Shown here: positions 1 to 64,000 of the stretch, in pieces
Layout of the letters: each line of letters starts with the position of its first letter
How positions within the stretch are numbered: position 1 is the stretch's first letter
From: Hydrogenothermaceae bacterium
GTDB taxonomy: Bacteria; Aquificota; Aquificia; Aquificales; Hydrogenothermaceae
DNA: 64,000 bases
Direction: 5' to 3'
NCBI GenBank assembly: GCA_015519975.1
Contig: WIAL01000034.1
Coordinates: forward strand, 1-64,000
The notes under the pieces: generated by a model
The model's database searches: none
The model's input: only the letters and a program-made list of their open reading frames with translations
What the model was told of the DNA's origin: nothing
Position numbers and translations under genes: made by a program

Positions 1-336
1 GTCACAAAAAGATGCCGCTATTGATAAAAAGTTTAAATTTCTCATTGGAACAGTTGTTATCGGTGGTCCTTCAGGATAATCTTCAGAGGGAACTTCCACA
101 TTTTCATCTGTTAATGCACTTCCCTCTATTCCTTTTAAATGCGGGATTTCCACAATAAAGTGTTTTTTAACTTTTGCTTTCTGTGAAAGTTTTTTTGCAT
201 ATTCTAGTTCTATTTTATGTTTTTGACCGTAATCAAAGCTTACTGCGTAAACATCTTTAAACTCTTTTTTCGCAAGCCATAAAAGAGTGGCACTGTCCAT
301 TCCACCAGAAACGAGAACAATAATGCTTTTATTCAT
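1..336 (-). CDS. queC: 7-cyano-7-deazaguanine synthase QueC (3' part outside the window)
   Basis: The first 112 codons are present; the C-terminus lies beyond the left edge. QueC is the ATP-dependent amidotransferase-like enzyme that turns 7-carboxy-7-deazaguanine into preQ0 in queuosine biosynthesis. The N-terminus carries the PP-loop nucleotide-binding motif SGGMDS at residues 9-14, followed by the family segment AVSFDYGQKHKIELEYA around residues 31-47 and VPMRNLNFLSIAA near residue 97. An AGAAGGTAG ribosome site lies just before the ATG. It is divergent from the small membrane gene at 407, with 70 AT-rich bases between. The missing part should hold the C-terminal zinc-binding cysteines. 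Confidence 0.93.
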   Translation of the reverse strand, partial: MNKSIIVLVSGGMDSATLLWLAKKEFKDVYAVSFDYGQKHKIELEYAKKLSQKAKVKKHFIVEIPHLKGIEGSALTDENVEVPSEDYPEGPPITTVPMRNLNFLSIAASFCD

Positions 337-406
337 CTACCTTCTCTTAATTTTGTTTTATTTATGTAAAAATAATATAACTTTAAATACGTTGACGGCA
401 AATTAA

Positions 407-745
407 ATGAAGAGAATAGTAATTTTATTTTTTATTTTACTTTTATTCACAATTTTTTTATCAGCAGTTATAAACTATTTATATATAAAATACAATAAAT
501 TTGGCGGCTATTCACAAATAATTATTACAGGATTAATTTCATTTATACCTTTTATACCTTTATCAACGCAAAAAATTAAATTTAGGCACTGCTTTGTTTT
601 ATTTTTTATAACAGCTAATATTATATTTACACCTATATTTTTAACGGGAGTAAATGATATAATAAAAACCTCAATTATATTTTATACTTTGCTTTTAAGT
701 GTCGTTTTTTGTAGAAACAAAAACAAATTCAAAGGAGCAACATGA
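407..745 (+). CDS. small hypothetical integral membrane protein
   Basis: A 112-residue protein of unknown function. Hydrophobic stretches at about residues 4-25, 36-53, 60-82 and 86-102 predict three or four membrane helices, with a short basic tail (NKNKFK). No family motif was recognised. Its stop overlaps the argS start by 4 bases (ATGA), so the two are probably translationally coupled, but this says little about function. The ATG at 407 lacks a strong Shine-Dalgarno sequence, which lowers certainty about the exact start. Confidence 0.6.
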   Translation: MKRIVILFFILLLFTIFLSAVINYLYIKYNKFGGYSQIIITGLISFIPFIPLSTQKIKFRHCFVLFFITANIIFTPIFLTGVNDIIKTSIIFYTLLLSVVFCRNKNKFKGAT

Positions 746-2403
746 AGAAAGAACTTAAAGAAAAAATTATAAAGATTTTGGAAAAAGAAATTCCTGAAAT
801 TAATGAAATTGAAAAAAATCTAAAAATAGAAGTGCCGAAGGAAGAAAAGTTTGGAGACTTTTCTATAAATGCCGCCTTTTTACTTACTAAATATTTAAAA
901 AAGAAGCCTTTAGATACTGCAAATCAAATAAAAAAAATTTTAGAAAAAGAAGATATTTTTGAAAAAGTTGAGGTTGCAGGAGCAGGATTTGTAAACCTAT
1001 TTTTATCCACAAAATTTTTCCAGCCTTTTTTACATAAAGCTATAGTTCAGGGAGATAGGTACGGAGAAGAAATAAATAAAGATAAAGGAAAAATAAATGT
1101 TGAATTTGTAAGTGCAAATCCTACTGGACCACTACATCTTGGACACGGGAGAGGCGCAGTAGTAGGAAATGCTCTTTCAAATATTTTAAGTTACAGCGGA
1201 TATGAAGTTGTAAGAGAGTTTTACATAAATGATGCTGGAAATCAGATAAGGAAACTTGGCGAGTCCATATATGCAAGATACAGACAAATAGAACAGCCAG
1301 ATTACCCATTCCCTGAAGACGGCTACCATGGAGAATATATAAAAGAAATAGCCAAAGATATTTATTATCACGAAAGAGAAAAAGTTCTTACATTTTTAGA
1401 TGAAGATCAAGCAATAGAATGGATGGCAGAGTACGGCAAAAATATACTTTTAGATAAGATCAAAGAAGATTTGAAGTTAATAAATGTTGAGTTTGATATA
1501 TGGTTTAGTGAAAGGGAGCTTTACAAAACAGGAAAAGTTCAGGAAGTTATTAACTATCTCCAAGAAAAAGGTCTTGTCTATGAAAAAGATGGAGCCCTAT
1601 GGCTTAAAACAACCTTGTATGGAGATGACAAAGATAGAGTACTAAAAAAATCTGATGGTACATACACATATTTCGCAGGAGATATTGCCTATCACTATGA
1701 TAAATTTAAAAGAGGATACGATCAGGCAATAAATATATGGGGAGCAGATCATCACGGATATTTTCCTAGATTAAAAGCTGCTGTAATGGCACTTGGAGCT
1801 CCTGAAAACTGGCTTCAAGTTTTATTTATTCAACTGGTAAAACTGTTTAAAAATAGTCAAGAAATTAAAATGTCAAAAAGAGCCGGTGAATTTATAACTC
1901 TTAGAGACTTAGTTGAAGAGGTCGGAGCTGATGCAGTTATTTACTTTTTTCTATCTAAAGACAGCAATACCCATCTAAATTTTGATATTGACCTTGCAAC
2001 TAAAAAATCTTCAGAAAACCCTGTTTTTTATGTTCAGTATGCCCATGCAAGGATAACTTCAGTTTTTAAAGAAGCAAAGGAAAAATTTGGAATTGATATT
2101 AATTTAATTGAAGAAGTTGATATAGAACTTTTAAAAGAAAAAGCAGAAAAAGATTTAATGAAAAAAATATCTACTATTCCTGAAGATATTTATAATATTG
2201 CCCAGCAAAAACAGCCCCATAAAATAACAAATATTGCTTACGACCTTGCCTCAAGTTTTCATTATTACTACAATAACTATAAATTTTTAAACGAAAACGA
2301 CGAAGAATTAACAAAAGCAAGATTATACCTTTTAAGGGCTGTAAGAAATACATTAAGAGCACTGTTTAAGCTAATGGGAATAACTCCAAGGGAGAGAATG
2401 TAA
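742..2403 (+). CDS. argS: arginyl-tRNA synthetase
   Basis: Class I synthetase charging tRNA-Arg in the cytoplasm, 553 residues, the usual length. The HIGH signature appears as HLGH at residues 132-135 in the context SANPTGPLHLGHGRG, and the KMSKS loop as KMSKR near residue 376. The N-terminal additional domain (1-110) and the C-terminal DALR anticodon-binding helical domain (about 430-553) are both present. An AAAGGAG ribosome site lies before the ATG, inside the upstream small membrane gene. A SPOR-domain gene follows after 1 base, so the two are probably co-transcribed. Confidence 0.97.
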   Translation: MKKELKEKIIKILEKEIPEINEIEKNLKIEVPKEEKFGDFSINAAFLLTKYLKKKPLDTANQIKKILEKEDIFEKVEVAGAGFVNLFLSTKFFQPFLHKAIVQGDRYGEEINKDKGKINVEFVSANPTGPLHLGHGRGAVVGNALSNILSYSGYEVVREFYINDAGNQIRKLGESIYARYRQIEQPDYPFPEDGYHGEYIKEIAKDIYYHEREKVLTFLDEDQAIEWMAEYGKNILLDKIKEDLKLINVEFDIWFSERELYKTGKVQEVINYLQEKGLVYEKDGALWLKTTLYGDDKDRVLKKSDGTYTYFAGDIAYHYDKFKRGYDQAINIWGADHHGYFPRLKAAVMALGAPENWLQVLFIQLVKLFKNSQEIKMSKRAGEFITLRDLVEEVGADAVIYFFLSKDSNTHLNFDIDLATKKSSENPVFYVQYAHARITSVFKEAKEKFGIDINLIEEVDIELLKEKAEKDLMKKISTIPEDIYNIAQQKQPHKITNIAYDLASSFHYYYNNYKFLNENDEELTKARLYLLRAVRNTLRALFKLMGITPRERM

Positions 2404-2404
2404 T

Positions 2405-3109
2405 ATGGAAAATGATATAAAAGATACAGTAAAAAAATTAGAAGAGGCAAAGAAAAGACAAGAAAAAATAGAAAGAATCATAATATTACTTTCTGGATTT
2501 TTAGTAATTTTAATTTCTGCAATAATAGGAATAAACATTTATTATAAAGGCGGAGAAGAAAAAGTTTCACAGCCAGAAATAGTAATTGCAGATGAAGAAA
2601 ATGCACAGGTATCTCTTGAAAATAAAAACCAGGCATTGAAAGAGGAAGTTAAAAAAGAATTATCTATAGATAAAAATAAACCTAAAATAATACAAAACAT
2701 CAAAGAAACCTCAAAATCCAATAACAAACAAACAGCTCAAATTGAAAAAAAAGAAAACAAGCAGAATATTTCTGCAAATAAACCTGAAAAAAAAGTTTCA
2801 CAGGTCAAAGAAACCAAAGAAAAAAAGCAGGTTAAAAAAGAACAGGAATTAGAAAAAGCAAAAGCAGCAAAGAAAAAAGTAACTCAAAAAGTTCAAAAAA
2901 TAGTATTTTATTCGGTACAGGTAGGAGCTTTTAAATCAAAAGAAAATGCCCAGAAATTCATCAAAAAACTTAAATTAAAAGGATTTATAAAGGAAGAAGG
3001 CGGGTTTTACAGAGTTTTTATAGGTAAATTCAATACCTATAAGGAAGCTTCCCAATTTTTAAGAAACCACTCTCTAAAAGGATTCATCAGAAAAGTTAAA
3101 TTTGATTAA
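2405..3109 (+). CDS. SPOR-domain membrane protein
   Basis: A 234-residue bitopic protein. A cytoplasmic N-terminus (1-23) precedes one transmembrane helix (about 24-46). A long Lys/Glu/Gln-rich low-complexity linker (50-160) is probably disordered. A SPOR domain (about 163-234) begins FYSVQVGAFKSKENA and contains YRVFIGKFNTYKEA. SPOR domains bind denuded septal peptidoglycan, so a role in cell division or wall remodelling is likely. It begins 1 base after argS. The -35 element of the downstream ribosomal-protein promoter overlaps its last codons. Confidence 0.85.
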   Translation: MENDIKDTVKKLEEAKKRQEKIERIIILLSGFLVILISAIIGINIYYKGGEEKVSQPEIVIADEENAQVSLENKNQALKEEVKKELSIDKNKPKIIQNIKETSKSNNKQTAQIEKKENKQNISANKPEKKVSQVKETKEKKQVKKEQELEKAKAAKKKVTQKVQKIVFYSVQVGAFKSKENAQKFIKKLKLKGFIKEEGGFYRVFIGKFNTYKEASQFLRNHSLKGFIRKVKFD

Positions 3110-3130
3110 TTTTTAAAAACTTTTTATACT
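3102..3130 (+). promoter_or_regulatory. sigma-70-type promoter of rpmI-rplT-pheS-pheT
   Basis: A TTGATT -35 box (3102-3107) and a TATACT -10 box (3125-3130) are separated by 17 bases, close to the housekeeping consensus. The -35 box overlaps the stop codon region of the SPOR gene. Transcription would start near 3137 and give a leader of about 40 bases ending in an AAAGGAGGT ribosome site before rpmI. No hairpin long enough for L20 autoregulation is evident in that short leader. Confidence 0.6.
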
Positions 3131-3177
3131 ATTAAGTCTATCTTTTTAATTTAAAAATAAAGGAGGTCTAATTTATT

Positions 3178-3384
3178 ATGGCTAAGGTTAAAATGAAAAC
3201 TAATAGAACTGCCGCTAAAAGGCTTAAAGTAACAGCAAAAGGAAAGATCAAGTACTGGAAAGGTGGAGTATCTCACTACAACACTAAAAAAAGCAGAAAA
3301 AGAAAAAGACAAGGAAGAAAACCGGCTTACGTTCCTGAAACAATTAAAGACAAAATTGAAAAATTAATACCTTACCAAGTATAA
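3178..3384 (+). CDS. rpmI: 50S ribosomal protein L35
   Basis: A 68-residue, strongly basic protein with the L35 signature: the N-terminus MAKVKMKTNRTAAKR, then the YNTKKSRKRKRQGR block. It is a component of the large ribosomal subunit near the L20 region. A strong AAAGGAGGT ribosome site lies upstream. It leads the rpmI-rplT-pheS-pheT operon; infC, often the first gene of this operon elsewhere, is absent here. Confidence 0.97.
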   Translation: MAKVKMKTNRTAAKRLKVTAKGKIKYWKGGVSHYNTKKSRKRKRQGRKPAYVPETIKDKIEKLIPYQV

Positions 3385-3400
3385 AAGGAGGAAATGAAAA

Positions 3401-3748
3401 ATGAGAGTAAAAGGACCATCATCAAGGAAACATAAAAAGAAAATATTAAAATTAGCTAAAGGCTACTACGGAGCAAAACACAGATCGTACAGAAGAGCTA
3501 AAGAGCAGGTTTTAAGATCATTACAGTATGAGTATAGAGATAGAAGACTCAGAAAGAGAGAGTTCAGAGCTTTATGGATTCAAAGAATAAACGCTGCAGC
3601 AAGAGCAAATGGGCTTTCTTACAGCAGATTCATAAATGGATTAAAGAAAGCAGGTGTTGAGCTTGACAGAAAAGTACTTGCTGATATAGCTGTAAGAGAC
3701 CCTGAAGGATTTTCAAAATTAGTTGAAACAGCAAAATCTGCTTTATAA
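3401..3748 (+). CDS. rplT: 50S ribosomal protein L20
   Basis: A 115-residue L20, the usual length. Recognisable blocks are [22 protein letters not shown] at the N-terminus, [24 protein letters not shown] in the middle and [24 protein letters not shown] in the globular part. L20 binds 23S rRNA early in assembly and in several bacteria represses its own operon. It follows rpmI by 16 bases, with an AAAGGAGG ribosome site. Confidence 0.98.
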
Positions 3749-3758
3749 GGTGTAACTG

Positions 3759-4793
3759 TTGCAGATTAAAGAAAATATTGAAGCTTTAGAAAAAGAGTAT
3801 CAAGAAAAGCTTAAAAATATTAAAGATTTAAAACAGCTTCAGGATATAAAAACTGAGCTTTTAGGTAAGAAAGGGAAAATAACATCTCTATTTAAGCTTT
3901 TAAAAGAAGTACCACCTGAGAAGAAAAAAGAGGTTGGTGCTTTAATAAACTCAGTTAAAGCAAAGTTTGAAGATATACTTAAAGAGTTTGAAAAACAGCT
4001 TACAGAAAAAGAGCTTGAAGAGAAATTAAAAAAATCTAAGATTGACATAACACTTCCCGGAGCATGGGTAAGTCCGGGAGCCCCTCATCCTGTTACTGCA
4101 ACTCTTAGATACATATCAGATATTTTTGTATCAATGGGTTTTAAAATAGAAGAAGGACCTGAAGTGGAACTAGAAGAATACAATTTTGACATGCTTAATA
4201 TTCCTAAAGACCATCCTGCAAGGGAAATGCAGGATACATTCTTTATTAATAAAAAAGGTTATGTTTTAAGAACACATACTTCTCCAGTCCAAATAAGGGC
4301 AATGCTTAAACAAAAACCACCACTTGCAGTAATTGCACCTGGAAAAGTTTACAGAAAAGACCTTGATCCTACACACTCGCCCATGTTCCATCAGATAGAA
4401 GGGCTTGTTGTTGATGAAAATATCACCTTTAGAGACTTGAAAGGAATTCTAAAAATATTTTTAGAGTCTGTTTTTGGTAAAAACATACCAATTAGATTCA
4501 GACCAAGTTATTTTCCATTTACAGAGCCTTCTGCTGAGGTGGATATTGGATGTACTGTGTGTAAAGGAAAGGGATGTAGGGTTTGTAAAAATACAGGCTG
4601 GCTAGAAATACTGGGATGTGGAATGGTTGATCCTAATGTATTTGAAGCAGTTGGAATAGATACAGAAAAATATACCGGATTTGCTTTTGGACTTGGAATA
4701 GAAAGGATTACGATGCTTAAATATCAAATTCCTGATATAAGACTTCTCTTTTCAAATGATATGAGATTTAACCTTCAGTTTAAGGGGATATGA
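3759..4793 (+). CDS. pheS: phenylalanyl-tRNA synthetase alpha subunit
   Basis: Class II synthetase catalytic subunit (344 residues) that pairs with PheT as an alpha2-beta2 enzyme. An N-terminal coiled-coil arm (1-90) precedes the catalytic domain. Motif 2 lies around RKDLDPTHSPMFHQIEG (about 200-216) and motif 3 around GFAFGLGIERI (about 307-317). A four-cysteine insertion, C-x2-C-x4-C-x2-C, lies near residues 265-276 and also occurs in Gram-positive PheS. The start is a TTG with an AAGGTG ribosome site 6-7 bases upstream; no in-frame ATG fits the family N-terminus. Confidence 0.97.
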   Translation: MQIKENIEALEKEYQEKLKNIKDLKQLQDIKTELLGKKGKITSLFKLLKEVPPEKKKEVGALINSVKAKFEDILKEFEKQLTEKELEEKLKKSKIDITLPGAWVSPGAPHPVTATLRYISDIFVSMGFKIEEGPEVELEEYNFDMLNIPKDHPAREMQDTFFINKKGYVLRTHTSPVQIRAMLKQKPPLAVIAPGKVYRKDLDPTHSPMFHQIEGLVVDENITFRDLKGILKIFLESVFGKNIPIRFRPSYFPFTEPSAEVDIGCTVCKGKGCRVCKNTGWLEILGCGMVDPNVFEAVGIDTEKYTGFAFGLGIERITMLKYQIPDIRLLFSNDMRFNLQFKGI

Positions 4794-7201
4794 TGAAAGT
4801 TAGCTATAAATGGGTAAAAGAGTTCATAGAAAATTTTGATGAAGATATTGAAACAGTAGTTGAAAAGCTGAATGAAACTGGACTTGAATCTACTTATGAA
4901 AAATTTGGAAATTATATCCCCAATCTAACAACAGTAAAAATTTTATCTATAGAAAAACATCCTGAAAAAGATAATCTACTTGTATGTAGAGCAACTGATG
5001 GCAGTAAAGAATATCAAGTTATAACTGCAGCAAAAAATGTAAAGGAAGGAGATATTGTAGTACTTGCGAAAGAAGGAGCTGTTATAAATGGCATAGAAAT
5101 AAAGCCTGTAAAATTTGGCTCTTTAACTTCAGAAGGTATGTTTTTATCTTTTGAAGAACTTGGAATAGAAATTCCATCTGAAGGATTATTTATTCTTGGG
5201 AAAGATGCTCCTATCGGAGTAGATGCATCAAAACTTTTAGACCTTGGAGAAGATTACATAATAGAACTAGAAATTACTCCAAACAGAGGAGATGCATTAA
5301 GTGTTAGAGGCCTTGCAAGGGAAATAGCAGCAATTTTTGGTAAAAAAAGGACAGAAAAACTTCCTGTAGTGTCCATATTGCAGGAAAATATACCTGAGAT
5401 ACAGGTAGAAACAGATAAATTAAACAGATATAGAGCAGTAATAGTAGAAAATGTAAAAGTAAATGTTTCCCCTTTAGATATTCAGCTAAAGCTTATTAAG
5501 TCTGGACAAAAACCTATAAATAACATTGTAGATATTACAAACTTTATACTACTTCAAGAAGGACAGCCGCTTCATGCTTTTGACCTTGACAAACTAGAAG
5601 GTGAAATTCATATTAGACAGGCATCAGAAGGTGAAAAAATTGTAGCTTTAGATGGTAATGAGTATACATTAAACAAAAATGATATTGTTATAGCTGATGA
5701 TAAAAAGGCAGTTGCTATAGCTGGAATTATTGGTGGAGATAACACTAAAGTTGATGAAAATACTAAGAACGTACTCCTTGAAGCTGCAAATTTTGATCCT
5801 TCCTCTGTAAGAAAAACAGCTAAAAGACTTGGAATATCAACAGATTCTTCTTACAGATTTGAAAGAGGAGTTGATATTGAAAATCTTCCAAATGCACAGG
5901 ATAAAGCCATTGAGCTTATTTCATCAACGGCAGGAGGAAGAGCAGTTGGTGAAAGTGATGTGCATATTAATGTTTATAAACCTAAGCAGGTAAAACTTAG
6001 AGAAAAGCAAATCAAAAGGGTTTTAGGGGCTGAAATACCTAAAGAAAAGTGTAGTGAACTCCTTAATAGACTTGAAATTCCTACAGAAATTGTTGAAGAT
6101 GGAACTCTATCTGAAATTCCTGCATTTAGAGCATATGACTTAGAAAGGGAAATAGATTTAGTAGAGGAAGTTGGAAGACTTACAGGATTTAATAACTTGG
6201 AAGAGACATATCCATCTATTTCAACAGAAAACTTTAACTACCCTGATTACTTTAAATTAGAAGAAAAAATAAGGAAATTTTTCATTTCAAACGGCTTAAC
6301 AGAAGTTTTAACATACACTTTTTCATCTGAAGAAGATCATCAAGCTTTAGGATTGCCAAAGCCAGATATTGAGATTATAAACTATATTTTAAAGTCCCAA
6401 AGTTTAATGAGAAATAACCTTGCAGTAAGCTTAATAAACACTTTAAAAGAAAATATTAAATACGGCAGTAAAGATTTATCTGTATTTGAAACAGGAACGG
6501 TATTTTTCGATGATCACGAAGAATACAGAATAGGAATACTACTTACAGGAAAATTCATAGACGGATATACTTTTTCAAAAGAAAAACAGCAGTTAAACAC
6601 AACAGAAAAATGGGATTTCTTAAAAGTCAAAGGACTAATTAATTCCTTTTTCGAGTATATTGGAATTAAAAATTTAAATGTTAATTTACCACAGCTGCAG
6701 TTCTTAAACAAATATGAAGCAGTCAAATTTTTAAAAGGCAATACTGAACTAGGATACATTGGGAAAATTCACCCAAAAACCGCTAAAAATCTTGAAATTC
6801 CTGAAGATACATATATTGGAGAGTTTTATCTTAAGTATGTATCAAGAGATTTAAAAGAACCTGATCATAAACCTTACATTTATGATCTAATAAAAGAAAA
6901 AGAGGAAATAGTTTACAACGAAATACCTAAGTTCCCATCTGTAAAAAGGGATCTGGCTTTTGAAGCTGAAGAGGACTTTTCAGTAGGAACATTACTGGAT
7001 GAGATACCAAAGACTTGCAAACTTATAAAAAAGGTTAAATTATTTGACGTATATTTCCTTGGAAACGGCAGAAAAAGTATAGCCGTTTCTGTAGAATTTA
7101 ATGCAGGAGATAGAAGCTTAACAGATGAAGAAGTTAATCAGATGGTAGAAGATCTGGTTAATAAATTAAATGAAAAATTTGGACTAAAGCTAAGGAAGTG
7201 A
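4793..7201 (+). CDS. pheT: phenylalanyl-tRNA synthetase beta subunit
   Basis: About 802 residues, the full bacterial length. Domains in order: OB-fold tRNA-binding region (about 40-150), B3/B4 editing region, B5 domain, class II-like core and C-terminal FDX-ACB anticodon-binding domain (about 705-802). The family blocks ITPNRGDALSVRGLAREIAA and SSYRFERGVD are visible. The second of two tandem ATGs (4790, 4793) is preferred because the AAGGGG ribosome site is only 2 bases from the first. The start overlaps the pheS stop, so the subunits are coupled. The gene ends inside the 5' arm of the 6S RNA flanking stem. Confidence 0.96.
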   Translation: MKVSYKWVKEFIENFDEDIETVVEKLNETGLESTYEKFGNYIPNLTTVKILSIEKHPEKDNLLVCRATDGSKEYQVITAAKNVKEGDIVVLAKEGAVINGIEIKPVKFGSLTSEGMFLSFEELGIEIPSEGLFILGKDAPIGVDASKLLDLGEDYIIELEITPNRGDALSVRGLAREIAAIFGKKRTEKLPVVSILQENIPEIQVETDKLNRYRAVIVENVKVNVSPLDIQLKLIKSGQKPINNIVDITNFILLQEGQPLHAFDLDKLEGEIHIRQASEGEKIVALDGNEYTLNKNDIVIADDKKAVAIAGIIGGDNTKVDENTKNVLLEAANFDPSSVRKTAKRLGISTDSSYRFERGVDIENLPNAQDKAIELISSTAGGRAVGESDVHINVYKPKQVKLREKQIKRVLGAEIPKEKCSELLNRLEIPTEIVEDGTLSEIPAFRAYDLEREIDLVEEVGRLTGFNNLEETYPSISTENFNYPDYFKLEEKIRKFFISNGLTEVLTYTFSSEEDHQALGLPKPDIEIINYILKSQSLMRNNLAVSLINTLKENIKYGSKDLSVFETGTVFFDDHEEYRIGILLTGKFIDGYTFSKEKQQLNTTEKWDFLKVKGLINSFFEYIGIKNLNVNLPQLQFLNKYEAVKFLKGNTELGYIGKIHPKTAKNLEIPEDTYIGEFYLKYVSRDLKEPDHKPYIYDLIKEKEEIVYNEIPKFPSVKRDLAFEAEEDFSVGTLLDEIPKTCKLIKKVKLFDVYFLGNGRKSIAVSVEFNAGDRSLTDEEVNQMVEDLVNKLNEKFGLKLRK

Positions 7202-7463
7202 TGGAAGGTATACGCGGAAAAAAAACGGGGCTTAAACCCCTTAATTTAAATAAATTGAATAAAATCGGCCTGCGAGGTGCGACAGGGATGTCCTGAAATT
7301 TTCTGGGCTATGACAGAAAGAAAGGGAGTCCTACATCTCGGATACCCAGTAGGGTACCGATGCGGACACCCACCTATTGCTATCAGCCCTGAAAGATAGG
7401 GCTAGTCCCGTCGGCCTTGCGGGTGGCTTAATATTTTTATTAGCTTTCCGCGTGGCCTTCCAT
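7201..7463 (+). other. long flanking stem enclosing the 6S RNA core
   Basis: Bases 7201-7208 pair perfectly with 7456-7463, and 7212-7220 pair with 7445-7453, separated by a 3x2 internal loop. This 17-bp stem clamps a 224-base interior containing the 6S-like core. The 5' arm begins at the last base of the pheT stop codon, and the 3' arm ends 16 bases before the fthC ATG. Between the 5' arm and the core lies a small GGGG/CCCC hairpin (7227-7240), which may be the pheT terminator or a processing hairpin. Precursor stems of this form usually mark RNA excised from a longer transcript; that reading is inference. Confidence 0.7.
7266..7430 (+). ncRNA. ssrS: 6S RNA (SsrS), RNA polymerase regulator
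   Basis: A GC-rich island in an AT-rich background that folds like 6S RNA. The closing stem pairs 7268-7277 with 7415-7427 (3-base bulge) and continues as 7281-7288 with 7406-7412. A central bubble follows whose 3' strand forms its own hairpin, AGCCCT/AGGGCT (7385-7390 with 7398-7403), as in known 6S RNAs. A distal arm pairs 7324-7331 with 7364-7371 and ends in a hairpin at 7338-7360. The 3' segment GGCCTTGCGGGTGGC resembles the conserved 3' side of E. coli 6S. The position directly upstream of fthC matches the enteric ssrS-ygfA order. 6S RNA mimics an open promoter to sequester RNA polymerase holoenzyme. SRP RNA and tmRNA motifs are absent. Confidence 0.8.
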
Positions 7464-7479
7464 AATAATGGGAGGTCAT

Positions 7480-8040
7480 ATGAAAGAAGGAATAAGGAAA
7501 GATTTATTAAATAAGAGATTAAAGTACAAAAATGCGCAGGAAGATTCTGAAAAAATTATAAAAGAATTACTTTCTCTTCCTGAAATCCAAAACGCACATA
7601 CAGTGCTCATATACTATCCTCATAAAAATGAGGTAAATGTCCTCCCATTATTTGAGATACTTTCTTTTAAAGGCAAAAAAGTTTTATTTCCAAAAACGGT
7701 AAATGAAGAACTTCATCCTATCCATGTAAGCTCATTAGAAAACCTAAAAAAAGGAAACTTTGGTATTCTGGAACCTGAAGGTGAGAAAGCCGAAAAAGAT
7801 TATATTGATATAGTCATTGTTCCGGCAGTTGCATTTGATAAAAAAGGTTATAGAATTGGTTACGGAAAAGGCTTTTACGACAGGTTTTTAAAAGATCTTA
7901 AAGGTTTAAAAGTTGGAGTTGCTTATGATTTTCAGGTTGTGGATCAGATACCTCACCATGAGCATGATATACCTGTAGACATTATAGTAACTCCAACAAG
8001 ATTAATTAAAGTAAATAAGGAGGATAATGAAAATGATTGA
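7480..8040 (+). CDS. fthC: 5-formyltetrahydrofolate cyclo-ligase
   Basis: Converts 5-formyl-THF to 5,10-methenyl-THF using ATP; it belongs to the YgfA/5-FCL family. About 186 residues with the substrate and phosphate loop GYRIGYGKGFYDRFL near the C-terminal third and the conserved IVPAVAFDKKGYRIG block. The ATG at 7480 is preferred over the one at 7468 because GGAGGT (7471-7476) lies between them and nothing precedes the first. Its location immediately 3' of the 6S RNA repeats an arrangement known in enteric bacteria. The stop overlaps the rny start. Confidence 0.93.
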   Translation: MKEGIRKDLLNKRLKYKNAQEDSEKIIKELLSLPEIQNAHTVLIYYPHKNEVNVLPLFEILSFKGKKVLFPKTVNEELHPIHVSSLENLKKGNFGILEPEGEKAEKDYIDIVIVPAVAFDKKGYRIGYGKGFYDRFLKDLKGLKVGVAYDFQVVDQIPHHEHDIPVDIIVTPTRLIKVNKEDNEND

Positions 8041-9694
8041 AATTGTGGTTGGAATATCAGCACTAGCAGCAGGTGGAGCTGCTGGCTTTATAGGATGTAA
8101 AGCAACTTATGGGAAGAAAGTAGAAGAAAAAGCTAAAGAAGCAGAGGAGATATTAAAAAAGAAAGAACAAATAGTTAAGGAGGCAGAGGAAAAAGGAAGG
8201 CAGTTAACTGAAGAACTAAAAAGAAAAGCCTTACTAGAAGCAGAACAGATAAAAAGGGAAGCAGAGGATCTAAAAAGACAGCAAGAACTTATAATTGAAA
8301 AAGAACTTTTAAAAAGAAAAAAAGAACTTGAAAATGAGCTTAAAAAAGAGAGAGAGGAACTTCAAGCATTAGAAAAAGCACTTATAACAAGGGAAGCACA
8401 GCTTGAAAAGAGAATTGCAAGAATAGAACATAGAGAAGAGGAAATAGATAAAAGATGGGAAGAAGTTAGAAAATTAGAAGAGGAAATTAGGGAAATTCAG
8501 AAAGAGATAGAAGAAAAAGAGAAAAAGATAAAAGAAGCAGAAGAAAGGTTCGAGCTTGAGCTTCAAAGAATAGCTTCTATGACAAAAGAAGAGGCAAAAG
8601 CTGAGCTTATGAAAAAAGTAGAAGAGGAATCTAAATTAGAAGCTGCTAAACTTATGAAAGAAATAGAAGAACAGGCAAGAAAAGAAGCAGATAAAGAAGC
8701 TAAATGGAACCTGGTTACAGCTATACAAAGACTTGCACCTGAAATAACAACCTCATATACAGTTTCAGTAGTTGATCTTCCAAGTAATGATTTAAAAGGG
8801 AGAATAATCGGTAGAGAAGGAAGAAACATAAGAGCATTTGAGCTAGCAACAGGAGTTGATCTAATAATAGATGATACTCCAGATATAGTTACAATATCTT
8901 CATTTGATCCGCTTAGAAGGGAAATAGCAAAACAGTCTTTAGAAAGATTAATAGCTGACGGAAGAATACATCCAGGAAGAATAGAGGAAGTTGTAGGACA
9001 GGTTAGAGAAGAAATGGAAGAAAGTGTTAGAAAACTTGGAGAAGAGACTTGCCTTGAACTTGGATTTACAGATGTAAACCCTGAACTTTATTACTATATT
9101 GGAAAACTTAATTACAGAACTTCTTATACACAAAATGTTTTACTCCATACAAAAGAAGTTGCATACCTTGCTGGGATGATGGCAGCAGAACTTGGACTTG
9201 ATGAAAAGGCAGCAAGAAGAGGCGGATTAATGCATGATATAGGAAAAGCAATATCCCATGAAGTTGGAGGCTCACATTCAAAAATTGGTGCAGAACTTGC
9301 CAAAAGATATGGAGAACCAGATGTAGTTATAAATGCTATCCTTTATCACCATAATGATGAACCTGCAAGATACCCTGAAGCAGTACTTGTTGCTGCAGCA
9401 GATGCACTTTCAGCTGCAAGACCTGGAGCAAGAAGAGAAGCACTTCAGTCTTACATAAACAGACTTGAGAAAATAGAAGCTATAGTTAACTCATTTGAAA
9501 ATGTAGAAAAATCATTTGCAATACAGGCAGGTAGAGAAGTAAGGGTTATCGTAAATGCAGAAAAACTGTCTGATGAAGAAGCTTATCTTTTAACTAAAGA
9601 GATAGCTAAAAGAATAGAAAAAGAAGTTGAATTCCCTGGTCAAGTTAAAATAACAACTATCAGAGAATCAAGATTTGTTGAAATAGCTAAATAA
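8033..9694 (+). CDS. rny: ribonuclease Y
   Basis: Membrane-anchored endoribonuclease that initiates mRNA decay. It has an N-terminal transmembrane segment (about 1-24) and a long Glu/Lys-rich coiled coil (25-235). A KH RNA-binding domain (about 240-305, with GRIIGREGRNIRAFE) follows. An HD domain (about 365-460) holds the metal-binding LMHDIGKA signature near residue 400. Total length is about 553 residues, typical of the family. The start at 8033 has AAGGAGG 9 bases upstream; the alternative ATG at 8027 is only 3 bases away. The gene overlaps fthC slightly and ends at a strong terminator. Confidence 0.96.
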   Translation: MIEIVVGISALAAGGAAGFIGCKATYGKKVEEKAKEAEEILKKKEQIVKEAEEKGRQLTEELKRKALLEAEQIKREAEDLKRQQELIIEKELLKRKKELENELKKEREELQALEKALITREAQLEKRIARIEHREEEIDKRWEEVRKLEEEIREIQKEIEEKEKKIKEAEERFELELQRIASMTKEEAKAELMKKVEEESKLEAAKLMKEIEEQARKEADKEAKWNLVTAIQRLAPEITTSYTVSVVDLPSNDLKGRIIGREGRNIRAFELATGVDLIIDDTPDIVTISSFDPLRREIAKQSLERLIADGRIHPGRIEEVVGQVREEMEESVRKLGEETCLELGFTDVNPELYYYIGKLNYRTSYTQNVLLHTKEVAYLAGMMAAELGLDEKAARRGGLMHDIGKAISHEVGGSHSKIGAELAKRYGEPDVVINAILYHHNDEPARYPEAVLVAAADALSAARPGARREALQSYINRLEKIEAIVNSFENVEKSFAIQAGREVRVIVNAEKLSDEEAYLLTKEIAKRIEKEVEFPGQVKITTIRESRFVEIAK

Positions 9695-9701
9695 TTGGAC
9701 G

Positions 9702-9722
9702 GGGGCAATTGCCCCTTTTTTT
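9702..9722 (+). terminator. rho-independent terminator after rny
   Basis: GGGGC (9702-9706), an AATT loop and GCCCC (9711-9715) are followed by seven T residues. It closes the transcript that includes pheT, 6S RNA, fthC and rny, and separates it from the ammonium transporter gene. Confidence 0.85.
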
Positions 9723-9728
9723 CTTTTA

Positions 9729-9755
9729 TGGCAATATATTTTCTGATGATCATCA
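9729..9755 (+). promoter_or_regulatory. candidate sigma-54 promoter and palindrome before the ammonium transporter
   Basis: TGGCA (9729-9733) with its GG at 9730-9731 lies exactly 10 bases before a TTTC element (9740-9743). This matches sigma-54 -24/-12 spacing and sequence except that the -12 GC reads TC. The predicted start near 9755 leaves the GGAGG at 9761-9765 in the leader. The 12-bp perfect palindrome TGATGATCATCA (9744-9755) overlaps the predicted start. The nitrogen-related target makes sigma-54 control plausible, and rpoN is present in the window, but the -12 mismatch is at a key base. Confidence 0.35.
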
Positions 9756-9772
9756 AATAAGGAGGAGTTTCA

Positions 9773-10993
9773 TTGAATATTAATCTTGCCGACAACGTAT
9801 GGATACTCGTTTCTACAGCACTTGTTCTTTTAATGGCAGTAGTTGGACTTTCTTCTTTTTATGCAGGACTTACGAAAGGAAGAAATATTTTAAACACTTT
9901 TGTTATGGTTCTAGTTTCTTTTTGTGTAACATCTTTACTATGGATAATTTATGGTTATTCATTAACATTTAGTGGAGATATTTCAGGAATAATAGGAGAT
10001 TTAAAATATTTATTTTTAAACGGTATAAATCCATCTGATCCAGCACCTTCTGCAGATAATTTATATCACTATTTATTTATATTCTTTCAAATGACATTTG
10101 CAGCAATTACTGTTGCATTAATGGTTGGTGCTTTTATTGAAAGAATGAATTTTAAAGCATGGATACTAATATCTATTTTATGGGCTACTTTTGTTTATTT
10201 TCCTGTGGCCCACTGGATATGGGGTGGTGGATGGCTTTCAGGTCTCGGCACTCTAGATTTTGCAGGAGGACTTGTAGTTCACGAAACGTGTGGTGTTGGT
10301 GCATTAGTAGGAGCTGTACTGTTGGGGGCAAGAAGGGAAAACATAATGAAACCTGCAAACCTTCCACTTGCAGCAGTTGGTGCAGGGCTTCTTTGGTTTG
10401 GATGGTTTGGATTTAATGGTGGTTCTGCACTGTCTATAAGCAGTCAAGCTGTTTCTGCAGCCTTTGTAACAACACTTGCATCTGTTACTGGCGGACTTAC
10501 TTGGATGTTTGCTGAATGGATAAAATTCAAAAAGCCAACTACACTTGGATTAATAACTGGATTTATAGCAGGACTTGCTACAATAACACCAGCTTCTGGA
10601 TTTGTAGATGTTTTTGGTGGAGTATTAATTGGATTTTTAGGTGGTTTGGTATGCTTTTTAGCAGTAGTTTACCTTAAAGCTAAATTTAAATATGATGATT
10701 CCCTTGATGTTTGGGGTGTACACGGTGTTGGTGGTATGCTAGGTGCCTTAATGATTGCATTTCTTGCTAAAGAATCTATTGGAGGAGTGTCAGGATTATT
10801 CTTTGGAAATGGTTCATTAATAATTCCTCAAATAGTTGGAATAATAGCTGTTGGTATTTATACGGCAATCGTTACATTTTTGATATTTAAAGTAGTAGAT
10901 AAGATTACACCTATTAGAGTATCAAAAGAAGAAGAAATAACTGGTCTTGACGAACAACTGCATGGGGAAAAAGCATATATGGATATACTATGA
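9773..10993 (+). CDS. amt: ammonium transporter, Amt/MEP/Rh family
   Basis: A 406-residue polytopic inner-membrane channel with about 11 hydrophobic helices. The twin-histidine pore pair is visible as H146 in FPVAHWIWGGGW and H316 in VWGVHGVGGMLG; the signature FNGGSALSI is also present. The start is TTG, placed 7 bases after GGAGG. The N-terminus is short, consistent with no cleaved signal peptide. A glnK/PII gene, the usual partner, does not follow; ymdB does, with an overlapping start. A terminator separates it from rny. Confidence 0.95.
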   Translation: MNINLADNVWILVSTALVLLMAVVGLSSFYAGLTKGRNILNTFVMVLVSFCVTSLLWIIYGYSLTFSGDISGIIGDLKYLFLNGINPSDPAPSADNLYHYLFIFFQMTFAAITVALMVGAFIERMNFKAWILISILWATFVYFPVAHWIWGGGWLSGLGTLDFAGGLVVHETCGVGALVGAVLLGARRENIMKPANLPLAAVGAGLLWFGWFGFNGGSALSISSQAVSAAFVTTLASVTGGLTWMFAEWIKFKKPTTLGLITGFIAGLATITPASGFVDVFGGVLIGFLGGLVCFLAVVYLKAKFKYDDSLDVWGVHGVGGMLGALMIAFLAKESIGGVSGLFFGNGSLIIPQIVGIIAVGIYTAIVTFLIFKVVDKITPIRVSKEEEITGLDEQLHGEKAYMDIL

Positions 10994-11760
10994 TGAACGT
11001 ACTTTTAATAGGAGATATCATTGGAAGAACAGGGAGAAAAGCTTTAAAAAAATTTCTCCCTGAGGTTATAAAAAAATATGAAATTGATTTCATTGTGGCA
11101 AATGCAGAAAACTCTGCAGGAGGAAATGGTTTAACTAGAAAAGTATACAATGAGCTCGTAAATTTAAATATAGATGTATTAACCTCAGGAAACCATATTT
11201 TTGATAAAAAAGAAATATTTGATTTTATAGACAAAGCTGAAAATATTCTTCGTCCTGCCAACTATCCTCCTGGAGTCCCCGGCAGAGGATACAATATTTT
11301 TGAAAAAAATGGCATTAAAGTAGGCGTCATAAACTTAATGGGAAGAGTGTTTATGGGTATAGCTTTAGATTGCCCTTTTAGGAAATTTGATAAGATTTAT
11401 AATGAAATAAAAGATAAAGTAGATTATATAATAGTTGATTTTCATGCAGAAGTAACATCTGAGAAAAATGCCTTTGGATATTATGTTGACGGAAGAGCAG
11501 ATGTTGTTTTTGGCACACATTCCCATGTTGCAACAGCAGATGAAAAACTCTTAAAAAACGGAACTGTATATATTACAGACGTTGGGATGACAGGGGCTTA
11601 TCACTCAGTGATTGGTATGGAGATAGATAAACCTATTAAAAGATTTTTAACAGGCATATCTGAAAAATTTGATGTTTCAAAAGAAGGATTGTTATTTCAA
11701 GGTTTATTTGTAAATTTAAAAGAGAAAAAATTTGAAAGGGTAAAATTAATAGAGGATTAA
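10993..11760 (+). CDS. ymdB: YmdB-family metallophosphoesterase (2',3'-cAMP phosphodiesterase-like)
   Basis: About 255 residues covering the calcineurin-like family TIGR00282. Metal-binding residues are in GDIIGRTGR at the N-terminus, NAENSAGGNG (about 37-46), SGNHIFDKKE (about 62-71), DFHAE and GTHSHVATAD (about 172-181). Members hydrolyse 2',3'-cyclic nucleotides and affect biofilm or stress states in Bacillus. There the gene neighbours rny; here the ammonium transporter sits between the two. Tandem ATGs at 10990 and 10993 overlap the transporter stop; the second gives the family-typical start MNVLLIGD. Confidence 0.9.
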   Translation: MNVLLIGDIIGRTGRKALKKFLPEVIKKYEIDFIVANAENSAGGNGLTRKVYNELVNLNIDVLTSGNHIFDKKEIFDFIDKAENILRPANYPPGVPGRGYNIFEKNGIKVGVINLMGRVFMGIALDCPFRKFDKIYNEIKDKVDYIIVDFHAEVTSEKNAFGYYVDGRADVVFGTHSHVATADEKLLKNGTVYITDVGMTGAYHSVIGMEIDKPIKRFLTGISEKFDVSKEGLLFQGLFVNLKEKKFERVKLIED

Positions 11761-11761
11761 G

Positions 11762-12844
11762 ATGAATTTCATTAAATTTTTAAAATTACCTATATTAGAT
11801 AGAGAAAAGAAACAATTTGGTCAAAGAATAAAGCTTGAAAATGATAAAGAGATAACTCAAGATGAATTATCTTCATTTATTGAAAATATTCAGCAAAAAA
11901 AATACACATTCATAAATTTATCTAAAGATATTTTGGAAAACGAAACAATTCTTTCCTTGTTAAATCATGAGAACACAGTACTTATTACAGAAGCAGAAGT
12001 AAATAATTTTAAAACTGCAGCTTATATAGATTATCCACAAGAAGCTGTAGAAAAAGCAGACTTTATATTTATAAGAAACATTGATGAACTGGAAAAGGCT
12101 GTAAAATTCAAAGGTCAAATAATTTATGAAAATATAAAAACAGAAGAGGAATTTGAGAGCTTAAAGAATAAAAATGAAATAAGTTATTTTGAAGGTTTCT
12201 TTTTTGCAAAAGTAAAAGAAATAAAAAATGAAAAGATAAAGTCTTCAAAACTTGACCTTATAAATTTATTTAATTTAGTTATGGAAGACTTTGATACCAA
12301 GAAAATAGAAGACGCATTAAAAAGAAATCCAGATTTAAGTTTACATTTACTTAGATATGTTAATTCTGCAGCTTTTAGCTTTAGAAGTAAAATCACTTCA
12401 CTGAAACATGCAGTTTCTATACTAGGTCAGAAACAGTTTCTTAACTGGATTTTACTTCAAATGTACTATAGTGAAGATTCTTCAAAAAATTATTTACTTG
12501 AAACTGCAGCTATCCGTGCCAAAATGATGGAATTTTTATCAGAGAAGATAGGAGAAGATAAAGAAAAAGGTTTTTTAGTAGGTGTATTATCTTTATCTAA
12601 CGTACTTCTTGAAGTAGATATAAAGGATATTCTTTCTCAAATAAACGTTACAGAGGATATAAAAAGATCTTTATTAGAAAGAAATACAAATATAGGAAAA
12701 CTTCTTGACATTATAGAAAAACTTGAAGAAGAGGATCTAATAACCGTAGAAAAACGATCCAATGAACTTGGGATAAATATAAGTGATATTATGGAAGCAC
12801 AGCTTAAAGCTATTGCCTGGTATAATCAGCTTCAATTAAGTTAG
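11762..12844 (+). CDS. signal-transduction protein with degenerate EAL region and HDOD domain
   Basis: A 360-residue protein of the YuxH-like architecture. The N-terminal half keeps the fold-related segment [18 protein letters not shown] (about 142-159) seen at the EAL/HDOD junction, but no E-x-L metal-binding motif is visible, so c-di-GMP hydrolysis is unlikely. The C-terminal half (about 165-355) is an HDOD domain, with [19 protein letters not shown] and [20 protein letters not shown]. It starts 1 base after ymdB and overlaps the 3' end of the convergent pdxA by 35 bases. Likely a scaffold or regulator; partners are unknown. Confidence 0.8.
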
Positions 12845-13790
12845 CAGCAAGTTTTACGGCTTCAATAAAGGAAGAAGGATCAGCTTTCAATTTTCCAGCA
12901 ATATCATATCCCGTTCCATGGTCTGGAGATGTTCTAATAAATGGAAGTCCAAGGGTTATGTTAACTGCTTTTTTAAAACAAAGTAGTTTCAGTGGTATAA
13001 GCCCCTGGTCGTGGTACATTGCAACATACATATCAAAATTTTTATAACTATTAAATGCAGTATCGGCAGACAAAGGACCAATAACATTTATTTCTTTTTT
13101 CCTAAGTTCTTCCAAGGCTGGAATAATAATATCTATTTCTTCTCTTCCTATGTTTCCTCCATCCCCAGCATGAGGATTCAAACCAAGAACAGCAAATTTT
13201 GGATTTTTTATCTTAAATTTTGTTTTTAACTCTTTATCTAAAAGTTTTATTTTTGAGATTATCTTTTCTTTAGTTATATTTCTAGGAACATCCTTTAATG
13301 GAATATGGGTTGTTATAAGTGCAACTTTCAGTTTTTCACACATTAAGACCATAGCATATTCTTTTATGCCAAAACTTTCTGCAAGATAATCTGTATGACC
13401 TGCATACTTAAAGCCTGCCTTCATTGTATACTCTTTAGATATTGGAAGTGTAACTAATGCATTTATTTTTCTACTTTTAATATCATTAACAGCTTTTTCA
13501 AGATATAAAACAGATGCTTTACCTGTAAGCTCAGAAGGACTACCTGGAGAAAACTCCTTATCAAATATATTTATAAGATAAAAACCTTTATCTTTAGCTT
13601 CATCTGCATCATCTATCTCTTTATAAAATTTTTCCTTTTTTAAAAGAAAAATGTAATTATCAATAATTTTTTTTGAACCATAGATTATATAAGAAAAATT
13701 AGATGGAAGTTTATAATACGATTTTACAAGTATTTCTGGAGAAATTCCTGAAGGATCTCCTAAAGTTATAGCTATTTTCTTACCAGACAA
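12810..13790 (-). CDS. pdxA: 4-hydroxythreonine-4-phosphate dehydrogenase
   Basis: NAD-dependent, metal-requiring enzyme of the DXP-dependent pyridoxal phosphate pathway, 326 residues. Family blocks visible are [13 protein letters not shown] at the N-terminus, TLPISKE, the histidine in [22 protein letters not shown] (about 203-213), [11 protein letters not shown] and [14 protein letters not shown] near the end. The start is a TTG that overlaps the end of the dsrH-like gene by 11 bases, so it depends on translational coupling. It is the last gene of the moeB-tusA-dsrEFH operon; dxr at 23-24 kb belongs to the pathway supplying DXP-derived products. Confidence 0.94.
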
Positions 13791-14022
13791 CTACTTTTTG
13801 AGCCTTTTCGATTAAGTTTATTATATATTCATAAGAAACAAGATTTTCTTGAGGTACCTTTACATTTCTTGCAATAACATCTTCTTCACATGCAACCCAG
13901 TTTTTCTTAGAGGGAAGTCTAAGTACCGCATCCTGAATTAAAACAATAATATCATCATCATTAATTAAGTCTGCTTCTGGGAAGTCTGCAGGTCTTTTTA
14001 CCAGCCAAAGTGTATTTACCAT
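13780..14022 (-). CDS. DsrH/TusB-like sulfur-relay protein
   Basis: An 80-residue DsrH/TusB-like subunit, recognised from the start [11 protein letters not shown], the [12 protein letters not shown] core and a single cysteine (C45). TusB/DsrH forms part of a hexameric TusBCD/DsrEFH complex that relays persulfide sulfur. The ATG at 14022 is chosen over an earlier in-frame codon: it overlaps the stop of the dsrF-like gene and has GCGAGGT upstream. It is the third of three adjacent DsrE-fold genes. Confidence 0.8.
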
Positions 14023-14366
14023 GTTAAGGTAACCTCGCTGTCTTTTATTATTTCGCAAATATCATCTTTAGGTAGTTTATCTATATCGACTCCCCAGTCT
14101 TTTAATTTAAGTCCTCTTTCTCTCAACGCTTCTTCTTCTGCTATAATTTTTGCTCCCATCATATCAAGAGCTTCAATTGATTTATCTAAAGGTTCAATAC
14201 CTATTAACTGAGGTTTCCAGTCGGTTAAAGCATACACACCATCTCTTATAAAAATAACTGATACTTCATGTTCCATAGCACTTCCGACTGCCTGTCTTAA
14301 AGCTTCAAATGTTTTCCAGCTGAAGGGAGAAGAACGAATAACAACAGACATTTTCTTTTTAGCCAT
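14016..14366 (-). CDS. DsrF/TusC-like sulfur-relay protein
   Basis: A 116-residue DsrE-fold protein with the core VVIRSSPFSWKTFEALRQAVGSAM and the VSVIFIRDGVYAL strand typical of TusC/DsrF. A single cysteine lies at position 104; TusC proteins usually act structurally in the TusBCD hexamer. An AGAGGATAAA ribosome site precedes the ATG. It lies 8 bases after the dsrE-like gene and overlaps the dsrH-like gene by 7 bases, consistent with stoichiometric production of complex subunits. Confidence 0.82.
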   Translation of the reverse strand: MAKKKMSVVIRSSPFSWKTFEALRQAVGSAMEHEVSVIFIRDGVYALTDWKPQLIGIEPLDKSIEALDMMGAKIIAEEEALRERGLKLKDWGVDIDKLPKDDICEIIKDSEVTLTW

Positions 14367-14374
14367 TTTATCCT

Positions 14375-14677
14375 CTAATCTAATATGATAACTTTTTCAT
14401 ACTCTTTTATTAACTTAGCAAGTCCATACATACTGCTGCTTTCTGCCCATGAATCAGGCTTTATCTTTCTCTGCTCTGCATTATGGGCACAGTAGTAAAT
14501 TTTTACACCGTTTTCTGCAAGATTTTTAATTTCTTCTCTTACTATTGAATAAAGACCATTTCCCATAAAAAAAATAGCTGTGTCGTGTCCTTGATTTATA
14601 GAAGCTTGAGACATTTTAATTAATGTATTAAAGTCATTAGAATACGGGTTGCTTACCATTATAAAAAGCAGTTTCAT
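14375..14677 (-). CDS. DsrE/TusD-like sulfur-relay protein
   Basis: A 100-residue DsrE-fold protein: the strand KLLFIMVSNPYSND, the helix, DTAIFFMGNGLYSI and then the candidate sulfur-carrying C63 in IYYCAHNAEQR. In TusD/DsrE the equivalent cysteine accepts persulfide from TusA. It overlaps the tusA stop by 4 bases. No TusE/DsrC or dsrAB homologue is in the window, so the final acceptor cannot be named. Confidence 0.82.
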   Translation of the reverse strand: MKLLFIMVSNPYSNDFNTLIKMSQASINQGHDTAIFFMGNGLYSIVREEIKNLAENGVKIYYCAHNAEQRKIKPDSWAESSSMYGLAKLIKEYEKVIILD

Positions 14678-14916
14678 TTTACCTTCCTAACATAAAGTTC
14701 CCAGAGATTATCTCCTATTTGCTTTAACTCTATTACTTCTTGACCTTCCTCTCTCATACTTTTTGGCACATTTTCTACTGAAGGAGGATAATCAAGTATA
14801 ACTTTTAGAATTTGACCTGGCTCCATTTGCTCCATAATTAGCTTACTTTTTACAAAAGTAAATGGACAAACTTCACCTTTTAAATCAAGTTCTCTATCTG
14901 CTTTTATTTCAGACAT
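14674..14916 (-). CDS. tusA: TusA-family sulfurtransferase
   Basis: An 80-residue sulfur carrier. The family motif is DLKGEVCPFTFVKSKL, with the persulfide-forming cysteine at C17 followed by proline. TusA receives sulfur from a cysteine desulfurase or rhodanese and passes it to DsrE/TusD-type proteins. A strong AGGAGG ribosome site lies 7 bases before the ATG. The gene sits between an E1-like activating enzyme and the DsrE-fold trio, the classic relay order. Confidence 0.9.
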   Translation of the reverse strand: MSEIKADRELDLKGEVCPFTFVKSKLIMEQMEPGQILKVILDYPPSVENVPKSMREEGQEVIELKQIGDNLWELYVRKVK

Positions 14917-14925
14917 TAAAACCTC

Positions 14926-15747
14926 CTAAAACCTAATCTCACAGCTTTCTTGATCATATTCTATAAGTTCTTTTATTTTTGGATTTTCACCGCATAAAGG
15001 ACATTTTTTGTCTTTTCTAAGTTTAACAACATTAAACTCTGTACCAAGAGCATCAAATATTAAAAGTTTACCAACTAAAGGCTCTCCAATATCAAGTATA
15101 AGTTTTAGAGCCTCATTTGCTTGAAGGGTTCCCATTATTCCACCAACAACGCCAAGTAATCCTGCTTCTTGACAGCTAGGTACAAGCCCTGGAGGTGGTG
15201 GCTCTGGGAATAGACATCTATAACAAGGAGAGTTTTCCTTATCTCTGTAATCAAAAGTTGTAAGCTGACCTTCAAATCTAAGTATCGCTGCAGAAACAAG
15301 AGGTTTATTTAAAAAGTAACATGCATCATTTACCAAAAACCTTGTTGGAAAGTTATCAGATCCATCTAAGACAATATCATAATCCTTAATTATATCCAAA
15401 ACATTTCCTTTATGAATTTTTTCATTATAAGCAACGACTTTAACATCAGGATTAAGCTCTTCTAGAGTTTTCTTTGCAGATTCAACTTTAGGCATTCCAA
15501 CCCTTGAGGTGTTGTGAAGTATCTGTCTTTGAAGATTAGAAAAATCTACAACATCAAAATCAACAACACCAATAGTACCAACACCGGCTGCCGCCAGATA
15601 GTATAAAGCAGGCGAACCTAAGCCTCCAGCTCCAACAACAAGTACTTTGGATTTTAAAAGTTTTTCCTGTCCTTTTCCGCCCACCTCAGGCAGTATTATA
15701 TGCCTACTGTATCTTTTTATCTGTTCTTCAGTAAATTGAAAAGACAT
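14926..15747 (-). CDS. moeB: ThiF/MoeB-family E1-like adenylyltransferase
   Basis: About 273 residues of the HesA/MoeB/ThiF family, which adenylates the C-terminus of a ubiquitin-like sulfur carrier (MoaD or ThiS). The nucleotide loop VLVVGAGGLGSPAL lies near residues 38-51, the SNLQRQI arginine-finger block near 70 and DGSDNFPTR near 126. Two C-x2-C pairs (CYRC, CPLC) form the zinc site. The C-terminus lacks a rhodanese domain. The ATG at 15747 follows AGAGGTG; an upstream GTG is less likely. MoeB and ThiF cannot be separated from sequence alone. It heads the sulfur-relay operon. Confidence 0.85.
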   Translation of the reverse strand: MSFQFTEEQIKRYSRHIILPEVGGKGQEKLLKSKVLVVGAGGLGSPALYYLAAAGVGTIGVVDFDVVDFSNLQRQILHNTSRVGMPKVESAKKTLEELNPDVKVVAYNEKIHKGNVLDIIKDYDIVLDGSDNFPTRFLVNDACYFLNKPLVSAAILRFEGQLTTFDYRDKENSPCYRCLFPEPPPPGLVPSCQEAGLLGVVGGIMGTLQANEALKLILDIGEPLVGKLLIFDALGTEFNVVKLRKDKKCPLCGENPKIKELIEYDQESCEIRF

Positions 15748-15823
15748 TAACAACACCTCTTTTTGGAAATTTAAAATATATATAATATATTAAATATTAT
15801 CTTCATTCAATTAATGAAATTTA

Positions 15824-16954
15824 TCATAAGGTAATACTTACATCTTCCGGAATTTCCTGACCTGATGGAATACCTTCAACAAGTTCTCTCATCAAGTCCT
15901 TAACATGAACAAGTCTTTTTATCCTGTATCCATTAGAACCGCTAAAAAATAAACCTGTTTCATATCTTCCAAGATAAGCATCTCCGAGTCTATCTGCTAT
16001 ACAGTATCCTACTTTCTTAGCCTCTTCACCGTGATTACAAGGTACAACACAGTTAGAAACACATTTTACTTCAGGAGCTTTTCCTTCCTGAATGTCTTTT
16101 AAAAGTTTTGTTATTATTCCCCTTGCAGGATATCCAACTGGAGATTTTAAAAGCTGTATATCATCTTTTTTTGCATTTATGATAACTTTTTTAAATTCCT
16201 CAGATGCATCACACTCATAAGTACCTACAAATCTTGTTCCCATCTGTACGCCAGCAGCACCCAGATTTAGATAAAATTCTATATCATTCTTATCCCATAT
16301 GCCTCCAGCAGCTATAACTGGGAAATCTCCCCATTTATCTCTTTCCTCTATAACCTGCGGAACTAAATTCTCAAGCTGAAATTCTGGTTTTAAGCAATCT
16401 TCATAAGGAAGTCCCTGATGTCCTCCTGATTTTGGACCTTCTACTACAACAGCATCTGGAAGTCTATTATATTTTTTCTTCCAGTGCTTACATATAACCC
16501 TTAAAGCTCTTGCTGACGAAACTATCGGTACAAGAGCAACATCCGATTCTGCTGCATACTCTGGGAGCCTAAGTGGAAGACCTGCCCCTGAAATTATTAT
16601 ATTTGCACCAGCTTCAATTGAATCTTTGACAACTCTTCCGTAATCTGTTATTGCACAAAGTATATTAACTCCAATTACAGCTTTTTCTCCGCCAGCTATA
16701 TCTTTTGCATCTCTAATTATTTGTGTTAAAGCTTCTTTATTGTGAATATATTTACTTCCAACTGGTCTTCCATCTTTAAGTCTTACATAATTTGGATGTC
16801 TGTATCCTGTGCCTACAGATGAAACAACTCCAAGTCCACCATGCTTAGAAACAGATCCTGCTAAATTTTCCCAAGAAATACCAACACCCATTCCACCCTG
16901 TATTATAGGATACTGTATTTCATATTTTCCTATTCTTAACGGCTGAAAACCCAT
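15824..16954 (-). CDS. nitronate monooxygenase / 2-nitropropane dioxygenase-like flavoprotein
   Basis: A 376-residue TIM-barrel FMN oxidoreductase of the NPD family. Visible features are the N-terminal PIIQGGMGVGIS, the VEGPKSGGHQG loop (about 171-181) with a catalytic-type histidine, FPVIAAGGIWD and GAAGVQMGTRFV. A distinctive C-terminal part (about 298-376) carries cysteines at 298, 302, 306 and 318, which is not typical of classic nitronate monooxygenases. The true substrate is therefore uncertain; relatives include enoyl-ACP reductase II-like enzymes. It stands alone on the minus strand. Confidence 0.8.
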   Translation of the reverse strand: MGFQPLRIGKYEIQYPIIQGGMGVGISWENLAGSVSKHGGLGVVSSVGTGYRHPNYVRLKDGRPVGSKYIHNKEALTQIIRDAKDIAGGEKAVIGVNILCAITDYGRVVKDSIEAGANIIISGAGLPLRLPEYAAESDVALVPIVSSARALRVICKHWKKKYNRLPDAVVVEGPKSGGHQGLPYEDCLKPEFQLENLVPQVIEERDKWGDFPVIAAGGIWDKNDIEFYLNLGAAGVQMGTRFVGTYECDASEEFKKVIINAKKDDIQLLKSPVGYPARGIITKLLKDIQEGKAPEVKCVSNCVVPCNHGEEAKKVGYCIADRLGDAYLGRYETGLFFSGSNGYRIKRLVHVKDLMRELVEGIPSGQEIPEDVSITL

Positions 16955-16999
16955 CTTATTTCTCCATTTTAAATTTAACTTTAAAATATAACATAAATT

Positions 17000-17419
17000 T
17001 TACTGCTTTTTTATGACAGGAAGTACATTTTTTGCTTTTAAAATATTTTTGATTTGATTATAAAGATGAGGTTCTCCTGCTTCAAATGCAATTTCTATTA
17101 TTATATAATTATTATTTTTTTCTTTTACTGCCTGTCCTATAAAATCAGCTACAAATACTCCTTCCCTTCTTTTATGTTCATAAGCAACTCTTCCAATAAA
17201 CCCAACATCTGATTTATTAACCTTATCTATATATTCAAGTGCAAGAATATTTTTAATTGCAAAAGTAGAAAGTAAATAGTCTTCTATAGAATTTTTTAAA
17301 TTGTTATTTGATGTTTCTAAGTTAACAGTTTTTATGCTGGTTTCTTCAGCTTTATTATTTTCAGAATTTTCTTTTTTATTATTACCACCATTAAATTTTA
17401 TAATTTTACCCAATGCCAA
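17000..17419 (-). CDS. hypothetical protein
   Basis: A 139-residue protein of unknown function. Residues 1-45 are Asn/Lys/Glu-rich and probably disordered. The C-terminal 90 residues look like a compact alpha/beta domain, with DVGFIGRVAYEHKRREGVFVADFIG and YIIIEIAFEAGEPH. There is no signal peptide or membrane helix. It lies 45 bases upstream of the flavoprotein gene on the same strand and is divergent from recJ. No family was recognised. Confidence 0.6.
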   Translation of the reverse strand: MALGKIIKFNGGNNKKENSENNKAEETSIKTVNLETSNNNLKNSIEDYLLSTFAIKNILALEYIDKVNKSDVGFIGRVAYEHKRREGVFVADFIGQAVKEKNNNYIIIEIAFEAGEPHLYNQIKNILKAKNVLPVIKKQ

Positions 17420-17492
17420 ATACCTCTTTAAAAATGATTAATATTAAATATAATATGATATAATCTGTTTTCCAACAAAAAAAGGAAAAACA

Positions 17493-19187
17493 ATGATTAA
17501 AGGACTAACAGGGCAAAGGTGGCTTGTTTTAGAAGAAATAGAGAAAGCCCCTGATTACCTAATTAAAAAATATGGAAAAGTTTTAGGACAGTTAATATTC
17601 AATAGGAGATCTCTATTTAATAATAAATTTGATGAAGAAAGCATTTATCCAAAAATAAAAAACCTTATAGAGCCAAAATATTTCACAAAACTTGAAGAAA
17701 TTGCACAGAACATAGCAGAAGATATAAAAAAAGGAAAAATAATTGCAATTTATGGTGATTATGATGCAGATGGTATAACTAGTACAGCACTGCTTGCAAA
17801 TTTTTTGCACGATATAGGAGTAAAAGTTAAATACTACATCCCAAGTAGATTTTCAGAAGGATACGGTCTTAACAAATCAGCAATAAAGAAAATAGCATCT
17901 TTAGCTGATATATTAATCGTTTTAGACAGCGGAACAAGTGCTTACGATGAACTTATATTTGCTGTAAAAAATGGACTTAAAGTGTTTGTTCTTGATCATC
18001 ATGAACCAAAAGATAAAAACTGGAAATATGAGAATGTAAATATTCTAAATCCCAAATTATTTGATGAAATAAATCCTTATTTTAAGCATCTTTCAACTGT
18101 TGGTATTGTTTTTTATCTTATGATAATGCTACGAAAACTTTTAAACAAAGATATTCCTCTCAGTCCCTACCTTGACATAGTAGCAATAGGAACAATTGCA
18201 GATGTTGTGCCTCTAACTTATATAAATAGAATCTTAGTAAAAAAAGGAATAGAAGAAATAAACCGTAAAAAAAGAAAAGGTATAAGAGCACTGCTTAACC
18301 AATTAAATCTTGAAAAAGTAAACAGCTTTGATGTTGGGTTTCAAATAGCCCCTAGAATAAATGCAGCAGGAAGACTCGATGATGCAAAAAAAGCTGTAAA
18401 GCTTTTGATATCAAGGCAGGAAAATCAAAGCAGACAATTAGCTTATGAACTTGAGATTTTAAATAAAAAAAGGCAGAAAATAACTGAAAACGTATTTAAA
18501 GAAAGCCAATCAATTATAAAAAATGAAAAACCTGAAGATTTTGTAATAGTTGCTGGAAAGAATTGGCATCAGGGGGTTATAGGTATTGTAGCAGGAAGAC
18601 TGCTAGAAAAATATAAACTTCCATCTTTTGTCCTTGCAGTTAATAATGGATATGCGGTTGCATCTGTAAGAAGCACTCCTGAAATTGATATACATAAAAT
18701 ATTAAATAAACATTCTTACATCTTTGAAAAATTTGGCGGTCACTCTATGGCTGCAGGTTTCACAATAAAATCAAAAAAAATACCGCAGCTTAAAGAAATA
18801 TTGAAAGAAGAAATGAAAAATGTAGAAAAAGAAGATATACAGTTAGAAATAGACATGGAGGTTCCGCTTTCTTACTGGAATGAAAAAACGCTGAAATCAT
18901 TGTCAGTACTTGAACCTTTTGGAGAAGAAAATCCATTTCCTAAATTTATAGCTAAAAATTTAAGAATACAGGATTTTATGACAATAGGAATTGATAACAG
19001 CCACATAAAATTTTCCCTTAAGGATGAAAATGGAAACTATTTTGAAGCACTCTGGTGGGGGGCCAAAAATTACCTCAACAAGCTTTCAGTTGGACAAAAA
19101 ATCAATATTGCATACATTCCAAAATTTTCTAAATTTAATAATAAGATAGTCATAAATTTTATAATTTCAGATATAAACCTGATTTAG
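17493..19187 (+). CDS. recJ: single-stranded-DNA-specific exonuclease RecJ
   Basis: A 5'-3' single-strand exonuclease used in recombination and repair, 564 residues, full length. The DHH phosphoesterase motifs are in order: GDYDADGITS (about 87-96), LDSGTSAYDE, the DHH signature LDHHEP (about 167-172), the IGTIADVVPL block, and the DHHA1 motif FGGHSMAAGFTI (about 412-423). A C-terminal OB-fold region follows. AAAGGAAAAAC precedes the ATG. The gene is monocistronic and divergent from the unknown gene at 17.4 kb. Confidence 0.95.
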   Translation: MIKGLTGQRWLVLEEIEKAPDYLIKKYGKVLGQLIFNRRSLFNNKFDEESIYPKIKNLIEPKYFTKLEEIAQNIAEDIKKGKIIAIYGDYDADGITSTALLANFLHDIGVKVKYYIPSRFSEGYGLNKSAIKKIASLADILIVLDSGTSAYDELIFAVKNGLKVFVLDHHEPKDKNWKYENVNILNPKLFDEINPYFKHLSTVGIVFYLMIMLRKLLNKDIPLSPYLDIVAIGTIADVVPLTYINRILVKKGIEEINRKKRKGIRALLNQLNLEKVNSFDVGFQIAPRINAAGRLDDAKKAVKLLISRQENQSRQLAYELEILNKKRQKITENVFKESQSIIKNEKPEDFVIVAGKNWHQGVIGIVAGRLLEKYKLPSFVLAVNNGYAVASVRSTPEIDIHKILNKHSYIFEKFGGHSMAAGFTIKSKKIPQLKEILKEEMKNVEKEDIQLEIDMEVPLSYWNEKTLKSLSVLEPFGEENPFPKFIAKNLRIQDFMTIGIDNSHIKFSLKDENGNYFEALWWGAKNYLNKLSVGQKINIAYIPKFSKFNNKIVINFIISDINLI

Positions 19188-19213
19188 CTCATTTATTTTA
19201 GATTTAGTTTAAT

Positions 19214-19228
19214 TGAGAATTATTATTA
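19214..19228. promoter_or_regulatory. candidate Fur/PerR-type operator before the peroxiredoxin gene
   Basis: TGAGAAT-T-ATTATTA matches 13 of 15 positions of the 7-1-7 Fur-family core TGATAATnATTATCA. It lies 28 bases before the peroxiredoxin start, where a PerR or Fur repressor could act. Because the region is AT-rich, a chance match cannot be excluded. A similar site occurs at 56544-56558. Confidence 0.35.
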
Positions 19229-19255
19229 ATAAAAACTTTAAATGGAGGTAGGATC

Positions 19256-19858
19256 ATGTCAGATGTAATCTTAGTAGGTCAAGAAGTACCTGATTTTGAA
19301 TTAGAAACTTATGAACCTGAAACAGGTAAATTTGGAACTTTTTCACTTGCAGAAGCAAAAAAGGAAGGCAAATGGACAATTCTCTTTTTCTATCCAGCAG
19401 ACTTTACATTTGTTTGCCCAACTGAACTTGCAGACTTAGCTGAGGTTTATCCAAAATTAAAAGAACTTGGTGCTGAAGTAGTTTCTGTATCTACTGATAC
19501 TAAATTTGTTCACTTAGCATGGCACAGAGATGAAAAACTTTTAGAAAATGTAAAATATCCTATGGGCGCTGACCCAACTGGGAAAGTTTCTAAAATGTTT
19601 GGTGTTTATGACTGCAACACTGGTCTTGCTCTTAGAGGAACATTCATCATTTCTCCAGAAGGAAAACTTGTTGGTTCGGAAGTTAACTTCTACAACGTAG
19701 GAAGAAACGCTCAAGAACTTTTAAGAAAAATGGAAGCTAATGCATACTTAATAGGACACCCTGAAGAAGCTTGCCCTGCAAAATGGGAACCTGGAAAGAA
19801 AACATTAAAACCATCTGAAGAATTAGTTGGGAAAGTTTACGAAGCATTAAATGAATAA
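19256..19858 (+). CDS. typical 2-Cys peroxiredoxin (AhpC/Prx1-like)
   Basis: A 200-residue cytoplasmic thiol peroxidase. The peroxidatic cysteine C54 is in FYPADFTFVCPTE, retaining the P-x3-T-x2-C signature, and the resolving C173 is in EACPAKWEPG. The length fits the AhpC/Prx1 decamer-forming class. TGGAGGTAGG gives a strong ribosome site. It is monocistronic, bounded by recJ and a strong terminator. It would reduce H2O2 and organic peroxides with a thioredoxin or PDO-type reductant. Confidence 0.95.
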   Translation: MSDVILVGQEVPDFELETYEPETGKFGTFSLAEAKKEGKWTILFFYPADFTFVCPTELADLAEVYPKLKELGAEVVSVSTDTKFVHLAWHRDEKLLENVKYPMGADPTGKVSKMFGVYDCNTGLALRGTFIISPEGKLVGSEVNFYNVGRNAQELLRKMEANAYLIGHPEEACPAKWEPGKKTLKPSEELVGKVYEALNE

Positions 19859-19865
19859 AAACATA

Positions 19866-19885
19866 GGGGCTTAAAAGCCCCTTTT
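19866..19885 (+). terminator. rho-independent terminator after peroxiredoxin gene
   Basis: GGGGCTT and AAGCCCC form a 7-bp stem with an AA loop, followed by TTTT, 7 bases after the stop codon. Confidence 0.85.
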
Positions 19886-19901
19886 ATAGTATAATTTTTA
19901 T

Positions 19902-20225
19902 ATGGCAAAGTTTAAATTAAAAAGATTTTTTCCACAAGAAATTCAAATAGAAGTTACCGACAAACAATTAATTCAAATGTTTCCTATAGAGGTTCAAGAG
20001 CATCCCTTTATGGGAGAAATTACCCGTCAATGGCATACAGATTCAAAAATATTTAGTGTTGAAAACTCAAATCCAGAAGAAGTTATAGATCTATCCACAA
20101 ACTCAAAACATATACAAATGAAAAAGGAAGCAATGGAAAAAATACTTTCAAATCTTGATAAATTCAAAATTGTCTTATATTATGAAGATAAAGAAGATAT
20201 TTATGAAGTTGAAAAAATACAATAA
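19902..20225 (+). CDS. hypothetical protein
   Basis: A 107-residue cytoplasmic protein of unknown function, mixed alpha/beta by appearance, with no cysteines, signal peptide or membrane segment. It starts at an ATG 16 bases after the preceding terminator's T-tract, with no clear Shine-Dalgarno sequence, so it may have a very short leader. Low hydrophobicity and a run of acidic residues at the C-terminus (YYEDKEDIYEVEKI) are the only notable features. Confidence 0.55.
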   Translation: MAKFKLKRFFPQEIQIEVTDKQLIQMFPIEVQEHPFMGEITRQWHTDSKIFSVENSNPEEVIDLSTNSKHIQMKKEAMEKILSNLDKFKIVLYYEDKEDIYEVEKIQ

Positions 20226-20228
20226 CGA

Positions 20229-20267
20229 TTGACTTTGAAACAAAAAATAATGTATCCTAATAGGATA
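20229..20267 (+). promoter_or_regulatory. rpsU promoter with palindrome over the -10 box
   Basis: TTGACT (20229-20234) and TATCCT (20253-20258) are spaced 18 bases apart. The -10 box forms the left half of a perfect 7-1-7 palindrome, TATCCTA-A-TAGGATA (20253-20267), so a DNA-binding repressor could occlude RNA polymerase, or the transcript start could form a small hairpin. The promoter serves rpsU and probably yqeY and cvpA. Confidence 0.55.
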
Positions 20268-20297
20268 AAACTTTAAATTAGGAGGTTGGTGTTTTTT

Positions 20298-20498
20298 ATG
20301 GCAGTAGTTGAAGTTAAACCTGAAGAAGGTTTTGAAAAAGCATTAAAGAAATTTAGAAAGATATGTGAAAAAGAAGGTATTATCACAGAAATGAAAAGAA
20401 GACAGTTCTATGAAAAACCTTCAGTAAAAAGAAAAAGAAAACAAAGAGCTGCAAGAAAGAGATTAATCAAGGCACTCAAGAAAAAAGGTCTTCTTTAA
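20298..20498 (+). CDS. rpsU: 30S ribosomal protein S21
   Basis: A 66-residue basic protein with the S21 pattern: VEVKPEEGFEKALKKFRKICEKEGI, then the RRQFYEKPSVKRKRKQRAARKR block. S21 assists translation initiation near the anti-Shine-Dalgarno region of 16S rRNA. The ATG at 20298 gives the family N-terminus. AGGAGG at 20280-20285 is 12 bases away, unusually long spacing, so weak initiation is possible; an in-frame TTG closer by is unlikely. yqeY follows after 14 bases, the usual rpsU-yqeY order. Confidence 0.96.
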   Translation: MAVVEVKPEEGFEKALKKFRKICEKEGIITEMKRRQFYEKPSVKRKRKQRAARKRLIKALKKKGLL

Positions 20499-20512
20499 TA
20501 GAGGTTTCATAA

Positions 20513-20956
20513 ATGGGGCTTTTACAAAAACTCCAGGAAGAGATGAAAACTGCTTTAAAATCTGGAGATAAAGAAAGACTTTCTGTTATAAGAATGCTCA
20601 TTTCTGAGATAAAAAAAGCCCAGATAGACGCAAAAAAAGAACTTACTGATGATGACATTATAAATATTTTGCAAAAATATGCAAAACAAAGAAAAGAATC
20701 TATAAAACAGTATAAAGAAGCAGGTAGAAAAGATTTAGCTGAGAAAGAAGAGCTAGAGCTTAAAATAGTGTCAGAATTTTTACCTGAAGCTCTATCTGAA
20801 AAAGAAATTGAAAAGATTGTAGAAGAAACGATAAAAGAAACCGGTGCTTCCTCAATGAAAGATATGGGAAAAGTAATGAAAGCTGTTATGGAAAAAGTAA
20901 AAGGTAGAGCTGATGGATCCATTGTTAGTAAAATAGTAAAAGAAAAACTATCTTAA
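20513..20956 (+). CDS. yqeY: GatB/YqeY domain-containing protein
   Basis: A 147-residue stand-alone YqeY domain, related to the helical tRNA-binding tail of GatB. Visible blocks are LQEEMKTALKSGDKERLSVIRML, the middle AKQRKESIKQYKEAGRKDLAEKEE and GKVMKAVMEKVKGRADGSIVS. It commonly sits after rpsU; its exact role in tRNA-related metabolism is unsettled. The stop overlaps the cvpA start by one base. Confidence 0.92.
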   Translation: MGLLQKLQEEMKTALKSGDKERLSVIRMLISEIKKAQIDAKKELTDDDIINILQKYAKQRKESIKQYKEAGRKDLAEKEELELKIVSEFLPEALSEKEIEKIVEETIKETGASSMKDMGKVMKAVMEKVKGRADGSIVSKIVKEKLS

Positions 20957-21417
20957 TGATAGATATTATTTTTTTATTGTTTATAGTCTGTTTAATATTA
21001 ATTGGATTTTATAAAGGTTTTTTCTATATATTAATAAATTTTATCTCAATCTTTACAGGTATATATCTGGCAATAAAGTTTAATAACTACCTAATAGGAT
21101 TATTTTCTCAAATTTTCAAAACACAAGAATTAACTTTGAAAATTCTTTCTTTTTTATTTATTTTTCTGTTTTCAGTCTCTACATTTTCTATTATTCATAA
21201 AATTCTAGAAAAGATAATTCATCAAAGTAAAATTTTAACATTAACAAACAGGTTGACCGGCGCATTTATGGGCTTATTAATAGGATTATTTTGTTTATAT
21301 TATTTTTCCATAATAATTCAAACCAATAAGAAACTAGAAAAAGCGATTTTTAAAGATTCAAAAATATATGAAATATTAAAAAATAGAGGAGACTCGCTCC
21401 TCTTTAAAAGTTCATAA
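20956..21417 (+). CDS. CvpA-family inner-membrane protein
   Basis: A 153-residue protein with four predicted membrane helices (about 4-24, 30-48, 60-85, 100-122). The family start IDIIFLLFIVCLILIGFYKGF and the loop LTNRLTGAFMGLLIGL match CvpA (colicin V production family, PF02674). Its last 14 bases overlap the convergent DsrE2 gene, and a hairpin at 21385-21403 lies within its coding end. Confidence 0.8.
   Translation: MIDIIFLLFIVCLILIGFYKGFFYILINFISIFTGIYLAIKFNNYLIGLFSQIFKTQELTLKILSFLFIFLFSVSTFSIIHKILEKIIHQSKILTLTNRLTGAFMGLLIGLFCLYYFSIIIQTNKKLEKAIFKDSKIYEILKNRGDSLLFKSS
21385..21403 (-). terminator. terminator of the DsrE2 gene, embedded in the cvpA 3' end
   Basis: AGAGGAG and CTCCTCT form a 7-bp stem with a 5-base loop. 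Read on the minus strand it follows the DsrE2 stop directly and is trailed by ATTTTTT, a good rho-independent terminator. On the plus strand the T-tract is short (TTT), and the hairpin encodes the last residues of the CvpA protein. Confidence 0.7.
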
Positions 21418-21886
21418 CTATAGGTTTATCTGCTGAAGCAACAAAGTTTAAAAATGTAGATGCTCCTACAGGATTTTCAACACCATCAATTAAATCTTCC
21501 TTTTTGTAACCAAATAGCTGAAGGGCAGTATTACAAGGAAAAAGTTTTATGTCGAGATCTTTTGCCTGCTGCATTAAATCTTCTATTCCAGGTACTTTAT
21601 TATTAGCCATCATTTTTTTCATCATTGCTGTTGATAAATCAACCATACCAGGAAGTATTGTTAATATCTGAGGCATAGGAATCGGCATGGGCATTGCAGG
21701 GTTTCCTACAGGCGAAACTTTTAAATTTTTAAATTTTTCTTTATGTAAAACATTAATACCATAAAAACTAAAAAACATTCCAACTTCCATTCCCATTGCA
21801 GCTGCAGTTGTACCTAAAATAAATGCAGGCATTACTTTATCTAGCGTCCCACTTAAAACAATAATACCAACTCTAGTTGTTGCCAT
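21404..21886 (-). CDS. DsrE2-type (DsrE/F/H-like) protein
   Basis: A 160-residue member of the DsrE/DsrF/DrsH-like family (PF13686). It has the N-terminal strand RVGIIVLSGTLDKVMPAFILG, the central Met/Pro-rich AMPMPIPMPQILTILPGM stretch and a conserved cysteine in KLFPCNTALQLFG. DsrE2 proteins occur in sulfur-oxidising bacteria near TusA and rhodanese genes, where they carry sulfur and associate with membranes. Here the gene stands apart from the tusA cluster at 14 kb, downstream of rseP. The product is probably a persulfide carrier. Confidence 0.85.
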   Translation of the reverse strand: MATTRVGIIVLSGTLDKVMPAFILGTTAAAMGMEVGMFFSFYGINVLHKEKFKNLKVSPVGNPAMPMPIPMPQILTILPGMVDLSTAMMKKMMANNKVPGIEDLMQQAKDLDIKLFPCNTALQLFGYKKEDLIDGVENPVGASTFLNFVASADKPIVMNF

Positions 21887-21920
21887 CCAATTCTCCTTTA
21901 TAAAAATATATCTACATATA

Positions 21921-23240
21921 TTATTGTAATATCCTTAAAATATCATTAAAAATGACAAATATCATTAGAGTACCTAATATTGCAAAACCAACATATGCTA
22001 AATACTCTTTTGCTTTTTCTGGTAAAGGTCTTCTTATAATACTTTCAATTAGTAAAAGTGCGATAAGACCACCATCTAACACTGGTATAGGTAAAAGATT
22101 TAAGTATCCAAGTTGAAGAGAAATAAATGCCATTGCAAATAAATATGTAGCAATACCTGTTTCTAAAGCCTGCCCAGAAAATTGAGCAATGGCAACAGGC
22201 CCTCCAAGAGTTTTTATAGACACTTCACCTGTAATAAGCCCTTTAATAACTTTTCCTATAGCAACTGTTAACTCCCATGATTTGTCTATAGCCTTTTCAA
22301 AAGCTTCTACAGGAGAATATTTAACTATATTAGTATCAAGTTTAGGAGATATCCCAACAACATATTTTTTAATTTGAGAATTATATTCAGGTTTTAATTT
22401 AATTGATATAATCTTTTCATTTCTTTTTATAAGTAAGGTTAACTGTTCATCTTTATTTATGTGCGACATAAAATCAACAAACTCATACCAACTTCTGATT
22501 GGTTTTCCATTTACAGCTATAATTTCATCTCCCGGTTTTAATCCTGCTTTCTCTGCAGGGGTGTTAGGTAAGACTTTGCCGATTATAGACGGTATTAATG
22601 GAGCAATCCCTATACTTTCTTTATTAATATTTTCAGGAACAATTAATTTAACTTTTATCTTTTTTCCATTTCTATCCACTGTTAATGTGACTTCTTTACC
22701 TGCTTTTAATCCTGTTTTTAATGTAAACTCTTTCCAATTTTTAACAGGCTCTCCATCTACAGCTACTATCTTGTCAAAAGGTTTTATTCCAGCCTTTTCA
22801 GCGGGGCTGTCTTTTTCAACATATCCAACTACAACAGGCTGCTTCATATATCCAGGTTCCTGTATTCCAATCATATAAGCAACAGCAAACGCAAAAACTG
22901 CAAAAACAATATTAAACAAAGGTCCTGCAAATGCTATTAACATTTTCTGCCATCTTGGTTTTGATACAAAGGAACGAGGGTCAGTTATATTCTTTTCTGT
23001 TTCCCCTTGTATCGGCTCAGTCATAGAATCTTCACCGTACATTTTTACATATCCACCGAGTGGAATTAATGCAATCTGATAAACAGTTTCTTTTCCTTTC
23101 CACTTAAATATAGGTTTTCCAAAACCTATTGAAAAAACTTCAACCTTTACGCCAAACATTTTTGCGAACAGGAAATGACCAAGTTCATGTATAGTAATAA
23201 GAACTCCAAGCATTATTAAAAAGGCTATAATACTAACCAA
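21921..23240 (-). CDS. rseP: RIP (site-2) metalloprotease RseP
   Basis: A 439-residue intramembrane zinc protease. The HExxH site HELGH is at residues 18-22 in the first membrane helix. Two tandem PDZ domains occupy about 125-210 and 215-295. The third zinc ligand LDG motif (PIPVLDGG) is near residue 395, and four membrane helices are present. Such enzymes cleave anti-sigma factors and signal-peptide remnants. The start is TTG with GGAGG 6 bases upstream, overlapping the dxr end by 8 bases. The dxr-rseP order is widely conserved. Confidence 0.95.
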   Translation of the reverse strand: MVSIIAFLIMLGVLITIHELGHFLFAKMFGVKVEVFSIGFGKPIFKWKGKETVYQIALIPLGGYVKMYGEDSMTEPIQGETEKNITDPRSFVSKPRWQKMLIAFAGPLFNIVFAVFAFAVAYMIGIQEPGYMKQPVVVGYVEKDSPAEKAGIKPFDKIVAVDGEPVKNWKEFTLKTGLKAGKEVTLTVDRNGKKIKVKLIVPENINKESIGIAPLIPSIIGKVLPNTPAEKAGLKPGDEIIAVNGKPIRSWYEFVDFMSHINKDEQLTLLIKRNEKIISIKLKPEYNSQIKKYVVGISPKLDTNIVKYSPVEAFEKAIDKSWELTVAIGKVIKGLITGEVSIKTLGGPVAIAQFSGQALETGIATYLFAMAFISLQLGYLNLLPIPVLDGGLIALLLIESIIRRPLPEKAKEYLAYVGFAILGTLMIFVIFNDILRILQ

Positions 23241-24348
23241 CTAATTCCTCCAATAAATTTTCAGTATTTTTTATAACAGCAAAAACATCATCTATATTTT
23301 TAGGATCTTTAAATTTAACGCTATTCAGCACTTTTTCAATAAAATAAGAAATATCTAAAAAGCTAATTTCACCATTTAAAAATTTATTAACAAGATATTC
23401 ATCTGCTACAGTTAAAACTATCGGATAAGCTCCACCTTTTTTCCCAGCTTCAACAGAAATTTTTAATAAAGGAAATTTTTCATAATCTGGTTCATAAAAT
23501 TCTAACTTTCCGAGCTTAACTAAATCAAGTTTTTCAATACCAATCTCCCTTCTTTCAGGATAAAAAAGAGCATAAGATATTGGATATCTCATATCTGTTG
23601 AAGATAAATTAGCAAATAATGTACCATCTACAAGTTCAACAATACCATGAATTATACTTTGTGGATGGATAACTGCTGTTATTTTATCGTAATTTATATT
23701 AAAAAGATAATGTGCTTCAATTATTTCAAGTCCTTTGTTCATTAATGTGGCACTATCTATAGTAATTTTCTTTCCCATTTTCCATTTAGGATGATTAAGA
23801 GCCTGTTCTACTGTTACCTCCTTTAATTTTTCTTTTGGATATTTAAAAAAAGGACCACCTGATGAAGTTATTATTATTTTGCTTATATCTTCTTTCTTTG
23901 TTTTTTCTAAAAGCTGAAAAATTGCAGAATGTTCACTATCTATAGGTAAAATCTGAGAATATTTTTCTTTTAAAATTTCACCTAAGCATATAATTGCTTC
24001 TTTGTTAGCTGTGGCAAGTTTTTTATTATTTTTTAGTACACAATAAGTTGGGTAAATGCCGTTTATACCAGAAATTGCATTTATAAAAAGATCTATATCT
24101 AAAGATGAATAAAATTCAATACCTTCTTTTCCTGTTAATAATTTTGTGTTATCTACGTTTATATCTTCATTTAAATGCTCAATATATACATATTCAGGTC
24201 TAAACTCCTTAATTTGTTTTTGAAGTGTTTCTGAAAATTTAGATGCAGCTAAAAGCTTGACTGAAAACTGATTTTTAAATCTTCTAACTATATCTAAAGT
24301 TTGTTGACCAACTGAACCTGTAGAACCTAATATTGCGATCTCTTTCAA
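23233..24348 (-). CDS. dxr: 1-deoxy-D-xylulose-5-phosphate reductoisomerase
   Basis: NADPH-dependent enzyme of the MEP isoprenoid pathway, 371 residues. Motifs: the Rossmann loop AILGSTGSVGQQTL at the N-terminus, LATANKEAII (about 112-121), LPIDSEHSAIFQ (about 133-144), TSSGGPFF, and NHPKWKMGKKITIDSATLMNKGLEIIEAH (substrate and metal region). The start is TTG, directly abutting the stop of the upstream oxidoreductase gene. No strong ribosome site is present, so translation is probably coupled. Confidence 0.95.
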   Translation of the reverse strand: MKEIAILGSTGSVGQQTLDIVRRFKNQFSVKLLAASKFSETLQKQIKEFRPEYVYIEHLNEDINVDNTKLLTGKEGIEFYSSLDIDLFINAISGINGIYPTYCVLKNNKKLATANKEAIICLGEILKEKYSQILPIDSEHSAIFQLLEKTKKEDISKIIITSSGGPFFKYPKEKLKEVTVEQALNHPKWKMGKKITIDSATLMNKGLEIIEAHYLFNINYDKITAVIHPQSIIHGIVELVDGTLFANLSSTDMRYPISYALFYPERREIGIEKLDLVKLGKLEFYEPDYEKFPLLKISVEAGKKGGAYPIVLTVADEYLVNKFLNGEISFLDISYFIEKVLNSVKFKDPKNIDDVFAVIKNTENLLEELVG

Positions 24349-24948
24349 TTACATACCTGCTGACATAATATGTCCTAATATATCGTTTTCCTCTTTGAAA
24401 CCAACAAACTCTATTTTGTCATTAATTACAACTTTAGGAACAGTAGAAACATTATACTCTAATGCCAGATTTTGAAAATCATGACAATCAATTGCATATG
24501 TTTTTATATAATCGCTGGCCATAGCAAAACTGTACATTTTCTTTAAAACCAGCGGACACCATCCGCAGGATTTTGTTATAAAAACTTTTACCTCAACAGG
24601 TTTATCAAGCATTTCAAGTATTTCAACTGTTCTTTCTGATAAATCATACTCATTTTTAGAAACCATCAAAATAGCATCTATAAATGTTTTAAATTCACCT
24701 CCAGAAGGCATCCCCATATATCTAATTCCAAAATCTTTTGTTGAATTTATAGCAATACAAGGCTTTCCAATACAGTAAAGATTTTCTTCTAAATAATTTA
24801 TCTTTTCACTTAGATTTGATATTTCTTCTAAAAGCTCTTTTATATTATTTGAAAGCTGTGAATTATCTTTATCTAAAATTAAATTTACAGGATCTATTAA
24901 ATTTTTAAAAACTTTACTTAGATTGTTTTTAATTTCTTCTGAAATCAT
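24349..24948 (-). CDS. protein disulfide oxidoreductase (PDO)-like protein with two thioredoxin folds
   Basis: A 199-residue protein. The C-terminal thioredoxin fold (about 115-199) has the active site C128-G-W-C131 and the cis-proline segment STVPKVV. The N-terminal half resembles the first fold of thermophile PDOs, with FGIRYMGMPSGGEFKTFIDAI, but keeps only C59-x4-C64 instead of a CxxC. PDOs handle intracellular disulfides in hyperthermophiles. The gene leads the PDO-dxr-rseP operon. A DnaA box at the origin edge overlaps its ribosome-binding region, with 6 bases between box and ATG. Confidence 0.78.
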   Translation of the reverse strand: MISEEIKNNLSKVFKNLIDPVNLILDKDNSQLSNNIKELLEEISNLSEKINYLEENLYCIGKPCIAINSTKDFGIRYMGMPSGGEFKTFIDAILMVSKNEYDLSERTVEILEMLDKPVEVKVFITKSCGWCPLVLKKMYSFAMASDYIKTYAIDCHDFQNLALEYNVSTVPKVVINDKIEFVGFKEENDILGHIMSAGM

Positions 24949-25012
24949 TTTAAGTTATCCACATTTTAAATTTTTTTTCTTTTTTTAATTTTATCATAAT
25001 AATATAAATCAA

Positions 25013-25027
25013 TAATAATAATAATAG
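25013..25027 (+). other. DnaA-trio tract of the origin unwinding element
   Basis: Read 3' to 5' away from the DnaA box at 25029, the top strand is GAT-AAT-AAT-AAT-AAT: five consecutive trinucleotides of the 3'-[G/A]AT-5' form that single-strand-binding DnaA filaments engage. It is one base from the box and continues into AT-only DNA. This predicts that melting starts on the left side of the origin. Confidence 0.7.
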
Positions 25028-25107
25028 ATGTGGATAACTTGTGGATAAGTAGGTTAAGTTATTGAAATTTAAGTAATTTTGCTTGTGGATAACCATGTGG
25101 ATAACTT
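25028..25107 (+). repeat. 80-bp origin direct repeat, copy 1
   Basis: Identical at all 80 positions to 25314-25393. It contains four whole DnaA boxes plus a 35-base box-free AT-rich spacer. Copy 1 adjoins the DnaA-trio tract; copy 2 does not. Confidence 0.95.
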
Positions 25108-25313
25108 GTGGATAGCCTGTGGATAACTTTTAAATTAAAAAATCCTTTATTTAGAATAACTTACAAGATTATGTTTTTGAAAAATCTTTAAATATCAATG
25201 ACTTACAAATGTGGATAACTTTCAGATTAAACCGAGTTATCCACAACTTATCCACAATTTGTATCGGAGTTATCCACAATTTTTGCTGAGTTATCCACAA
25301 CCTTATAAATAAA

Positions 25314-25393
25314 ATGTGGATAACTTGTGGATAAGTAGGTTAAGTTATTGAAATTTAAGTAATTTTGCTTGTGGATAACCATGTGGATAACTT
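25314..25393 (+). repeat. 80-bp origin direct repeat, copy 2
   Basis: An exact copy of 25028-25107, with starts 286 bp apart and the same orientation. The sequence after it diverges at once (a T-tract versus a further DnaA box), so the repeat boundary is sharp. Confidence 0.95.
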
Positions 25394-25447
25394 TTTTTTA
25401 TGTATTATGTAGATTGAGATAATGAGGAAAGGATTGAAAAAGGAATA

Positions 25448-25630
25448 TTATTTAGAATCAAAGATTCTAATTTCTAATATCCTTTTTCCACATCTAGAAC
25501 AATTTGTGTCAAGAACGCCAGTATTTTCTGCTACAGGAATAACTTCTTTACCTTCCTGACCACATTTACATTTGAAGTTTACTTCTTCAAATCTAACGTC
25601 AGGTTCTTTTTTTACTTTAGCTTTTGCCAT
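25448..25630 (-). CDS. small zinc-ribbon protein
   Basis: A 60-residue protein with a C21-x-C23 pair and a C44-x2-C47 pair (CKCG, CSRCGK), which could bind one zinc ion. The Lys/Ala-rich start MAKAKVKKEP suggests nucleic-acid contact. It does not match the L31, L32, L33 or L36 ribosomal patterns. The AAGGAGGTGA ribosome site is one of the strongest in the window, implying high expression. It is the first gene right of the origin. Confidence 0.7.
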   Translation of the reverse strand: MAKAKVKKEPDVRFEEVNFKCKCGQEGKEVIPVAENTGVLDTNCSRCGKRILEIRIFDSK

Positions 25631-25670
25631 TCTTTTTTCACCTCCTTTTTGATTTGGAATTTAATTTAAG

Positions 25671-25685
25671 ACTTAATTGTTAAGT
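25671..25685. promoter_or_regulatory. inverted repeat in the 25.63-25.85 kb intergenic region
   Basis: ACTTAA-TTG-TTAAGT lies in the 220-base AT-rich gap between the zinc-ribbon gene and the chemoreceptor gene, upstream of the former. A TATAAT at 25802-25807 could serve the chemoreceptor gene but has no convincing -35 at 16-18 bases. Nothing else was recognised in this gap. Confidence 0.25.
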
Positions 25686-25850
25686 TTTTATGAAGTTTTA
25701 ATTAAGTTTTTTTAATTTTTTTCTTCGAAATTTATTTCAGTTTTTATATTTTCATATGATTGAAAGCATAATTTACTCAATTTTTTGTTTAAAATGTCGA
25801 ATATAATATATATATTTTTTTAATTTTATATTAAATAAGGGGGTTAAAAA

Positions 25851-27137
25851 ATGTTTCTGGGTTTTAATAATAAAAATAAACATGAAGTTTATTCTACAGA
25901 TGTAAAGCAGGTTGATAGTAATCATTCCCTTATAAGAAAAATTTTACCTAAGATTGCAATGGCAATTTACCATAGTTCACTTATTTCTGGAGAAGGTTTT
26001 AAAATAAAAACCGAAATAGGATTTTACAGAGAAAGACTTGATAAACTGGCAAGAGATGCAGACGATGTGTTGAAATTAGTCGATGAGTTAAATAGCTCCA
26101 TAAATGATTTATATGAGTTTCAAAAAACATTGGAGGAAGTTATAGAAAAAGGTACCTCGTCTATAAAGGAAACTATAGGTGTAGTAGATTTTGCTGAAAA
26201 TGTTATGGAAAGACTTGTAAGCTCTACAGATGAGCTTAAAAATAAAATTGATGGTATTGAGGGAATTTTAAAAGTTATTTTTGACATAGCAAGTCAGACC
26301 AATTTACTTGCATTAAATGCAGCTATAGAGGCAGCAAGGGCAGGTGAATATGGAAAAGGTTTTGCTGTTGTTGCCGACGAAGTTAGAAATTTAGCAGAAA
26401 AAACATCTCACAGCATAGAAGAAATTAGATCGGTCATAGATGCTGTTGTCGAAGATGCTGAAAGAACAATAAAAGACGTTATGGAAGCTAAAGAAACTAT
26501 TAGTAAAGTTATAGATAATTCTAAAGAAGTATCGGTTATATTTTCCAATATTAGGGAAAAAAGTCGTGAAGTAAATGAAAAACTTGATAAATTCTATGAA
26601 AATGCTAAAAGGATTTCTGGCTTTATCTCTGAGATATTAAATAATATAAAAGAGATGGAAAAAGCTTTTGAAAATGTTATACACCTTGGAGATTCTATAG
26701 ATGAAAAAGCAAGAGCTAGCTTAAATGAGTACATAGAAATCTGGCAGGAACTTGTTAAAGATCAGAAAGGATTAAGTGTGGAACTGCTTAAAAGGGTTAT
26801 AGACCATGCCATATGGATGGACAATGTGGCTAAGTCTTTAGAAGGTAAATCAGACTGGATACCAACAGATCATACAAAATGTAACCTTGGAAAATGGTAT
26901 TACTCAGAAGGTAAAAAAGAGATTGATAAATATGGTTTAAAGGCTGTTGAGATATTTAATTCAATAGAAGATGCACACGCAAGACTCCATACCCTTGGTA
27001 TTAATGCTATAAAGAAAGCACAGGAAGGAGATTTAAAAGAAGCTTATGATCTTGCAGTGAAAATGTATGAGTCATCCAAAGATATTATAGATAAACTTTT
27101 TGCATTATATGAAGAAGTGTTAGCCCACGGAGAGTAG
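25851..27137 (+). CDS. soluble methyl-accepting chemotaxis protein with C-terminal CZB domain
   Basis: A 428-residue cytoplasmic chemoreceptor without membrane helices. Residues about 60-290 form the antiparallel signalling coiled coil with the canonical hairpin tip [22 protein letters not shown] and [16 protein letters not shown]. The C-terminal 110 residues are a chemoreceptor zinc-binding (CZB) domain with H near 320, C near 345 (KCNLGKWYY) and two H near 377-381 (DAHARLH). CZB domains sense zinc or hypochlorous acid. The N-terminal 55 residues are unassigned. Weak ribosome site AAGGGGG. The 3' end encodes half of a shared terminator with secA. Confidence 0.9.
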
Positions 27138-27152
27138 TGGGCTATTTTTTTC
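27122..27152 (+). terminator. terminator after the chemoreceptor gene, overlapping its stop and the secA end
   Basis: AGCCCAC (27122-27128) pairs with GTGGGCT (27137-27143) around an 8-base loop that holds the chemoreceptor stop codon, followed by ATTTTTTT. The convergent secA stop at 27142-27144 lies in the 3' arm. Confidence 0.75.
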
Positions 27153-29952
27153 TTTTTCTTCTTTCCATTCTATTTTTATATTTTATAACTTTTTTCTTTT
27201 TCTTACTTTTAGGCTGGTCTTCTTCTATATTGCTTTGAGCTTTTTCAAGTTTTTCTTCTGCTTGTTTTTTTAACTGTTCTTCTTGCTGTTTTAATTCTTC
27301 TTCTGAAATAAGCTGTACTTTATATAAGTACTCAAGAGTATTGTACTTTAGCTTATACAGCATATCTTCAAAAAGCTCAAAAGATTCTTTCTTATACTCT
27401 ACAAGAGGGTCCCTTTGAGCGTAGCCTCTGAGTGAAACAGATTCTCTTAATCTATCAAGTAAATGAAGGTGTTCTTTCCATAAATTATCTAAAACTTGAA
27501 GGGTTATATATCTTTCAAACTCTCGTATTATATCTTCTCCTGCTTGTTGTTCTTTTTGTTTGTAAAACTCTTCTAATTTTTCAAAAATGTAGTCTTCGAG
27601 TTCTTTTCTGTCCCACTCTTTATTCTTATCTATTTCTATATCAACCCCAAGCCATTCTTTAAATGAGTTCTCAAGTTCTTCTAAATCCCATTTTTCTTGA
27701 TATTCTTCAGCTGGTGCGTATTTATCAATAAATGAGTATGCAACATCATAAAGCCACTGTTTCAACTCTTCTTTAATGTTAACTCCTTCAAGTATATCTC
27801 TTCTAAGGGAATAGATTACCTGTCTTTGTTTGTTCATTACATCATCAAACTCAAGCAGTCTTTTTCTTATCTGGAAGTTTTGACCTTCTACTCTTTTTTG
27901 GGCATTTTCAATTGCTTTAGATACCATGGAACTTTCTATTGGTTCACCTTCAGGAATTTTCAATCTGTTCATTATTGCTTTTAATTTATCACCACCGAAT
28001 AATCTTAGAAGGTCGTCTTCTAAAGATAGATAAAATCTTGAGCTTCCAGGATCTCCCTGTCTTCCTGCTCTACCCCTAAGCTGGTTGTCTATTCTTCTAC
28101 TTTCGTGTCTTTCTGTACCTATTACAGCAAGTCCACCAAGTTCAATAACTTTTTTCTTCTCTTCAGATGTTATTTTTTGAGCTTCTTTTAAAGCCTCTTT
28201 GTACTGTTCTTCTGTTGCTTTTTCTGGGGTTAATCCTTTTTTTCTAAGTATTTGATTTGCTAAAAACTCAGGGTTTCCACCAAGTAGTATGTCTGTACCT
28301 CTACCTGCCATGTTCGTAGCTATTGTTACAGCTCCAATTCTTCCAGCCTGTGCGATAATTTCTGCTTCTTTTTCATGGTGTTTCGCATTTAAAACATTGT
28401 GAGGTATTTTCCTTTTCTTTAATAATGATGATAAGTACTCAGATGTTTCAATTGATGCTGTTCCTACTAAAACAGGTCTTCCTTGTTTATGAAGTCTTTC
28501 AATTTCTTCTACAACCTGATCAAATTTCTCTTTTTTAGTTTTGTATATTAAATCAGAATAGTCCTTCCTTATTACAGGCTTATTTGTAGGAACTACGAGT
28601 ACATCGAGATCGTATATTTCTTTAAACTCTTCTGCTTCTGTTTCTGCAGTACCTGTCATACCTGCAAGTTTTTCATACATTCTAAAGTAGTTCTGGAATG
28701 TTATTGATGCGAGTGTCTGATTTTCTGCTTCAATTTTTACACCTTCTTTTGCTTCTATAGCTTGATGAAGTCCGTCAGACCATCTTCTCCCCGGCATAAG
28801 TCTTCCTGTAAACTCGTCAACAATAATAACTTCTCCATCTTTTACAACATAATCTTTATCTCGATGGAATAATGTGTTTGCCCTTAAAGACTGGTTTATT
28901 GCGTGCAGAATATCTATATATTTAGGGTCAAAAAGGTTATCTATGTTGAAATACTTCTCGGCCTTTTTTATCCCTTCTTCTGTGAGTACAGCTGTTTTAT
29001 TTTTCTCATCTACAATATAGTCTTCGTCTTTAACAAGGGTTTTCACAAATCCATCTGCAGTGTAGTAAATTGAAACATCTTCCTCTGATGCACCTGATAT
29101 AATAAGAGGAGTTCTTGCTTCATCAATTAAGATACTATCAACTTCATCAACAATAGCAAAATGATGTCCTTTAACCTGAACAATCTGGTCTTTAGAAAAC
29201 ACCATGTTATCTCTTAAATAATCAAATCCAAACTCATTGTTTGTTCCGTATGTTATATCTGCTTCATAAGCATCTCTTCTTTCAGAATCTACTGCAATTG
29301 TAAAATAGTTTTTTCTTGCTTCTATATTGAATTTATCTTGTGGTAAAAGTTCTCCTTTAAATCCTTGCGGCCATACTCTTAAATCTTCTTTTATTGCTTT
29401 TTCAAAAGCTTCTTCATCTGCCCACTCGACTAAAAAAGACTGCTGATTTGTATTTATAACACCTGTTGTAAGACCTAAAAATTTATAAATAGTCCCCATC
29501 TGAACGGCATCTCTTTTTGCAAGATAATCATTTACTGTTACAAGATGAACCCCTTTTCCTGTAAGAGCATTAAGGTATATAGCTATTGATGCAACAAGTG
29601 TTTTACCTTCACCTGTTTTCATTTCTGCTATTTTTCCTTGATGAAGAGCTATTGCACCAATAAGCTGAACATCAAAAGGTCTCATTCCAAGGGTTCTTTT
29701 TGCAGCTTCTCTGGCTACAGCAAACGCTTCAGGGAGTATATCTACAATTTCCCCTCTAGTAATTGCATCTGAAAGCTCTTTATCCGACTGAATTTTTTCT
29801 TTTAACTTAAGGCTTTTTTCCCTGAGCTCTTCATTTGAGAGTTTATCTAAATCATCTTCGAGGGCATTAATTTGTTCAACAACACCTTTTAACTTTTTTA
29901 TTTCCCTTTCATTTTTTGTTCCAAATATTTTTTTTGCAAGAAAACCTATCAT
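27142..29952 (-). CDS. secA: preprotein translocase ATPase SecA
   Basis: A 936-residue motor of the Sec pathway. Walker A TGEGKT lies at residues 113-118 and the DEAD-type motif [13 protein letters not shown] near 260. The helicase segments [10 protein letters not shown] and [23 protein letters not shown] are intact. The C-terminus ends in a Lys/Arg-rich tail and lacks the cysteine-rich SecB/zinc-binding motif, consistent with lipid or ribosome contact rather than SecB. The length fits SecA proteins with Aquificota-type insertions. It is followed in the same direction by no gene, being convergent with the chemoreceptor. Confidence 0.97.
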
Positions 29953-29989
29953 TTATTAAAAATACCTCCTAAAAATTGGAGCTTTTTAT

Positions 29990-30493
29990 TTAAATTTTAT
30001 CATCTTGTTTATTTTTCAATCTTTTCTTTAAATATAGCTCGTTAAATATAAATCCTGCTATTCCAATAGAAATAGAAGCATCTGCTATGTTAAACGCCGG
30101 CCAGTGATAATCTAAAATATGAAAATCAATAAAATCCCTTACTTTTCCCAGTATAAATCTATCATAAAGGTTTCCAAGGGCTCCTCCTGCTATCAGCCCT
30201 AATAATACCATTTCAATATTTGAAAGTTCTTTTCTTTTAACAAATGCATAAATACCAGTTGCTAAAGCAGCTATTGATGAGGCTCCTAAAAGGATTAATT
30301 TTCTAACCCATTCAGGAGAATTTGCAAGGATTCCAAAGGCTGCTCCTTTATTCCATACCAGCGTTAAATCTAAAATATTTGGTATGATTGTTATATCTTT
30401 ATCAGCAAGAAATTTAACAGCAAGGCTTTTTGTTATTAAATCTGAAAGAATTATAACAATTACTATAATTAAAAATATTTTAAATTTATCCAT
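29990..30493 (-). CDS. lspA: lipoprotein signal peptidase (signal peptidase II)
   Basis: A 167-residue inner-membrane aspartyl protease that removes signal peptides from prolipoproteins. Four membrane helices are predicted. The catalytic aspartates are in GALGNLYDRFILGKVRDFIDF and AFNIADASISIG, the two family blocks. It abuts the dksA-like gene by one base and precedes secA by 37 bases, so an operon dksA-lspA-secA devoted partly to export is likely. The lipoprotein at 54 kb is a possible substrate. Confidence 0.95.
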   Translation of the reverse strand: MDKFKIFLIIVIVIILSDLITKSLAVKFLADKDITIIPNILDLTLVWNKGAAFGILANSPEWVRKLILLGASSIAALATGIYAFVKRKELSNIEMVLLGLIAGGALGNLYDRFILGKVRDFIDFHILDYHWPAFNIADASISIGIAGFIFNELYLKKRLKNKQDDKI

Positions 30494-30924
30494 TACTCTG
30501 CGATATTTTTGTTATCTTCTTCTTCAATAAATGTAGATGTATCAGGAAGAATGTTGTAGTAATTTATATCTTCATAACCTGTAGACAGTCTCATTGCTTC
30601 ATCTTTTTCACTGCATTCTATACATAGTCTTACCCATGGAAGTGCTTCAAGTCTTTTCTCTCCTATTTGTGCTCCACATTCCTCACATATTCCGTAAGTT
30701 CCGCTTTCTATTTTTTTAAGTGCTATTTCTATTAAAAACAGCTTTTCCCTTTCTGTTTGTGAGAGTTTATATAGGGTTTCCCTTGAAAGTTCTGCAGTAA
30801 CTTCATCTGCAGTATCTTCAACATCGCTTTTTTCATTTTGACTTTCCTTTATATTGTTTTCTAGAGATTCCATTATTTGAGCCTTTTTTTCTAACAGCTC
30901 TTTTTTTATTTTTTCTAAATCCAT
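30493..30924 (-). CDS. DksA/TraR-family zinc-finger protein
   Basis: A 143-residue protein with an N-terminal coiled coil (about 5-75) and a C4 zinc finger CEECGAQIGEKRLEALPWVRLCIEC at about 98-122. DksA-type proteins enter the RNA polymerase secondary channel and modulate the stringent response. The coiled-coil tip here contains DVEDTADEVTAELSRE rather than the exact DksA DxxDxA arrangement, so functional equivalence to DksA is uncertain. It has its own divergent promoter sharing a -35 box with the gene at 31040. Confidence 0.85.
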   Translation of the reverse strand: MDLEKIKKELLEKKAQIMESLENNIKESQNEKSDVEDTADEVTAELSRETLYKLSQTEREKLFLIEIALKKIESGTYGICEECGAQIGEKRLEALPWVRLCIECSEKDEAMRLSTGYEDINYYNILPDTSTFIEEEDNKNIAE

Positions 30925-30960
30925 GATAAATCTCCTCCAAAATAAAAAAATTAAGGGATA

Positions 30961-31011
30961 GTAATATATCTTTTTAATGGTTTTGTCAATACTTATTTGT
31001 TAAAATATAAT
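30961..31011. promoter_or_regulatory. two divergent promoters sharing one -35 box
   Basis: On the plus strand TTGTCA (30983-30988), 17 bases and TATAAT (31006-31011) drive the operon starting at 31040. On the minus strand TTGACA (30989-30984), 17 bases and TATTAC (30966-30961) drive dksA-lspA. The two -35 hexamers overlap by 5 bases in the heptamer TTGTCAA, so polymerases cannot occupy both at once. Confidence 0.75.
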
Positions 31012-31039
31012 CCCAATAATTATACTACAAGGAGATAAA

Positions 31040-31324
31040 ATGTTAGCACAAACTTTATTGAAATACTGGAAAATTCTCATTGCTGTTGGTGTGATTTTGG
31101 CTGTTGGTGCACTTTTCATACCAAACCAAATAGTATCAAAAATTGTTGAACTTACAGGATTTTCTATTCTTGCAGTAACTGCATATGTATTAGGTTATAA
31201 AATGGCTACAGACGAGGCTGAAAAGTATATAAAAGAAGAAATGGAAAAATTAGCTAAACAGGATATAAGGTATAAAATAATGAAAGATAAGATGGTTAAA
31301 GGTTTAAAAGGTGTTAAAAGGTAA
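31040..31324 (+). CDS. small hypothetical membrane protein
   Basis: A 94-residue protein with two membrane helices (about 10-28 and 38-54) and a charged C-terminal helix (60-94) facing the cytoplasm. An AAGGAG ribosome site sits 7 bases before the ATG. It is first in an operon with a nucleotidyltransferase, a small acidic protein and an MFS transporter. No family was recognised. Confidence 0.65.
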   Translation: MLAQTLLKYWKILIAVGVILAVGALFIPNQIVSKIVELTGFSILAVTAYVLGYKMATDEAEKYIKEEMEKLAKQDIRYKIMKDKMVKGLKGVKR

Positions 31325-31598
31325 GAAAATTTCATCAATTGATGATTTAAAGAGGTTTTTAGAAGAAAACTTAAAAGGAAAAAATGTCAAAGTTTATCTT
31401 TTTGGTTCAAGGGCTAAAGGAAATTATTCACAGCACTCTGATATAGATATAGCAATTGAAGGAGACGTTAATATATCTCTTCTAAAGGAAATTATAAAAG
31501 AAAGTAACCTTCCGCAGAAAGTTGATATAGTTGATATGAAACATATATCAGATGAATTTAAACAAGAAATTTTAAAACACGGCAAAAGATGGATTTAG
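31311..31598 (+). CDS. MNT-type minimal nucleotidyltransferase
   Basis: A 95-residue nucleotidyltransferase domain with KVYLFGSRAKGNYSQHSDIDIAI (about 26-48), containing the GSRA-x-G and D-x-D metal-binding motif, plus a third acidic residue in KVDIVDM. The start is GTG, overlapping the previous gene by 14 bases; no in-frame ATG exists nearby. MNT proteins usually pair with a HEPN protein as toxin-antitoxin modules that modify tRNA or the toxin. The next gene is not a HEPN protein, so this copy is solitary. Confidence 0.85.
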   Translation: MLKGKKISSIDDLKRFLEENLKGKNVKVYLFGSRAKGNYSQHSDIDIAIEGDVNISLLKEIIKESNLPQKVDIVDMKHISDEFKQEILKHGKRWI

Positions 31599-31635
31599 GT
31601 TTAAATAAAAAAAATAGAAATTTTAGAGGAGAATA

Positions 31636-31839
31636 ATGTCTGACCTTGCAAAAGATAATAAATCAATAACAGTTAAGGCTTTAAAAGAGTATCTAAAGAG
31701 TTATCCTGATGAGAATGTTGCTCAGATTTATCTTGAAGTACTTGATAATTTTGAAGATGATGAGCTTGTCCCAGATGCTATTTTATACAATCTTGGATTT
31801 TCAAAAGATTTCTTAAGAAGGGAGACAGATGAAAGCTGA
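31636..31839 (+). CDS. hypothetical small acidic protein
   Basis: A 67-residue acidic protein, probably all-helical (LKEYLKSYPDENVAQIYLEVLDNFEDDELVPDAILYNLGFSKDFL). The AGAGGAG ribosome site is strong, and the stop overlaps the MFS gene start by 11 bases. It has no cysteines, signal peptide or recognised family. It is not a HEPN domain, since it lacks the R-x4-6-H motif. Confidence 0.6.
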   Translation: MSDLAKDNKSITVKALKEYLKSYPDENVAQIYLEVLDNFEDDELVPDAILYNLGFSKDFLRRETDES

Positions 31840-33091
31840 GAGAAGAACCCTTTTTGCAGGAATGATAGGTAATGTTCTGGAGTGGTACGATTTTGTTGTT
31901 TACGGCTTTTTGGCAGCTATTATTGGAAAACTCTTTTTTCCTTCTGGAAATGAAACAGTAGAACTTTTAAAGTCTTTTGCTGTTTTTGCCGTTGGCTTTT
32001 TAATGAGACCAATTGGAGCAATTTTATTTGGATATATTGGTGATAAATTTGGAAGGAAAAAAGCTTTAACTGTTTCTATAGTTATGATGGCAGTTTCTAC
32101 AACTGCAATTGGGATCCTTCCAACTTATGAAACTGTAGGGATTTTAGCACCAACTTTATTGGTCTTGTTAAAACTTATTCAAGGTCTTTCTGTAGGTGGT
32201 GAATATACAACATCTGTATCTTTTCTGGTAGAACATGCACCATCTGATAAAAGGGGACTTTATGGAAGTGTGGGAATTTTAGGAGCTGTTATAGGTATAC
32301 TTTTAGGTTCTGCATCTGGAGCTTTCATAACAAAGGTTTTACCGGAAGATGACCTTTACTCATGGGGATGGAGAGTTTTATTTTTTACAGGAATAATTCT
32401 TGGGCTTGTTGGATACTATGTTAGAAAAAATATAGATGAAACTCCTAAATTTTTAGAACTTGAATATGAAGAACTAAAATCTAAATCTCCGTTAAAAGAA
32501 TTAATTTCTGTTTACAGGTCAAAACTATTTAAAGCTTTTGCATTAAGTACCTTTCAGGCTGTAGGTTTTTACACGATTTTTGTTTACATAGCAAATCATT
32601 TGGCAGTATTTGTTAAATTTCCTAAATCTACAGCTTTAACAATAAACACCATTAGCATGATAATTCTTGCCCTGCTTATTCCTGTAATGGGATTTTTATC
32701 GGATAAAATAGGAAGAAAACCTATAATTTTATTTTCTACAGGTCTTACTATTTTATTGGCATATCCTATTTTTGCTTTTATCTCATCAGGTAATTTTGAA
32801 AATGCTTTAATAGGACAGGTTGTTTTTGCAATCATTACTGCCGGATTTATGGCCGTTCTTCCTACAACATTAGTTGAAATATTTCCTACTAGTATAAGGA
32901 ACTCTGGTTATTCTATAGGCTACAACCTTCCTTTTGCTATTTTTGGTGGTACATCTCCATTAATTGCTACATATTTAATAAAAGAAACAGGAAATTTAGC
33001 TTCACCTGCTTTTTACCTAATATTTGCAGCTGTTGTTGCATTTGTTGCCGGTGTTACGCTTAGAGAAACAGCAGGTAGACCTTTAGAATAG
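31829..33091 (+). CDS. MFS transporter, metabolite:proton symporter (ProP-like) family
   Basis: A 420-residue inner-membrane permease with 12 predicted helices. Family marks: the start GMIGNVLEWYDFVVYGFLA, the MFS motif GYIGDKFGRKKAL between helices 2 and 3, and the helix 4/5 block LIQGLSVGGEYTTSVSFLVEHAP. A second MFS motif, DKIGRKPIIL, lies in the C-terminal half. Relatives carry osmolytes, citrate or dicarboxylates with protons; the substrate here cannot be deduced. It starts within the preceding small gene. Confidence 0.9.
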   Translation: MKAERRTLFAGMIGNVLEWYDFVVYGFLAAIIGKLFFPSGNETVELLKSFAVFAVGFLMRPIGAILFGYIGDKFGRKKALTVSIVMMAVSTTAIGILPTYETVGILAPTLLVLLKLIQGLSVGGEYTTSVSFLVEHAPSDKRGLYGSVGILGAVIGILLGSASGAFITKVLPEDDLYSWGWRVLFFTGIILGLVGYYVRKNIDETPKFLELEYEELKSKSPLKELISVYRSKLFKAFALSTFQAVGFYTIFVYIANHLAVFVKFPKSTALTINTISMIILALLIPVMGFLSDKIGRKPIILFSTGLTILLAYPIFAFISSGNFENALIGQVVFAIITAGFMAVLPTTLVEIFPTSIRNSGYSIGYNLPFAIFGGTSPLIATYLIKETGNLASPAFYLIFAAVVAFVAGVTLRETAGRPLE

Positions 33092-33138
33092 TTTATTTTA
33101 TCCGATAATGTGAATAATACAGTTTACGGAGGGTGAAA

Positions 33139-34509
33139 ATGAAAAAACCTGAGCCAAAAAATGTTGAATCTCAATTTAATATTGATGAAATGTTTTTTTC
33201 AAAAACAGATTTAAAAGGAATAATACTTGATGGTAATGAGGTTTTTTATAGAGTTTCTAAATATTCTCCAGAAGAAATGATAGGAAAACCTCACAACATA
33301 GTAAGGCATCCTGACATGCCTAAAGTTGTTTTTAAACTTCTGTGGGATTATATAAAGGCTTGTAGACCTTTTTCAGGATATGTTAAAAACCTGGCAAAAG
33401 ATGGTTCTTATTACTGGGTTTATGCTGTTGTTCTTCCGGTTCACCAGAATATGAAAAAAGAGAAATATTTATCCATAAGAATAAAGCCTACTTCCCATTT
33501 TTTTACAGTTGTAAAAAATCTTTATGAAAAAATTCTTAAAGTTGAAAAAACTGAAGGTGTGGAAGCTTCTGAAAAAGAATTTTTTGAAAATCTAAAGGCA
33601 ATGGGATATGAGTCTTACGATGATTTTATGATAGATACTTTAATAGAAGAATTAAAAGGAAAAGATGAATATCTAGATAAAGAAATTGATATATCTAAAC
33701 TTGACGGCAATTTAGAAATTTTTAAAGAAATTTATTTAAAAAATAAAAAAGTAAAAAATATTTTTGATGTTGTAGCAAAAACTGCGGGTAATTTTATATA
33801 CGTAGAAAAAGAACTCGAGGATAAATTTAGTTATATATACGAAATAACAGATGAACTTTCCTTAATAGCCCTTAACTCTTCTGTTGAAAGTTATAAGCTT
33901 GGTTCAACAGGGGCATCATTCTTTGTAGTTTCATCAGAGATAAAAAAAGATTCTGAAAGGATAGGAAAGCTTGTAGTAGGACTTAGAGATGACATTCAAA
34001 AACTTCTAAAAATAGTAAGGGAAATTTTACTGTATACAAATATTTCTAAACTAAGTATATATATGACAACTTATTTTATAAGTGAAATTCTCCAAGAAAG
34101 TAGCGCTGAAAATGTATCTAAAGATAAAGAAAATTTAAAAGATTTAATTTCTGTTGTTTTCAACAATATTGAGAAAAACTCTAATTTAGTTAAAGAGTTA
34201 ATTAATTATTTGAAAAGAACAGAAAAATACATAGATGAAGTGGAGGGTATTATTAGAGAACTTCACTACATACAGCTTAATGGTCTTGTTGAGTCTGCAA
34301 GACTTGGGGAACAAAAATTTTCAATTATTTTTAATCAAGTTAAAGAACTTGTTGAAAATACCACAAGTATTATTAATGAAATAAAGCCAATGATAATAAA
34401 TACAATAAAAGAAGCTGAAGAGATAAATACTGCCAGTGAAAAAATATTTAAAGAACTAAAAGTTATACAAGATTTAATGAAAGATAAGGAAAAAGCAGTT
34501 CATTATTAA
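33139..34509 (+). CDS. PAS-domain protein with two degenerate MCP-like signalling segments
   Basis: A 456-residue soluble protein. Residues about 15-115 form an Aer-like PAS domain with the pattern [20 protein letters not shown] and [12 protein letters not shown]. The remainder is helical and contains two MCP-tip-like stretches, [16 protein letters not shown] (about 247-262) and [16 protein letters not shown] (about 377-392). Both resemble the chemoreceptor hairpin tip but are degenerate. There is no membrane helix or HAMP domain. GGAGGG lies 5 bases before the ATG. A redox or energy sensor role is possible. Confidence 0.72.
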
Positions 34510-35615
34510 TTCTTAGGATTTGCTGATGCTTTATATTTTAGATATGTTTCTATAAAGTTATCTAAATCTCCATCCATCACAGCCTGGATATTTCCTGTTT
34601 CACAGCCTGTTCTAAGGTCTTTAACCATCTGATAAGGATGAAATACATAAGATCTTATCTGACTACCCCAGCTTATATCTTTCTTCTCTCCTTCAAGCTC
34701 TTTTCTTTTTTCTTTCTGCTTTTCAAGCTCTAGCTGATAAAGTTTTGCTTTTAGCATTTGCATCGCTTTTGATCTGTTTTGAATTTGAGATCTTTCACTT
34801 TGGCAAGATACCACAATACCTGTAGGTATATGTGTAATTCTAACTGCAGAATCTGTTTTATTTACGTGCTGTCCTCCAGCTCCAGATGCTCTGAATGTAT
34901 CTATTCTTAAATCATCTTCATTTATCTCAACTTTAACATCTTCTCCTACTTCAGGAATTACTGAAACTGCAGCAAAAGATGTGTGTCTTCTTTTATTTGA
35001 ATCAAACGGTGAAATTCTAACAAGTCTATGAACGCCCTGCTCACCTTGCAGATATCCATAAGCATAAGGACCTTTTACAATAAATGTTGCACTTTTTATA
35101 CCTGCCACATCATCTGGCTGATAATCTACAATTTCAACATCATATCCGTTTTTCTCTGCCCATCTTAGATACATTCTAAGAAGCATCTCTGCCCAGTCAC
35201 ATGCTTCTACACCGCCTGAACCAGCCTGTACTGATACTATTGCATTTTTTGCGTCATACTCTCCTGAAAGCAGACTTTCAACTTCAAATTTATTTATAAG
35301 GGTTTCAAGGGAGTTTATTTCATTCTCAAGGTCTTTTTGTGCTTCCTCATCAGGTTCAAGTTCTAAAAGCTCAATATATTCTTCTAAATAATTTATTTTT
35401 TCTTTTATGTTTTTTAGTTTTTCAAGTTTATTTGCAAGGTAATTTCTTTTTGAAGATACTTCCTGAGCTTTTTGCTGGTCATTCCAAAAATCTGGAGAAG
35501 ACATTACTTTATCAAGTTCTTTTATTTCATTTTCTATATTTTCAGGTTTTGCTATTTCTTCAATCGTTTTAAACGTATTTTTAAGTTCGTCTAATTTTAT
35601 TTTAAGCTCTTCCAT
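34506..35615 (-). CDS. prfB: peptide chain release factor 2
   Basis: A 369-residue factor terminating at UGA and UAA codons. The GGQ loop is in [19 protein letters not shown] (about 240-258), and the anticodon-like SPF tripeptide is visible in [15 protein letters not shown] (about 201). The reading frame is continuous from an ordinary ATG, with no in-frame UGA near codon 25, so the programmed +1 frameshift used by many prfB genes is absent. Its stop overlaps the PAS-protein stop on the other strand. Confidence 0.96.
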
Positions 35616-35680
35616 CTTACCCCTCTTTTTTATATTTTTGGGAAATTTAAGGAAATTTGTAATAATTTCAATAATTTATG

Positions 35681-36358
35681 TCATATATATTCCCATACAT
35701 CAACATCCGAGCCTGAAGGAAGATTATATAAACCTTTTGCAGTATTTAAAATCACTTTTGCAACTTTTTCAGGAGGGACTCCTCTATAGTTAGTCATTCT
35801 TGTTGCGGTCATACCTGGATTAACTGCATAAATTCTTAAACTCCTTTCTTCCAAAGCTAAAGACTGTGTAAAACCTCTTACTCCATATTTTGTGGCACAG
35901 TATGTTGTAAGTTCTGGAAATGGGCTTTTCCCTGCACCGCTTCCTATATTTATTATACAGTCTGTTATGTATGGTAAAAATATTTTTGTAATTTTTATTA
36001 ATCCTTCTAAATTAACTCTTACCTGAGCTTCTATTTCATCAAATGTTTGTTCTCTTAACGGCTTCCAGGCTAAAACGCCTGCATTGTTTATAAGTATATC
36101 TATTTTTCCATAAATTTCTTTTACATTTTCCCATAAATTAACAATACTTTTATTTTCCATAAGATTTAAATGAAATACTGAAACTTCCGGAGAGCCAAGT
36201 TCAACGCATTTTTCTTTTGCTTTAAAGGCTTCTTCTTTGTCTTTGTTATATGTAATAATTACTTTTGAACCTTCTTTTGCAAATTCAAATGCTGTAGCCC
36301 TTCCTATACCTATAGATGAGCCAGTTATTAAAATAACTTTATCTTTTAAGTCAATCAT
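35681..36358 (-). CDS. short-chain dehydrogenase/reductase
   Basis: A 225-residue classical SDR. The Rossmann loop TGSSIGIGRATA lies at about 13-24, NNAGVLAW at about 90-97, and the catalytic serine with Y-x3-K in NIGSGAGKSPFPELTTYCATKYG (about 137-159). Substrate unknown. The N-terminal lysine-containing DLKDKVILITG and the ITYNKDKEEA loop suggest NADP(H) preference, which is inference. It follows a small membrane gene by 7 bases and is the last gene of a minus-strand run from mutL. Confidence 0.88.
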   Translation of the reverse strand: MIDLKDKVILITGSSIGIGRATAFEFAKEGSKVIITYNKDKEEAFKAKEKCVELGSPEVSVFHLNLMENKSIVNLWENVKEIYGKIDILINNAGVLAWKPLREQTFDEIEAQVRVNLEGLIKITKIFLPYITDCIINIGSGAGKSPFPELTTYCATKYGVRGFTQSLALEERSLRIYAVNPGMTATRMTNYRGVPPEKVAKVILNTAKGLYNLPSGSDVDVWEYI

Positions 36359-36365
36359 AAGATTA

Positions 36366-36671
36366 TTATACTTCTAAAAGTTTTAAAGATAAAACAACTA
36401 AAGCTGTAAAAACAGCTGAAAATATATGTGAAATAAATATTTTTGCAGGACAGATATTGCAAACTGCTTTGGTTATAAAAAAAGCAAAAAATAAGGCAAA
36501 AATAATACTTATAGAAACAGATTTTACGATAAAAAATAACAGATAAAATATACTTACAGTTACAAACGAAATAAAAATTCCTTTAAAAACCGGCAAATTT
36601 AGCTTTAAAACTTTTGAGAAAAATATAAATAGCAGAGAATAAGCAAAAAAACTAATAATAACTTCTACCAA
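36366..36671 (-). CDS. hypothetical membrane protein
   Basis: A 101-residue protein with three or four predicted membrane helices and a C-x2-C (VCNICPAK) between the second and third. The start is TTG overlapping the midA-like stop by 7 bases, so it relies on coupling. No family was recognised. Phe/Ile/Val richness is typical of small inner-membrane proteins. Confidence 0.55.
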   Translation of the reverse strand: MVEVIISFFAYSLLFIFFSKVLKLNLPVFKGIFISFVTVSIFYLLFFIVKSVSISIIFALFFAFFITKAVCNICPAKIFISHIFSAVFTALVVLSLKLLEV

Positions 36672-37822
36672 AGTTTATACCTATCTGTTTGTGGAGGCAT
36701 TATTTCAAGACCTTTGACCAATGGATTTTCTACATTTTTAGCTTGTACTAAAACCTTAAATTTTTCTCCCATACCTTTTGGAATCACAAGAGTTTTTAAG
36801 CGATTCATTCTTTCATAAGATCTGTAATCTCCAATTTCTTGAAGTGTTTCAAATATTTCAAGAAGTCCAAGATTTGTTAAAAAATGAGCCTGATCTGTAA
36901 AACCTACAGTTTCTAAATCTTTTAACTTTCCATAATAACTTAAAGCTGAAAAGTTTACGTGAGAGGTTATATCCTGAAGCCCTACATTTTCATAAAAGTT
37001 TTCAGAGTATTTATGTTTATGATAGCAAAGAAGTGTTCCTTTCATTCTATAAGGCTTGTAAAGCTCTTTTGAAGGATATCCATAGTCTATGGTTATTATA
37101 TAGCCTTTTTTTAGTTTTTCTGCAATTTTCATTATATAATCTTTAGCATCTAAATTAACTTCTGTTGTCATTCCTTCTGGAAGGTTAATTTTTAACTGGT
37201 TTAAGTATTCAGTTATTTCTTGCGATGCTGGTTTTTCTATTTCTATAACATTATCATTTTCATCCAAAGTTATAAATATCTGGTAAATTTGACCATTTTT
37301 CTTTCTTATCACATCAACAGGAAATGCATCAAAAAGCTCATTTGAAAAAATAACTCCTTCTATGGAGTTGTCTTCAAAATCAATGATATCTTGTTTCCAT
37401 GCTACATTTTTAAAATCTTTTAAAAGTTCTTTTTGCAGTTTTATGTGATAGGGAGATTTTTCAATTATAAAGTAGGTAGTTTTTTCAAAAACATTCGGAT
37501 ATTCGTCTTTTAATGTGGATAAAATATCATAAGCTAAATATCCTTTACCTGCTCCTATTTCAACTATTTGAAAATTATCTGTATTTAGTTTTTTAAAAAT
37601 TTCTGCAAACTGTTTTGCGAGCAGCTGTCCAAATACAGGGTCAAGTTCTGATGATGTGAAAAAATCCCCGTATCCCCCAATTTTAGATTTATCTGAGGTA
37701 TAATATCCAAGTTCTGGATAATAAAGTGCAATATCCATAAACTCTTTAAAGGAAATACTTCCTTTTTCTTTTATCCTATTTTTGATAATATTTACAAGCT
37801 CAGGTTTTCCTGTCAACTTCAT
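36665..37822 (-). CDS. SAM-dependent methyltransferase, MidA/NDUFAF7 family
   Basis: A 385-residue class I methyltransferase of PF02636. Features: the N-terminal ISFKEFMDIALYYPELGYYTS, GDFFTSSELDPVFGQLLA, the SAM-binding IVEIGAGKGYLAYDI (about 86-100), SNELFDAFPVDV and YIITIDYGYPSKELY. The eukaryotic relative NDUFAF7 dimethylates an arginine of a complex I subunit (NDUFS2), so a respiratory complex I target is possible. The start overlaps the glnD stop by 4 bases. Confidence 0.85.
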   Translation of the reverse strand: MKLTGKPELVNIIKNRIKEKGSISFKEFMDIALYYPELGYYTSDKSKIGGYGDFFTSSELDPVFGQLLAKQFAEIFKKLNTDNFQIVEIGAGKGYLAYDILSTLKDEYPNVFEKTTYFIIEKSPYHIKLQKELLKDFKNVAWKQDIIDFEDNSIEGVIFSNELFDAFPVDVIRKKNGQIYQIFITLDENDNVIEIEKPASQEITEYLNQLKINLPEGMTTEVNLDAKDYIMKIAEKLKKGYIITIDYGYPSKELYKPYRMKGTLLCYHKHKYSENFYENVGLQDITSHVNFSALSYYGKLKDLETVGFTDQAHFLTNLGLLEIFETLQEIGDYRSYERMNRLKTLVIPKGMGEKFKVLVQAKNVENPLVKGLEIMPPQTDRYKLW

Positions 37823-40410
37823 TTTTTTATTACCTTTAAAAGTTCTTTTTTTACTTTCTCTAAAAGTTTCTCATCAGTGATTTTTTCTTTTTGCGGAGTT
37901 CTAACATAAAATGCGTCTCTTGCCCTTTCTCCCTGTGTTGTAACTTTTGCAATATGAACGTATATATCAAATTTTGAAAATACATAAATTATGTCAAACA
38001 AAAGACCTATTCTGTCTTCTGCAGAAACATCAAATATTGTGTACTGGTCAGAGGTTTTATTGTCTATTTTTACGAATGTTGGCGGAGGTATTGTATTTAC
38101 TTTAAATCCTTTATATTTAATTGTTTTTCTAATGTCGTCTAACGTTATTAAACCTTTCTTGTAATCATTAAAGATAGTTAAAAACTTTTCAAACTTTTGC
38201 TGGCTTACTGATTCTAAAGCTGGTGTTGAAATTTGAGAAGCTATTAATCTTGTACCATCTTTTCTTGAAAAACTATAAATAGAAAGAATATTAAGTCCCA
38301 TAGAACTGATTATTCCAGTAAATATAAGAAGCGGATTTTCAATATCATTAACAGCCATAATTATCTCCGAAAATCCTACATTTATGTTCTCCTCAAAATA
38401 AAACTGTGGATCACCTGTTTTTAAAAGCCTATATTCAAGCTCCATATGTTTTAAAATTTCATCTGCAGGTATTGAATTTAAATAGTATTTAGATACTCTG
38501 GAAAGAAGTTCCTCTGCTGTTTCCAATCCATATTTTTCTTCAAGTGCACCTTTAACTTTTGCAATTTTTTCTTCAAATAATCTATTACTGTATTCTTGAG
38601 CTGTTATACCTTCCCTTAATATGTTGTAAGCCTTTGTATAAAGCTCCATTAAAAGGGTTTGTTTCCAGTCATTCCACACATTTGGTCCAACAGCATTTGC
38701 ATCACACCATGTTAAAACTGTAAGCATTTTTAAAAATTCTGTGTTTTTTACAATTTTTATAAAATCGTCTAAAACTTTTGGGTCGTTTATGTTTCTTCTT
38801 TGTGAAACTTTTGCCATTTCAAGATGATGAAGTACTAAATCACTAACAATTTTTGCATCTCTTTTTGAATATCCAAAACGTGTTAATATATCAACTGCCA
38901 TTTTAGCACCTAAAGTTGAATGGTCTGTATTATGACCCTTCCCAATATCGTGTAAAAATATAGCCCATATTAAAAGATCTTTTCTTTCAATGTCTTTATA
39001 TATCTCATAAATTGGTTTTTTGTGTGGATTATCAAGCTTTTTCAGTCCTTCAAGCATTTCTACAGCTTTTATCGCGTGTGCATCTGTAGTGTACTTGTGA
39101 TAGGCATCGTACTGAAAATAACATCTTTGATATCCAAACTCTGGGATTAAATCATCTATAACATAAAAATCCTGCATCTTTCTAAGGGTATTCGGAAGAT
39201 TTTTTACTTCAGAAAATATTTCTCTTACGAGCCTTTGTACTTCAGGATTATTTGTTTCTTCTTTCAGTTTTTTCTCATTTTTTCTAAGTAAATACTCAAG
39301 CTGGGAAGAAAAATCAAGATGATAGTCTTTGTAGTATTTAAAAGCTTTTAGTATATTTGCAGGATTTCTTTCAAATTTTGCAGGGTTTATAACTTCAAGC
39401 TCCGTTGATGTTCTTGCGAAAACATCATCAATAGGTGTATGTATTTCTATTTCGTTTTCTTCTGTAAGGTTTTTTAAAATTCTTTTTGTAATAGTATTTA
39501 TAGATTTGGCATTTAAGTAATAAAGTTTCATCATCTGTTCAACAGATTTTCTTAATGTTTCTTCATCATCATCCTCTTTTGCAAAGTTTAGTTTTTTTGC
39601 TACCTCTTCTTGTAGTGGAAAAACAAGTACATCACATTTTTTATTACATATAAGGTGCATCTGATTTCTTATTTTAAGAATGAAATCATAGGCTCTTTCA
39701 AGTTCTACATATTCTTCTTCAAGAATGATATTTTTTTCTACAAAATATCTGTAGTCTTCAACATCATCTAAGACTTTTGCTATCCAGTAGACTTCATGAA
39801 AATCTCTAAGCCCCCCTTCACCTTCTTTTACATGGGGTTCCATCATGTATATACTGCTACCTGTTTTTTGATATCTTGATTTTCTTGATTTTAATGTTGC
39901 ACTTATATAAGCATGTTTTTTTCTTCTTATTAAGTTTTTAAACTTTTTTATAAGTTTTTGATATATCCCTTCATTACCCCATAAAAGTCTTCCCTGAAGA
40001 AGTGAAGTTGCTACTGTTAAATCTTCATCTGCAAGTTTCATAAATGTTTGAATATCCCTTGGTGAAAATCCAATATCAACTTTTAGATCAAGTAGCATAT
40101 AATAGAAACTTTCAAGGCCTGCCTTTAATTTTTCAAAGTTTGACTCTTCAAAAACTAGAGATATATCTATGTCTGATTTAAAGCAAAGCTCCCTTCTTCC
40201 ATATCCGCCTAAAACCACAATAGAAACATCTTCTGGATTATCAAAAGCAAGATTTGCAAATCCTTTTATTGTTTCATCTGTTAAGTCTGAAAGTGCCCTT
40301 ACTGTATTAAGTCCAGATTCACCGCTGTAATGGTTTTTTATAATTTCTTCTTTTTTTGAAAAATAATTTTCTAGCAATTTATTTTTATCAGTAATATTTA
40401 CTTTTTCCAT
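37819..40410 (-). CDS. glnD: PII uridylyltransferase / uridylyl-removing enzyme
   Basis: An 863-residue nitrogen sensor. The nucleotidyltransferase domain has GGYGRRELCFKSDIDISLVF (about 68-87). The HD domain, which removes UMP, has LWAIFLHDIGKGHNTDHSTLGA (about 484-505). Two C-terminal ACT domains sense glutamine (about 690-863). The order and length match GlnD. Its PII target is not in the window, although an Amt transporter is at 9.8 kb. It overlaps mutL by one base, with no functional link evident. Confidence 0.95.
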   Translation of the reverse strand: MEKVNITDKNKLLENYFSKKEEIIKNHYSGESGLNTVRALSDLTDETIKGFANLAFDNPEDVSIVVLGGYGRRELCFKSDIDISLVFEESNFEKLKAGLESFYYMLLDLKVDIGFSPRDIQTFMKLADEDLTVATSLLQGRLLWGNEGIYQKLIKKFKNLIRRKKHAYISATLKSRKSRYQKTGSSIYMMEPHVKEGEGGLRDFHEVYWIAKVLDDVEDYRYFVEKNIILEEEYVELERAYDFILKIRNQMHLICNKKCDVLVFPLQEEVAKKLNFAKEDDDEETLRKSVEQMMKLYYLNAKSINTITKRILKNLTEENEIEIHTPIDDVFARTSTELEVINPAKFERNPANILKAFKYYKDYHLDFSSQLEYLLRKNEKKLKEETNNPEVQRLVREIFSEVKNLPNTLRKMQDFYVIDDLIPEFGYQRCYFQYDAYHKYTTDAHAIKAVEMLEGLKKLDNPHKKPIYEIYKDIERKDLLIWAIFLHDIGKGHNTDHSTLGAKMAVDILTRFGYSKRDAKIVSDLVLHHLEMAKVSQRRNINDPKVLDDFIKIVKNTEFLKMLTVLTWCDANAVGPNVWNDWKQTLLMELYTKAYNILREGITAQEYSNRLFEEKIAKVKGALEEKYGLETAEELLSRVSKYYLNSIPADEILKHMELEYRLLKTGDPQFYFEENINVGFSEIIMAVNDIENPLLIFTGIISSMGLNILSIYSFSRKDGTRLIASQISTPALESVSQQKFEKFLTIFNDYKKGLITLDDIRKTIKYKGFKVNTIPPPTFVKIDNKTSDQYTIFDVSAEDRIGLLFDIIYVFSKFDIYVHIAKVTTQGERARDAFYVRTPQKEKITDEKLLEKVKKELLKVIKK

Positions 40411-41996
40411 TATTTCCTTCCTACATACTTTTTAATTTCATCCATAGAAATTTTATAATATATGGGTCTTCCGTGGGGACACAAGTTTGGATTGTCTGTT
40501 TTTAACCACTGTTCTATTAAACTGTAGGCTTTTTCTTTATTTAGTTTATCTCCAGCTTTTACAGACATTTTACATGCCATTTTTGAAAATATTTCCTGAG
40601 CAGTTATATGAAGATTTCCTGTTTCCACAACATCTTGAAGTGTTTTTTCAGCACTTGATAGTGATAGATTGTATGGTATAGCTTTCAAAATTAAAATATT
40701 TTTATCTGTTTCATAACTAAATCCAATTTCATTTAATCTTTCTTTTAAAATCTCAAATTTTTGAATTTCATCTGGAGAAAATTTTAAAATTACAGGACTT
40801 ATAAGATTTTGGGATGGTATTTTACCTTTTTCTAAAAATTCCTCCATTAAAAGTTCATAAAATATTCTTTCATGAGCAACGTGCTGGTCTATAAAATAAA
40901 CTTCTCCGTTAAAATAAACTATTAAAAATGTATCCTCAACCTGACCAATTATTTCAAATCTTGAATCCTTTAAATAAGAAGCTGTTTTTTGAGCAATTGT
41001 TTGGCTGTTTTCATTTTGAAAACTGTAAGAAACAGTTTTTTTTGTAAACTGGTTTAGATTTTCCTCTAAAGCTGACTTTATTAATGATACAACAGATGAT
41101 TCTTTTACAAACTTTACCTCTTCTTTTGCAGGGTGAACATTAAAATCAACAAAATATGATGGAAATTCAAAGAATAAAATGTAAAAGTTATCTCCTATTA
41201 TCTGTTTTATAGTGTTTGAAATTATATAATTTCGTACAGGTCTTTTATTAATAAATATATATTTTTTTCTGGAAGAGATACTTTTTGTAGAGACAAATCC
41301 TTTTACACTTCCTACAGCCCCTTCATAATCTATCTCTATCAATGAATTTTTATAATCTTCTCCAAGTATTGATAAAATTCTATCTTTTAGTGTAGAAGGG
41401 TAAAAATCAAAAATCTTTTTACCGTCAACTTCAAGGGAAAAATATTTATCAGTATGTAAAAATGAGTACTTTGAAAAAATATCTAAAAGATGAATCAGCT
41501 CAGTTCTTTCTGATTTTAAAAATTTTTGCCTTGCCGGAACGTTAAAAAATAAATCTTTTACCTCAACTGTTGTTCCTATGCTGTGCCCCTTTTCTTGAAG
41601 GTATTTTATTTTCCCTCCTTCTATGTAAAGCTCACTTCCAATAACTTCATCTATTGTTCTTGATGATATTTTAAACTTTGAAACAGCGGATATACTGGAT
41701 AAAGCCTCACCTCTAAACCCATAAGTGTTTAAATTAAAAAGGTCGTCAATGTTTGAAATTTTACTGGTTGAAAATCTTTTTACTGCATTTACTATGTCAT
41801 CTTTCGATATTCCATGACCGTTGTCTTTAACTTTTATAAATCTTTTTCCGCCTTTTTCTATGCTTACATCTACTTTATTTGCATTTGCATCCAGTGCATT
41901 TTCAATCAGTTCTTTAAGAACATTTGCCGGCCTTTCTACAACTTCCCCGGCAGCTATTTTGTTTATAACCTCTTCGCTTAACTGTTTAATTTTCAA
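40410..41996 (-). CDS. mutL: DNA mismatch repair protein MutL
   Basis: 528 residues. The GHKL ATPase N-terminus shows IAAGEVVERPANVLKELIENALDA (motif I), DNGHGISKDD and TYGFRGEALSSI (about 88-99). The C-terminal dimerisation domain holds the endonuclease motif DQHVAHERIFYE at about 370-381; it fits D-Q-H-A-x2-E-x4-E except Ala to Val. A C-terminal CPHGRP metal-binding motif is also present. This MutL should therefore nick DNA itself, as in bacteria lacking MutH. Confidence 0.95.
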   Translation of the reverse strand: MKIKQLSEEVINKIAAGEVVERPANVLKELIENALDANANKVDVSIEKGGKRFIKVKDNGHGISKDDIVNAVKRFSTSKISNIDDLFNLNTYGFRGEALSSISAVSKFKISSRTIDEVIGSELYIEGGKIKYLQEKGHSIGTTVEVKDLFFNVPARQKFLKSERTELIHLLDIFSKYSFLHTDKYFSLEVDGKKIFDFYPSTLKDRILSILGEDYKNSLIEIDYEGAVGSVKGFVSTKSISSRKKYIFINKRPVRNYIISNTIKQIIGDNFYILFFEFPSYFVDFNVHPAKEEVKFVKESSVVSLIKSALEENLNQFTKKTVSYSFQNENSQTIAQKTASYLKDSRFEIIGQVEDTFLIVYFNGEVYFIDQHVAHERIFYELLMEEFLEKGKIPSQNLISPVILKFSPDEIQKFEILKERLNEIGFSYETDKNILILKAIPYNLSLSSAEKTLQDVVETGNLHITAQEIFSKMACKMSVKAGDKLNKEKAYSLIEQWLKTDNPNLCPHGRPIYYKISMDEIKKYVGRK

Positions 41997-42014
41997 TTTT
42001 TCACCTTAAAAAAC

Positions 42015-42043
42015 TTGATTTTATTCTAATTTAGGGATATGTT
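42015..42043 (+). promoter_or_regulatory. candidate promoter of the DUF5335 gene
   Basis: TTGATT (42015-42020) and TATGTT (42038-42043) with a 17-base spacer lie in the 89-base divergent gap between mutL and the gene at 42086. Several other AT-rich hexamers are nearby, so the assignment is tentative. Confidence 0.4.
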
Positions 42044-42085
42044 AATTTATGCTAATAAAAATTATAACCAAAGGAGGGCACGTCA

Positions 42086-42418
42086 ATGGCAGTAAGAAAA
42101 CTTGAAAAATCTGAATGGGAATCTTACTTTAACGAGTGGGATAAAAAGTATAGGGAAGGTCTTGTTCCAAAAAGAGATGTTCAGATTGAAATAGTAAATC
42201 CTGAACTTGGCGACCAAGTGGAAACTCACTGGCAGGAACTAGTAGGGCTAGATTATGACCCAAAAGATGATGTTTTTGAAGTTGCAGCAGAAAGACACGA
42301 CCATATAATCCACAGACCAACCGAGATTTATGTTGATGAAGAAAATGATGACATAAAAGTTGTAGAAATTGTTCAATGGGATGGAACTAAGCATATAGTT
42401 TCATTTAGAACTAAGTAA
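42086..42418 (+). CDS. DUF5335-family protein
   Basis: A 110-residue soluble protein. The pattern MAVRKLEKSEWESYFNEW, ELGDQVETHWQELVGLDYDPKDDVFEVA and PTEIYVDEENDDIKVVEIV fits DUF5335, a small beta-rich family of unknown function. AAAGGAGG gives a strong ribosome site. It is a single-gene transcript ending at a terminator shared with murA. Confidence 0.8.
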   Translation: MAVRKLEKSEWESYFNEWDKKYREGLVPKRDVQIEIVNPELGDQVETHWQELVGLDYDPKDDVFEVAAERHDHIIHRPTEIYVDEENDDIKVVEIVQWDGTKHIVSFRTK

Positions 42419-42425
42419 TAAATTA

Positions 42426-42445
42426 GGGGCTTTACTGCCCCTTTA
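42426..42445 (+). terminator. terminator between the convergent DUF5335 and murA genes
   Basis: GGGGC (42426-42430), a 6-base loop and GCCCC (42437-42441), then TTTA. The hairpin overlaps the murA stop codon and may act in both directions. Confidence 0.7.
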
Positions 42446-43727
42446 TTCTTTTTTCTAATTCAGCTCCAATGTTTTTTAATTTTTCATCAATATATTCATA
42501 TCCTCTATAAAGATGATAAATATCTTCAATTTCAGTTGTACCTTCAGCTGCTAAACCAGCTATTACCATTGCAGCACTTGCCCGAAGGTCTGTTGCTTTA
42601 ACTTTTGCCCCTTCAAGTTTTTGTACTCCTTTAATAACAGCAATGTTATTTTTTGAATCAACTTTTATATTAGCTCCAAGTCTGTTTAGTTCATCTGCAT
42701 GCATAAATCTATTTTCAAATATGTTTTCTTTTATTTTTGATGTGCCGCTTGCAAAACTCAGTAGTACCATTATTTGTGCCTGAAGATCTGTTGGAAAATA
42801 AGGGTATTCTTTAGTTTCTATACTTGCAGGTTTTAAATTTTTAGCTTTTTTTATAAAGGCTGTATTTTTTCCAATTTTTACAATATCTACACCGATATTA
42901 TTTAAAGTTTCATTGAAACATTCTAAATATTCAAAAGGGTAATTTTCTATTGTAATGCCTTCTCCGCAAAGTGCAGAAAGGACTGCAAATGTTCCTGCTT
43001 CTATTCTGTCAGGTATTACAGCATGCCGTGCTTTACCTAATGATTTTACTCCTTCTATAACTATTGTATCGCTTCCGGCACCTTCTATTTTTGCGCCCAT
43101 TTTTATTAAAAGATTTGCAAGGTCTGAAACCTCTGGTTCCTTAGCAGCATTTTTAATTATAGTTTTTCCTTTTGCGAGTACTGCTGCCATCATTATGTTT
43201 TCTGTTCCTGTTACTGTAATTTTTTCAAAAGTTATCTTGGTGCCTTTTAAACCATTTGGAGCTTTTGCTATAATGTCACCTTCTTTTAATGTTATCTGTG
43301 CTCCCATTTTTTGAAGTGCTTTTAAATGAAGGTCTACAGGACGGCTACCTATTGCACAACCTCCAGGAAGAGCAACCCTTGCATATCCAAATCTTGTAAG
43401 CATAGGTCCCAAGACTAGTATTGATGCTCTCATTTTTGAAACATAATCATAACTTGCTGAAAGGTTTGGCTGATTTTCAAATTTCAGTAAAAGTCTATTA
43501 TCTTGATAAATACTTTTAATTCCAATATCATTTAGCAGTTTAAGCATTGTGTTTGTATCAAGTAAATCAGGGACATTTTCAAGTATTAAATACTCATCAG
43601 TAAGTATTGAAGCTGCCATATTTGGAAGGGCTGCATTTTTTGCACCTGACACATAAAGTTTACCTTTTAAGTTCCTATTTCCTTTTATAACAAGGACTTC
43701 TCCTTTGTTTTCGGTTTTTATGTTCAT
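42432..43727 (-). CDS. murA: UDP-N-acetylglucosamine 1-carboxyvinyltransferase
   Basis: First committed enzyme of peptidoglycan synthesis, 431 residues. The PEP-binding active-site cysteine is C124 in LPGGCAIGSRPVDLH, which predicts fosfomycin sensitivity because the Cys is not Asp. The start region NLKGKLYVSGAKNAALP and the C-terminal RASAAMVIAGLAAEGTTEI are typical. The start overlaps the prmC stop by 4 bases. Confidence 0.96.
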   Translation of the reverse strand: MNIKTENKGEVLVIKGNRNLKGKLYVSGAKNAALPNMAASILTDEYLILENVPDLLDTNTMLKLLNDIGIKSIYQDNRLLLKFENQPNLSASYDYVSKMRASILVLGPMLTRFGYARVALPGGCAIGSRPVDLHLKALQKMGAQITLKEGDIIAKAPNGLKGTKITFEKITVTGTENIMMAAVLAKGKTIIKNAAKEPEVSDLANLLIKMGAKIEGAGSDTIVIEGVKSLGKARHAVIPDRIEAGTFAVLSALCGEGITIENYPFEYLECFNETLNNIGVDIVKIGKNTAFIKKAKNLKPASIETKEYPYFPTDLQAQIMVLLSFASGTSKIKENIFENRFMHADELNRLGANIKVDSKNNIAVIKGVQKLEGAKVKATDLRASAAMVIAGLAAEGTTEIEDIYHLYRGYEYIDEKLKNIGAELEKRIKGQ

Positions 43728-44560
43728 TTTTTCTCCCCTATTACTACTCTATATATTCCTTGAAGGTCTTTTACTTTTTCGGTTTTTAATCCTTTTTTTT
43801 GCAGTAATTTTTCAACTTTTTCTGCTTGGTTGTATCCAACTTCAAATGCAAAAAATCCATTTTCTTTCAATAATTTATATCCTTCGTTTATTATATCTTT
43901 GTAAAACTCAAGTCCTTCATCTTTTGCAATTAATGCTTCCTTTGGTTCTTTCTTTACTTCTGGCTGAAGACTTTCATATTCATACTGCGGTATATATGGA
44001 GGATTTGAAACTATAAAATCGTATTTTCCTTTTATGCTTTTTAATTTATCAGTTTTGATAATAGATAGTCTTTCATCAACACCATGTATTTTAGCATTTT
44101 CTTTTGCTGTTTTTACAGCTTTTTCTGATATATCTGTTGCAATCATTCTAAGGTCTGGTTTATTTTTCAATAAAGATATTGATATACATCCACTTCCTAC
44201 TCCAACTTCAATACCGGTTGGGTTTTTTCTATTTTTTATTCTTTTTAAAACTTCTTCAACCAGTATTTCTGTTTCGGGACGAGGTATCAAAACACCCTCT
44301 TCTACTTTGAAAGGTAGTCCATAAAATTCTTTTTCTCCTGTAATGTAAGCAATAGGTGTTCTATTTGCTCTTTTTTCAACAAGTTTAAAAAATTTTTCTA
44401 CTATTTCTTGTGAGAGTTCCTCATTTTCTTTTATTATCAGCTTCCATCTTGGAATTTTTAAAATATAGGATAGTAAAATCTGTGCATCTAAAACTGGTGT
44501 TTCAATCCCCGCTTTTTTTAATTTTTCTACAGCTTTTTTTAACGCATCCTTTATTTTCAC
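43724..44560 (-). CDS. prmC: release factor glutamine methyltransferase PrmC (HemK)
   Basis: A 278-residue SAM-dependent enzyme that N5-methylates the GGQ glutamine of release factors. The catalytic NPPY motif is in DFIVSNPPYIPQYE (about 181-194), and the SAM loop is IEVGVGSGCISISL (about 117-130). The N-terminal helical domain (1-85) recognises the release factor. The prfB product at 34.5-35.6 kb is an expected substrate. The gene overlaps the rlmI-like gene by 4 bases. Confidence 0.93.
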   Translation of the reverse strand: MKIKDALKKAVEKLKKAGIETPVLDAQILLSYILKIPRWKLIIKENEELSQEIVEKFFKLVEKRANRTPIAYITGEKEFYGLPFKVEEGVLIPRPETEILVEEVLKRIKNRKNPTGIEVGVGSGCISISLLKNKPDLRMIATDISEKAVKTAKENAKIHGVDERLSIIKTDKLKSIKGKYDFIVSNPPYIPQYEYESLQPEVKKEPKEALIAKDEGLEFYKDIINEGYKLLKENGFFAFEVGYNQAEKVEKLLQKKGLKTEKVKDLQGIYRVVIGEKK

Positions 44561-45723
44561 TGCACTTTCACCAGATAACCTTTTAAGTATAATGAGTTTG
44601 GAATATTTAAAACAATCGGATGATCAATGTCCTGATACATGTGCTCTAAAACAGTTATTTTCTTTTTTGTTTTAAAAGAGGAAAATAAAAGCACTCTGTT
44701 TAGCTCTTCGAAACTTATGTGATGCGAACATGAAAAAACAGCAATATATCCTTCTTCATTTTCAAGGGCTTTTATACTGTTTATTACCAGGTACTGAAGA
44801 CCTTTTACTGCGCCTTCCTTTTCTTTTTTAGTTTTTGCAAAAGGAGGAGGGTCTATAACAATAAGATTGTATTTTTTTTGATTTTTATTTAAGAAATCAA
44901 AGGCATCTTCATTGTAAATATTGTAGTTTTTAATATTATTTAATTTACAGTTTTTCTCTATACTTTCGCAGGCTTGTTTGGAAATATCAACAAAATCAAC
45001 TTCTGATGCTCCTGCTTTTTGGGCATATATGCCAAATCCACCGGCATTTGAAAATAAATCTAAAACTTTAAAACCTTTTTCTACATAATTTGAAACTATT
45101 TTCCTGTTTTTTCTCTGGTCTAAAAAAAATCCTGTTTTTTGTCCTTCTTTTATAGAAACTAAAAATTTAATATTATTTTCGTTAATTATGATTTCTTCAG
45201 GAACTTTACCAGATATTTCTTTTTCCTGGCACTCAAAACCTTCTATTTTTGCGACTTTTTCGTCACATTTTTGGAAAATTCCTTCTGGATTTAATATTTT
45301 TATTAAAGCCTCAATGATTTCATTTTTGAAGTTATTTATTCCAAGTGTATTGAACTGGACTGATAAATAATTTTTGTATTTGTCTACTATAAGCCCTGGA
45401 ATATCATCTGCTTCTGAATGGATTATTCTGTAAGAATCGGTAATTTTTTCAAGTTTTTTTCTTTTTTCTAAAGCTTTTTTTATTTTTTTTATAAAAAAGT
45501 TTATATCTATATTTTCTTTTTCAAAACTTAAAACTCTTACAGTTATTAAACTTTTAGGGTTTATGTATCCTATGCCTAAAGACTGACCTTTTTCTGAATA
45601 AATTTCAACAAGTGATCCAGCAGTTACGTTTTTGGGGAATTTTTTTATTTCATTTCTATAAAGCCATGGGTTAAAATAAGATAATTTTTCATAACCAGAT
45701 TTATTAACAATTACTTTTTTCAA
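44557..45723 (-). CDS. PUA-domain class I rRNA methyltransferase (RlmI-like)
   Basis: 388 residues with an N-terminal PUA-like domain (about 1-75, LYRNEIKKFPKNVTAGSLVEIYSEKG), a linker domain and a Rossmann methyltransferase domain. The latter has the block QKTGFFLDQRKNR (about 197-209), the SAM loop VLDLFSNAGGFGIYA and the catalytic IDPPPFAKTKKEKEGA (about 290-305). E. coli RlmI makes 5-methylcytosine in 23S rRNA; the precise target here is uncertain. Paralogues of this COG1092 family modify different sites. Confidence 0.85.
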   Translation of the reverse strand: MKKVIVNKSGYEKLSYFNPWLYRNEIKKFPKNVTAGSLVEIYSEKGQSLGIGYINPKSLITVRVLSFEKENIDINFFIKKIKKALEKRKKLEKITDSYRIIHSEADDIPGLIVDKYKNYLSVQFNTLGINNFKNEIIEALIKILNPEGIFQKCDEKVAKIEGFECQEKEISGKVPEEIIINENNIKFLVSIKEGQKTGFFLDQRKNRKIVSNYVEKGFKVLDLFSNAGGFGIYAQKAGASEVDFVDISKQACESIEKNCKLNNIKNYNIYNEDAFDFLNKNQKKYNLIVIDPPPFAKTKKEKEGAVKGLQYLVINSIKALENEEGYIAVFSCSHHISFEELNRVLLFSSFKTKKKITVLEHMYQDIDHPIVLNIPNSLYLKGYLVKVQ

Positions 45724-45737
45724 AATTTCTCCTGTGG

Positions 45738-45767
45738 AAGATTAAAAGAATCTTTTTATATTATAAT
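45738..45767. promoter_or_regulatory. inverted repeat and -10 box in the divergent rlmI-like/esterase gap
   Basis: AAGATT-AAAAG-AATCTT (45738-45754) precedes TATAAT (45762-45767), the probable -10 of the esterase-tatA-rsmE run. The -35 region would coincide with the left arm, so the repeat could be an operator. Confidence 0.35.
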
Positions 45768-45797
45768 TTTAGCCAAAACTTTTTTAAAGGGTGAAAG

Positions 45798-46379
45798 ATG
45801 AAAATTCTTTATATACACGGTTTTAATTCAGCAGGATATGGAGAAAAGATAAATCATTTAAAAAAAGCATTTGGTGATGAAAATGTAATATCTCCTACTC
45901 TTTCTTATGATCCAGAAAAAGCAATGAAACAGCTTGAATTTTTAACTGATGCAATAAAAGATAAAGATGATTTAATTATTGTAGGAACATCACTTGGTGG
46001 ATTTTATGCAGCTTACCTTGCTTATAAGTATAAAGTTCTCGCAGTTTTAATAAATCCTTCAATAGACCCTTACACTTCATTAAGCTCACAGGTGGGACAT
46101 CAAAAAAATTATAAAAGTGATGAAGAGTATGAGTTTACGAAACAGCACCTTGAAAGTCTAAAAAAATATTATGTGCCTGAAGAAAAGCTAAAAGAAATAA
46201 AAGATTTAATTTTTGTTTACTTAGATGAAGAAGATGAACTTCTTGACAGTAAAAAAACAAAAGACTATTATGAAAAACACGGTATTTATGTAAAAATGTA
46301 TCCGGGAGGAAATCACAGATTTACACATATGCCTGAGCTTATAGAAGATTTAAAACAAAAAATAAATGGAGGAATTTAA
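45798..46379 (+). CDS. YqiA-like alpha/beta-hydrolase (esterase)
   Basis: A 193-residue hydrolase of the UPF0227/YqiA family. The start ILYIHGFNSAG provides the oxyanion region, the nucleophile elbow GTSLGGFYAAYLA (about 63-75) holds Ser65, and INPSIDPY, YLDEEDELLD and the late histidine GGNHRFTH (about 177-184) complete the triad. The natural substrate is unknown. The AAAGGGTG ribosome site is adequate. The peroxiredoxin gene follows directly with no gap. Confidence 0.82.
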   Translation: MKILYIHGFNSAGYGEKINHLKKAFGDENVISPTLSYDPEKAMKQLEFLTDAIKDKDDLIIVGTSLGGFYAAYLAYKYKVLAVLINPSIDPYTSLSSQVGHQKNYKSDEEYEFTKQHLESLKKYYVPEEKLKEIKDLIFVYLDEEDELLDSKKTKDYYEKHGIYVKMYPGGNHRFTHMPELIEDLKQKINGGI

Positions 46380-46868
46380 ATGGCAAAAGACAAAAGATTA
46401 AAGGTTGGAGAAATAGCACCAGAGTTTAATCTTAAAGATCAATATGGAAAAACAGTTAGCTTAGCAGACTTCTTAGGAGAAGATAAATATGTTCTCTTAT
46501 ATTTTGTTTCCTCAGCTGAGAAAAAAAGGTGTGATAGAAGCGGATGTCCTTTGAAAGAAAATTTAGATAGAGTAAAAGAACTTAGTGTAATTCCTATTGT
46601 AATAGATGAAGATCCTGTATTTGAACATGAAAAATTTTCAAGAGATCATAATATAGATTTTCCTATTCTTTCAGATCCTAATATGGTTACAATAAAAGGG
46701 TACGGTGTTTATGAAAAAGTAAACGTTAATGGTATAGAAAAAGAAAAAGTGGTTCCTACAGTGTTTTTAATAAATCCAAAAGGTTATATAATAGGAGTTT
46801 GGGAACCAAAAGTAATTGAAGAAAGTATAGATGATATAATTAATATAATTAAAAGTTTGAAAAAATAG
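46380..46868 (+). CDS. divergent AhpC/TSA-family peroxiredoxin lacking the P-T-C signature
   Basis: A 162-residue thioredoxin-fold protein related to BCP/PrxQ (APEFNLKDQYGKTVSLADF, then VLLYFVSSAEKKRCDRSGC). In active PrxQ enzymes the peroxidatic Cys is preceded by P-x3-T-x2. Here the equivalent positions are Ser and Lys, while two cysteines five apart (C-D-R-S-G-C) are kept as in PrxQ. The fold is complete and a C-terminal cis-proline VPTVF is present. Peroxidase activity is doubtful, and a reductase or carrier role is possible. GGAGG lies just before the ATG. Confidence 0.82.
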   Translation: MAKDKRLKVGEIAPEFNLKDQYGKTVSLADFLGEDKYVLLYFVSSAEKKRCDRSGCPLKENLDRVKELSVIPIVIDEDPVFEHEKFSRDHNIDFPILSDPNMVTIKGYGVYEKVNVNGIEKEKVVPTVFLINPKGYIIGVWEPKVIEESIDDIINIIKSLKK

Positions 46869-46879
46869 GAGGCAATTAT

Positions 46880-47131
46880 ATGTTTGGTGGAATAGGTATA
46901 CCTGAGCTTTTATTAATATTTGGGATACTTCTTCTTTTATTTGGTGCAAGGAAACTTCCCGAAATAGGAAAGGGTCTTGGTGAAGGTATAAGAAGTTTTA
47001 AATCATCATTAAGCGGTGAAGAAGAAGAGAAGAAAGAAGAAAAAGTTGTAAAGGCTAAAGAAATTGAAGCAGAGGTAAAGAAGGAAGAAGTTCAGCCTTC
47101 AGCTAAGGTAGAAGAAAAAACTCAAGCTTAA
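46880..47131 (+). CDS. tatA: twin-arginine translocase subunit TatA
   Basis: An 83-residue protein with one N-terminal membrane helix (about 5-22), then the amphipathic helix ARKLPEIGKGLGEGIRSFK with the invariant FG and P. The C-terminal tail is Glu/Lys-rich. TatA builds the pore exporting folded proteins with TatC, which is not in the window. TAGGAGGC precedes the ATG by 8 bases. Confidence 0.95.
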   Translation: MFGGIGIPELLLIFGILLLLFGARKLPEIGKGLGEGIRSFKSSLSGEEEEKKEEKVVKAKEIEAEVKKEEVQPSAKVEEKTQA

Positions 47132-47136
47132 TCTTT

Positions 47137-47844
47137 ATGTCCTATCCCATATTTATCGGAAGAAAAGAAGATGGGTTTGTAATCCTTGATAAGGATGAGG
47201 CCCATCATGCATTTGTTAAAAGAATTAAGCCTGATTATTTAATAAAGGTTAATGATTTAAATGGACATATTTATTTAGCTAAAGTTTTAGAAGTATCTAA
47301 AAAACATTTAAAGGCCAAGATTTTAGAAGAACTTCCTGCAGAGAAAGCAGATTTAAAAATAAATCTTTATCTTTGCTGTCCTAATCAATTATCTAAAATA
47401 GATGAACTTCTTCCATTTATCACAGAACTTGGAGTTTATAAATTTACTCCAGTTTTATGTAAAAATAGTGCAGTTAAAGAAAAAGATGTATTAAAAAAAA
47501 TAGATAAATGGAAAAAAATAACCTTAAACTCTATAAAACAGTGTAAAAGGCTATATCCGGTAATTATTGAGAAACCTATAAAAATAAAGGATCTTCCATC
47601 AGACGCAGATTTTAATGCATTGTTTTATGAAAGAGAAAGGGAAGATAATTTAAAAAATTATTGCCATTTAAAAATAGAAAATATAAATTCTGTAATTGGT
47701 AATGAAGGTGGTTTTACAGAAGATGAGGTTAAATTTTTAAAAGAAAAAGGATACAAATCCCTTTCGCTTTCTAAAAATATCTTAAGAATGGAAACAGCAG
47801 TTATTTCATCTATATGTCAGATAAATTTTTGTTTTTCTTGTTGA
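47137..47844 (+). CDS. rsmE: 16S rRNA m3U1498 methyltransferase RsmE
   Basis: A 235-residue SPOUT methyltransferase. An N-terminal PUA-like part begins YPIFIGRKEDGFVILDKDEAHHAFVKR. The knotted domain contains NLYLCCPNQLSKIDELLPFITELG, then IGNEGGFTEDEV and LSLSKNILRMETAVI at the C-terminus, which bind SAM. It starts 5 bases after tatA with no clear Shine-Dalgarno sequence, so reinitiation is likely. Confidence 0.93.
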   Translation: MSYPIFIGRKEDGFVILDKDEAHHAFVKRIKPDYLIKVNDLNGHIYLAKVLEVSKKHLKAKILEELPAEKADLKINLYLCCPNQLSKIDELLPFITELGVYKFTPVLCKNSAVKEKDVLKKIDKWKKITLNSIKQCKRLYPVIIEKPIKIKDLPSDADFNALFYEREREDNLKNYCHLKIENINSVIGNEGGFTEDEVKFLKEKGYKSLSLSKNILRMETAVISSICQINFCFSC

Positions 47845-47868
47845 CAAGTTAATTATTTAACTTATTTT
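47841..47868 (+). promoter_or_regulatory. promoter of the PAS-GGDEF gene with an operator-like inverted repeat
   Basis: A perfect TTGACA -35 box (47841-47846) overlaps the rsmE stop, and TATTTT (47863-47868) lies 16 bases on. The spacer holds the inverted repeat AAGTTAA-TTAT-TTAACTT (47846-47863), touching both boxes. Confidence 0.55.
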
Positions 47869-47888
47869 AAATTCAAAGGATTTTTATT

Positions 47889-49571
47889 ATGAGTGAATAT
47901 GCCCAGCTAAGTTTATTTAATAAATATGCTAAAGCACTAAAAATAAATCATCAGGATATAGATAAAATATTTTCAAATGCCCTTGAAGGAATTGTTATTA
48001 TTCAAGGAGAAAAAATTGTTTTTCTAAATGAGAGAGTATTAAATATTACTGGATATTCATTAAGCGAGGTTTTAAATTCTCCTTTATCAGATTTTATATA
48101 TCCTGAGGATAAAGGTAGGGTTTTATACAATTTAAAGGCAAGGCAGCTTGGAAAAGAAGTAGAGAATGAGTATAACTTTCGAGTAATTGGAAAAGATAAA
48201 AATATAATATGGTTCCATTCTAAGGCATTTATTATTAATTGGTTAGGTAAAAGGGCTGTTTTTGCATTTTTATATAACATTACTGAATATAAAGAGGCCC
48301 AAAGAAAACTTCAAGAAACAGTTTCAATTCTTGAAAATGTATTAAATACTACTTCTGATTCATATATAGTAATTGGAAAAAACAAAAAGGTTTTGTTTTT
48401 TAATAAAAATTTTGCAAAGCTTATTGGGGTTTCAGAAGAAAAACTAAAAAGTTTTAATATTTTTAAAATTTTAAAAATAGTTGAGAAAAGTGTTTCGGAT
48501 AAAAAAGTTTTACATAAACTTAAAGCAAATTATTTACAGAACCAGATTGATATATTTAAGGATTATCTATGTATAAAGAATGGAAATGAAAAAATAATTT
48601 ATAAAGAATCACTTCCGTTTTATGTTGATGGTGTTTTTAAAGGTAGGGTATGTTTAATAAGAGATGTTTCAAAAGAAAAAAAGTATGAGAGAAAATTATT
48701 GAAAGCACGAAAAGAATATGAAGAATTAGTTGAAAATGTAAACGCAATTGTTCTCAGATGGAAACCTGACGGGAAAGTTAAGTTTATAAATAAATATGGT
48801 CTAGAATTTTTCAAATTTAAAGAAGATGAGATTGTTGGAAAATCTGTATTAGATACGATAGTTCCGCATTATGATGACAGTGGAAATGATTTATACAAAA
48901 TGATAAAAAAAATTTCCGAAAATCCTGAAGAGTTTATTTATAATGAAAACGAAAATGTGGATAAGTATGGAAATAGATATTGGATAGTTTGGAGAAATAA
49001 ACCTGTTTATGATGAAAATGGAAATTTTGTAGAAATATTATCTATAGGAAGTGATTATACAGAGCAGAAGAAATTAAAAGATAAACTTAAAGAACTGGCT
49101 GAAAAAGATAGCCTTACAGGGATATACAACAGAAGAAAATTTTTAGATATACTGGAAAAAGAAATTGAAAAAAGTAAAAGATACGATAATAAGCTTTCTA
49201 TTCTTTTAATGGATATAGATGATTTTAAGAAAATTAATGATACTTATGGTCATGAAGTTGGAGATTTTGTTTTAAAGTTATTTTCTACATTAGTAATTAA
49301 AAACATTAGAAAATCTGATATTTTTGCGCGCTGGGGCGGAGAGGAATTTGTTATTTTGACTTTTACAGATTTAAATGAAGCTAAGATTTTAGGAGAAAAA
49401 ATCTGTCATGTTGTGTCAAGTTTTAAATTTGATGATTTAGATAAAGTAACCGTAAGTATAGGTATTACAGATTACAAAGATAGTGAAAATATAAATTCTT
49501 TTATCAATAGGGCTGATAGTTTAATGTACAAAGCAAAAAAGTCAGGAAAAAATAAAGTTGCAGTAGTTTAA
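47889..49571 (+). CDS. diguanylate cyclase with three PAS domains
   Basis: A 560-residue soluble sensor. Three PAS domains lie at about 22-130, 140-255 and 272-395, the last two followed by PAC-like segments. A GGDEF domain (about 400-560) has DSLTGIYNRRKFLD, the active-site RWGGEEF near 481-487 and the inhibitory I-site R-K-S-D exactly five residues upstream, so product inhibition by c-di-GMP is expected. There is no membrane helix or EAL domain. It has its own promoter with an inverted repeat. Confidence 0.9.
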   Translation: MSEYAQLSLFNKYAKALKINHQDIDKIFSNALEGIVIIQGEKIVFLNERVLNITGYSLSEVLNSPLSDFIYPEDKGRVLYNLKARQLGKEVENEYNFRVIGKDKNIIWFHSKAFIINWLGKRAVFAFLYNITEYKEAQRKLQETVSILENVLNTTSDSYIVIGKNKKVLFFNKNFAKLIGVSEEKLKSFNIFKILKIVEKSVSDKKVLHKLKANYLQNQIDIFKDYLCIKNGNEKIIYKESLPFYVDGVFKGRVCLIRDVSKEKKYERKLLKARKEYEELVENVNAIVLRWKPDGKVKFINKYGLEFFKFKEDEIVGKSVLDTIVPHYDDSGNDLYKMIKKISENPEEFIYNENENVDKYGNRYWIVWRNKPVYDENGNFVEILSIGSDYTEQKKLKDKLKELAEKDSLTGIYNRRKFLDILEKEIEKSKRYDNKLSILLMDIDDFKKINDTYGHEVGDFVLKLFSTLVIKNIRKSDIFARWGGEEFVILTFTDLNEAKILGEKICHVVSSFKFDDLDKVTVSIGITDYKDSENINSFINRADSLMYKAKKSGKNKVAVV

Positions 49572-49597
49572 AAGCAGGGAATAATATCCCCACTTTT

Positions 49598-50923
49598 TTA
49601 AATTACTTGTAAAAGGTTATTTTCTGTGTTTAACATTTCTTCAAGCTCATCTTCGTAGAAGAATTTATCAGTAAAAGCTGGTTTTAGATCATCTATCCAT
49701 AGAGCATTTTCATCGTACTCTGCAAAGAAAGGTTTTCCAACCCAATCTGGATTTCTACCCTGTAAAAAGTCTAAAGCTATATATTTTTTCCCGTTTATTT
49801 CTGTAATTCCAAGAATTCTTATTTTTCCAGGAGTTGCAGACATTGAAGGACCCCTTACTGTTCTTGCAATTCCGCTAACTTTTTTGTAAGCATCTCTAAA
49901 TATTTCCCATGCTCTTACGATGGGAACTCCAAAATAATGCTGTGCTCCAGTATCTCGTGCCATAAACATATAATAAGGTATCATTCCCTGCTGAACTTGT
50001 TCTTTCCACATTTTAGCCCAAACATCAGGATTATCATTTATATGTCTTAATATAGGAGACTGGGTTCTTATTACTGCTCCTGTTTCTTTTATTTTTTGAA
50101 CGGCCTCTTTAACTTCATCTGTTTCAAGCTCTTTATAGTGGTTAAAATGGGCCATGTAAGCAAGGTGATAACCTTTGTCTACTATCTTTTTAAACAAGTC
50201 TAAAAGCTCCTGTGCATCATTATCTGTTAAAAATCTATAAGGCCAAAACCCAAGGGCTTTAGTTCCAATCCTGATTGTTTTTAAATGTGGTATGTTTGCC
50301 TCAAGTATAGGTTCTATATACTGCTTTAATACATGTGTTTTCATTATAAGTGGGTCACCACCTGTGAAGAGAATATCTGTAATTTCGGGATGATTTTTTA
50401 TGTACTCTATAAGAATTTCAACTTCTTTCATTGCAAATTTTAGCTCATCTATACCTACAAACTGAGGCCATCTAAAGCAAAATGAGCAGTACGCATGGCA
50501 TGTTTGTCCCTGTTTTGGGAAAAATAGTATTGTTTCTTTATATTTATGCTGTGCACCGTGTAGCTTTTGCCCATTTATTTCAGGTACGTTATATTTTTGC
50601 CCTGCAGGATGAGGGTTTAATTTTATTCTTATTTCATTTGCTGCCTGTTTTATTTTTTCTTCACTTTCACCATTTTTTATAAGTTTTGCAATTTCATAAT
50701 AATCTTCGTCTTGAAGCATACCTCTTTGTGGAAATGTTAATCTAAAAATTGGGTCACCAAGGGGATTTTCCCAGTTTATAAGTTTTTCAATTACATAATT
50801 ATTTACTTTAAATGGGAAAACCCTTGATACAACTTCTATGTCAAATATCTGCTCATCTGTTAAATTTTCTTTAACCTGAGGAATGTCTTTAAAAGATTTA
50901 GCCGTATAAGTTTTGTATCTCAT
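49598..50923 (-). CDS. KamA-family radical SAM protein (lysine 2,3-aminomutase-like)
   Basis: 441 residues. The radical-SAM cluster motif is C142-x3-C146-x2-C149 in QTCHAYCSFCF, followed by the GGDP motif (DILFTGGDPLIMKT). The C-terminus carries a PLP-binding region with SATPGKIRILG. Classical LAM has PGGGGK there, so the site differs. Members isomerise lysine or glutamate to beta-amino acids, some of which are osmolytes. The EF-P enzyme EpmB is shorter. No epmA or efp is adjacent, and the substrate is uncertain. Strong AAGGAGG ribosome site. Confidence 0.85.
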   Translation of the reverse strand: MRYKTYTAKSFKDIPQVKENLTDEQIFDIEVVSRVFPFKVNNYVIEKLINWENPLGDPIFRLTFPQRGMLQDEDYYEIAKLIKNGESEEKIKQAANEIRIKLNPHPAGQKYNVPEINGQKLHGAQHKYKETILFFPKQGQTCHAYCSFCFRWPQFVGIDELKFAMKEVEILIEYIKNHPEITDILFTGGDPLIMKTHVLKQYIEPILEANIPHLKTIRIGTKALGFWPYRFLTDNDAQELLDLFKKIVDKGYHLAYMAHFNHYKELETDEVKEAVQKIKETGAVIRTQSPILRHINDNPDVWAKMWKEQVQQGMIPYYMFMARDTGAQHYFGVPIVRAWEIFRDAYKKVSGIARTVRGPSMSATPGKIRILGITEINGKKYIALDFLQGRNPDWVGKPFFAEYDENALWIDDLKPAFTDKFFYEDELEEMLNTENNLLQVI

Positions 50924-50935
50924 ACAACCTCCTTT

Positions 50936-52747
50936 TTAAGGTTTTCTTAAATTTTTCTTCCTTATTCTAACAGCATCAGGTGTAACTTCTATAAGTTCAT
51001 CGTTATTTATCCATTCCATAGCTCTTTCAAAATCCATTTTTCTTGGAGGCGTTAGTTTTATACCTTCATCAGCACTGGCAGCTCTAACGTTTGTAAGTTT
51101 CTTTTCTTTTGTAATATTTACCCAAAGATCGTTATCTCTGCTGTGTTCTCCAACTACCATTCCTTCATAAACTTCTGTTCCAGCAGGTATAAAGAAAACT
51201 CCTCTATCCTGTAAACTGTTTATTGCATAAGGGGTAGCTGTTCCTTTTCTGTCTGCAACTAACGCTCCATTTTGTCTTGTTCTTATTTCTCCTGCCCAAG
51301 GCTGCCATCCTTCAAATATGGCATTTATTAGACCTTCTCCTTTTGTATCTGTTTTAAATTCAGATCTGTATCCTATAAGTCCCCTCGAAGGAATTATAAA
51401 TTCAAGTCTTACTCTACCGTATCCATGGTTTATCATATTTACCATTTGACCTTTTCTTGAACCTAGCTTTTCTGTAACAATTCCTACAAACTCTTCTGGA
51501 ATGTCTATTACCACTCTTTCTACAGGTTCTAACTTTTGTCCATTTTCTTCTTTTGTTATAACTTCTGGTTTTGAAACTTGAAATTCATATCCTTCTCTTC
51601 TCATCATTTCTGCAAGTATTGAAAGCTGGAGCTCTCCTCTTCCCATTACTAAAAAGCTTTCAGGGTTATCTGTATCTTCCACTTTAATAGCAACGTTTGT
51701 AAGTGTTTCTTTGTATAACCTGTCCCTTAAGTGTCTGGAAGTCAAAAACTTACCACTTCTTCCTGCAAATGGAGAATCATTTACAGAAAAAATCATAGAT
51801 ATTGTAGGTTCTTCTACCGTTATAGGAGGAAGGGCTTCTGGATTCTCTGCATCTGCGATTGTTTCTCCAATATAAATATCGTCAAGTCCAGCTATTGCTA
51901 CTATATCTCCTGCTTTTGCCTCTTTTGTTTCTATCCTATTAAGACCTTCATATGTATATAATGCTCTAACTGTCCCCTTTACAATAGAACCATCCCTTTT
52001 TACAACTGAAACCTGCTGTCCTACTTTTACAGTTCCATTAAATATTCTTCCTATTGCAAGTCTTCCAACATAATTATCATAATCAAGGGATGTTATTAAA
52101 AACTGAAGTCCTTTTTCTGGGTCATAAGAAGGAGCAGGCATGTAGTTAACAATTTTTTCAAATAAAGGTCTTAAATCTTTTGAGTCATCATTTATATCTT
52201 CTTTTGCTATGCCATCTCTACCAATTGCATAAATAATAGGAAAATCAAGCTGGTCTTCTTCAGCGTCAAGGTCTATAAAAAGGTCATATATTTCATCAAT
52301 AACTTCATTTATTCTAGCATCAGGTCTATCAATTTTATTAATAACAACAAGTGGAGTAAGACCTGCTTCTAAAGCCTTTTGTAAAACAAATCTTGTTTGG
52401 GGCATAGGTCCTTCTGCTGCATCAACAAGCAGGATAACTCCATCTACCATTTTTAAAGTTCTTTCTACTTCTCCGCCAAAGTCTGCGTGACCTGGAGTGT
52501 CTACAATGTTTATTTTTATATCCTTGTATCTTATAGCTGTATTTTTTGCCATAATTGTAATGCCACGTTCTTTTTCAAGGTCAATGTTATCCATTATTCT
52601 TTCATCAACTTCTTCATTGTCTCTAAATGTTCCGCTTTGCTTTAAAAGTGCATCTACTAAAGTAGTTTTACCATGGTCAACGTGTGCAATTATTGCAATG
52701 TTTCTAATGTCCTGTCTAACTGCTTTTTTTTCTTCCATTTGATTCAA
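50936..52747 (-). CDS. typA: ribosome-associated GTPase TypA/BipA
   Basis: A 603-residue translational GTPase. The G motifs are [10 protein letters not shown] (about 20-29), DTPGHADF (about 78-85) and NKID. An EF-G-like domain II is followed by the unique C-terminal domain with [23 protein letters not shown] and [16 protein letters not shown]. BipA aids 50S assembly under stress. TTG at 52747 is favoured by AAGGGG 7 bases upstream; the ATG three codons on is 16 bases away. It lies 12 bases before the kamA-like gene. Confidence 0.95.
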
Positions 52748-52848
52748 AATATTACCCCTTAAAATTTATTAAAAATTCACATCAATATATCACTATTAAA
52801 AATTTTTTCTATGATATTTCTTTAGGTATGGTTAAGATAATTTACTTG

Positions 52849-54159
52849 TTAATACTCACCAAAGACTCTCTTATAAATATATGGTACATTTTTTAGGAAT
52901 TTTTGGACATCAAATATTTCGTTTAACTCTTCTTCTGTTAAATATTTCATAACTTCAGGGTCTTGTTTTAAAGCATCTATAAACATCAATCCTTCTGTAT
53001 CCCAAGCTTTCATTGCATTTCTTTGAACAATATCATAAGCTTCATCCCTTGAAAGACCTTTTTCAACAAGTGCTACTAAAACTTTAGATGAAAAATATAG
53101 ACCTTTTGATAAATCCATATTTTTTTTCATTCTTTCTGGGTAAACTACTAAATCTTTTAAAACTTTGATAGTCAGGTTTAATATATAATCAAGGGCTATT
53201 GCACTGTCAGGCATAACAACCCTTTCAACTGATGAATGGGATATATCCCTTTCATGCCATAAAGCTATATCTTCCATTGCTGGAATTGAATTTGCTCTTA
53301 TTACTCTTGCAAGTCCTGTAATTCTTTCACAGGTAATAGGATTCTTCTTATGAGGCATTGCAGATGAGCCTCTTTGTCCTTTTTTAAATGGCTCTTGTGC
53401 TTCTAAAACTTCTGTTCTTTGAAGATGTCTAATTTCTACAGCAATTTTTTCAAGGGAAGAAGCAGTTATTGCCATTGCAGTCATAAATTCTGCATGCCTA
53501 TCTCTTTGGACTACTTGGTTAGATACCGGTTCTGGCTTTAGTCCAAGCTCATTTAAAGCTATTTCTTCAACTTCAGGAGGTATATTAGAGTATGTTCCAA
53601 CTGCCCCTGATATTGCTCCAACTGATACTGTCTCTTTAGCTTGCTCAAGTCTTCTTTTATTTCTGAGCATTTCTTCATACCAGAGAGCAAACTTTAGTCC
53701 AAAAACCATAGGCTCTGCATGAACTCCGTGGGTTCTTCCCATCATTACTGTATCTTTGTATTTAAATGCATTTTCTTTTAAAATTGGAAGTAATGCTTCT
53801 ACATCTTCAATTAAAATATTCAAAGCTTCTCTCATTAAAAGTCCTAAAGCTGTATCTATCACATCAGAAGATGTAACCCCAAGATGTATATATCTGCCAT
53901 TTTCTCCAACTTGCTCTGCTACAGCAGTTACAAAAGCTAAAACGTCATGGTTGTAAATTTTATCTAATTCATGAATTCTTTCTACGACTTTTTCATCTAT
54001 ATAAGTTTTTTCTTCAATTTCTTTTAATGCATTATCAGGAATTTTTCCAAGTTTATTCCATGCTCTACAAATAGCAATTTCGACATCAAGCCATTTTTTG
54101 AACTTATTGACTTCAGACCAAACCTGTCCCATTTTAGGTAGAGTATATCTTTTTATCAT
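52849..54159 (-). CDS. purB: adenylosuccinate lyase
   Basis: A 436-residue fumarase-superfamily enzyme acting twice in purine synthesis and AMP formation. Signature blocks are VTSSDVIDTALGL (about 95-107), MMGRTHGVHAEPMVFG (about 139-154) with the catalytic histidine, and the flexible loop GSSAMPHKKNPITCERI (about 267-283) with the catalytic serine. The length matches the short bacterial type. It is monocistronic, with a promoter presumably in the 54.16-54.22 kb gap. Confidence 0.96.
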   Translation of the reverse strand: MIKRYTLPKMGQVWSEVNKFKKWLDVEIAICRAWNKLGKIPDNALKEIEEKTYIDEKVVERIHELDKIYNHDVLAFVTAVAEQVGENGRYIHLGVTSSDVIDTALGLLMREALNILIEDVEALLPILKENAFKYKDTVMMGRTHGVHAEPMVFGLKFALWYEEMLRNKRRLEQAKETVSVGAISGAVGTYSNIPPEVEEIALNELGLKPEPVSNQVVQRDRHAEFMTAMAITASSLEKIAVEIRHLQRTEVLEAQEPFKKGQRGSSAMPHKKNPITCERITGLARVIRANSIPAMEDIALWHERDISHSSVERVVMPDSAIALDYILNLTIKVLKDLVVYPERMKKNMDLSKGLYFSSKVLVALVEKGLSRDEAYDIVQRNAMKAWDTEGLMFIDALKQDPEVMKYLTEEELNEIFDVQKFLKNVPYIYKRVFGEY

Positions 54160-54227
54160 TAAAAAGACTCCTTTGATGAAATTTTAAACTAATATTATAA
54201 CAGGATAATTAAATAGGGAAGAGCTAC

Positions 54228-54746
54228 TTAGAATCTAATCCAGATAGGACTGTAATATCTAATTTTTAGTGTGGAAAACTGCTCTATTTCTTTACTATCA
54301 GTATTTATAAGCTTTAAAAAGACTATAACATGAAAATCTGTTTTTTTATATGTTCCGATTATTGCATATTTTATACCTTTATTTTTTAAATTTTCATTTA
54401 AAAGAGGTTTTCCACTACTACTTAAAGTTATATTTTCTTCAAAGTTTACTGGAATAATTTTAGACTTACATTTGTTAGAAAGGGCTGATTTTAAATGCTC
54501 AGTTAAGAATAGACCTTCTTTTGTTGTTTTAAGGTTTTCATAACTTACTATATTAAATACTAGAGCGTCCTGTTTATGTGTATACTTGCAAAAACCGTTT
54601 ATTTTTTCAGCAAAAAATTTTTCGTAAGGTCTCTCATAAAAAAAATCTTCCTTATCTGTAATGTAAAGTTCGTTATCAGGATAAGAACAGGATGTGGAAA
54701 ATAATATATAAACTACAAAAACTGTAAAAATTCCTAAAAGTTTCAT
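54228..54746 (-). CDS. putative lipoprotein of a sigma-factor operon
   Basis: A 172-residue protein with a signal sequence ending at a likely lipidated C20 (LFSTSC); the lipobox is imperfect because position -3 is Ser. The mature part has the pattern PYEKFFAEKINGFC, TEHLKSALSNKC and KYAIIGTYKKTDFHVIVFLKLINTDSKEIEQF. This loosely recalls FlgO/TolB-like outer-membrane helper domains, but the resemblance is weak. It overlaps the preceding six-cysteine protein gene by 4 bases. Function unknown. Confidence 0.65.
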   Translation of the reverse strand: MKLLGIFTVFVVYILFSTSCSYPDNELYITDKEDFFYERPYEKFFAEKINGFCKYTHKQDALVFNIVSYENLKTTKEGLFLTEHLKSALSNKCKSKIIPVNFEENITLSSSGKPLLNENLKNKGIKYAIIGTYKKTDFHVIVFLKLINTDSKEIEQFSTLKIRYYSPIWIRF

Positions 54747-55051
54747 TTTAAACAGCTCTTTATAAACTGATTTTCATCTTTTATATTAAATTTACTTTTT
54801 CCTAAAAAGCATCCTATTTTACAACTTTCCTGTATGTATTTTTTTTGATCTTCTGTAAAAGCTTTTCCAAATTTTATCCCTTTTGATAAAGCTTCACAGT
54901 TTGTACCTGCCATCAATCCTCTCTGATAACACTGCTGATATATACCATAAGTAAAATGGCAGAACTGCTCTTTAGTAATTTTGGGCTTTTTTTCTCCTGC
55001 AAAAGAAAAACTAAATAAAAATATACCCATTAGCATTAAAATAGTTCTCAA
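54743..55051 (-). CDS. secreted six-cysteine protein
   Basis: A 102-residue protein with a cleavable signal peptide (about 1-18, ending SFAG). The mature part has six cysteines at 31, 41, 52, 77, 81 and 100, enough for three disulfides in the periplasm. No family was recognised. The gene sits between an outer-membrane barrel gene and a lipoprotein gene, with gaps of 10 and -4 bases, so the three products may act together at the envelope. Confidence 0.7.
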   Translation of the reverse strand: MRTILMLMGIFLFSFSFAGEKKPKITKEQFCHFTYGIYQQCYQRGLMAGTNCEALSKGIKFGKAFTEDQKKYIQESCKIGCFLGKSKFNIKDENQFIKSCLK

Positions 55052-55061
55052 CTCAAACCTC

Positions 55062-55658
55062 CTAGTAAAATATCCATCCTATTTCTATTCCAAATGAAGA
55101 TAAAATAATTTTATTACTCCATTCATTTTCGTTTATTAGATAAGAACTTCTTAAAAAAGGAGAAATTAAGAAATGGTTAAAGGGTTCATAAGAGTACTTT
55201 AATGTAAAACCATCTCCATCAAATTCATCACTATCTTTTATGAACTTATCATCTCCTGTAATAATTGATGAACTGCCGTAGAGTCTAATAAAATGTTTTT
55301 CCTTAAAGTTAAATCCTATAACAAGGTATGTTCCTGATTCTCTTATATCAAAATAGTTATTTCTTTTTTTGTTTGTGAGAAGCTTAGGTTTATCGCCTAA
55401 AGATGACCCATAAATTCCAGCTCCAATTAAAAATCCATCTTTAAATATATATCCAAATTCTGCATTTAGATTCAGTGCAGATACGGTAGTATCTTTTGAA
55501 ACAGTTTTTCCCTGGTTGGTATCGTAAAGTTTTTCTTTTAAATAAACACTTTCAAAACCAATATTTGGGTTAATATACCATCCATTTTTCACATCATCAA
55601 AAGCTTTTACAGAAAAAAATAACAATAGGGGTAAAAGCAGTATTTTCCTGAGAAACAT
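55062..55658 (-). CDS. outer-membrane beta-barrel protein
   Basis: A 198-residue protein with a signal peptide (about 1-19, MFLRKILLLPLLLFFSVKA). Alternating hydrophobic strands follow (YINPNIGFESVYLKE, AEFGYIFKDGFLIGAGIYG, GTYLVIGFNFKEKHFIRLYG), and the C-terminus ends IGWIFY with the terminal aromatic typical of barrels. Eight strands are likely. No named family was recognised. It starts 14 bases after the sigma-factor gene. Confidence 0.72.
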   Translation of the reverse strand: MFLRKILLLPLLLFFSVKAFDDVKNGWYINPNIGFESVYLKEKLYDTNQGKTVSKDTTVSALNLNAEFGYIFKDGFLIGAGIYGSSLGDKPKLLTNKKRNNYFDIRESGTYLVIGFNFKEKHFIRLYGSSSIITGDDKFIKDSDEFDGDGFTLKYSYEPFNHFLISPFLRSSYLINENEWSNKIILSSFGIEIGWIFY

Positions 55659-55672
55659 ACCTATCCCCTTTA

Positions 55673-56509
55673 TTATGATAAGAAATCCTTTAAATGTCTT
55701 TTCATAGCTAAAGCTCTTAATTTCTTTAATGCTCTATTTTCAAGCTGTCTTACTCTTTCCCTTGAAATTCCAAGCATTTCCCCAACTTCATTTAATGTTT
55801 TTGGTTCTTCCCCTTCAAGTCCGTATCTGTGTTTTATAATTGCCCTTTCTCTCTCATCTAGTGCTTTTATAAGCTTTGTTAGTTCTTTATGTAAAGATTC
55901 CTCTACAACTTCCTTTTCAACATCTTCTGTACCTTTTTTAGATAGAAGGTCTAAAAGTGTAATATCTTCTTCTTCTCCCATAGGCATATCAAGGGAGTAA
56001 GGCATCCTTACTATTTGAAGAGCCTGTCTTACCTTTTTAGGATTTGAATCAACCTCTTTTGCAATTTCTTCTAGTGTAGGTTCTCTACCTAACTTTTCTT
56101 TTAGATTCTCGTATGCTTCTTTTACTTTGCTTATAAATAAAGACTCTTTTATTGGTATTCTAACTGCACCTGTTTGTTGGAAAATTGTCTGCATTATAGC
56201 CTGTCTAATCCACCATACAGCGTATGATATGAATTTAACATCCCTGTCAGGGTCAAATCTTTTTGCAGCTTCAATTAAGCCAAGATTTCCAGCTGCTATT
56301 AGGTCTGTTAAAGGCACACCCCATCCCATAAAGTTTTTAGCTACATTAACAACAAATCTTAAGTTTCCTTCAACAAGTTTTTTTAAAGCCTCTTTATCTC
56401 CTTTTTTTGCCTTTATAGCAAGTTCTTTTTCCTCTTCAGGAGATAAAAGAGGATGCTGTGCCATTTGCTGTATATAAAGATTTAAAGTAGTTTGTTCTTT
56501 GTCAGCCAT
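55673..56509 (-). CDS. alternative sigma-70-family factor (group 2, SigA/RpoS-like)
   Basis: 278 residues, starting at region 1.2 (TTLNLYIQQMAQHPLLSPEEE), so region 1.1 is missing. Regions 2.1-2.4 are clear (NLRFVVNVAKNFMGWG, DLIAAGNLGLIEAAKRFD, ISYAVWWIRQAIMQTI). Region 3 follows, and region 4.2 is HTH-like (TLNEVGEMLGISRERVRQLENRALKKLR). The RpoH box is absent, and the length rules out the main housekeeping RpoD of most bacteria. It heads an operon with three envelope genes. A 19-bp palindrome lies upstream at 56542-56560. Confidence 0.88.
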   Translation of the reverse strand: MADKEQTTLNLYIQQMAQHPLLSPEEEKELAIKAKKGDKEALKKLVEGNLRFVVNVAKNFMGWGVPLTDLIAAGNLGLIEAAKRFDPDRDVKFISYAVWWIRQAIMQTIFQQTGAVRIPIKESLFISKVKEAYENLKEKLGREPTLEEIAKEVDSNPKKVRQALQIVRMPYSLDMPMGEEEDITLLDLLSKKGTEDVEKEVVEESLHKELTKLIKALDERERAIIKHRYGLEGEEPKTLNEVGEMLGISRERVRQLENRALKKLRALAMKRHLKDFLS

Positions 56510-56541
56510 GCTTTCCCCTAATATATTATTTGATTCTAACT

Positions 56542-56560
56542 ATTAATAATAATTATTAAT
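56542..56560. promoter_or_regulatory. 19-bp palindrome, Fur/PerR-like, before the sigma-factor operon
   Basis: ATTAATAAT-A-ATTATTAAT is a perfect 9-1-9 inverted repeat. Its inner 15 bases match the Fur-type 7-1-7 core at 13 positions. It lies 33 bases upstream of the sigma-factor ATG. Composition is entirely A/T, so specificity is uncertain. Confidence 0.4.
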
Positions 56561-56634
56561 AAAAAATTTTCTATGACTATACTCAAGTTTTTTATTAAGA
56601 GTATGTTAAAAGTAGAAAAAAGGCAAGAGGAAGT

Positions 56635-58452
56635 TTATCCTTCCTCTTCCTGTGGTATTTCTACCTCTATTCCAAGTTCTTCAAGTTGTTCTTGGGATAC
56701 ATAATCAGGAGCATCTGTTAATGGACAGCTTCCTTTTTGAGTTTTTGGAAATGCTATAACTTCTCTTATACTTTCAGAATCAGTCATTAGAGCAACTAGT
56801 CTATCAAGACCAAAAGCAAGACCACCGTGAGGAGGTGCCCCGTATTTTAATGCCTGTATTAAAAATCCAAATTTTTCCTCTGCTTCTTCTTTTGAGATTC
56901 CAAGTACATTAAACAGTTTTTCCTGAATATCGGGTCTGTGGATACGAATAGAACCACCGCCTATTTCTTCACCATTTAAAACAAGGTCGTATGCCCTTGC
57001 TCTTATTGAAGTTGCAATTTCTCTATTTCCTAAAGCTTTATCCAGTTTAGGAAGATCTTCTTCTTTTGGGCTTGTAAATGGATGGTGAAGTGCAACATAT
57101 CTTCCTTCTTCTTCATCCCATTCAAGAAGTGGAAAATCTACGATCCATAAAAAGTCCCATCTTCCTGTAGGTACAATGTTTAACTTGTCTGCAAGATGTT
57201 TTCTCATAAACCCTAAAACTTTATGGGTTGTCTCATGTACATCTGCTATAAATACCATTAAATCACCAGCTTTTGCGTTCATTTTTTCTTTTATTTTTTG
57301 AAGCTGGTCTTCTGTAAAGAATTTTGTAATAGGAGATTGAAATCCTTCTTCTGTTACTTTTATCCATGCCATTCCTTTGGCACCAAACTTTTTGGCATAT
57401 TCAGTTAAATCATCGATCTCTTTTCTTGAAAATGATGCACCACCTTCTATCGTTAAGCCTTTAACAATTCCGCCTTTTTCTATTGTGTCTTTAAATACTT
57501 TAAACTCCACCTCTTTTGCTATATCTGAAATATCTTTTAAATGCATTTCAAATCTTACATCTGGTTTATCAGAGCCATATTTTTCAATTGCTTCTTGATA
57601 AGTCATTCTTTTAAAAGGTATTTTTAAATCTATTCCAAGAAGTTCTTTAAAAAGTGTATGAATTAAACCTTCAGATATTGCCATTACATCTTCTTCTGAA
57701 ACAAAAGACATCTCAAAGTCTATCTGGGTAAATTCTGGCTGTCTATCTTTTCTTAAATCTTCATCTCTAAAACATTTTGCTATTTGAAAGTATCTTTCTA
57801 TTCCTGCAACCATTAGAATTTGTTTAAAAAGCTGAGGGGACTGTGGGAGTGCATAAAATTTTCCTTTTTCAAGTCTTGATGGGACTAAAAAGTCTCTTGC
57901 TCCCTCAGGAGTTGATTTTGTAAGCATTGGTGTTTCAACTTCGAGAAATCCATTTCCTGCAAGGTATTCCCTTGTTTTTTGGTACACCTCGTGCCTTAAA
58001 AGGAGCTTTTTAAACATACTGTTTCTTCTAAGGTCTAAATATCTGTATTTAAGCCTTACTTCTTCACTTACATTTATTTCATCTTCTATCTGGAAAGGAA
58101 GTATGTCGCATGTATTTAGTATTAAAAGTCGCTGACCTATAACTTCTATATTTCCTGTAGGAATTTTTGGGTTTTCTGTACCTGCAGGTCTTCTTTCAAC
58201 TCTTCCTAGAACTCCAATTACATATTCAGTTCTTACTTTTTTTGCTTTTTCAACAACTTCTTGAGGTGATTTTGATGGGTCAAAAACTACCTGAATAGTC
58301 CCTTCTCGGTCTCTTAAGTTTATAAATATAACTCCGCCGTGGTCTCTAACACTTTCTGCCCATCCAAGCAGTCTAACTTCATCTCCAATATTATTTTCTG
58401 TTAAATCTCCAGTATAGTAATCTCTTTTAAAATCACCTAGATTGTCTATCAT
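56635..58452 (-). CDS. aspS: aspartyl-tRNA synthetase
   Basis: A class IIb synthetase of the bacterial type, 605 residues including the GAD insertion. It has an N-terminal OB-fold (LLGWAESVRDHGGVIFINLRDREG). The catalytic core contains motif 2 (FRDEDLRKDRQPEFTQIDFEMSF) and motif 3 (GLAFGLDRLVAL near 560). The GAD domain lies around 290-410. The ATG at 58452 matches the family N-terminus and follows AAAGGAG; an upstream in-frame ATG has no such support. It starts 13 bases after the 96-residue gene. Confidence 0.96.
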   Translation of the reverse strand: MIDNLGDFKRDYYTGDLTENNIGDEVRLLGWAESVRDHGGVIFINLRDREGTIQVVFDPSKSPQEVVEKAKKVRTEYVIGVLGRVERRPAGTENPKIPTGNIEVIGQRLLILNTCDILPFQIEDEINVSEEVRLKYRYLDLRRNSMFKKLLLRHEVYQKTREYLAGNGFLEVETPMLTKSTPEGARDFLVPSRLEKGKFYALPQSPQLFKQILMVAGIERYFQIAKCFRDEDLRKDRQPEFTQIDFEMSFVSEEDVMAISEGLIHTLFKELLGIDLKIPFKRMTYQEAIEKYGSDKPDVRFEMHLKDISDIAKEVEFKVFKDTIEKGGIVKGLTIEGGASFSRKEIDDLTEYAKKFGAKGMAWIKVTEEGFQSPITKFFTEDQLQKIKEKMNAKAGDLMVFIADVHETTHKVLGFMRKHLADKLNIVPTGRWDFLWIVDFPLLEWDEEEGRYVALHHPFTSPKEEDLPKLDKALGNREIATSIRARAYDLVLNGEEIGGGSIRIHRPDIQEKLFNVLGISKEEAEEKFGFLIQALKYGAPPHGGLAFGLDRLVALMTDSESIREVIAFPKTQKGSCPLTDAPDYVSQEQLEELGIEVEIPQEEEG

Positions 58453-58465
58453 TGCCTTTTCTCCT

Positions 58466-58756
58466 TTATCTTCTAAATATATTTTTATCAAGTAAAGCTT
58501 GTGTGTTGTCAGTAATTTTTTTAGCTTCTTTATATGGAATTTCTTTTAAATTTTTAAAAATATTTTCAGGTTTATCTGTTATCAGTTCATAAGTTTCAGA
58601 AAAGATAACTCTATCTATGAAGATTGCAAAAACTTTGCCTATTTTTATATAAAAACTGTTATTATCCAGTTTTTTCTTTTCAAGAAGCATATAACAAAAA
58701 CCTTTTTGTATAAAATTATCATTCGATTCAGATAGGTAGAATTTTCCTTTTTCCAT
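58466..58756 (-). CDS. hypothetical protein
   Basis: A 96-residue cytoplasmic protein of unknown function, mixed alpha/beta (FYIKIGKVFAIFIDRVIFSETYEL, then a helical tail). It has one cysteine, no signal peptide and no recognised domain. It is probably co-transcribed with aspS, which starts 13 bases later. No clear ribosome site was seen before its ATG. Confidence 0.55.
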   Translation of the reverse strand: MEKGKFYLSESNDNFIQKGFCYMLLEKKKLDNNSFYIKIGKVFAIFIDRVIFSETYELITDKPENIFKNLKEIPYKEAKKITDNTQALLDKNIFRR

Positions 58757-58812
58757 AAAGAAAATTATATATGATTTGGGAGGAGTTTTCAGATTATTTT
58801 GGTAGGAAACTT

Positions 58813-58830
58813 GAAAGGGGCAAAAGCCCC
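58813..58830 (-). terminator. terminator after the [2Fe-2S] ferredoxin gene
   Basis: On the minus strand GGGGC-TTTT-GCCCC (58830-58817) follows the stop codon by 7 bases and ends in TTTC. The stem is strong but the T-tract short. Confidence 0.65.
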
Positions 58831-58837
58831 AAATTTT

Positions 58838-59173
58838 TTACATCATTCCTGGAGGTTTTCCTACAGAAGTAACTAATCTTTCTACTGGCTCACCGCCGAT
58901 TATGTGTTTTTCAATAATTTCTTCAACATCTTCAGGTGTTACTCTTCCGTACCAAACAGCATCAGGATAAACAACAACATTAGGTCCAAACATACATGGT
59001 CCTAAACATCCTGTTGGAGTAACAGCCATTTTTGTCATAAGTTCAGGTTTGCTCATTAATACTTCTTGGAATTTCATAAATATTTTGTCTGAGCCCTGTG
59101 CCCCGCAAGAAGGCATTCCAGGTGGTTTGTTTTGCATACATACGAAAATGTGTCTAAAAGTTTGTTCTGCCAT
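58838..59173 (-). CDS. thioredoxin-like [2Fe-2S] ferredoxin
   Basis: A 111-residue ferredoxin of the thioredoxin-fold type (like Aquifex aeolicus Fd4, Clostridium pasteurianum 2FeFd and the NuoE C-terminal domain). Cluster cysteines are in HIFVCMQNKPPGMPSCGAQG (two) and TGCLGPCMFGP (two). The C-terminal WYGRVTPEDVEEIIEKHI completes the fold. Redox partners are unknown. An AGGAGG ribosome site lies upstream. It is monocistronic. Confidence 0.9.
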   Translation of the reverse strand: MAEQTFRHIFVCMQNKPPGMPSCGAQGSDKIFMKFQEVLMSKPELMTKMAVTPTGCLGPCMFGPNVVVYPDAVWYGRVTPEDVEEIIEKHIIGGEPVERLVTSVGKPPGMM

Positions 59174-59300
59174 TTACAGCTTCCTCCTGTTTAAAATTTT
59201 TGATTTTATTCTATATTTATTTATACAGCTAAAAAAATGATTTTTGTTAGATTTTATATTAATATATTTTTGGCATAAATTTTGAAGGGGATTAGTTAGT

Positions 59301-59984
59301 TTGAAAAAACTTGGAATAGCCCTTGATTTTACAGAAATAGAAGATGCTGAAAAGTTCTTGTACGATATAGAGGATAAAGATTTAATAATTAAAGTAGGCT
59401 ATTCCTTATTTGTAAAATACGGCAAAGATATTACTGATTTTGTAAAAAGTAGAGGTTTTGAGCTTTTTCTTGATCTGAAACTGCATGACATACCAAATAC
59501 AGTCTACAACGGTGTTAAAAGTGCTGTTTATGCTGGAGCTGATTATCTTACTGTTCATACCTTAGGTGGAAAAGAAATGCTTGAAAAAGCTGTAGAAGCC
59601 AAAAAAGATAGTGATCTTAAACTTTTGGGCGTAACTGTTCTTACCAGTCATGACAATAGCTATGTGGAATATATTGGATCAAAATATACTATAAAAGAAC
59701 TTACTTTAAATCTTGCAAAAACTGCTGTTGATGTTGGTATTGATGGTATAGTGTGCTCTGTGGAGGAAGTTTCATTTTTAAAAGAAAATATAGATAAAGA
59801 TTTTATTGCAGTAACACCTGGAATTAGACTTGAAAAAGATAGTAAAGATGATCAAAAAAGAATAGCTACACCTGATGAGGCAGTAGGAAAGGGTGCAAAT
59901 ATACTTATAGTTGGAAGACCTATTATAAAAGCTGAAAATCCAAATGAAAAAATAAAAGAAATAAAAGAAAAAATGCAAATATGA
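59301..59984 (+). CDS. pyrF: orotidine-5'-phosphate decarboxylase
   Basis: A 227-residue TIM-barrel enzyme for the last step of UMP synthesis. The catalytic D-x-K-x-x-D is in LFLDLKLHDIPNTV (about 56-69), with the phosphate-binding TPGIRL and GANILIVGRPIIKA near the end. The start is TTG with AAGGGG 10 bases upstream. It overlaps the rpoN start by 4 bases, so the two are in one transcript despite unrelated roles. Confidence 0.95.
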   Translation: MKKLGIALDFTEIEDAEKFLYDIEDKDLIIKVGYSLFVKYGKDITDFVKSRGFELFLDLKLHDIPNTVYNGVKSAVYAGADYLTVHTLGGKEMLEKAVEAKKDSDLKLLGVTVLTSHDNSYVEYIGSKYTIKELTLNLAKTAVDVGIDGIVCSVEEVSFLKENIDKDFIAVTPGIRLEKDSKDDQKRIATPDEAVGKGANILIVGRPIIKAENPNEKIKEIKEKMQI

Positions 59985-61297
59985 AAAATACACTGGCTTT
60001 AAAGCTTACAAACAAGCTAAATTTAACGCTTAGTTTAAAACAGCAGTTAAAACTTTTAACATTAAACCATTTACAGCTAAAAGAAGAAATAAAGCAGGAA
60101 TTAGAAGAAAATCCATTTTTAGAAGAAGTTCTAAATATCGAACCTGATGTTTTTATGCCAAAAGATTTAGCTCAAGGCTACTATGAAGAAGAGGAAGAAA
60201 AACTTTCACCTTTAAACAGGCTTGCATATAAACCCTCTTTAATTGATGTTTTAGAATTTCAAATTGATTTGGAATTTGATGAAAAAGAAAAGAAAATAGC
60301 CTATGAAATAATAGGAAACTTAGATGAGAAAGGACTTATTTCTATTCCTATAGAAGAAATAGCAGAAAAATTGAAAATAGATGTTTCTGAAGTAGAGAAA
60401 ATTCGCAGGCGGGTAATGAGGCTTGAACCAGCTGGAATAGCGGCAAAAACATTAGAAGAAGCATTAGTTGTTCAGTATGAAGAAAAATTTGGTGAAAATG
60501 AAAAAGTAGAAAGAATATTAAAAGAAGATGCTTTTAATTTAAATGAAATAGACTATTTAAAACATAAGTATAATTTGTTAGATGAAGAACTTGAAACAAT
60601 AATTTGCAGTATAAAACAGCTTGTTCCTTATCCAACTTTTAATTTTCAAGAAAGTCATACACAATATGTAGAACCAGATATTTATATTTATGACCTTGGA
60701 GATGAGTTTGAAATAAAGATAAATGAATGGGACATACCAAAATTAAAACTTACAACCCAGTATAGAAAACTTATTTCAAGAAAAGACTTGCCGGAAGAAA
60801 CTAGAAAATTTTTAGAAGCAAAACTTCAAAAGGCAATAGGAATAGTTAAAGGAATTGAGCAAAGAAGAGAAAATCTCTTAAAAATAGCAAAAGCTCTTGT
60901 CGAATATCAATCAGAATTTTTAAGAAAAGGAAAATCCTATTTAAAACCTTTAAATTTAAAAGATGTTGCAAAGAAGGTAGATTTACATGAATCAACAATA
61001 AGCAGAATAACCTCAAGTAAGTATGCGCAAACTCCAATAGGATTAATACCTTTAAAAGCGTTTTTTGCTACAAAAATATCATCTGTAGGAACAGAAGGAA
61101 ATATATCTAATGAACAGGTAAAAGCTTTAATAAAAGAAATAATAGAAGAAGAAGATAAATCTAAACCTTTAAGTGATGAAGCAATATCTAAAATTTTGAG
61201 GAAAGAGCATAAAATAAACATTGCACGAAGAACTGTGGCAAAATATAGGGAAGAAATGAATATACCAGGATCAAGAAAAAGGAGGATAAAGTTATGA
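59981..61297 (+). CDS. rpoN: RNA polymerase sigma-54 factor
   Basis: 438 residues. The Leu/Gln-rich activator-interacting region I is LSLKQQLKLLTLNHLQLKEEIKQELEENPFLEE at the N-terminus. A core-binding region, a helix-turn-helix (VDLHESTISRITSSKYAQTP) and the RpoN box ARRTVAKYR (about 413-421) that reads the -24 element follow. Sigma-54 needs an AAA+ activator; none is in the window. It overlaps pyrF and hpf by 4 bases each. rpoN-hpf synteny is widespread. Confidence 0.96.
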   Translation: MKNTLALKLTNKLNLTLSLKQQLKLLTLNHLQLKEEIKQELEENPFLEEVLNIEPDVFMPKDLAQGYYEEEEEKLSPLNRLAYKPSLIDVLEFQIDLEFDEKEKKIAYEIIGNLDEKGLISIPIEEIAEKLKIDVSEVEKIRRRVMRLEPAGIAAKTLEEALVVQYEEKFGENEKVERILKEDAFNLNEIDYLKHKYNLLDEELETIICSIKQLVPYPTFNFQESHTQYVEPDIYIYDLGDEFEIKINEWDIPKLKLTTQYRKLISRKDLPEETRKFLEAKLQKAIGIVKGIEQRRENLLKIAKALVEYQSEFLRKGKSYLKPLNLKDVAKKVDLHESTISRITSSKYAQTPIGLIPLKAFFATKISSVGTEGNISNEQVKALIKEIIEEEDKSKPLSDEAISKILRKEHKINIARRTVAKYREEMNIPGSRKRRIKL

Positions 61298-61860
61298 AAG
61301 TAGAACATGTCGGTAAAAACATTCAGGTTACAGATTTCATTAAGGATTACACAGAGCATAAGCTTGAAAGATTAAAACCTTATTTAAAGGATATAGACGT
61401 AGCTGAAGATTCAGTTCAAGTAAGAGTTACGTATGATTTTGAAAAACACAGACATAGAAACAGAGTAGATATAGATGTTTATTTTAATACTCCAGGCGGT
61501 GGAGTTATACACGCCTGGGAAGAAAGTAATGATTTATATACTGCAATAGATTTTGTTATTGATGAAGTTGAAAGACAGCTTGTAAGATTAAAAGCAAGAA
61601 GGGTAGAAGAAAGAAGAAGACTTGCAAAATTAAAAGAAAAAGAAAGAAGAGAAGGTATCAAAGAAGAAAGCATTGAAAAACCTTTAATAGTTTTAGAGCC
61701 ACTTCCTATAGAAAAGCCTATGGATGTTGAAGATGCGAGGCTTTTACTTGAAGAAATGGGAGCTTTTTTCCTTCCATTTAGAAATGCAGAAACTGGTGAA
61801 ATAAACGTTATTTATAGAAAAAAAGCTGGAAATTACGGTCTTATAGCACCGGGAGTTTAA
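61294..61860 (+). CDS. hpf: long ribosome hibernation promoting factor
   Basis: A 188-residue protein with an N-terminal S30AE domain (about 1-105, VEHVGKNIQVTDFIKDYTEHKLERL) that occupies the decoding site. A charged linker precedes the C-terminal dimerisation domain (about 128-188, EKPMDVEDARLLLEEMGAFFLPFRNAETGEINVIYRKKAGNYGLI). The long form alone pairs 70S ribosomes into 100S dimers. GGAGG lies before the ATG, overlapping the rpoN stop. Confidence 0.94.
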   Translation: MKVEHVGKNIQVTDFIKDYTEHKLERLKPYLKDIDVAEDSVQVRVTYDFEKHRHRNRVDIDVYFNTPGGGVIHAWEESNDLYTAIDFVIDEVERQLVRLKARRVEERRRLAKLKEKERREGIKEESIEKPLIVLEPLPIEKPMDVEDARLLLEEMGAFFLPFRNAETGEINVIYRKKAGNYGLIAPGV

Positions 61861-61867
61861 AACTGTA

Positions 61868-61885
61868 GGGGCTTTATGCCCCTTT
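61868..61885 (+). terminator. terminator between the convergent hpf and trmD genes
   Basis: GGGGC-TTTAT-GCCCC (61868-61882) followed by TTT, 8 bases after the hpf stop and overlapping the trmD stop. It may serve both genes. Confidence 0.72.
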
Positions 61886-62632
61886 AAATACTTCTTCAAA
61901 ATTTTTTCCTTTTTTTATAAGGTTTAAAATTTTTTTATCTTCTTCTGACAATTCTGCTTTTTCTAAAAGGTCTGGTCTTTTTTTATAAGTTCTTTCTAAT
62001 TGCTGCCATCTTCTCCATTTTTCTATTAACTTATGATTTCCAGAAAGTAGAACTTCAGGTACTTTCATTCCTCTAAATTCTGCAGGACGGGTATAGTTTG
62101 GGTATCCAATTAAATTATCTGAAAAAGAATCAACATTAAGACTATTTTTATCCCCAACTACTCCCGGAACAAGCCTTGCAACAGCATCTATTATTACTAC
62201 AGCAGCAGCTTCTCCTCCAGATAGTATAAAGTCACCTATTGAAACTTCCTCATCAACTATGCTCTTTACTCTTTCATCTATACCTTCGTATCTTCCACAT
62301 ATTATTAATATCTCATTTTTTTGGGAAAGTTCTTTAGCAAAGTCTTGATCAAATTTTCTTCCCCAAGGTTCTGTAATTAAAATATAAGGTTTATGACCCT
62401 TCTCTAAAATACTTTCATAGGCTTTAAATATAGGTTCTGGTTTTAAGAGCATTCCAGGACCACCGCCGTAAACTGTGTCATCAACAGTTTTATGTTTATC
62501 ATTTGTAAAATCTCTAGGATTTATATTTTCAATTGATATTATGCCTTTTTTGATTGCTTGGTGTATGATGCCTGTATTTTTTAAGCCTTCTATAAGTTGT
62601 GGAAATATTGATATAGTAAAAAATCTTTTCAT
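61874..62632 (-). CDS. trmD: tRNA (guanine37-N1)-methyltransferase
   Basis: A 252-residue SPOUT enzyme that methylates G37 and prevents frameshifting. Family marks are FFTISIFPQLIEG at the N-terminus, DDTVYGGGPGMLLKPEP (about 50-66), LIICGRYEGIDERV (about 103-116) and the knot GDFILSGGEAAAVVIID. The ATG at 62632 gives the family N-terminus. It lacks a ribosome site, and a TATAAT at 62647-62642 implies an almost leaderless transcript. It is downstream of rnpB on the same strand. The usual rpsP-rimM-rplS neighbours are missing. Confidence 0.93.
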   Translation of the reverse strand: MKRFFTISIFPQLIEGLKNTGIIHQAIKKGIISIENINPRDFTNDKHKTVDDTVYGGGPGMLLKPEPIFKAYESILEKGHKPYILITEPWGRKFDQDFAKELSQKNEILIICGRYEGIDERVKSIVDEEVSIGDFILSGGEAAAVVIIDAVARLVPGVVGDKNSLNVDSFSDNLIGYPNYTRPAEFRGMKVPEVLLSGNHKLIEKWRRWQQLERTYKKRPDLLEKAELSEEDKKILNLIKKGKNFEEVFKGA

Positions 62633-62656
62633 GGTTTTAATATTATAGAATATATT

Positions 62657-63011
62657 CAGCATAGCTTTTGGGTAAGCCGGATTCTGTTTTAGGCTGTCAT
62701 TTGTCTAAGCTCCCTACCCGAGGGCATCGGCCGGGCAAGCCTTAAAAGCCCTCCTACTTGGGATTGCTCCGGAAGGGGGTTGCCAGCTACCATCGTTGCC
62801 GATGGTACTGGTGAGCTTTTACCTCACCTTTTCACCTGAACCTTACCTCTTTATTTCGGCTGATCCCAGCCTACTTTAGGTAAGGTTGTCTATTTTCTGC
62901 GGCCCTATCCGTGAGGTTACCCCCACCTGCCTTTCGGCAGCTTCCTGCCCTTTGGAGTCCGGACTTTCCTCTCCTGCTTATGCAGGAGCGACAGCCCCAA
63001 AAGCTATGCTG
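62657..63011 (-). ncRNA. rnpB: RNase P RNA (bacterial type A-like, without P18)
   Basis: About 355 bases. The P1 helix is a perfect 16-bp pairing of the ends (62996-63011 with 62657-62672). The universally conserved 5' segment GAGGAAAGTCCGGACTCC, the GGATAGGGCCGCAGAAA segment and the 3' segment ACAGAATCCGGCTTACCC are all present. Between the GGGTAGG element and AAATGACAGCC, where E. coli has helix P18, only a few bases remain, so P18 is absent. This matches what is known for Persephonella and Sulfurihydrogenibium. The RNA is the catalytic part of the tRNA 5' maturation enzyme. Confidence 0.97.
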
Positions 63012-63018
63012 TTTGGAT

Positions 63019-63046
63019 AAAATAGTAAAGATTTTTAAAATTTCAA
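63019..63046 (-). promoter_or_regulatory. rnpB promoter
   Basis: On the minus strand TTGAAA (63046-63041), 16 bases and TATTTT (63024-63019) place transcription start at about 63011, the first base of the P1 helix. A TATAAT on the other strand (63048-63053) may serve the divergent histone-fold gene. Confidence 0.6.
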
Positions 63047-63087
63047 GTATAATATATAGTTTAAAAAAAACAAATGGAGGTAATAAA

Positions 63088-63537
63088 ATGGCAGTTGTTG
63101 GTGCAGCAAAGCTTGAAGCTTTAATGAGAAAGGCAGCAAGTTTAGACATTGAAAAAAGTAAAGTAAAGGAAATTACTGATATTGTTGAAGCTAAGCTTTA
63201 CGATTTGCTTCTCATTGGAGAAAGAAATGCAAGCTATAATAACAGAGATGTTATCTGGGAAAGTGATGTTCCTTTAACTAAAGGATTTTTAGAGTCTATG
63301 CAGCAGTTTAGAAAATTAGAAGAAGAACTTCCAATTGAGGATGTGTTAAACTTTTTAGCTACAATGCCTCCTTTAAAATACCCTTTAGAAGCTGAACTTG
63401 AAAAAAGATTACCTGAAATTGTTGGAACTTTAATTTACATTATTGCAAAGTTAATTAAAGAAATTTCTCCTGATACAAGAAAACCTTCTTCTGAAGATAT
63501 AGAAAAGGCAAGAAGAGTTTTAGATTTAACAATGTAA
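63088..63537 (+). CDS. DUF1931 histone-fold doublet protein (Aq_328-like)
   Basis: A 149-residue all-helical protein of the DUF1931 family, whose Aquifex aeolicus member Aq_328 has, as I recall, a crystal structure with two fused histone folds. The first half (about 1-72: KLEALMRKAASLDIEKSKVKEITDIVEAKLYDLLL) and second half (about 75-149: FLATMPPLKYPLEAELEKRLPEIVGTLIYIIAKLI) fit one fold each. GGAGG lies 7 bases before the ATG. Longer in-frame codons upstream run through rnpB and are not real. Overall charge is not strongly basic, so DNA binding is unproven. Confidence 0.85.
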   Translation: MAVVGAAKLEALMRKAASLDIEKSKVKEITDIVEAKLYDLLLIGERNASYNNRDVIWESDVPLTKGFLESMQQFRKLEEELPIEDVLNFLATMPPLKYPLEAELEKRLPEIVGTLIYIIAKLIKEISPDTRKPSSEDIEKARRVLDLTM

Positions 63538-63543
63538 TTATTA

Positions 63544-63562
63544 GGGGCATCAGCCCCTTTCA
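63544..63562 (+). terminator. terminator after the histone-fold gene
   Basis: GGGGC-ATCA-GCCCC (63544-63557) followed by TTTC and then a further T run, 6 bases after the stop codon. Confidence 0.8.
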
Positions 63563-63636
63563 TTTTTTTATTAATTTCAGCCTAAATCTTACATACATTC
63601 TGTGATAGAATAAAAAGAAAACCTAGGAGAATCTCT

Positions 63637-64000
63637 ATGAAAAAACTTCTCTTTGCTCTTTTATTTTCTGTATTTATTATTAATATTTCTTTTTCTGCAG
63701 AGAAAATTGTTTACTTAGACACACAAAAAGTATTTACACAATCTAAAGCTGGAATTGATGTTAAAACTTTACTTCAGCAAAAGGCAGAAAAAGCAAGGGC
63801 AGAAATTCAGGCAAAAGCTTCTACAGTTAAAAAAAATGATCAACTTGCAATGCAGCAGCTTCAGCAAGAGGCAATGCAAAAACAGCAAGAAATACAAAAA
63901 TTACAACAAAAGGCAGTTGAAAACTTTGCAAATTTTGTGAAAAAAGCTGTTGAAGAATGGGCAAAGTCAAAAGGTTATGAACTTGTAATTGATGGGCAAG
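63637..64000 (+). CDS. OmpH/Skp-family periplasmic chaperone (3' part outside the window)
   Basis: The first 121 codons run off the right edge. A signal peptide (about 1-20, MKKLLFALLFSVFIINISFS, cleaved before AEKIVYLD) is followed by the Skp-type start KIVYLDTQKVFTQSKAG. A long Gln/Lys-rich coiled coil makes the prefoldin-like tentacles. The fold-closing segment AKSKGYELVIDG begins before the edge. Skp holds unfolded outer-membrane proteins in the periplasm. CTAGGAGA precedes the ATG. Confidence 0.85.
   Translation, partial: MKKLLFALLFSVFIINISFSAEKIVYLDTQKVFTQSKAGIDVKTLLQQKAEKARAEIQAKASTVKKNDQLAMQQLQQEAMQKQQEIQKLQQKAVENFANFVKKAVEEWAKSKGYELVIDGQ

Follow-up and report, generated by a model that had tools for sequence, protein, structure and literature searches.

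Introduction

The described systems closest to the locus reported here are the replication origins of Bacillus subtilis, Escherichia coli and Thermotoga maritima. At B. subtilis oriC (incC), the basal unwinding system (BUS) consists of tandem boxes (DnaA-box#6/7) facing GAT-type DnaA-trios, with more boxes upstream. Across BUS sequences, the trio-to-box distance peaks at 10-13 bp and GAT is the consensus box-proximal trio (PMC8287927). E. coli oriC lies away from dnaA and has mostly low-affinity boxes, an IHF-type site among them and an AT-rich DUE with TTATT. In the thermophile T. maritima, the origin combines tandem boxes separated by 2 bp with an inverted box, and its DUE contains trios; the box sequence is ACCTACCAC, and the sections of that study available to us report no repeated IHF-like sequence (PMC10316083). 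Our literature search returned no dedicated study of an Aquificota origin; automated predictions for complete genomes of the family may exist.

Here we analyze a cluster of DnaA boxes at 24955-25390 of a 64-kb stretch of DNA (the window) from a draft Hydrogenothermaceae genome. It shares with B. subtilis the tandem boxes facing GAT-type trios at the reported distance and the additional boxes upstream, but differs in its location away from dnaA, its almost uniformly perfect boxes, its repeated IHF-like sites and its inverted central array. The position relative to dnaA, an IHF-type site among the boxes and an AT-rich DUE with TTATT are common to E. coli oriC, whereas the several IHF-like sites at a fixed distance from boxes, the clear trios and the consensus boxes are not. 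The locus resembles the T. maritima origin in the 2-bp gap between tandem boxes, the presence of an inverted box and the trios in the DUE, and differs from it in box sequence and in its repeated IHF-like sequence. Systems of this kind are known; as far as we searched the literature, neither this combination nor any origin of this phylum has been described. We predict, with a probability of about 0.92, that this region is the single DnaA-dependent oriC of the genome, where replication would initiate.

Box cluster

The 436-bp cluster contains 15 exact DnaA boxes (TTATCCACA) and one box with a single mismatch, at 25107; by its base composition, a stretch of this length should have about 0.005 exact ones. 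An earlier sequence-only reading had counted the same 16 boxes, and all of them were recovered at the positions it gave. Across the whole 64-kb window, 44 boxes with at most one mismatch were found against 18.5 expected (shuffle maximum 28). The cluster is the sole place in the draft genome (1,922,930 bases, 65 contigs) where exact boxes lie at most 25 bp apart, and a reversed control pattern for paired boxes had no match in the same genome. The equally dense cluster elsewhere that the sequence-only reading had named as counter-evidence does not appear in the 1.92-Mb draft.

From left to right, the cluster begins with a lone plus-strand box (24955-24963), 6 bp upstream of the start codon of a PDO/thioredoxin-like gene and separated by an AT-rich region from the remaining boxes. 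Tandem minus-strand boxes adjoin that region on its right, followed by four more on the same strand (25084, 25096, 25107 and 25118; 25084-25126) spaced 12, 11 and 11 bp. A spacer (25127-25209), giving a box-to-box distance of 92 bp, leads to a single minus-strand box (25210-25218) that belongs to a composite IHF-like/box module. An inverted array on the plus strand follows (25237, 25248, 25270 and 25291; 25237-25299), with spacings of 11, 22 and 21 bp, and the right arm returns to the minus strand (25315, 25326, 25370 and 25382; 25315-25390). A perfect 80-bp direct repeat spans 25028-25107 and 25314-25393 on the plus strand, its copies 286 bp apart.

The minus-strand boxes are phased at an 11-bp period (R = 0.80, simulated P = 0.005) and the plus-strand boxes at 10.5 bp (R = 0.93, from five boxes only). 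The helical phasing first claimed is real at these moderate values, and the same-face arrangement drawn from it is plausible. The same reading had set the cluster apart from origins with degenerate sites. Its boxes are indeed near-perfect, but the trios and the IHF-like/box composites are more distinctive; these, at 25013-25027 and among the boxes respectively, were overlooked, as was the 80-bp direct repeat.

Predicted unwinding module

A BUS sequence is recognized by at least three DnaA-trios at most 16 bp from a DnaA box (PMC8287927). Such a sequence occupies 25013-25048. The tandem boxes (25029-25037 and 25040-25048, minus strand) directly adjoin five trios (25013-25027, plus strand), which read away from the box as 3'-GAT-AAT-AAT-AAT-AAT-5', and over a wider span, directly left of the tandem boxes, as 3'-A-GAT-AAT-AAT-AAT-AAT-AAC-5'. 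A gap of 1 bp separates the trios from the proximal box and one of 12 bp from the distal box, the latter gap falling inside the 10-13 bp peak. Around and beyond them, the proposed DUE (24964-25028) is 94% AT; for a 60-bp stretch of it, AT content ranks in the window's top 0.02%. By these sequence features, the tandem boxes, trios and 94% AT stretch are a basal unwinding system, at which strand separation is predicted.

In 24/41 family genomes, (AAT)3 occurs at most 20 bp from a box; those compared have it at the box cluster. The reversed control of the trio-plus-box pattern gave no matches in the 41. The window's own genome has the pattern at this cluster only. One metagenome-assembled genome (MAG), G030, has two such sites, L155 (on C5) and L156 (on C2). 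They share 84% identity across about 300 bp; their flanks showed no similarity. The genome may have two origins, or the bin may mix two organisms.

Gene context and GC skew

On the left, the cluster is flanked by a gene for a thioredoxin/PDO-like protein (24349-24948, minus strand), followed by dxr and rseP, and on the right by one for a 60-aa zinc-ribbon-like protein (25448-25630, minus strand) that had no match in Pfam or NCBIfam; a chemoreceptor gene and secA lie further right. The identities of dxr, rseP and secA come from reading their sequences, and gene reading with profile searches bore out the neighbours that had been named at the outset, PDO-dxr-rseP and a zinc-ribbon gene. The accompanying remark that dnaA, dnaN and gidA are not beside the cluster is true of the neighbours read. 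The cluster is on contig C25 and dnaA on C9, between transaldolase-like and homoserine kinase-like genes and with no exact box nearby. The genome (G000) has two separate dnaN-like (sliding clamp) genes, at C37:6308 and C23:50696. A rightward fork would meet the secA, lspA and dksA-like genes on that side head-on. Beside the cluster, neither a replication-initiator gene nor an integrase gene is evident. An Rfam scan of the window found RNase P RNA only (class A, 62657-63007, minus strand).

GC skew had been proposed as a test of origin position. No local switch in GC skew occurs at 25 kb. Sampling of about 20% of each of three relatives that have long contigs gave a replication-linked skew near zero, both raw and at fourfold sites, and the tabulated value for A. 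aeolicus is very low (PMC2099444). With replication-linked skew this negligible in the group, the test cannot decide the question. Gene distances from the cluster were not conserved between genomes, in a thin sample of much rearranged genomes.

Conservation of the cluster

Paired boxes were found in 29/41 family genomes, nearly always at a single place. Many genera share one series of box spacings, read in one orientation: 54 (or 44), 11/12, 90-93, 28, 21 and 21 bp; their boxes also face the same way as those in the window. Genera g5, g8, g9 and g10 and the other members of g1 depart from the series. The sequence between boxes has diverged among relatives, and the flanking genes vary between genera. 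The thioredoxin-dxr pair is beside the cluster in the window and in G013, G035 and G037, lies more than 1 kb away in G012 and is replaced by different genes elsewhere; searching for the locus with the thioredoxin-like neighbour as query retrieved two relatives only. The anatomy of the proposed origin was kept while its gene neighbours changed.

Several relatives show local variations. In G012 (L101:8887-9642), a ParA-family ATPase gene adjoins the origin cluster. Candidate origins of genus g8 (L114, L115 and L142) have repeated TGACATTAAAA / TGTCATTTTA units, iteron-like, beside few DnaA boxes. Loci L017-L026 have a partly palindromic GTTAGnnnnnnCTAAC element in the conserved 92-bp spacer, with changes on both of its sides in some genomes; the element is weak in the window. 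The origin of G040 (L107 / L032, genus g10) is about 900 bp long with widely spaced boxes and has 10 strict and 14 loose copies of the IHF-like motif described below.

A counterpart occurs in family f5 of the same class, probably Desulfurobacteriaceae. In G091, a cluster with a trio-like repeat has a dnaN-like gene on one side and a complete reading frame for DnaA on the other, both identified by reading the proteins, including the DDHTTVIHA signature of DnaA. In nine further f5 genomes from seven genera, tblastn gave the order dnaA, cluster, dnaN, so the cluster lies between the two genes in all 10 f5 genomes examined. These clusters likewise have TTATCCACA boxes in opposed arrays, and several have trio-like repeats; they differ from the window's in their canonical dnaA-dnaN location and in their number of exact boxes, 7 to about 12. 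A place between dnaA and dnaN is classic for oriC, and no other independent evidence argues as strongly that the class's box cluster would be the origin.

Probable origin identity

The region combines a box cluster that exceeds chance and is single in its genome with an AT-rich element beside the boxes. The claim that prompted this work, a chromosome origin away from dnaA, gains support from the BUS next to the boxes, the usual finding of one cluster per genome, the architecture kept among changing neighbours and the f5 counterpart. On the other side stand the lack of replication-linked skew in the three sampled relatives and of a local skew switch, the gene distances that vary between genomes, the head-on genes to the right and the draft state of the assembly; for the IHF-like layer described below, so do the subthreshold scores of the HU-fold proteins and the reversed orientation of two of the three sites.

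Not every DnaA-box locus is an origin. Loci of the datA/DARS type are regulatory, lie apart from oriC and have no unwinding element. The cluster could titrate or reset DnaA in this way with the true origin elsewhere, a reading in keeping with the separation of the cluster from dnaA and with the description of datA and DARS2 as DnaA-regulating loci that work with IHF. We consider it improbable. It requires an origin somewhere else, yet the genome has no second paired-box cluster to serve as one and no exact box at the dnaA locus; the trios and the 94% AT stretch are unwinding features; and the f5 counterpart sits between dnaA and dnaN. With an unwinding element present and a separate oriC candidate absent, we rejected a datA/DARS-type locus. 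Variation of the flanking genes between genera would also be expected if the cluster were a mobile-element origin, for instance that of an integrated plasmid. Yet a family genome with a cluster nearly always has just one, and its spacing is kept across genera; the neighbours are housekeeping genes, the thioredoxin-dxr pair recurring in several genera. Initiator and integrase genes are likewise not evident beside it, and a mobile-element origin was rejected as very improbable.

We therefore retain the chromosomal oriC reading. The sequence anatomy and its conservation are the direct result, and from them we infer protein binding, unwinding and initiation as follows. DnaA would bind the near-perfect boxes in three phased arms. 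A protein of IHF/HU type may bend the DNA 4 bp (or one turn more) from the boxes, folding the arms together. By analogy with work on the B. subtilis BUS, the tandem boxes (25029-25048) would then be the starting point from which DnaA extends onto the single-stranded trios (25013-25027), and the 94% AT stretch to their left would open for the helicase to load there.

Skew is unable to place origins in this deep-branching thermophilic group; the combined signature of boxes, trios and IHF-like modules points, throughout the family, to a location that can be tested. A defined origin would also supply a natural DNA partner for structural studies of DnaA, many of which have used the Aquifex protein from this phylum.

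IHF-like motif and candidate proteins

A second motif, WWTCARNNNNTTR, which is IHF-like, is repeated among the boxes in most family origins. It usually ends ahead of the start of a TGTGGA box, by 4 bp in 27 cases and by 14 bp in 11, two distances that differ by one helical turn. In the family origins, WWTCAANNNNTTR has a density of 4.5/kb; mononucleotide shuffles of these origins give 0.47/kb, and the sampled background of three relatives gives 0.23/kb. The core TCAATNACTTA has five copies in the window's genome, three of them inside the cluster. Copies of the module have a likeness of 0.70 within a genome, 0.65 within a genus and 0.55 between genera, a hint that modules may be homogenized within genomes.

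Published IHF sites follow the consensus WATCARNNNNTTR, with a preference for an upstream A-tract (PMC8421141). The site TATCAATGACTTA (25193-25205, plus strand), 4 bp before the box at 25210, matches this consensus exactly and has an A/T-rich upstream arm; TCAANNNNTTA gives the bases of the IHF-like site in the stretch 25180-25225. The site TTTCAATAACTTA (25055-25067, minus strand) has one mismatch to the consensus and is reversed relative to 25193. Its second copy (25341-25353, minus strand) is the same sequence, carried by the 80-bp repeat, so two of the three sites in the window are opposite to the usual orientation.

IHF has been described as limited to Proteobacteria, Nitrospirae and Nitrospinae. 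The window's genome encodes four proteins of the HU/IHF fold, none of which passes the NCBIfam cut-offs for IHF. The best candidates are on contigs C35 (85.0 bits to the IHF-beta profile, cut-off 115) and C8 (72.8 bits to IHF-alpha, cut-off 111), and because both fall below the cut-offs we term them IHF-like only. The C35 protein aligns with IHF-beta over RIEIRG-GSF, keeping Glu44 and Arg46, and Glu44 of IHF-beta has a role at a DNA-contacting position. Its Glu-x-Arg signature is common to 13 of the 20 relatives' proteins fetched, a set in which the stretches from g9 and g10 are HU-like or alpha-like paralogues. Two g5 proteins (L188 and L192; G013 and G014) keep IEIR and lack the RNPKTG arm, and their origins are without the motif. 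The C8 protein aligns with IHF-alpha through its SGFG segment, with an equivalent of Ser47, in an alignment covering the window's own protein only. Ser47 of the alpha and Arg46 of the beta subunit insert into the minor groove (PMC8421141).

The strict motif, defined after inspection of the sequences, is present in the origins of 20/24 genomes with an IHF-alpha-like match and 0/5 without (G001, G003 and G030-G032; Fisher P = 0.001, uncorrected, for lineages that share ancestry). The set includes several incomplete MAGs, and for G031 and G032 the origins are no more than candidate loci. The four genomes with the gene and no strict motif are G004, G007, G013 and G014.

An IHF-like layer at the origin is plausible at a little under even odds. 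More tentatively, and somewhat further short of even, Aquificota, which lie outside the phyla described as having IHF, may have a working IHF-like heterodimer, and Hydrogenothermaceae origins may be built of repeated IHF-bend/box modules (a fixed 4 bp or one more turn apart), copied within genomes, with some lineages losing motif and protein together. Such a layer raises the question of whether origin bending of the IHF type is older or more widespread than described. Alternatively, with not quite an even chance, the WWTCARNNNNTTR repeats may bind some other, unknown origin protein or form a DNA-structure element, either of which is compatible with oriC. Pointing to another binder are the core TCAATNACTTA, whose specificity exceeds that of the IHF consensus, the subthreshold scores of the HU-fold proteins and the four genomes with gene but not motif. 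Against this, the motif fits the IHF consensus together with its A/T-rich upstream sequence, the groove-inserting or DNA-contacting residues are conserved (Glu44 and Arg46) or have an equivalent (Ser47), and the strict motif is absent from the candidate origins of all five genomes without an alpha-like match.

Beyond the family, ATCAATAACTTA was used as an origin finder in families f2-f4, of which f2, in the same order, is probably Aquificaceae. It failed in most of these genomes; in G044, 3/7 copies lay at the box cluster. Two box clusters in genus g12 of family f2 (L109 and L110) have repeated TATCAATAACTTA-like sequences, which suggests that the motif extends beyond the family in that genus.
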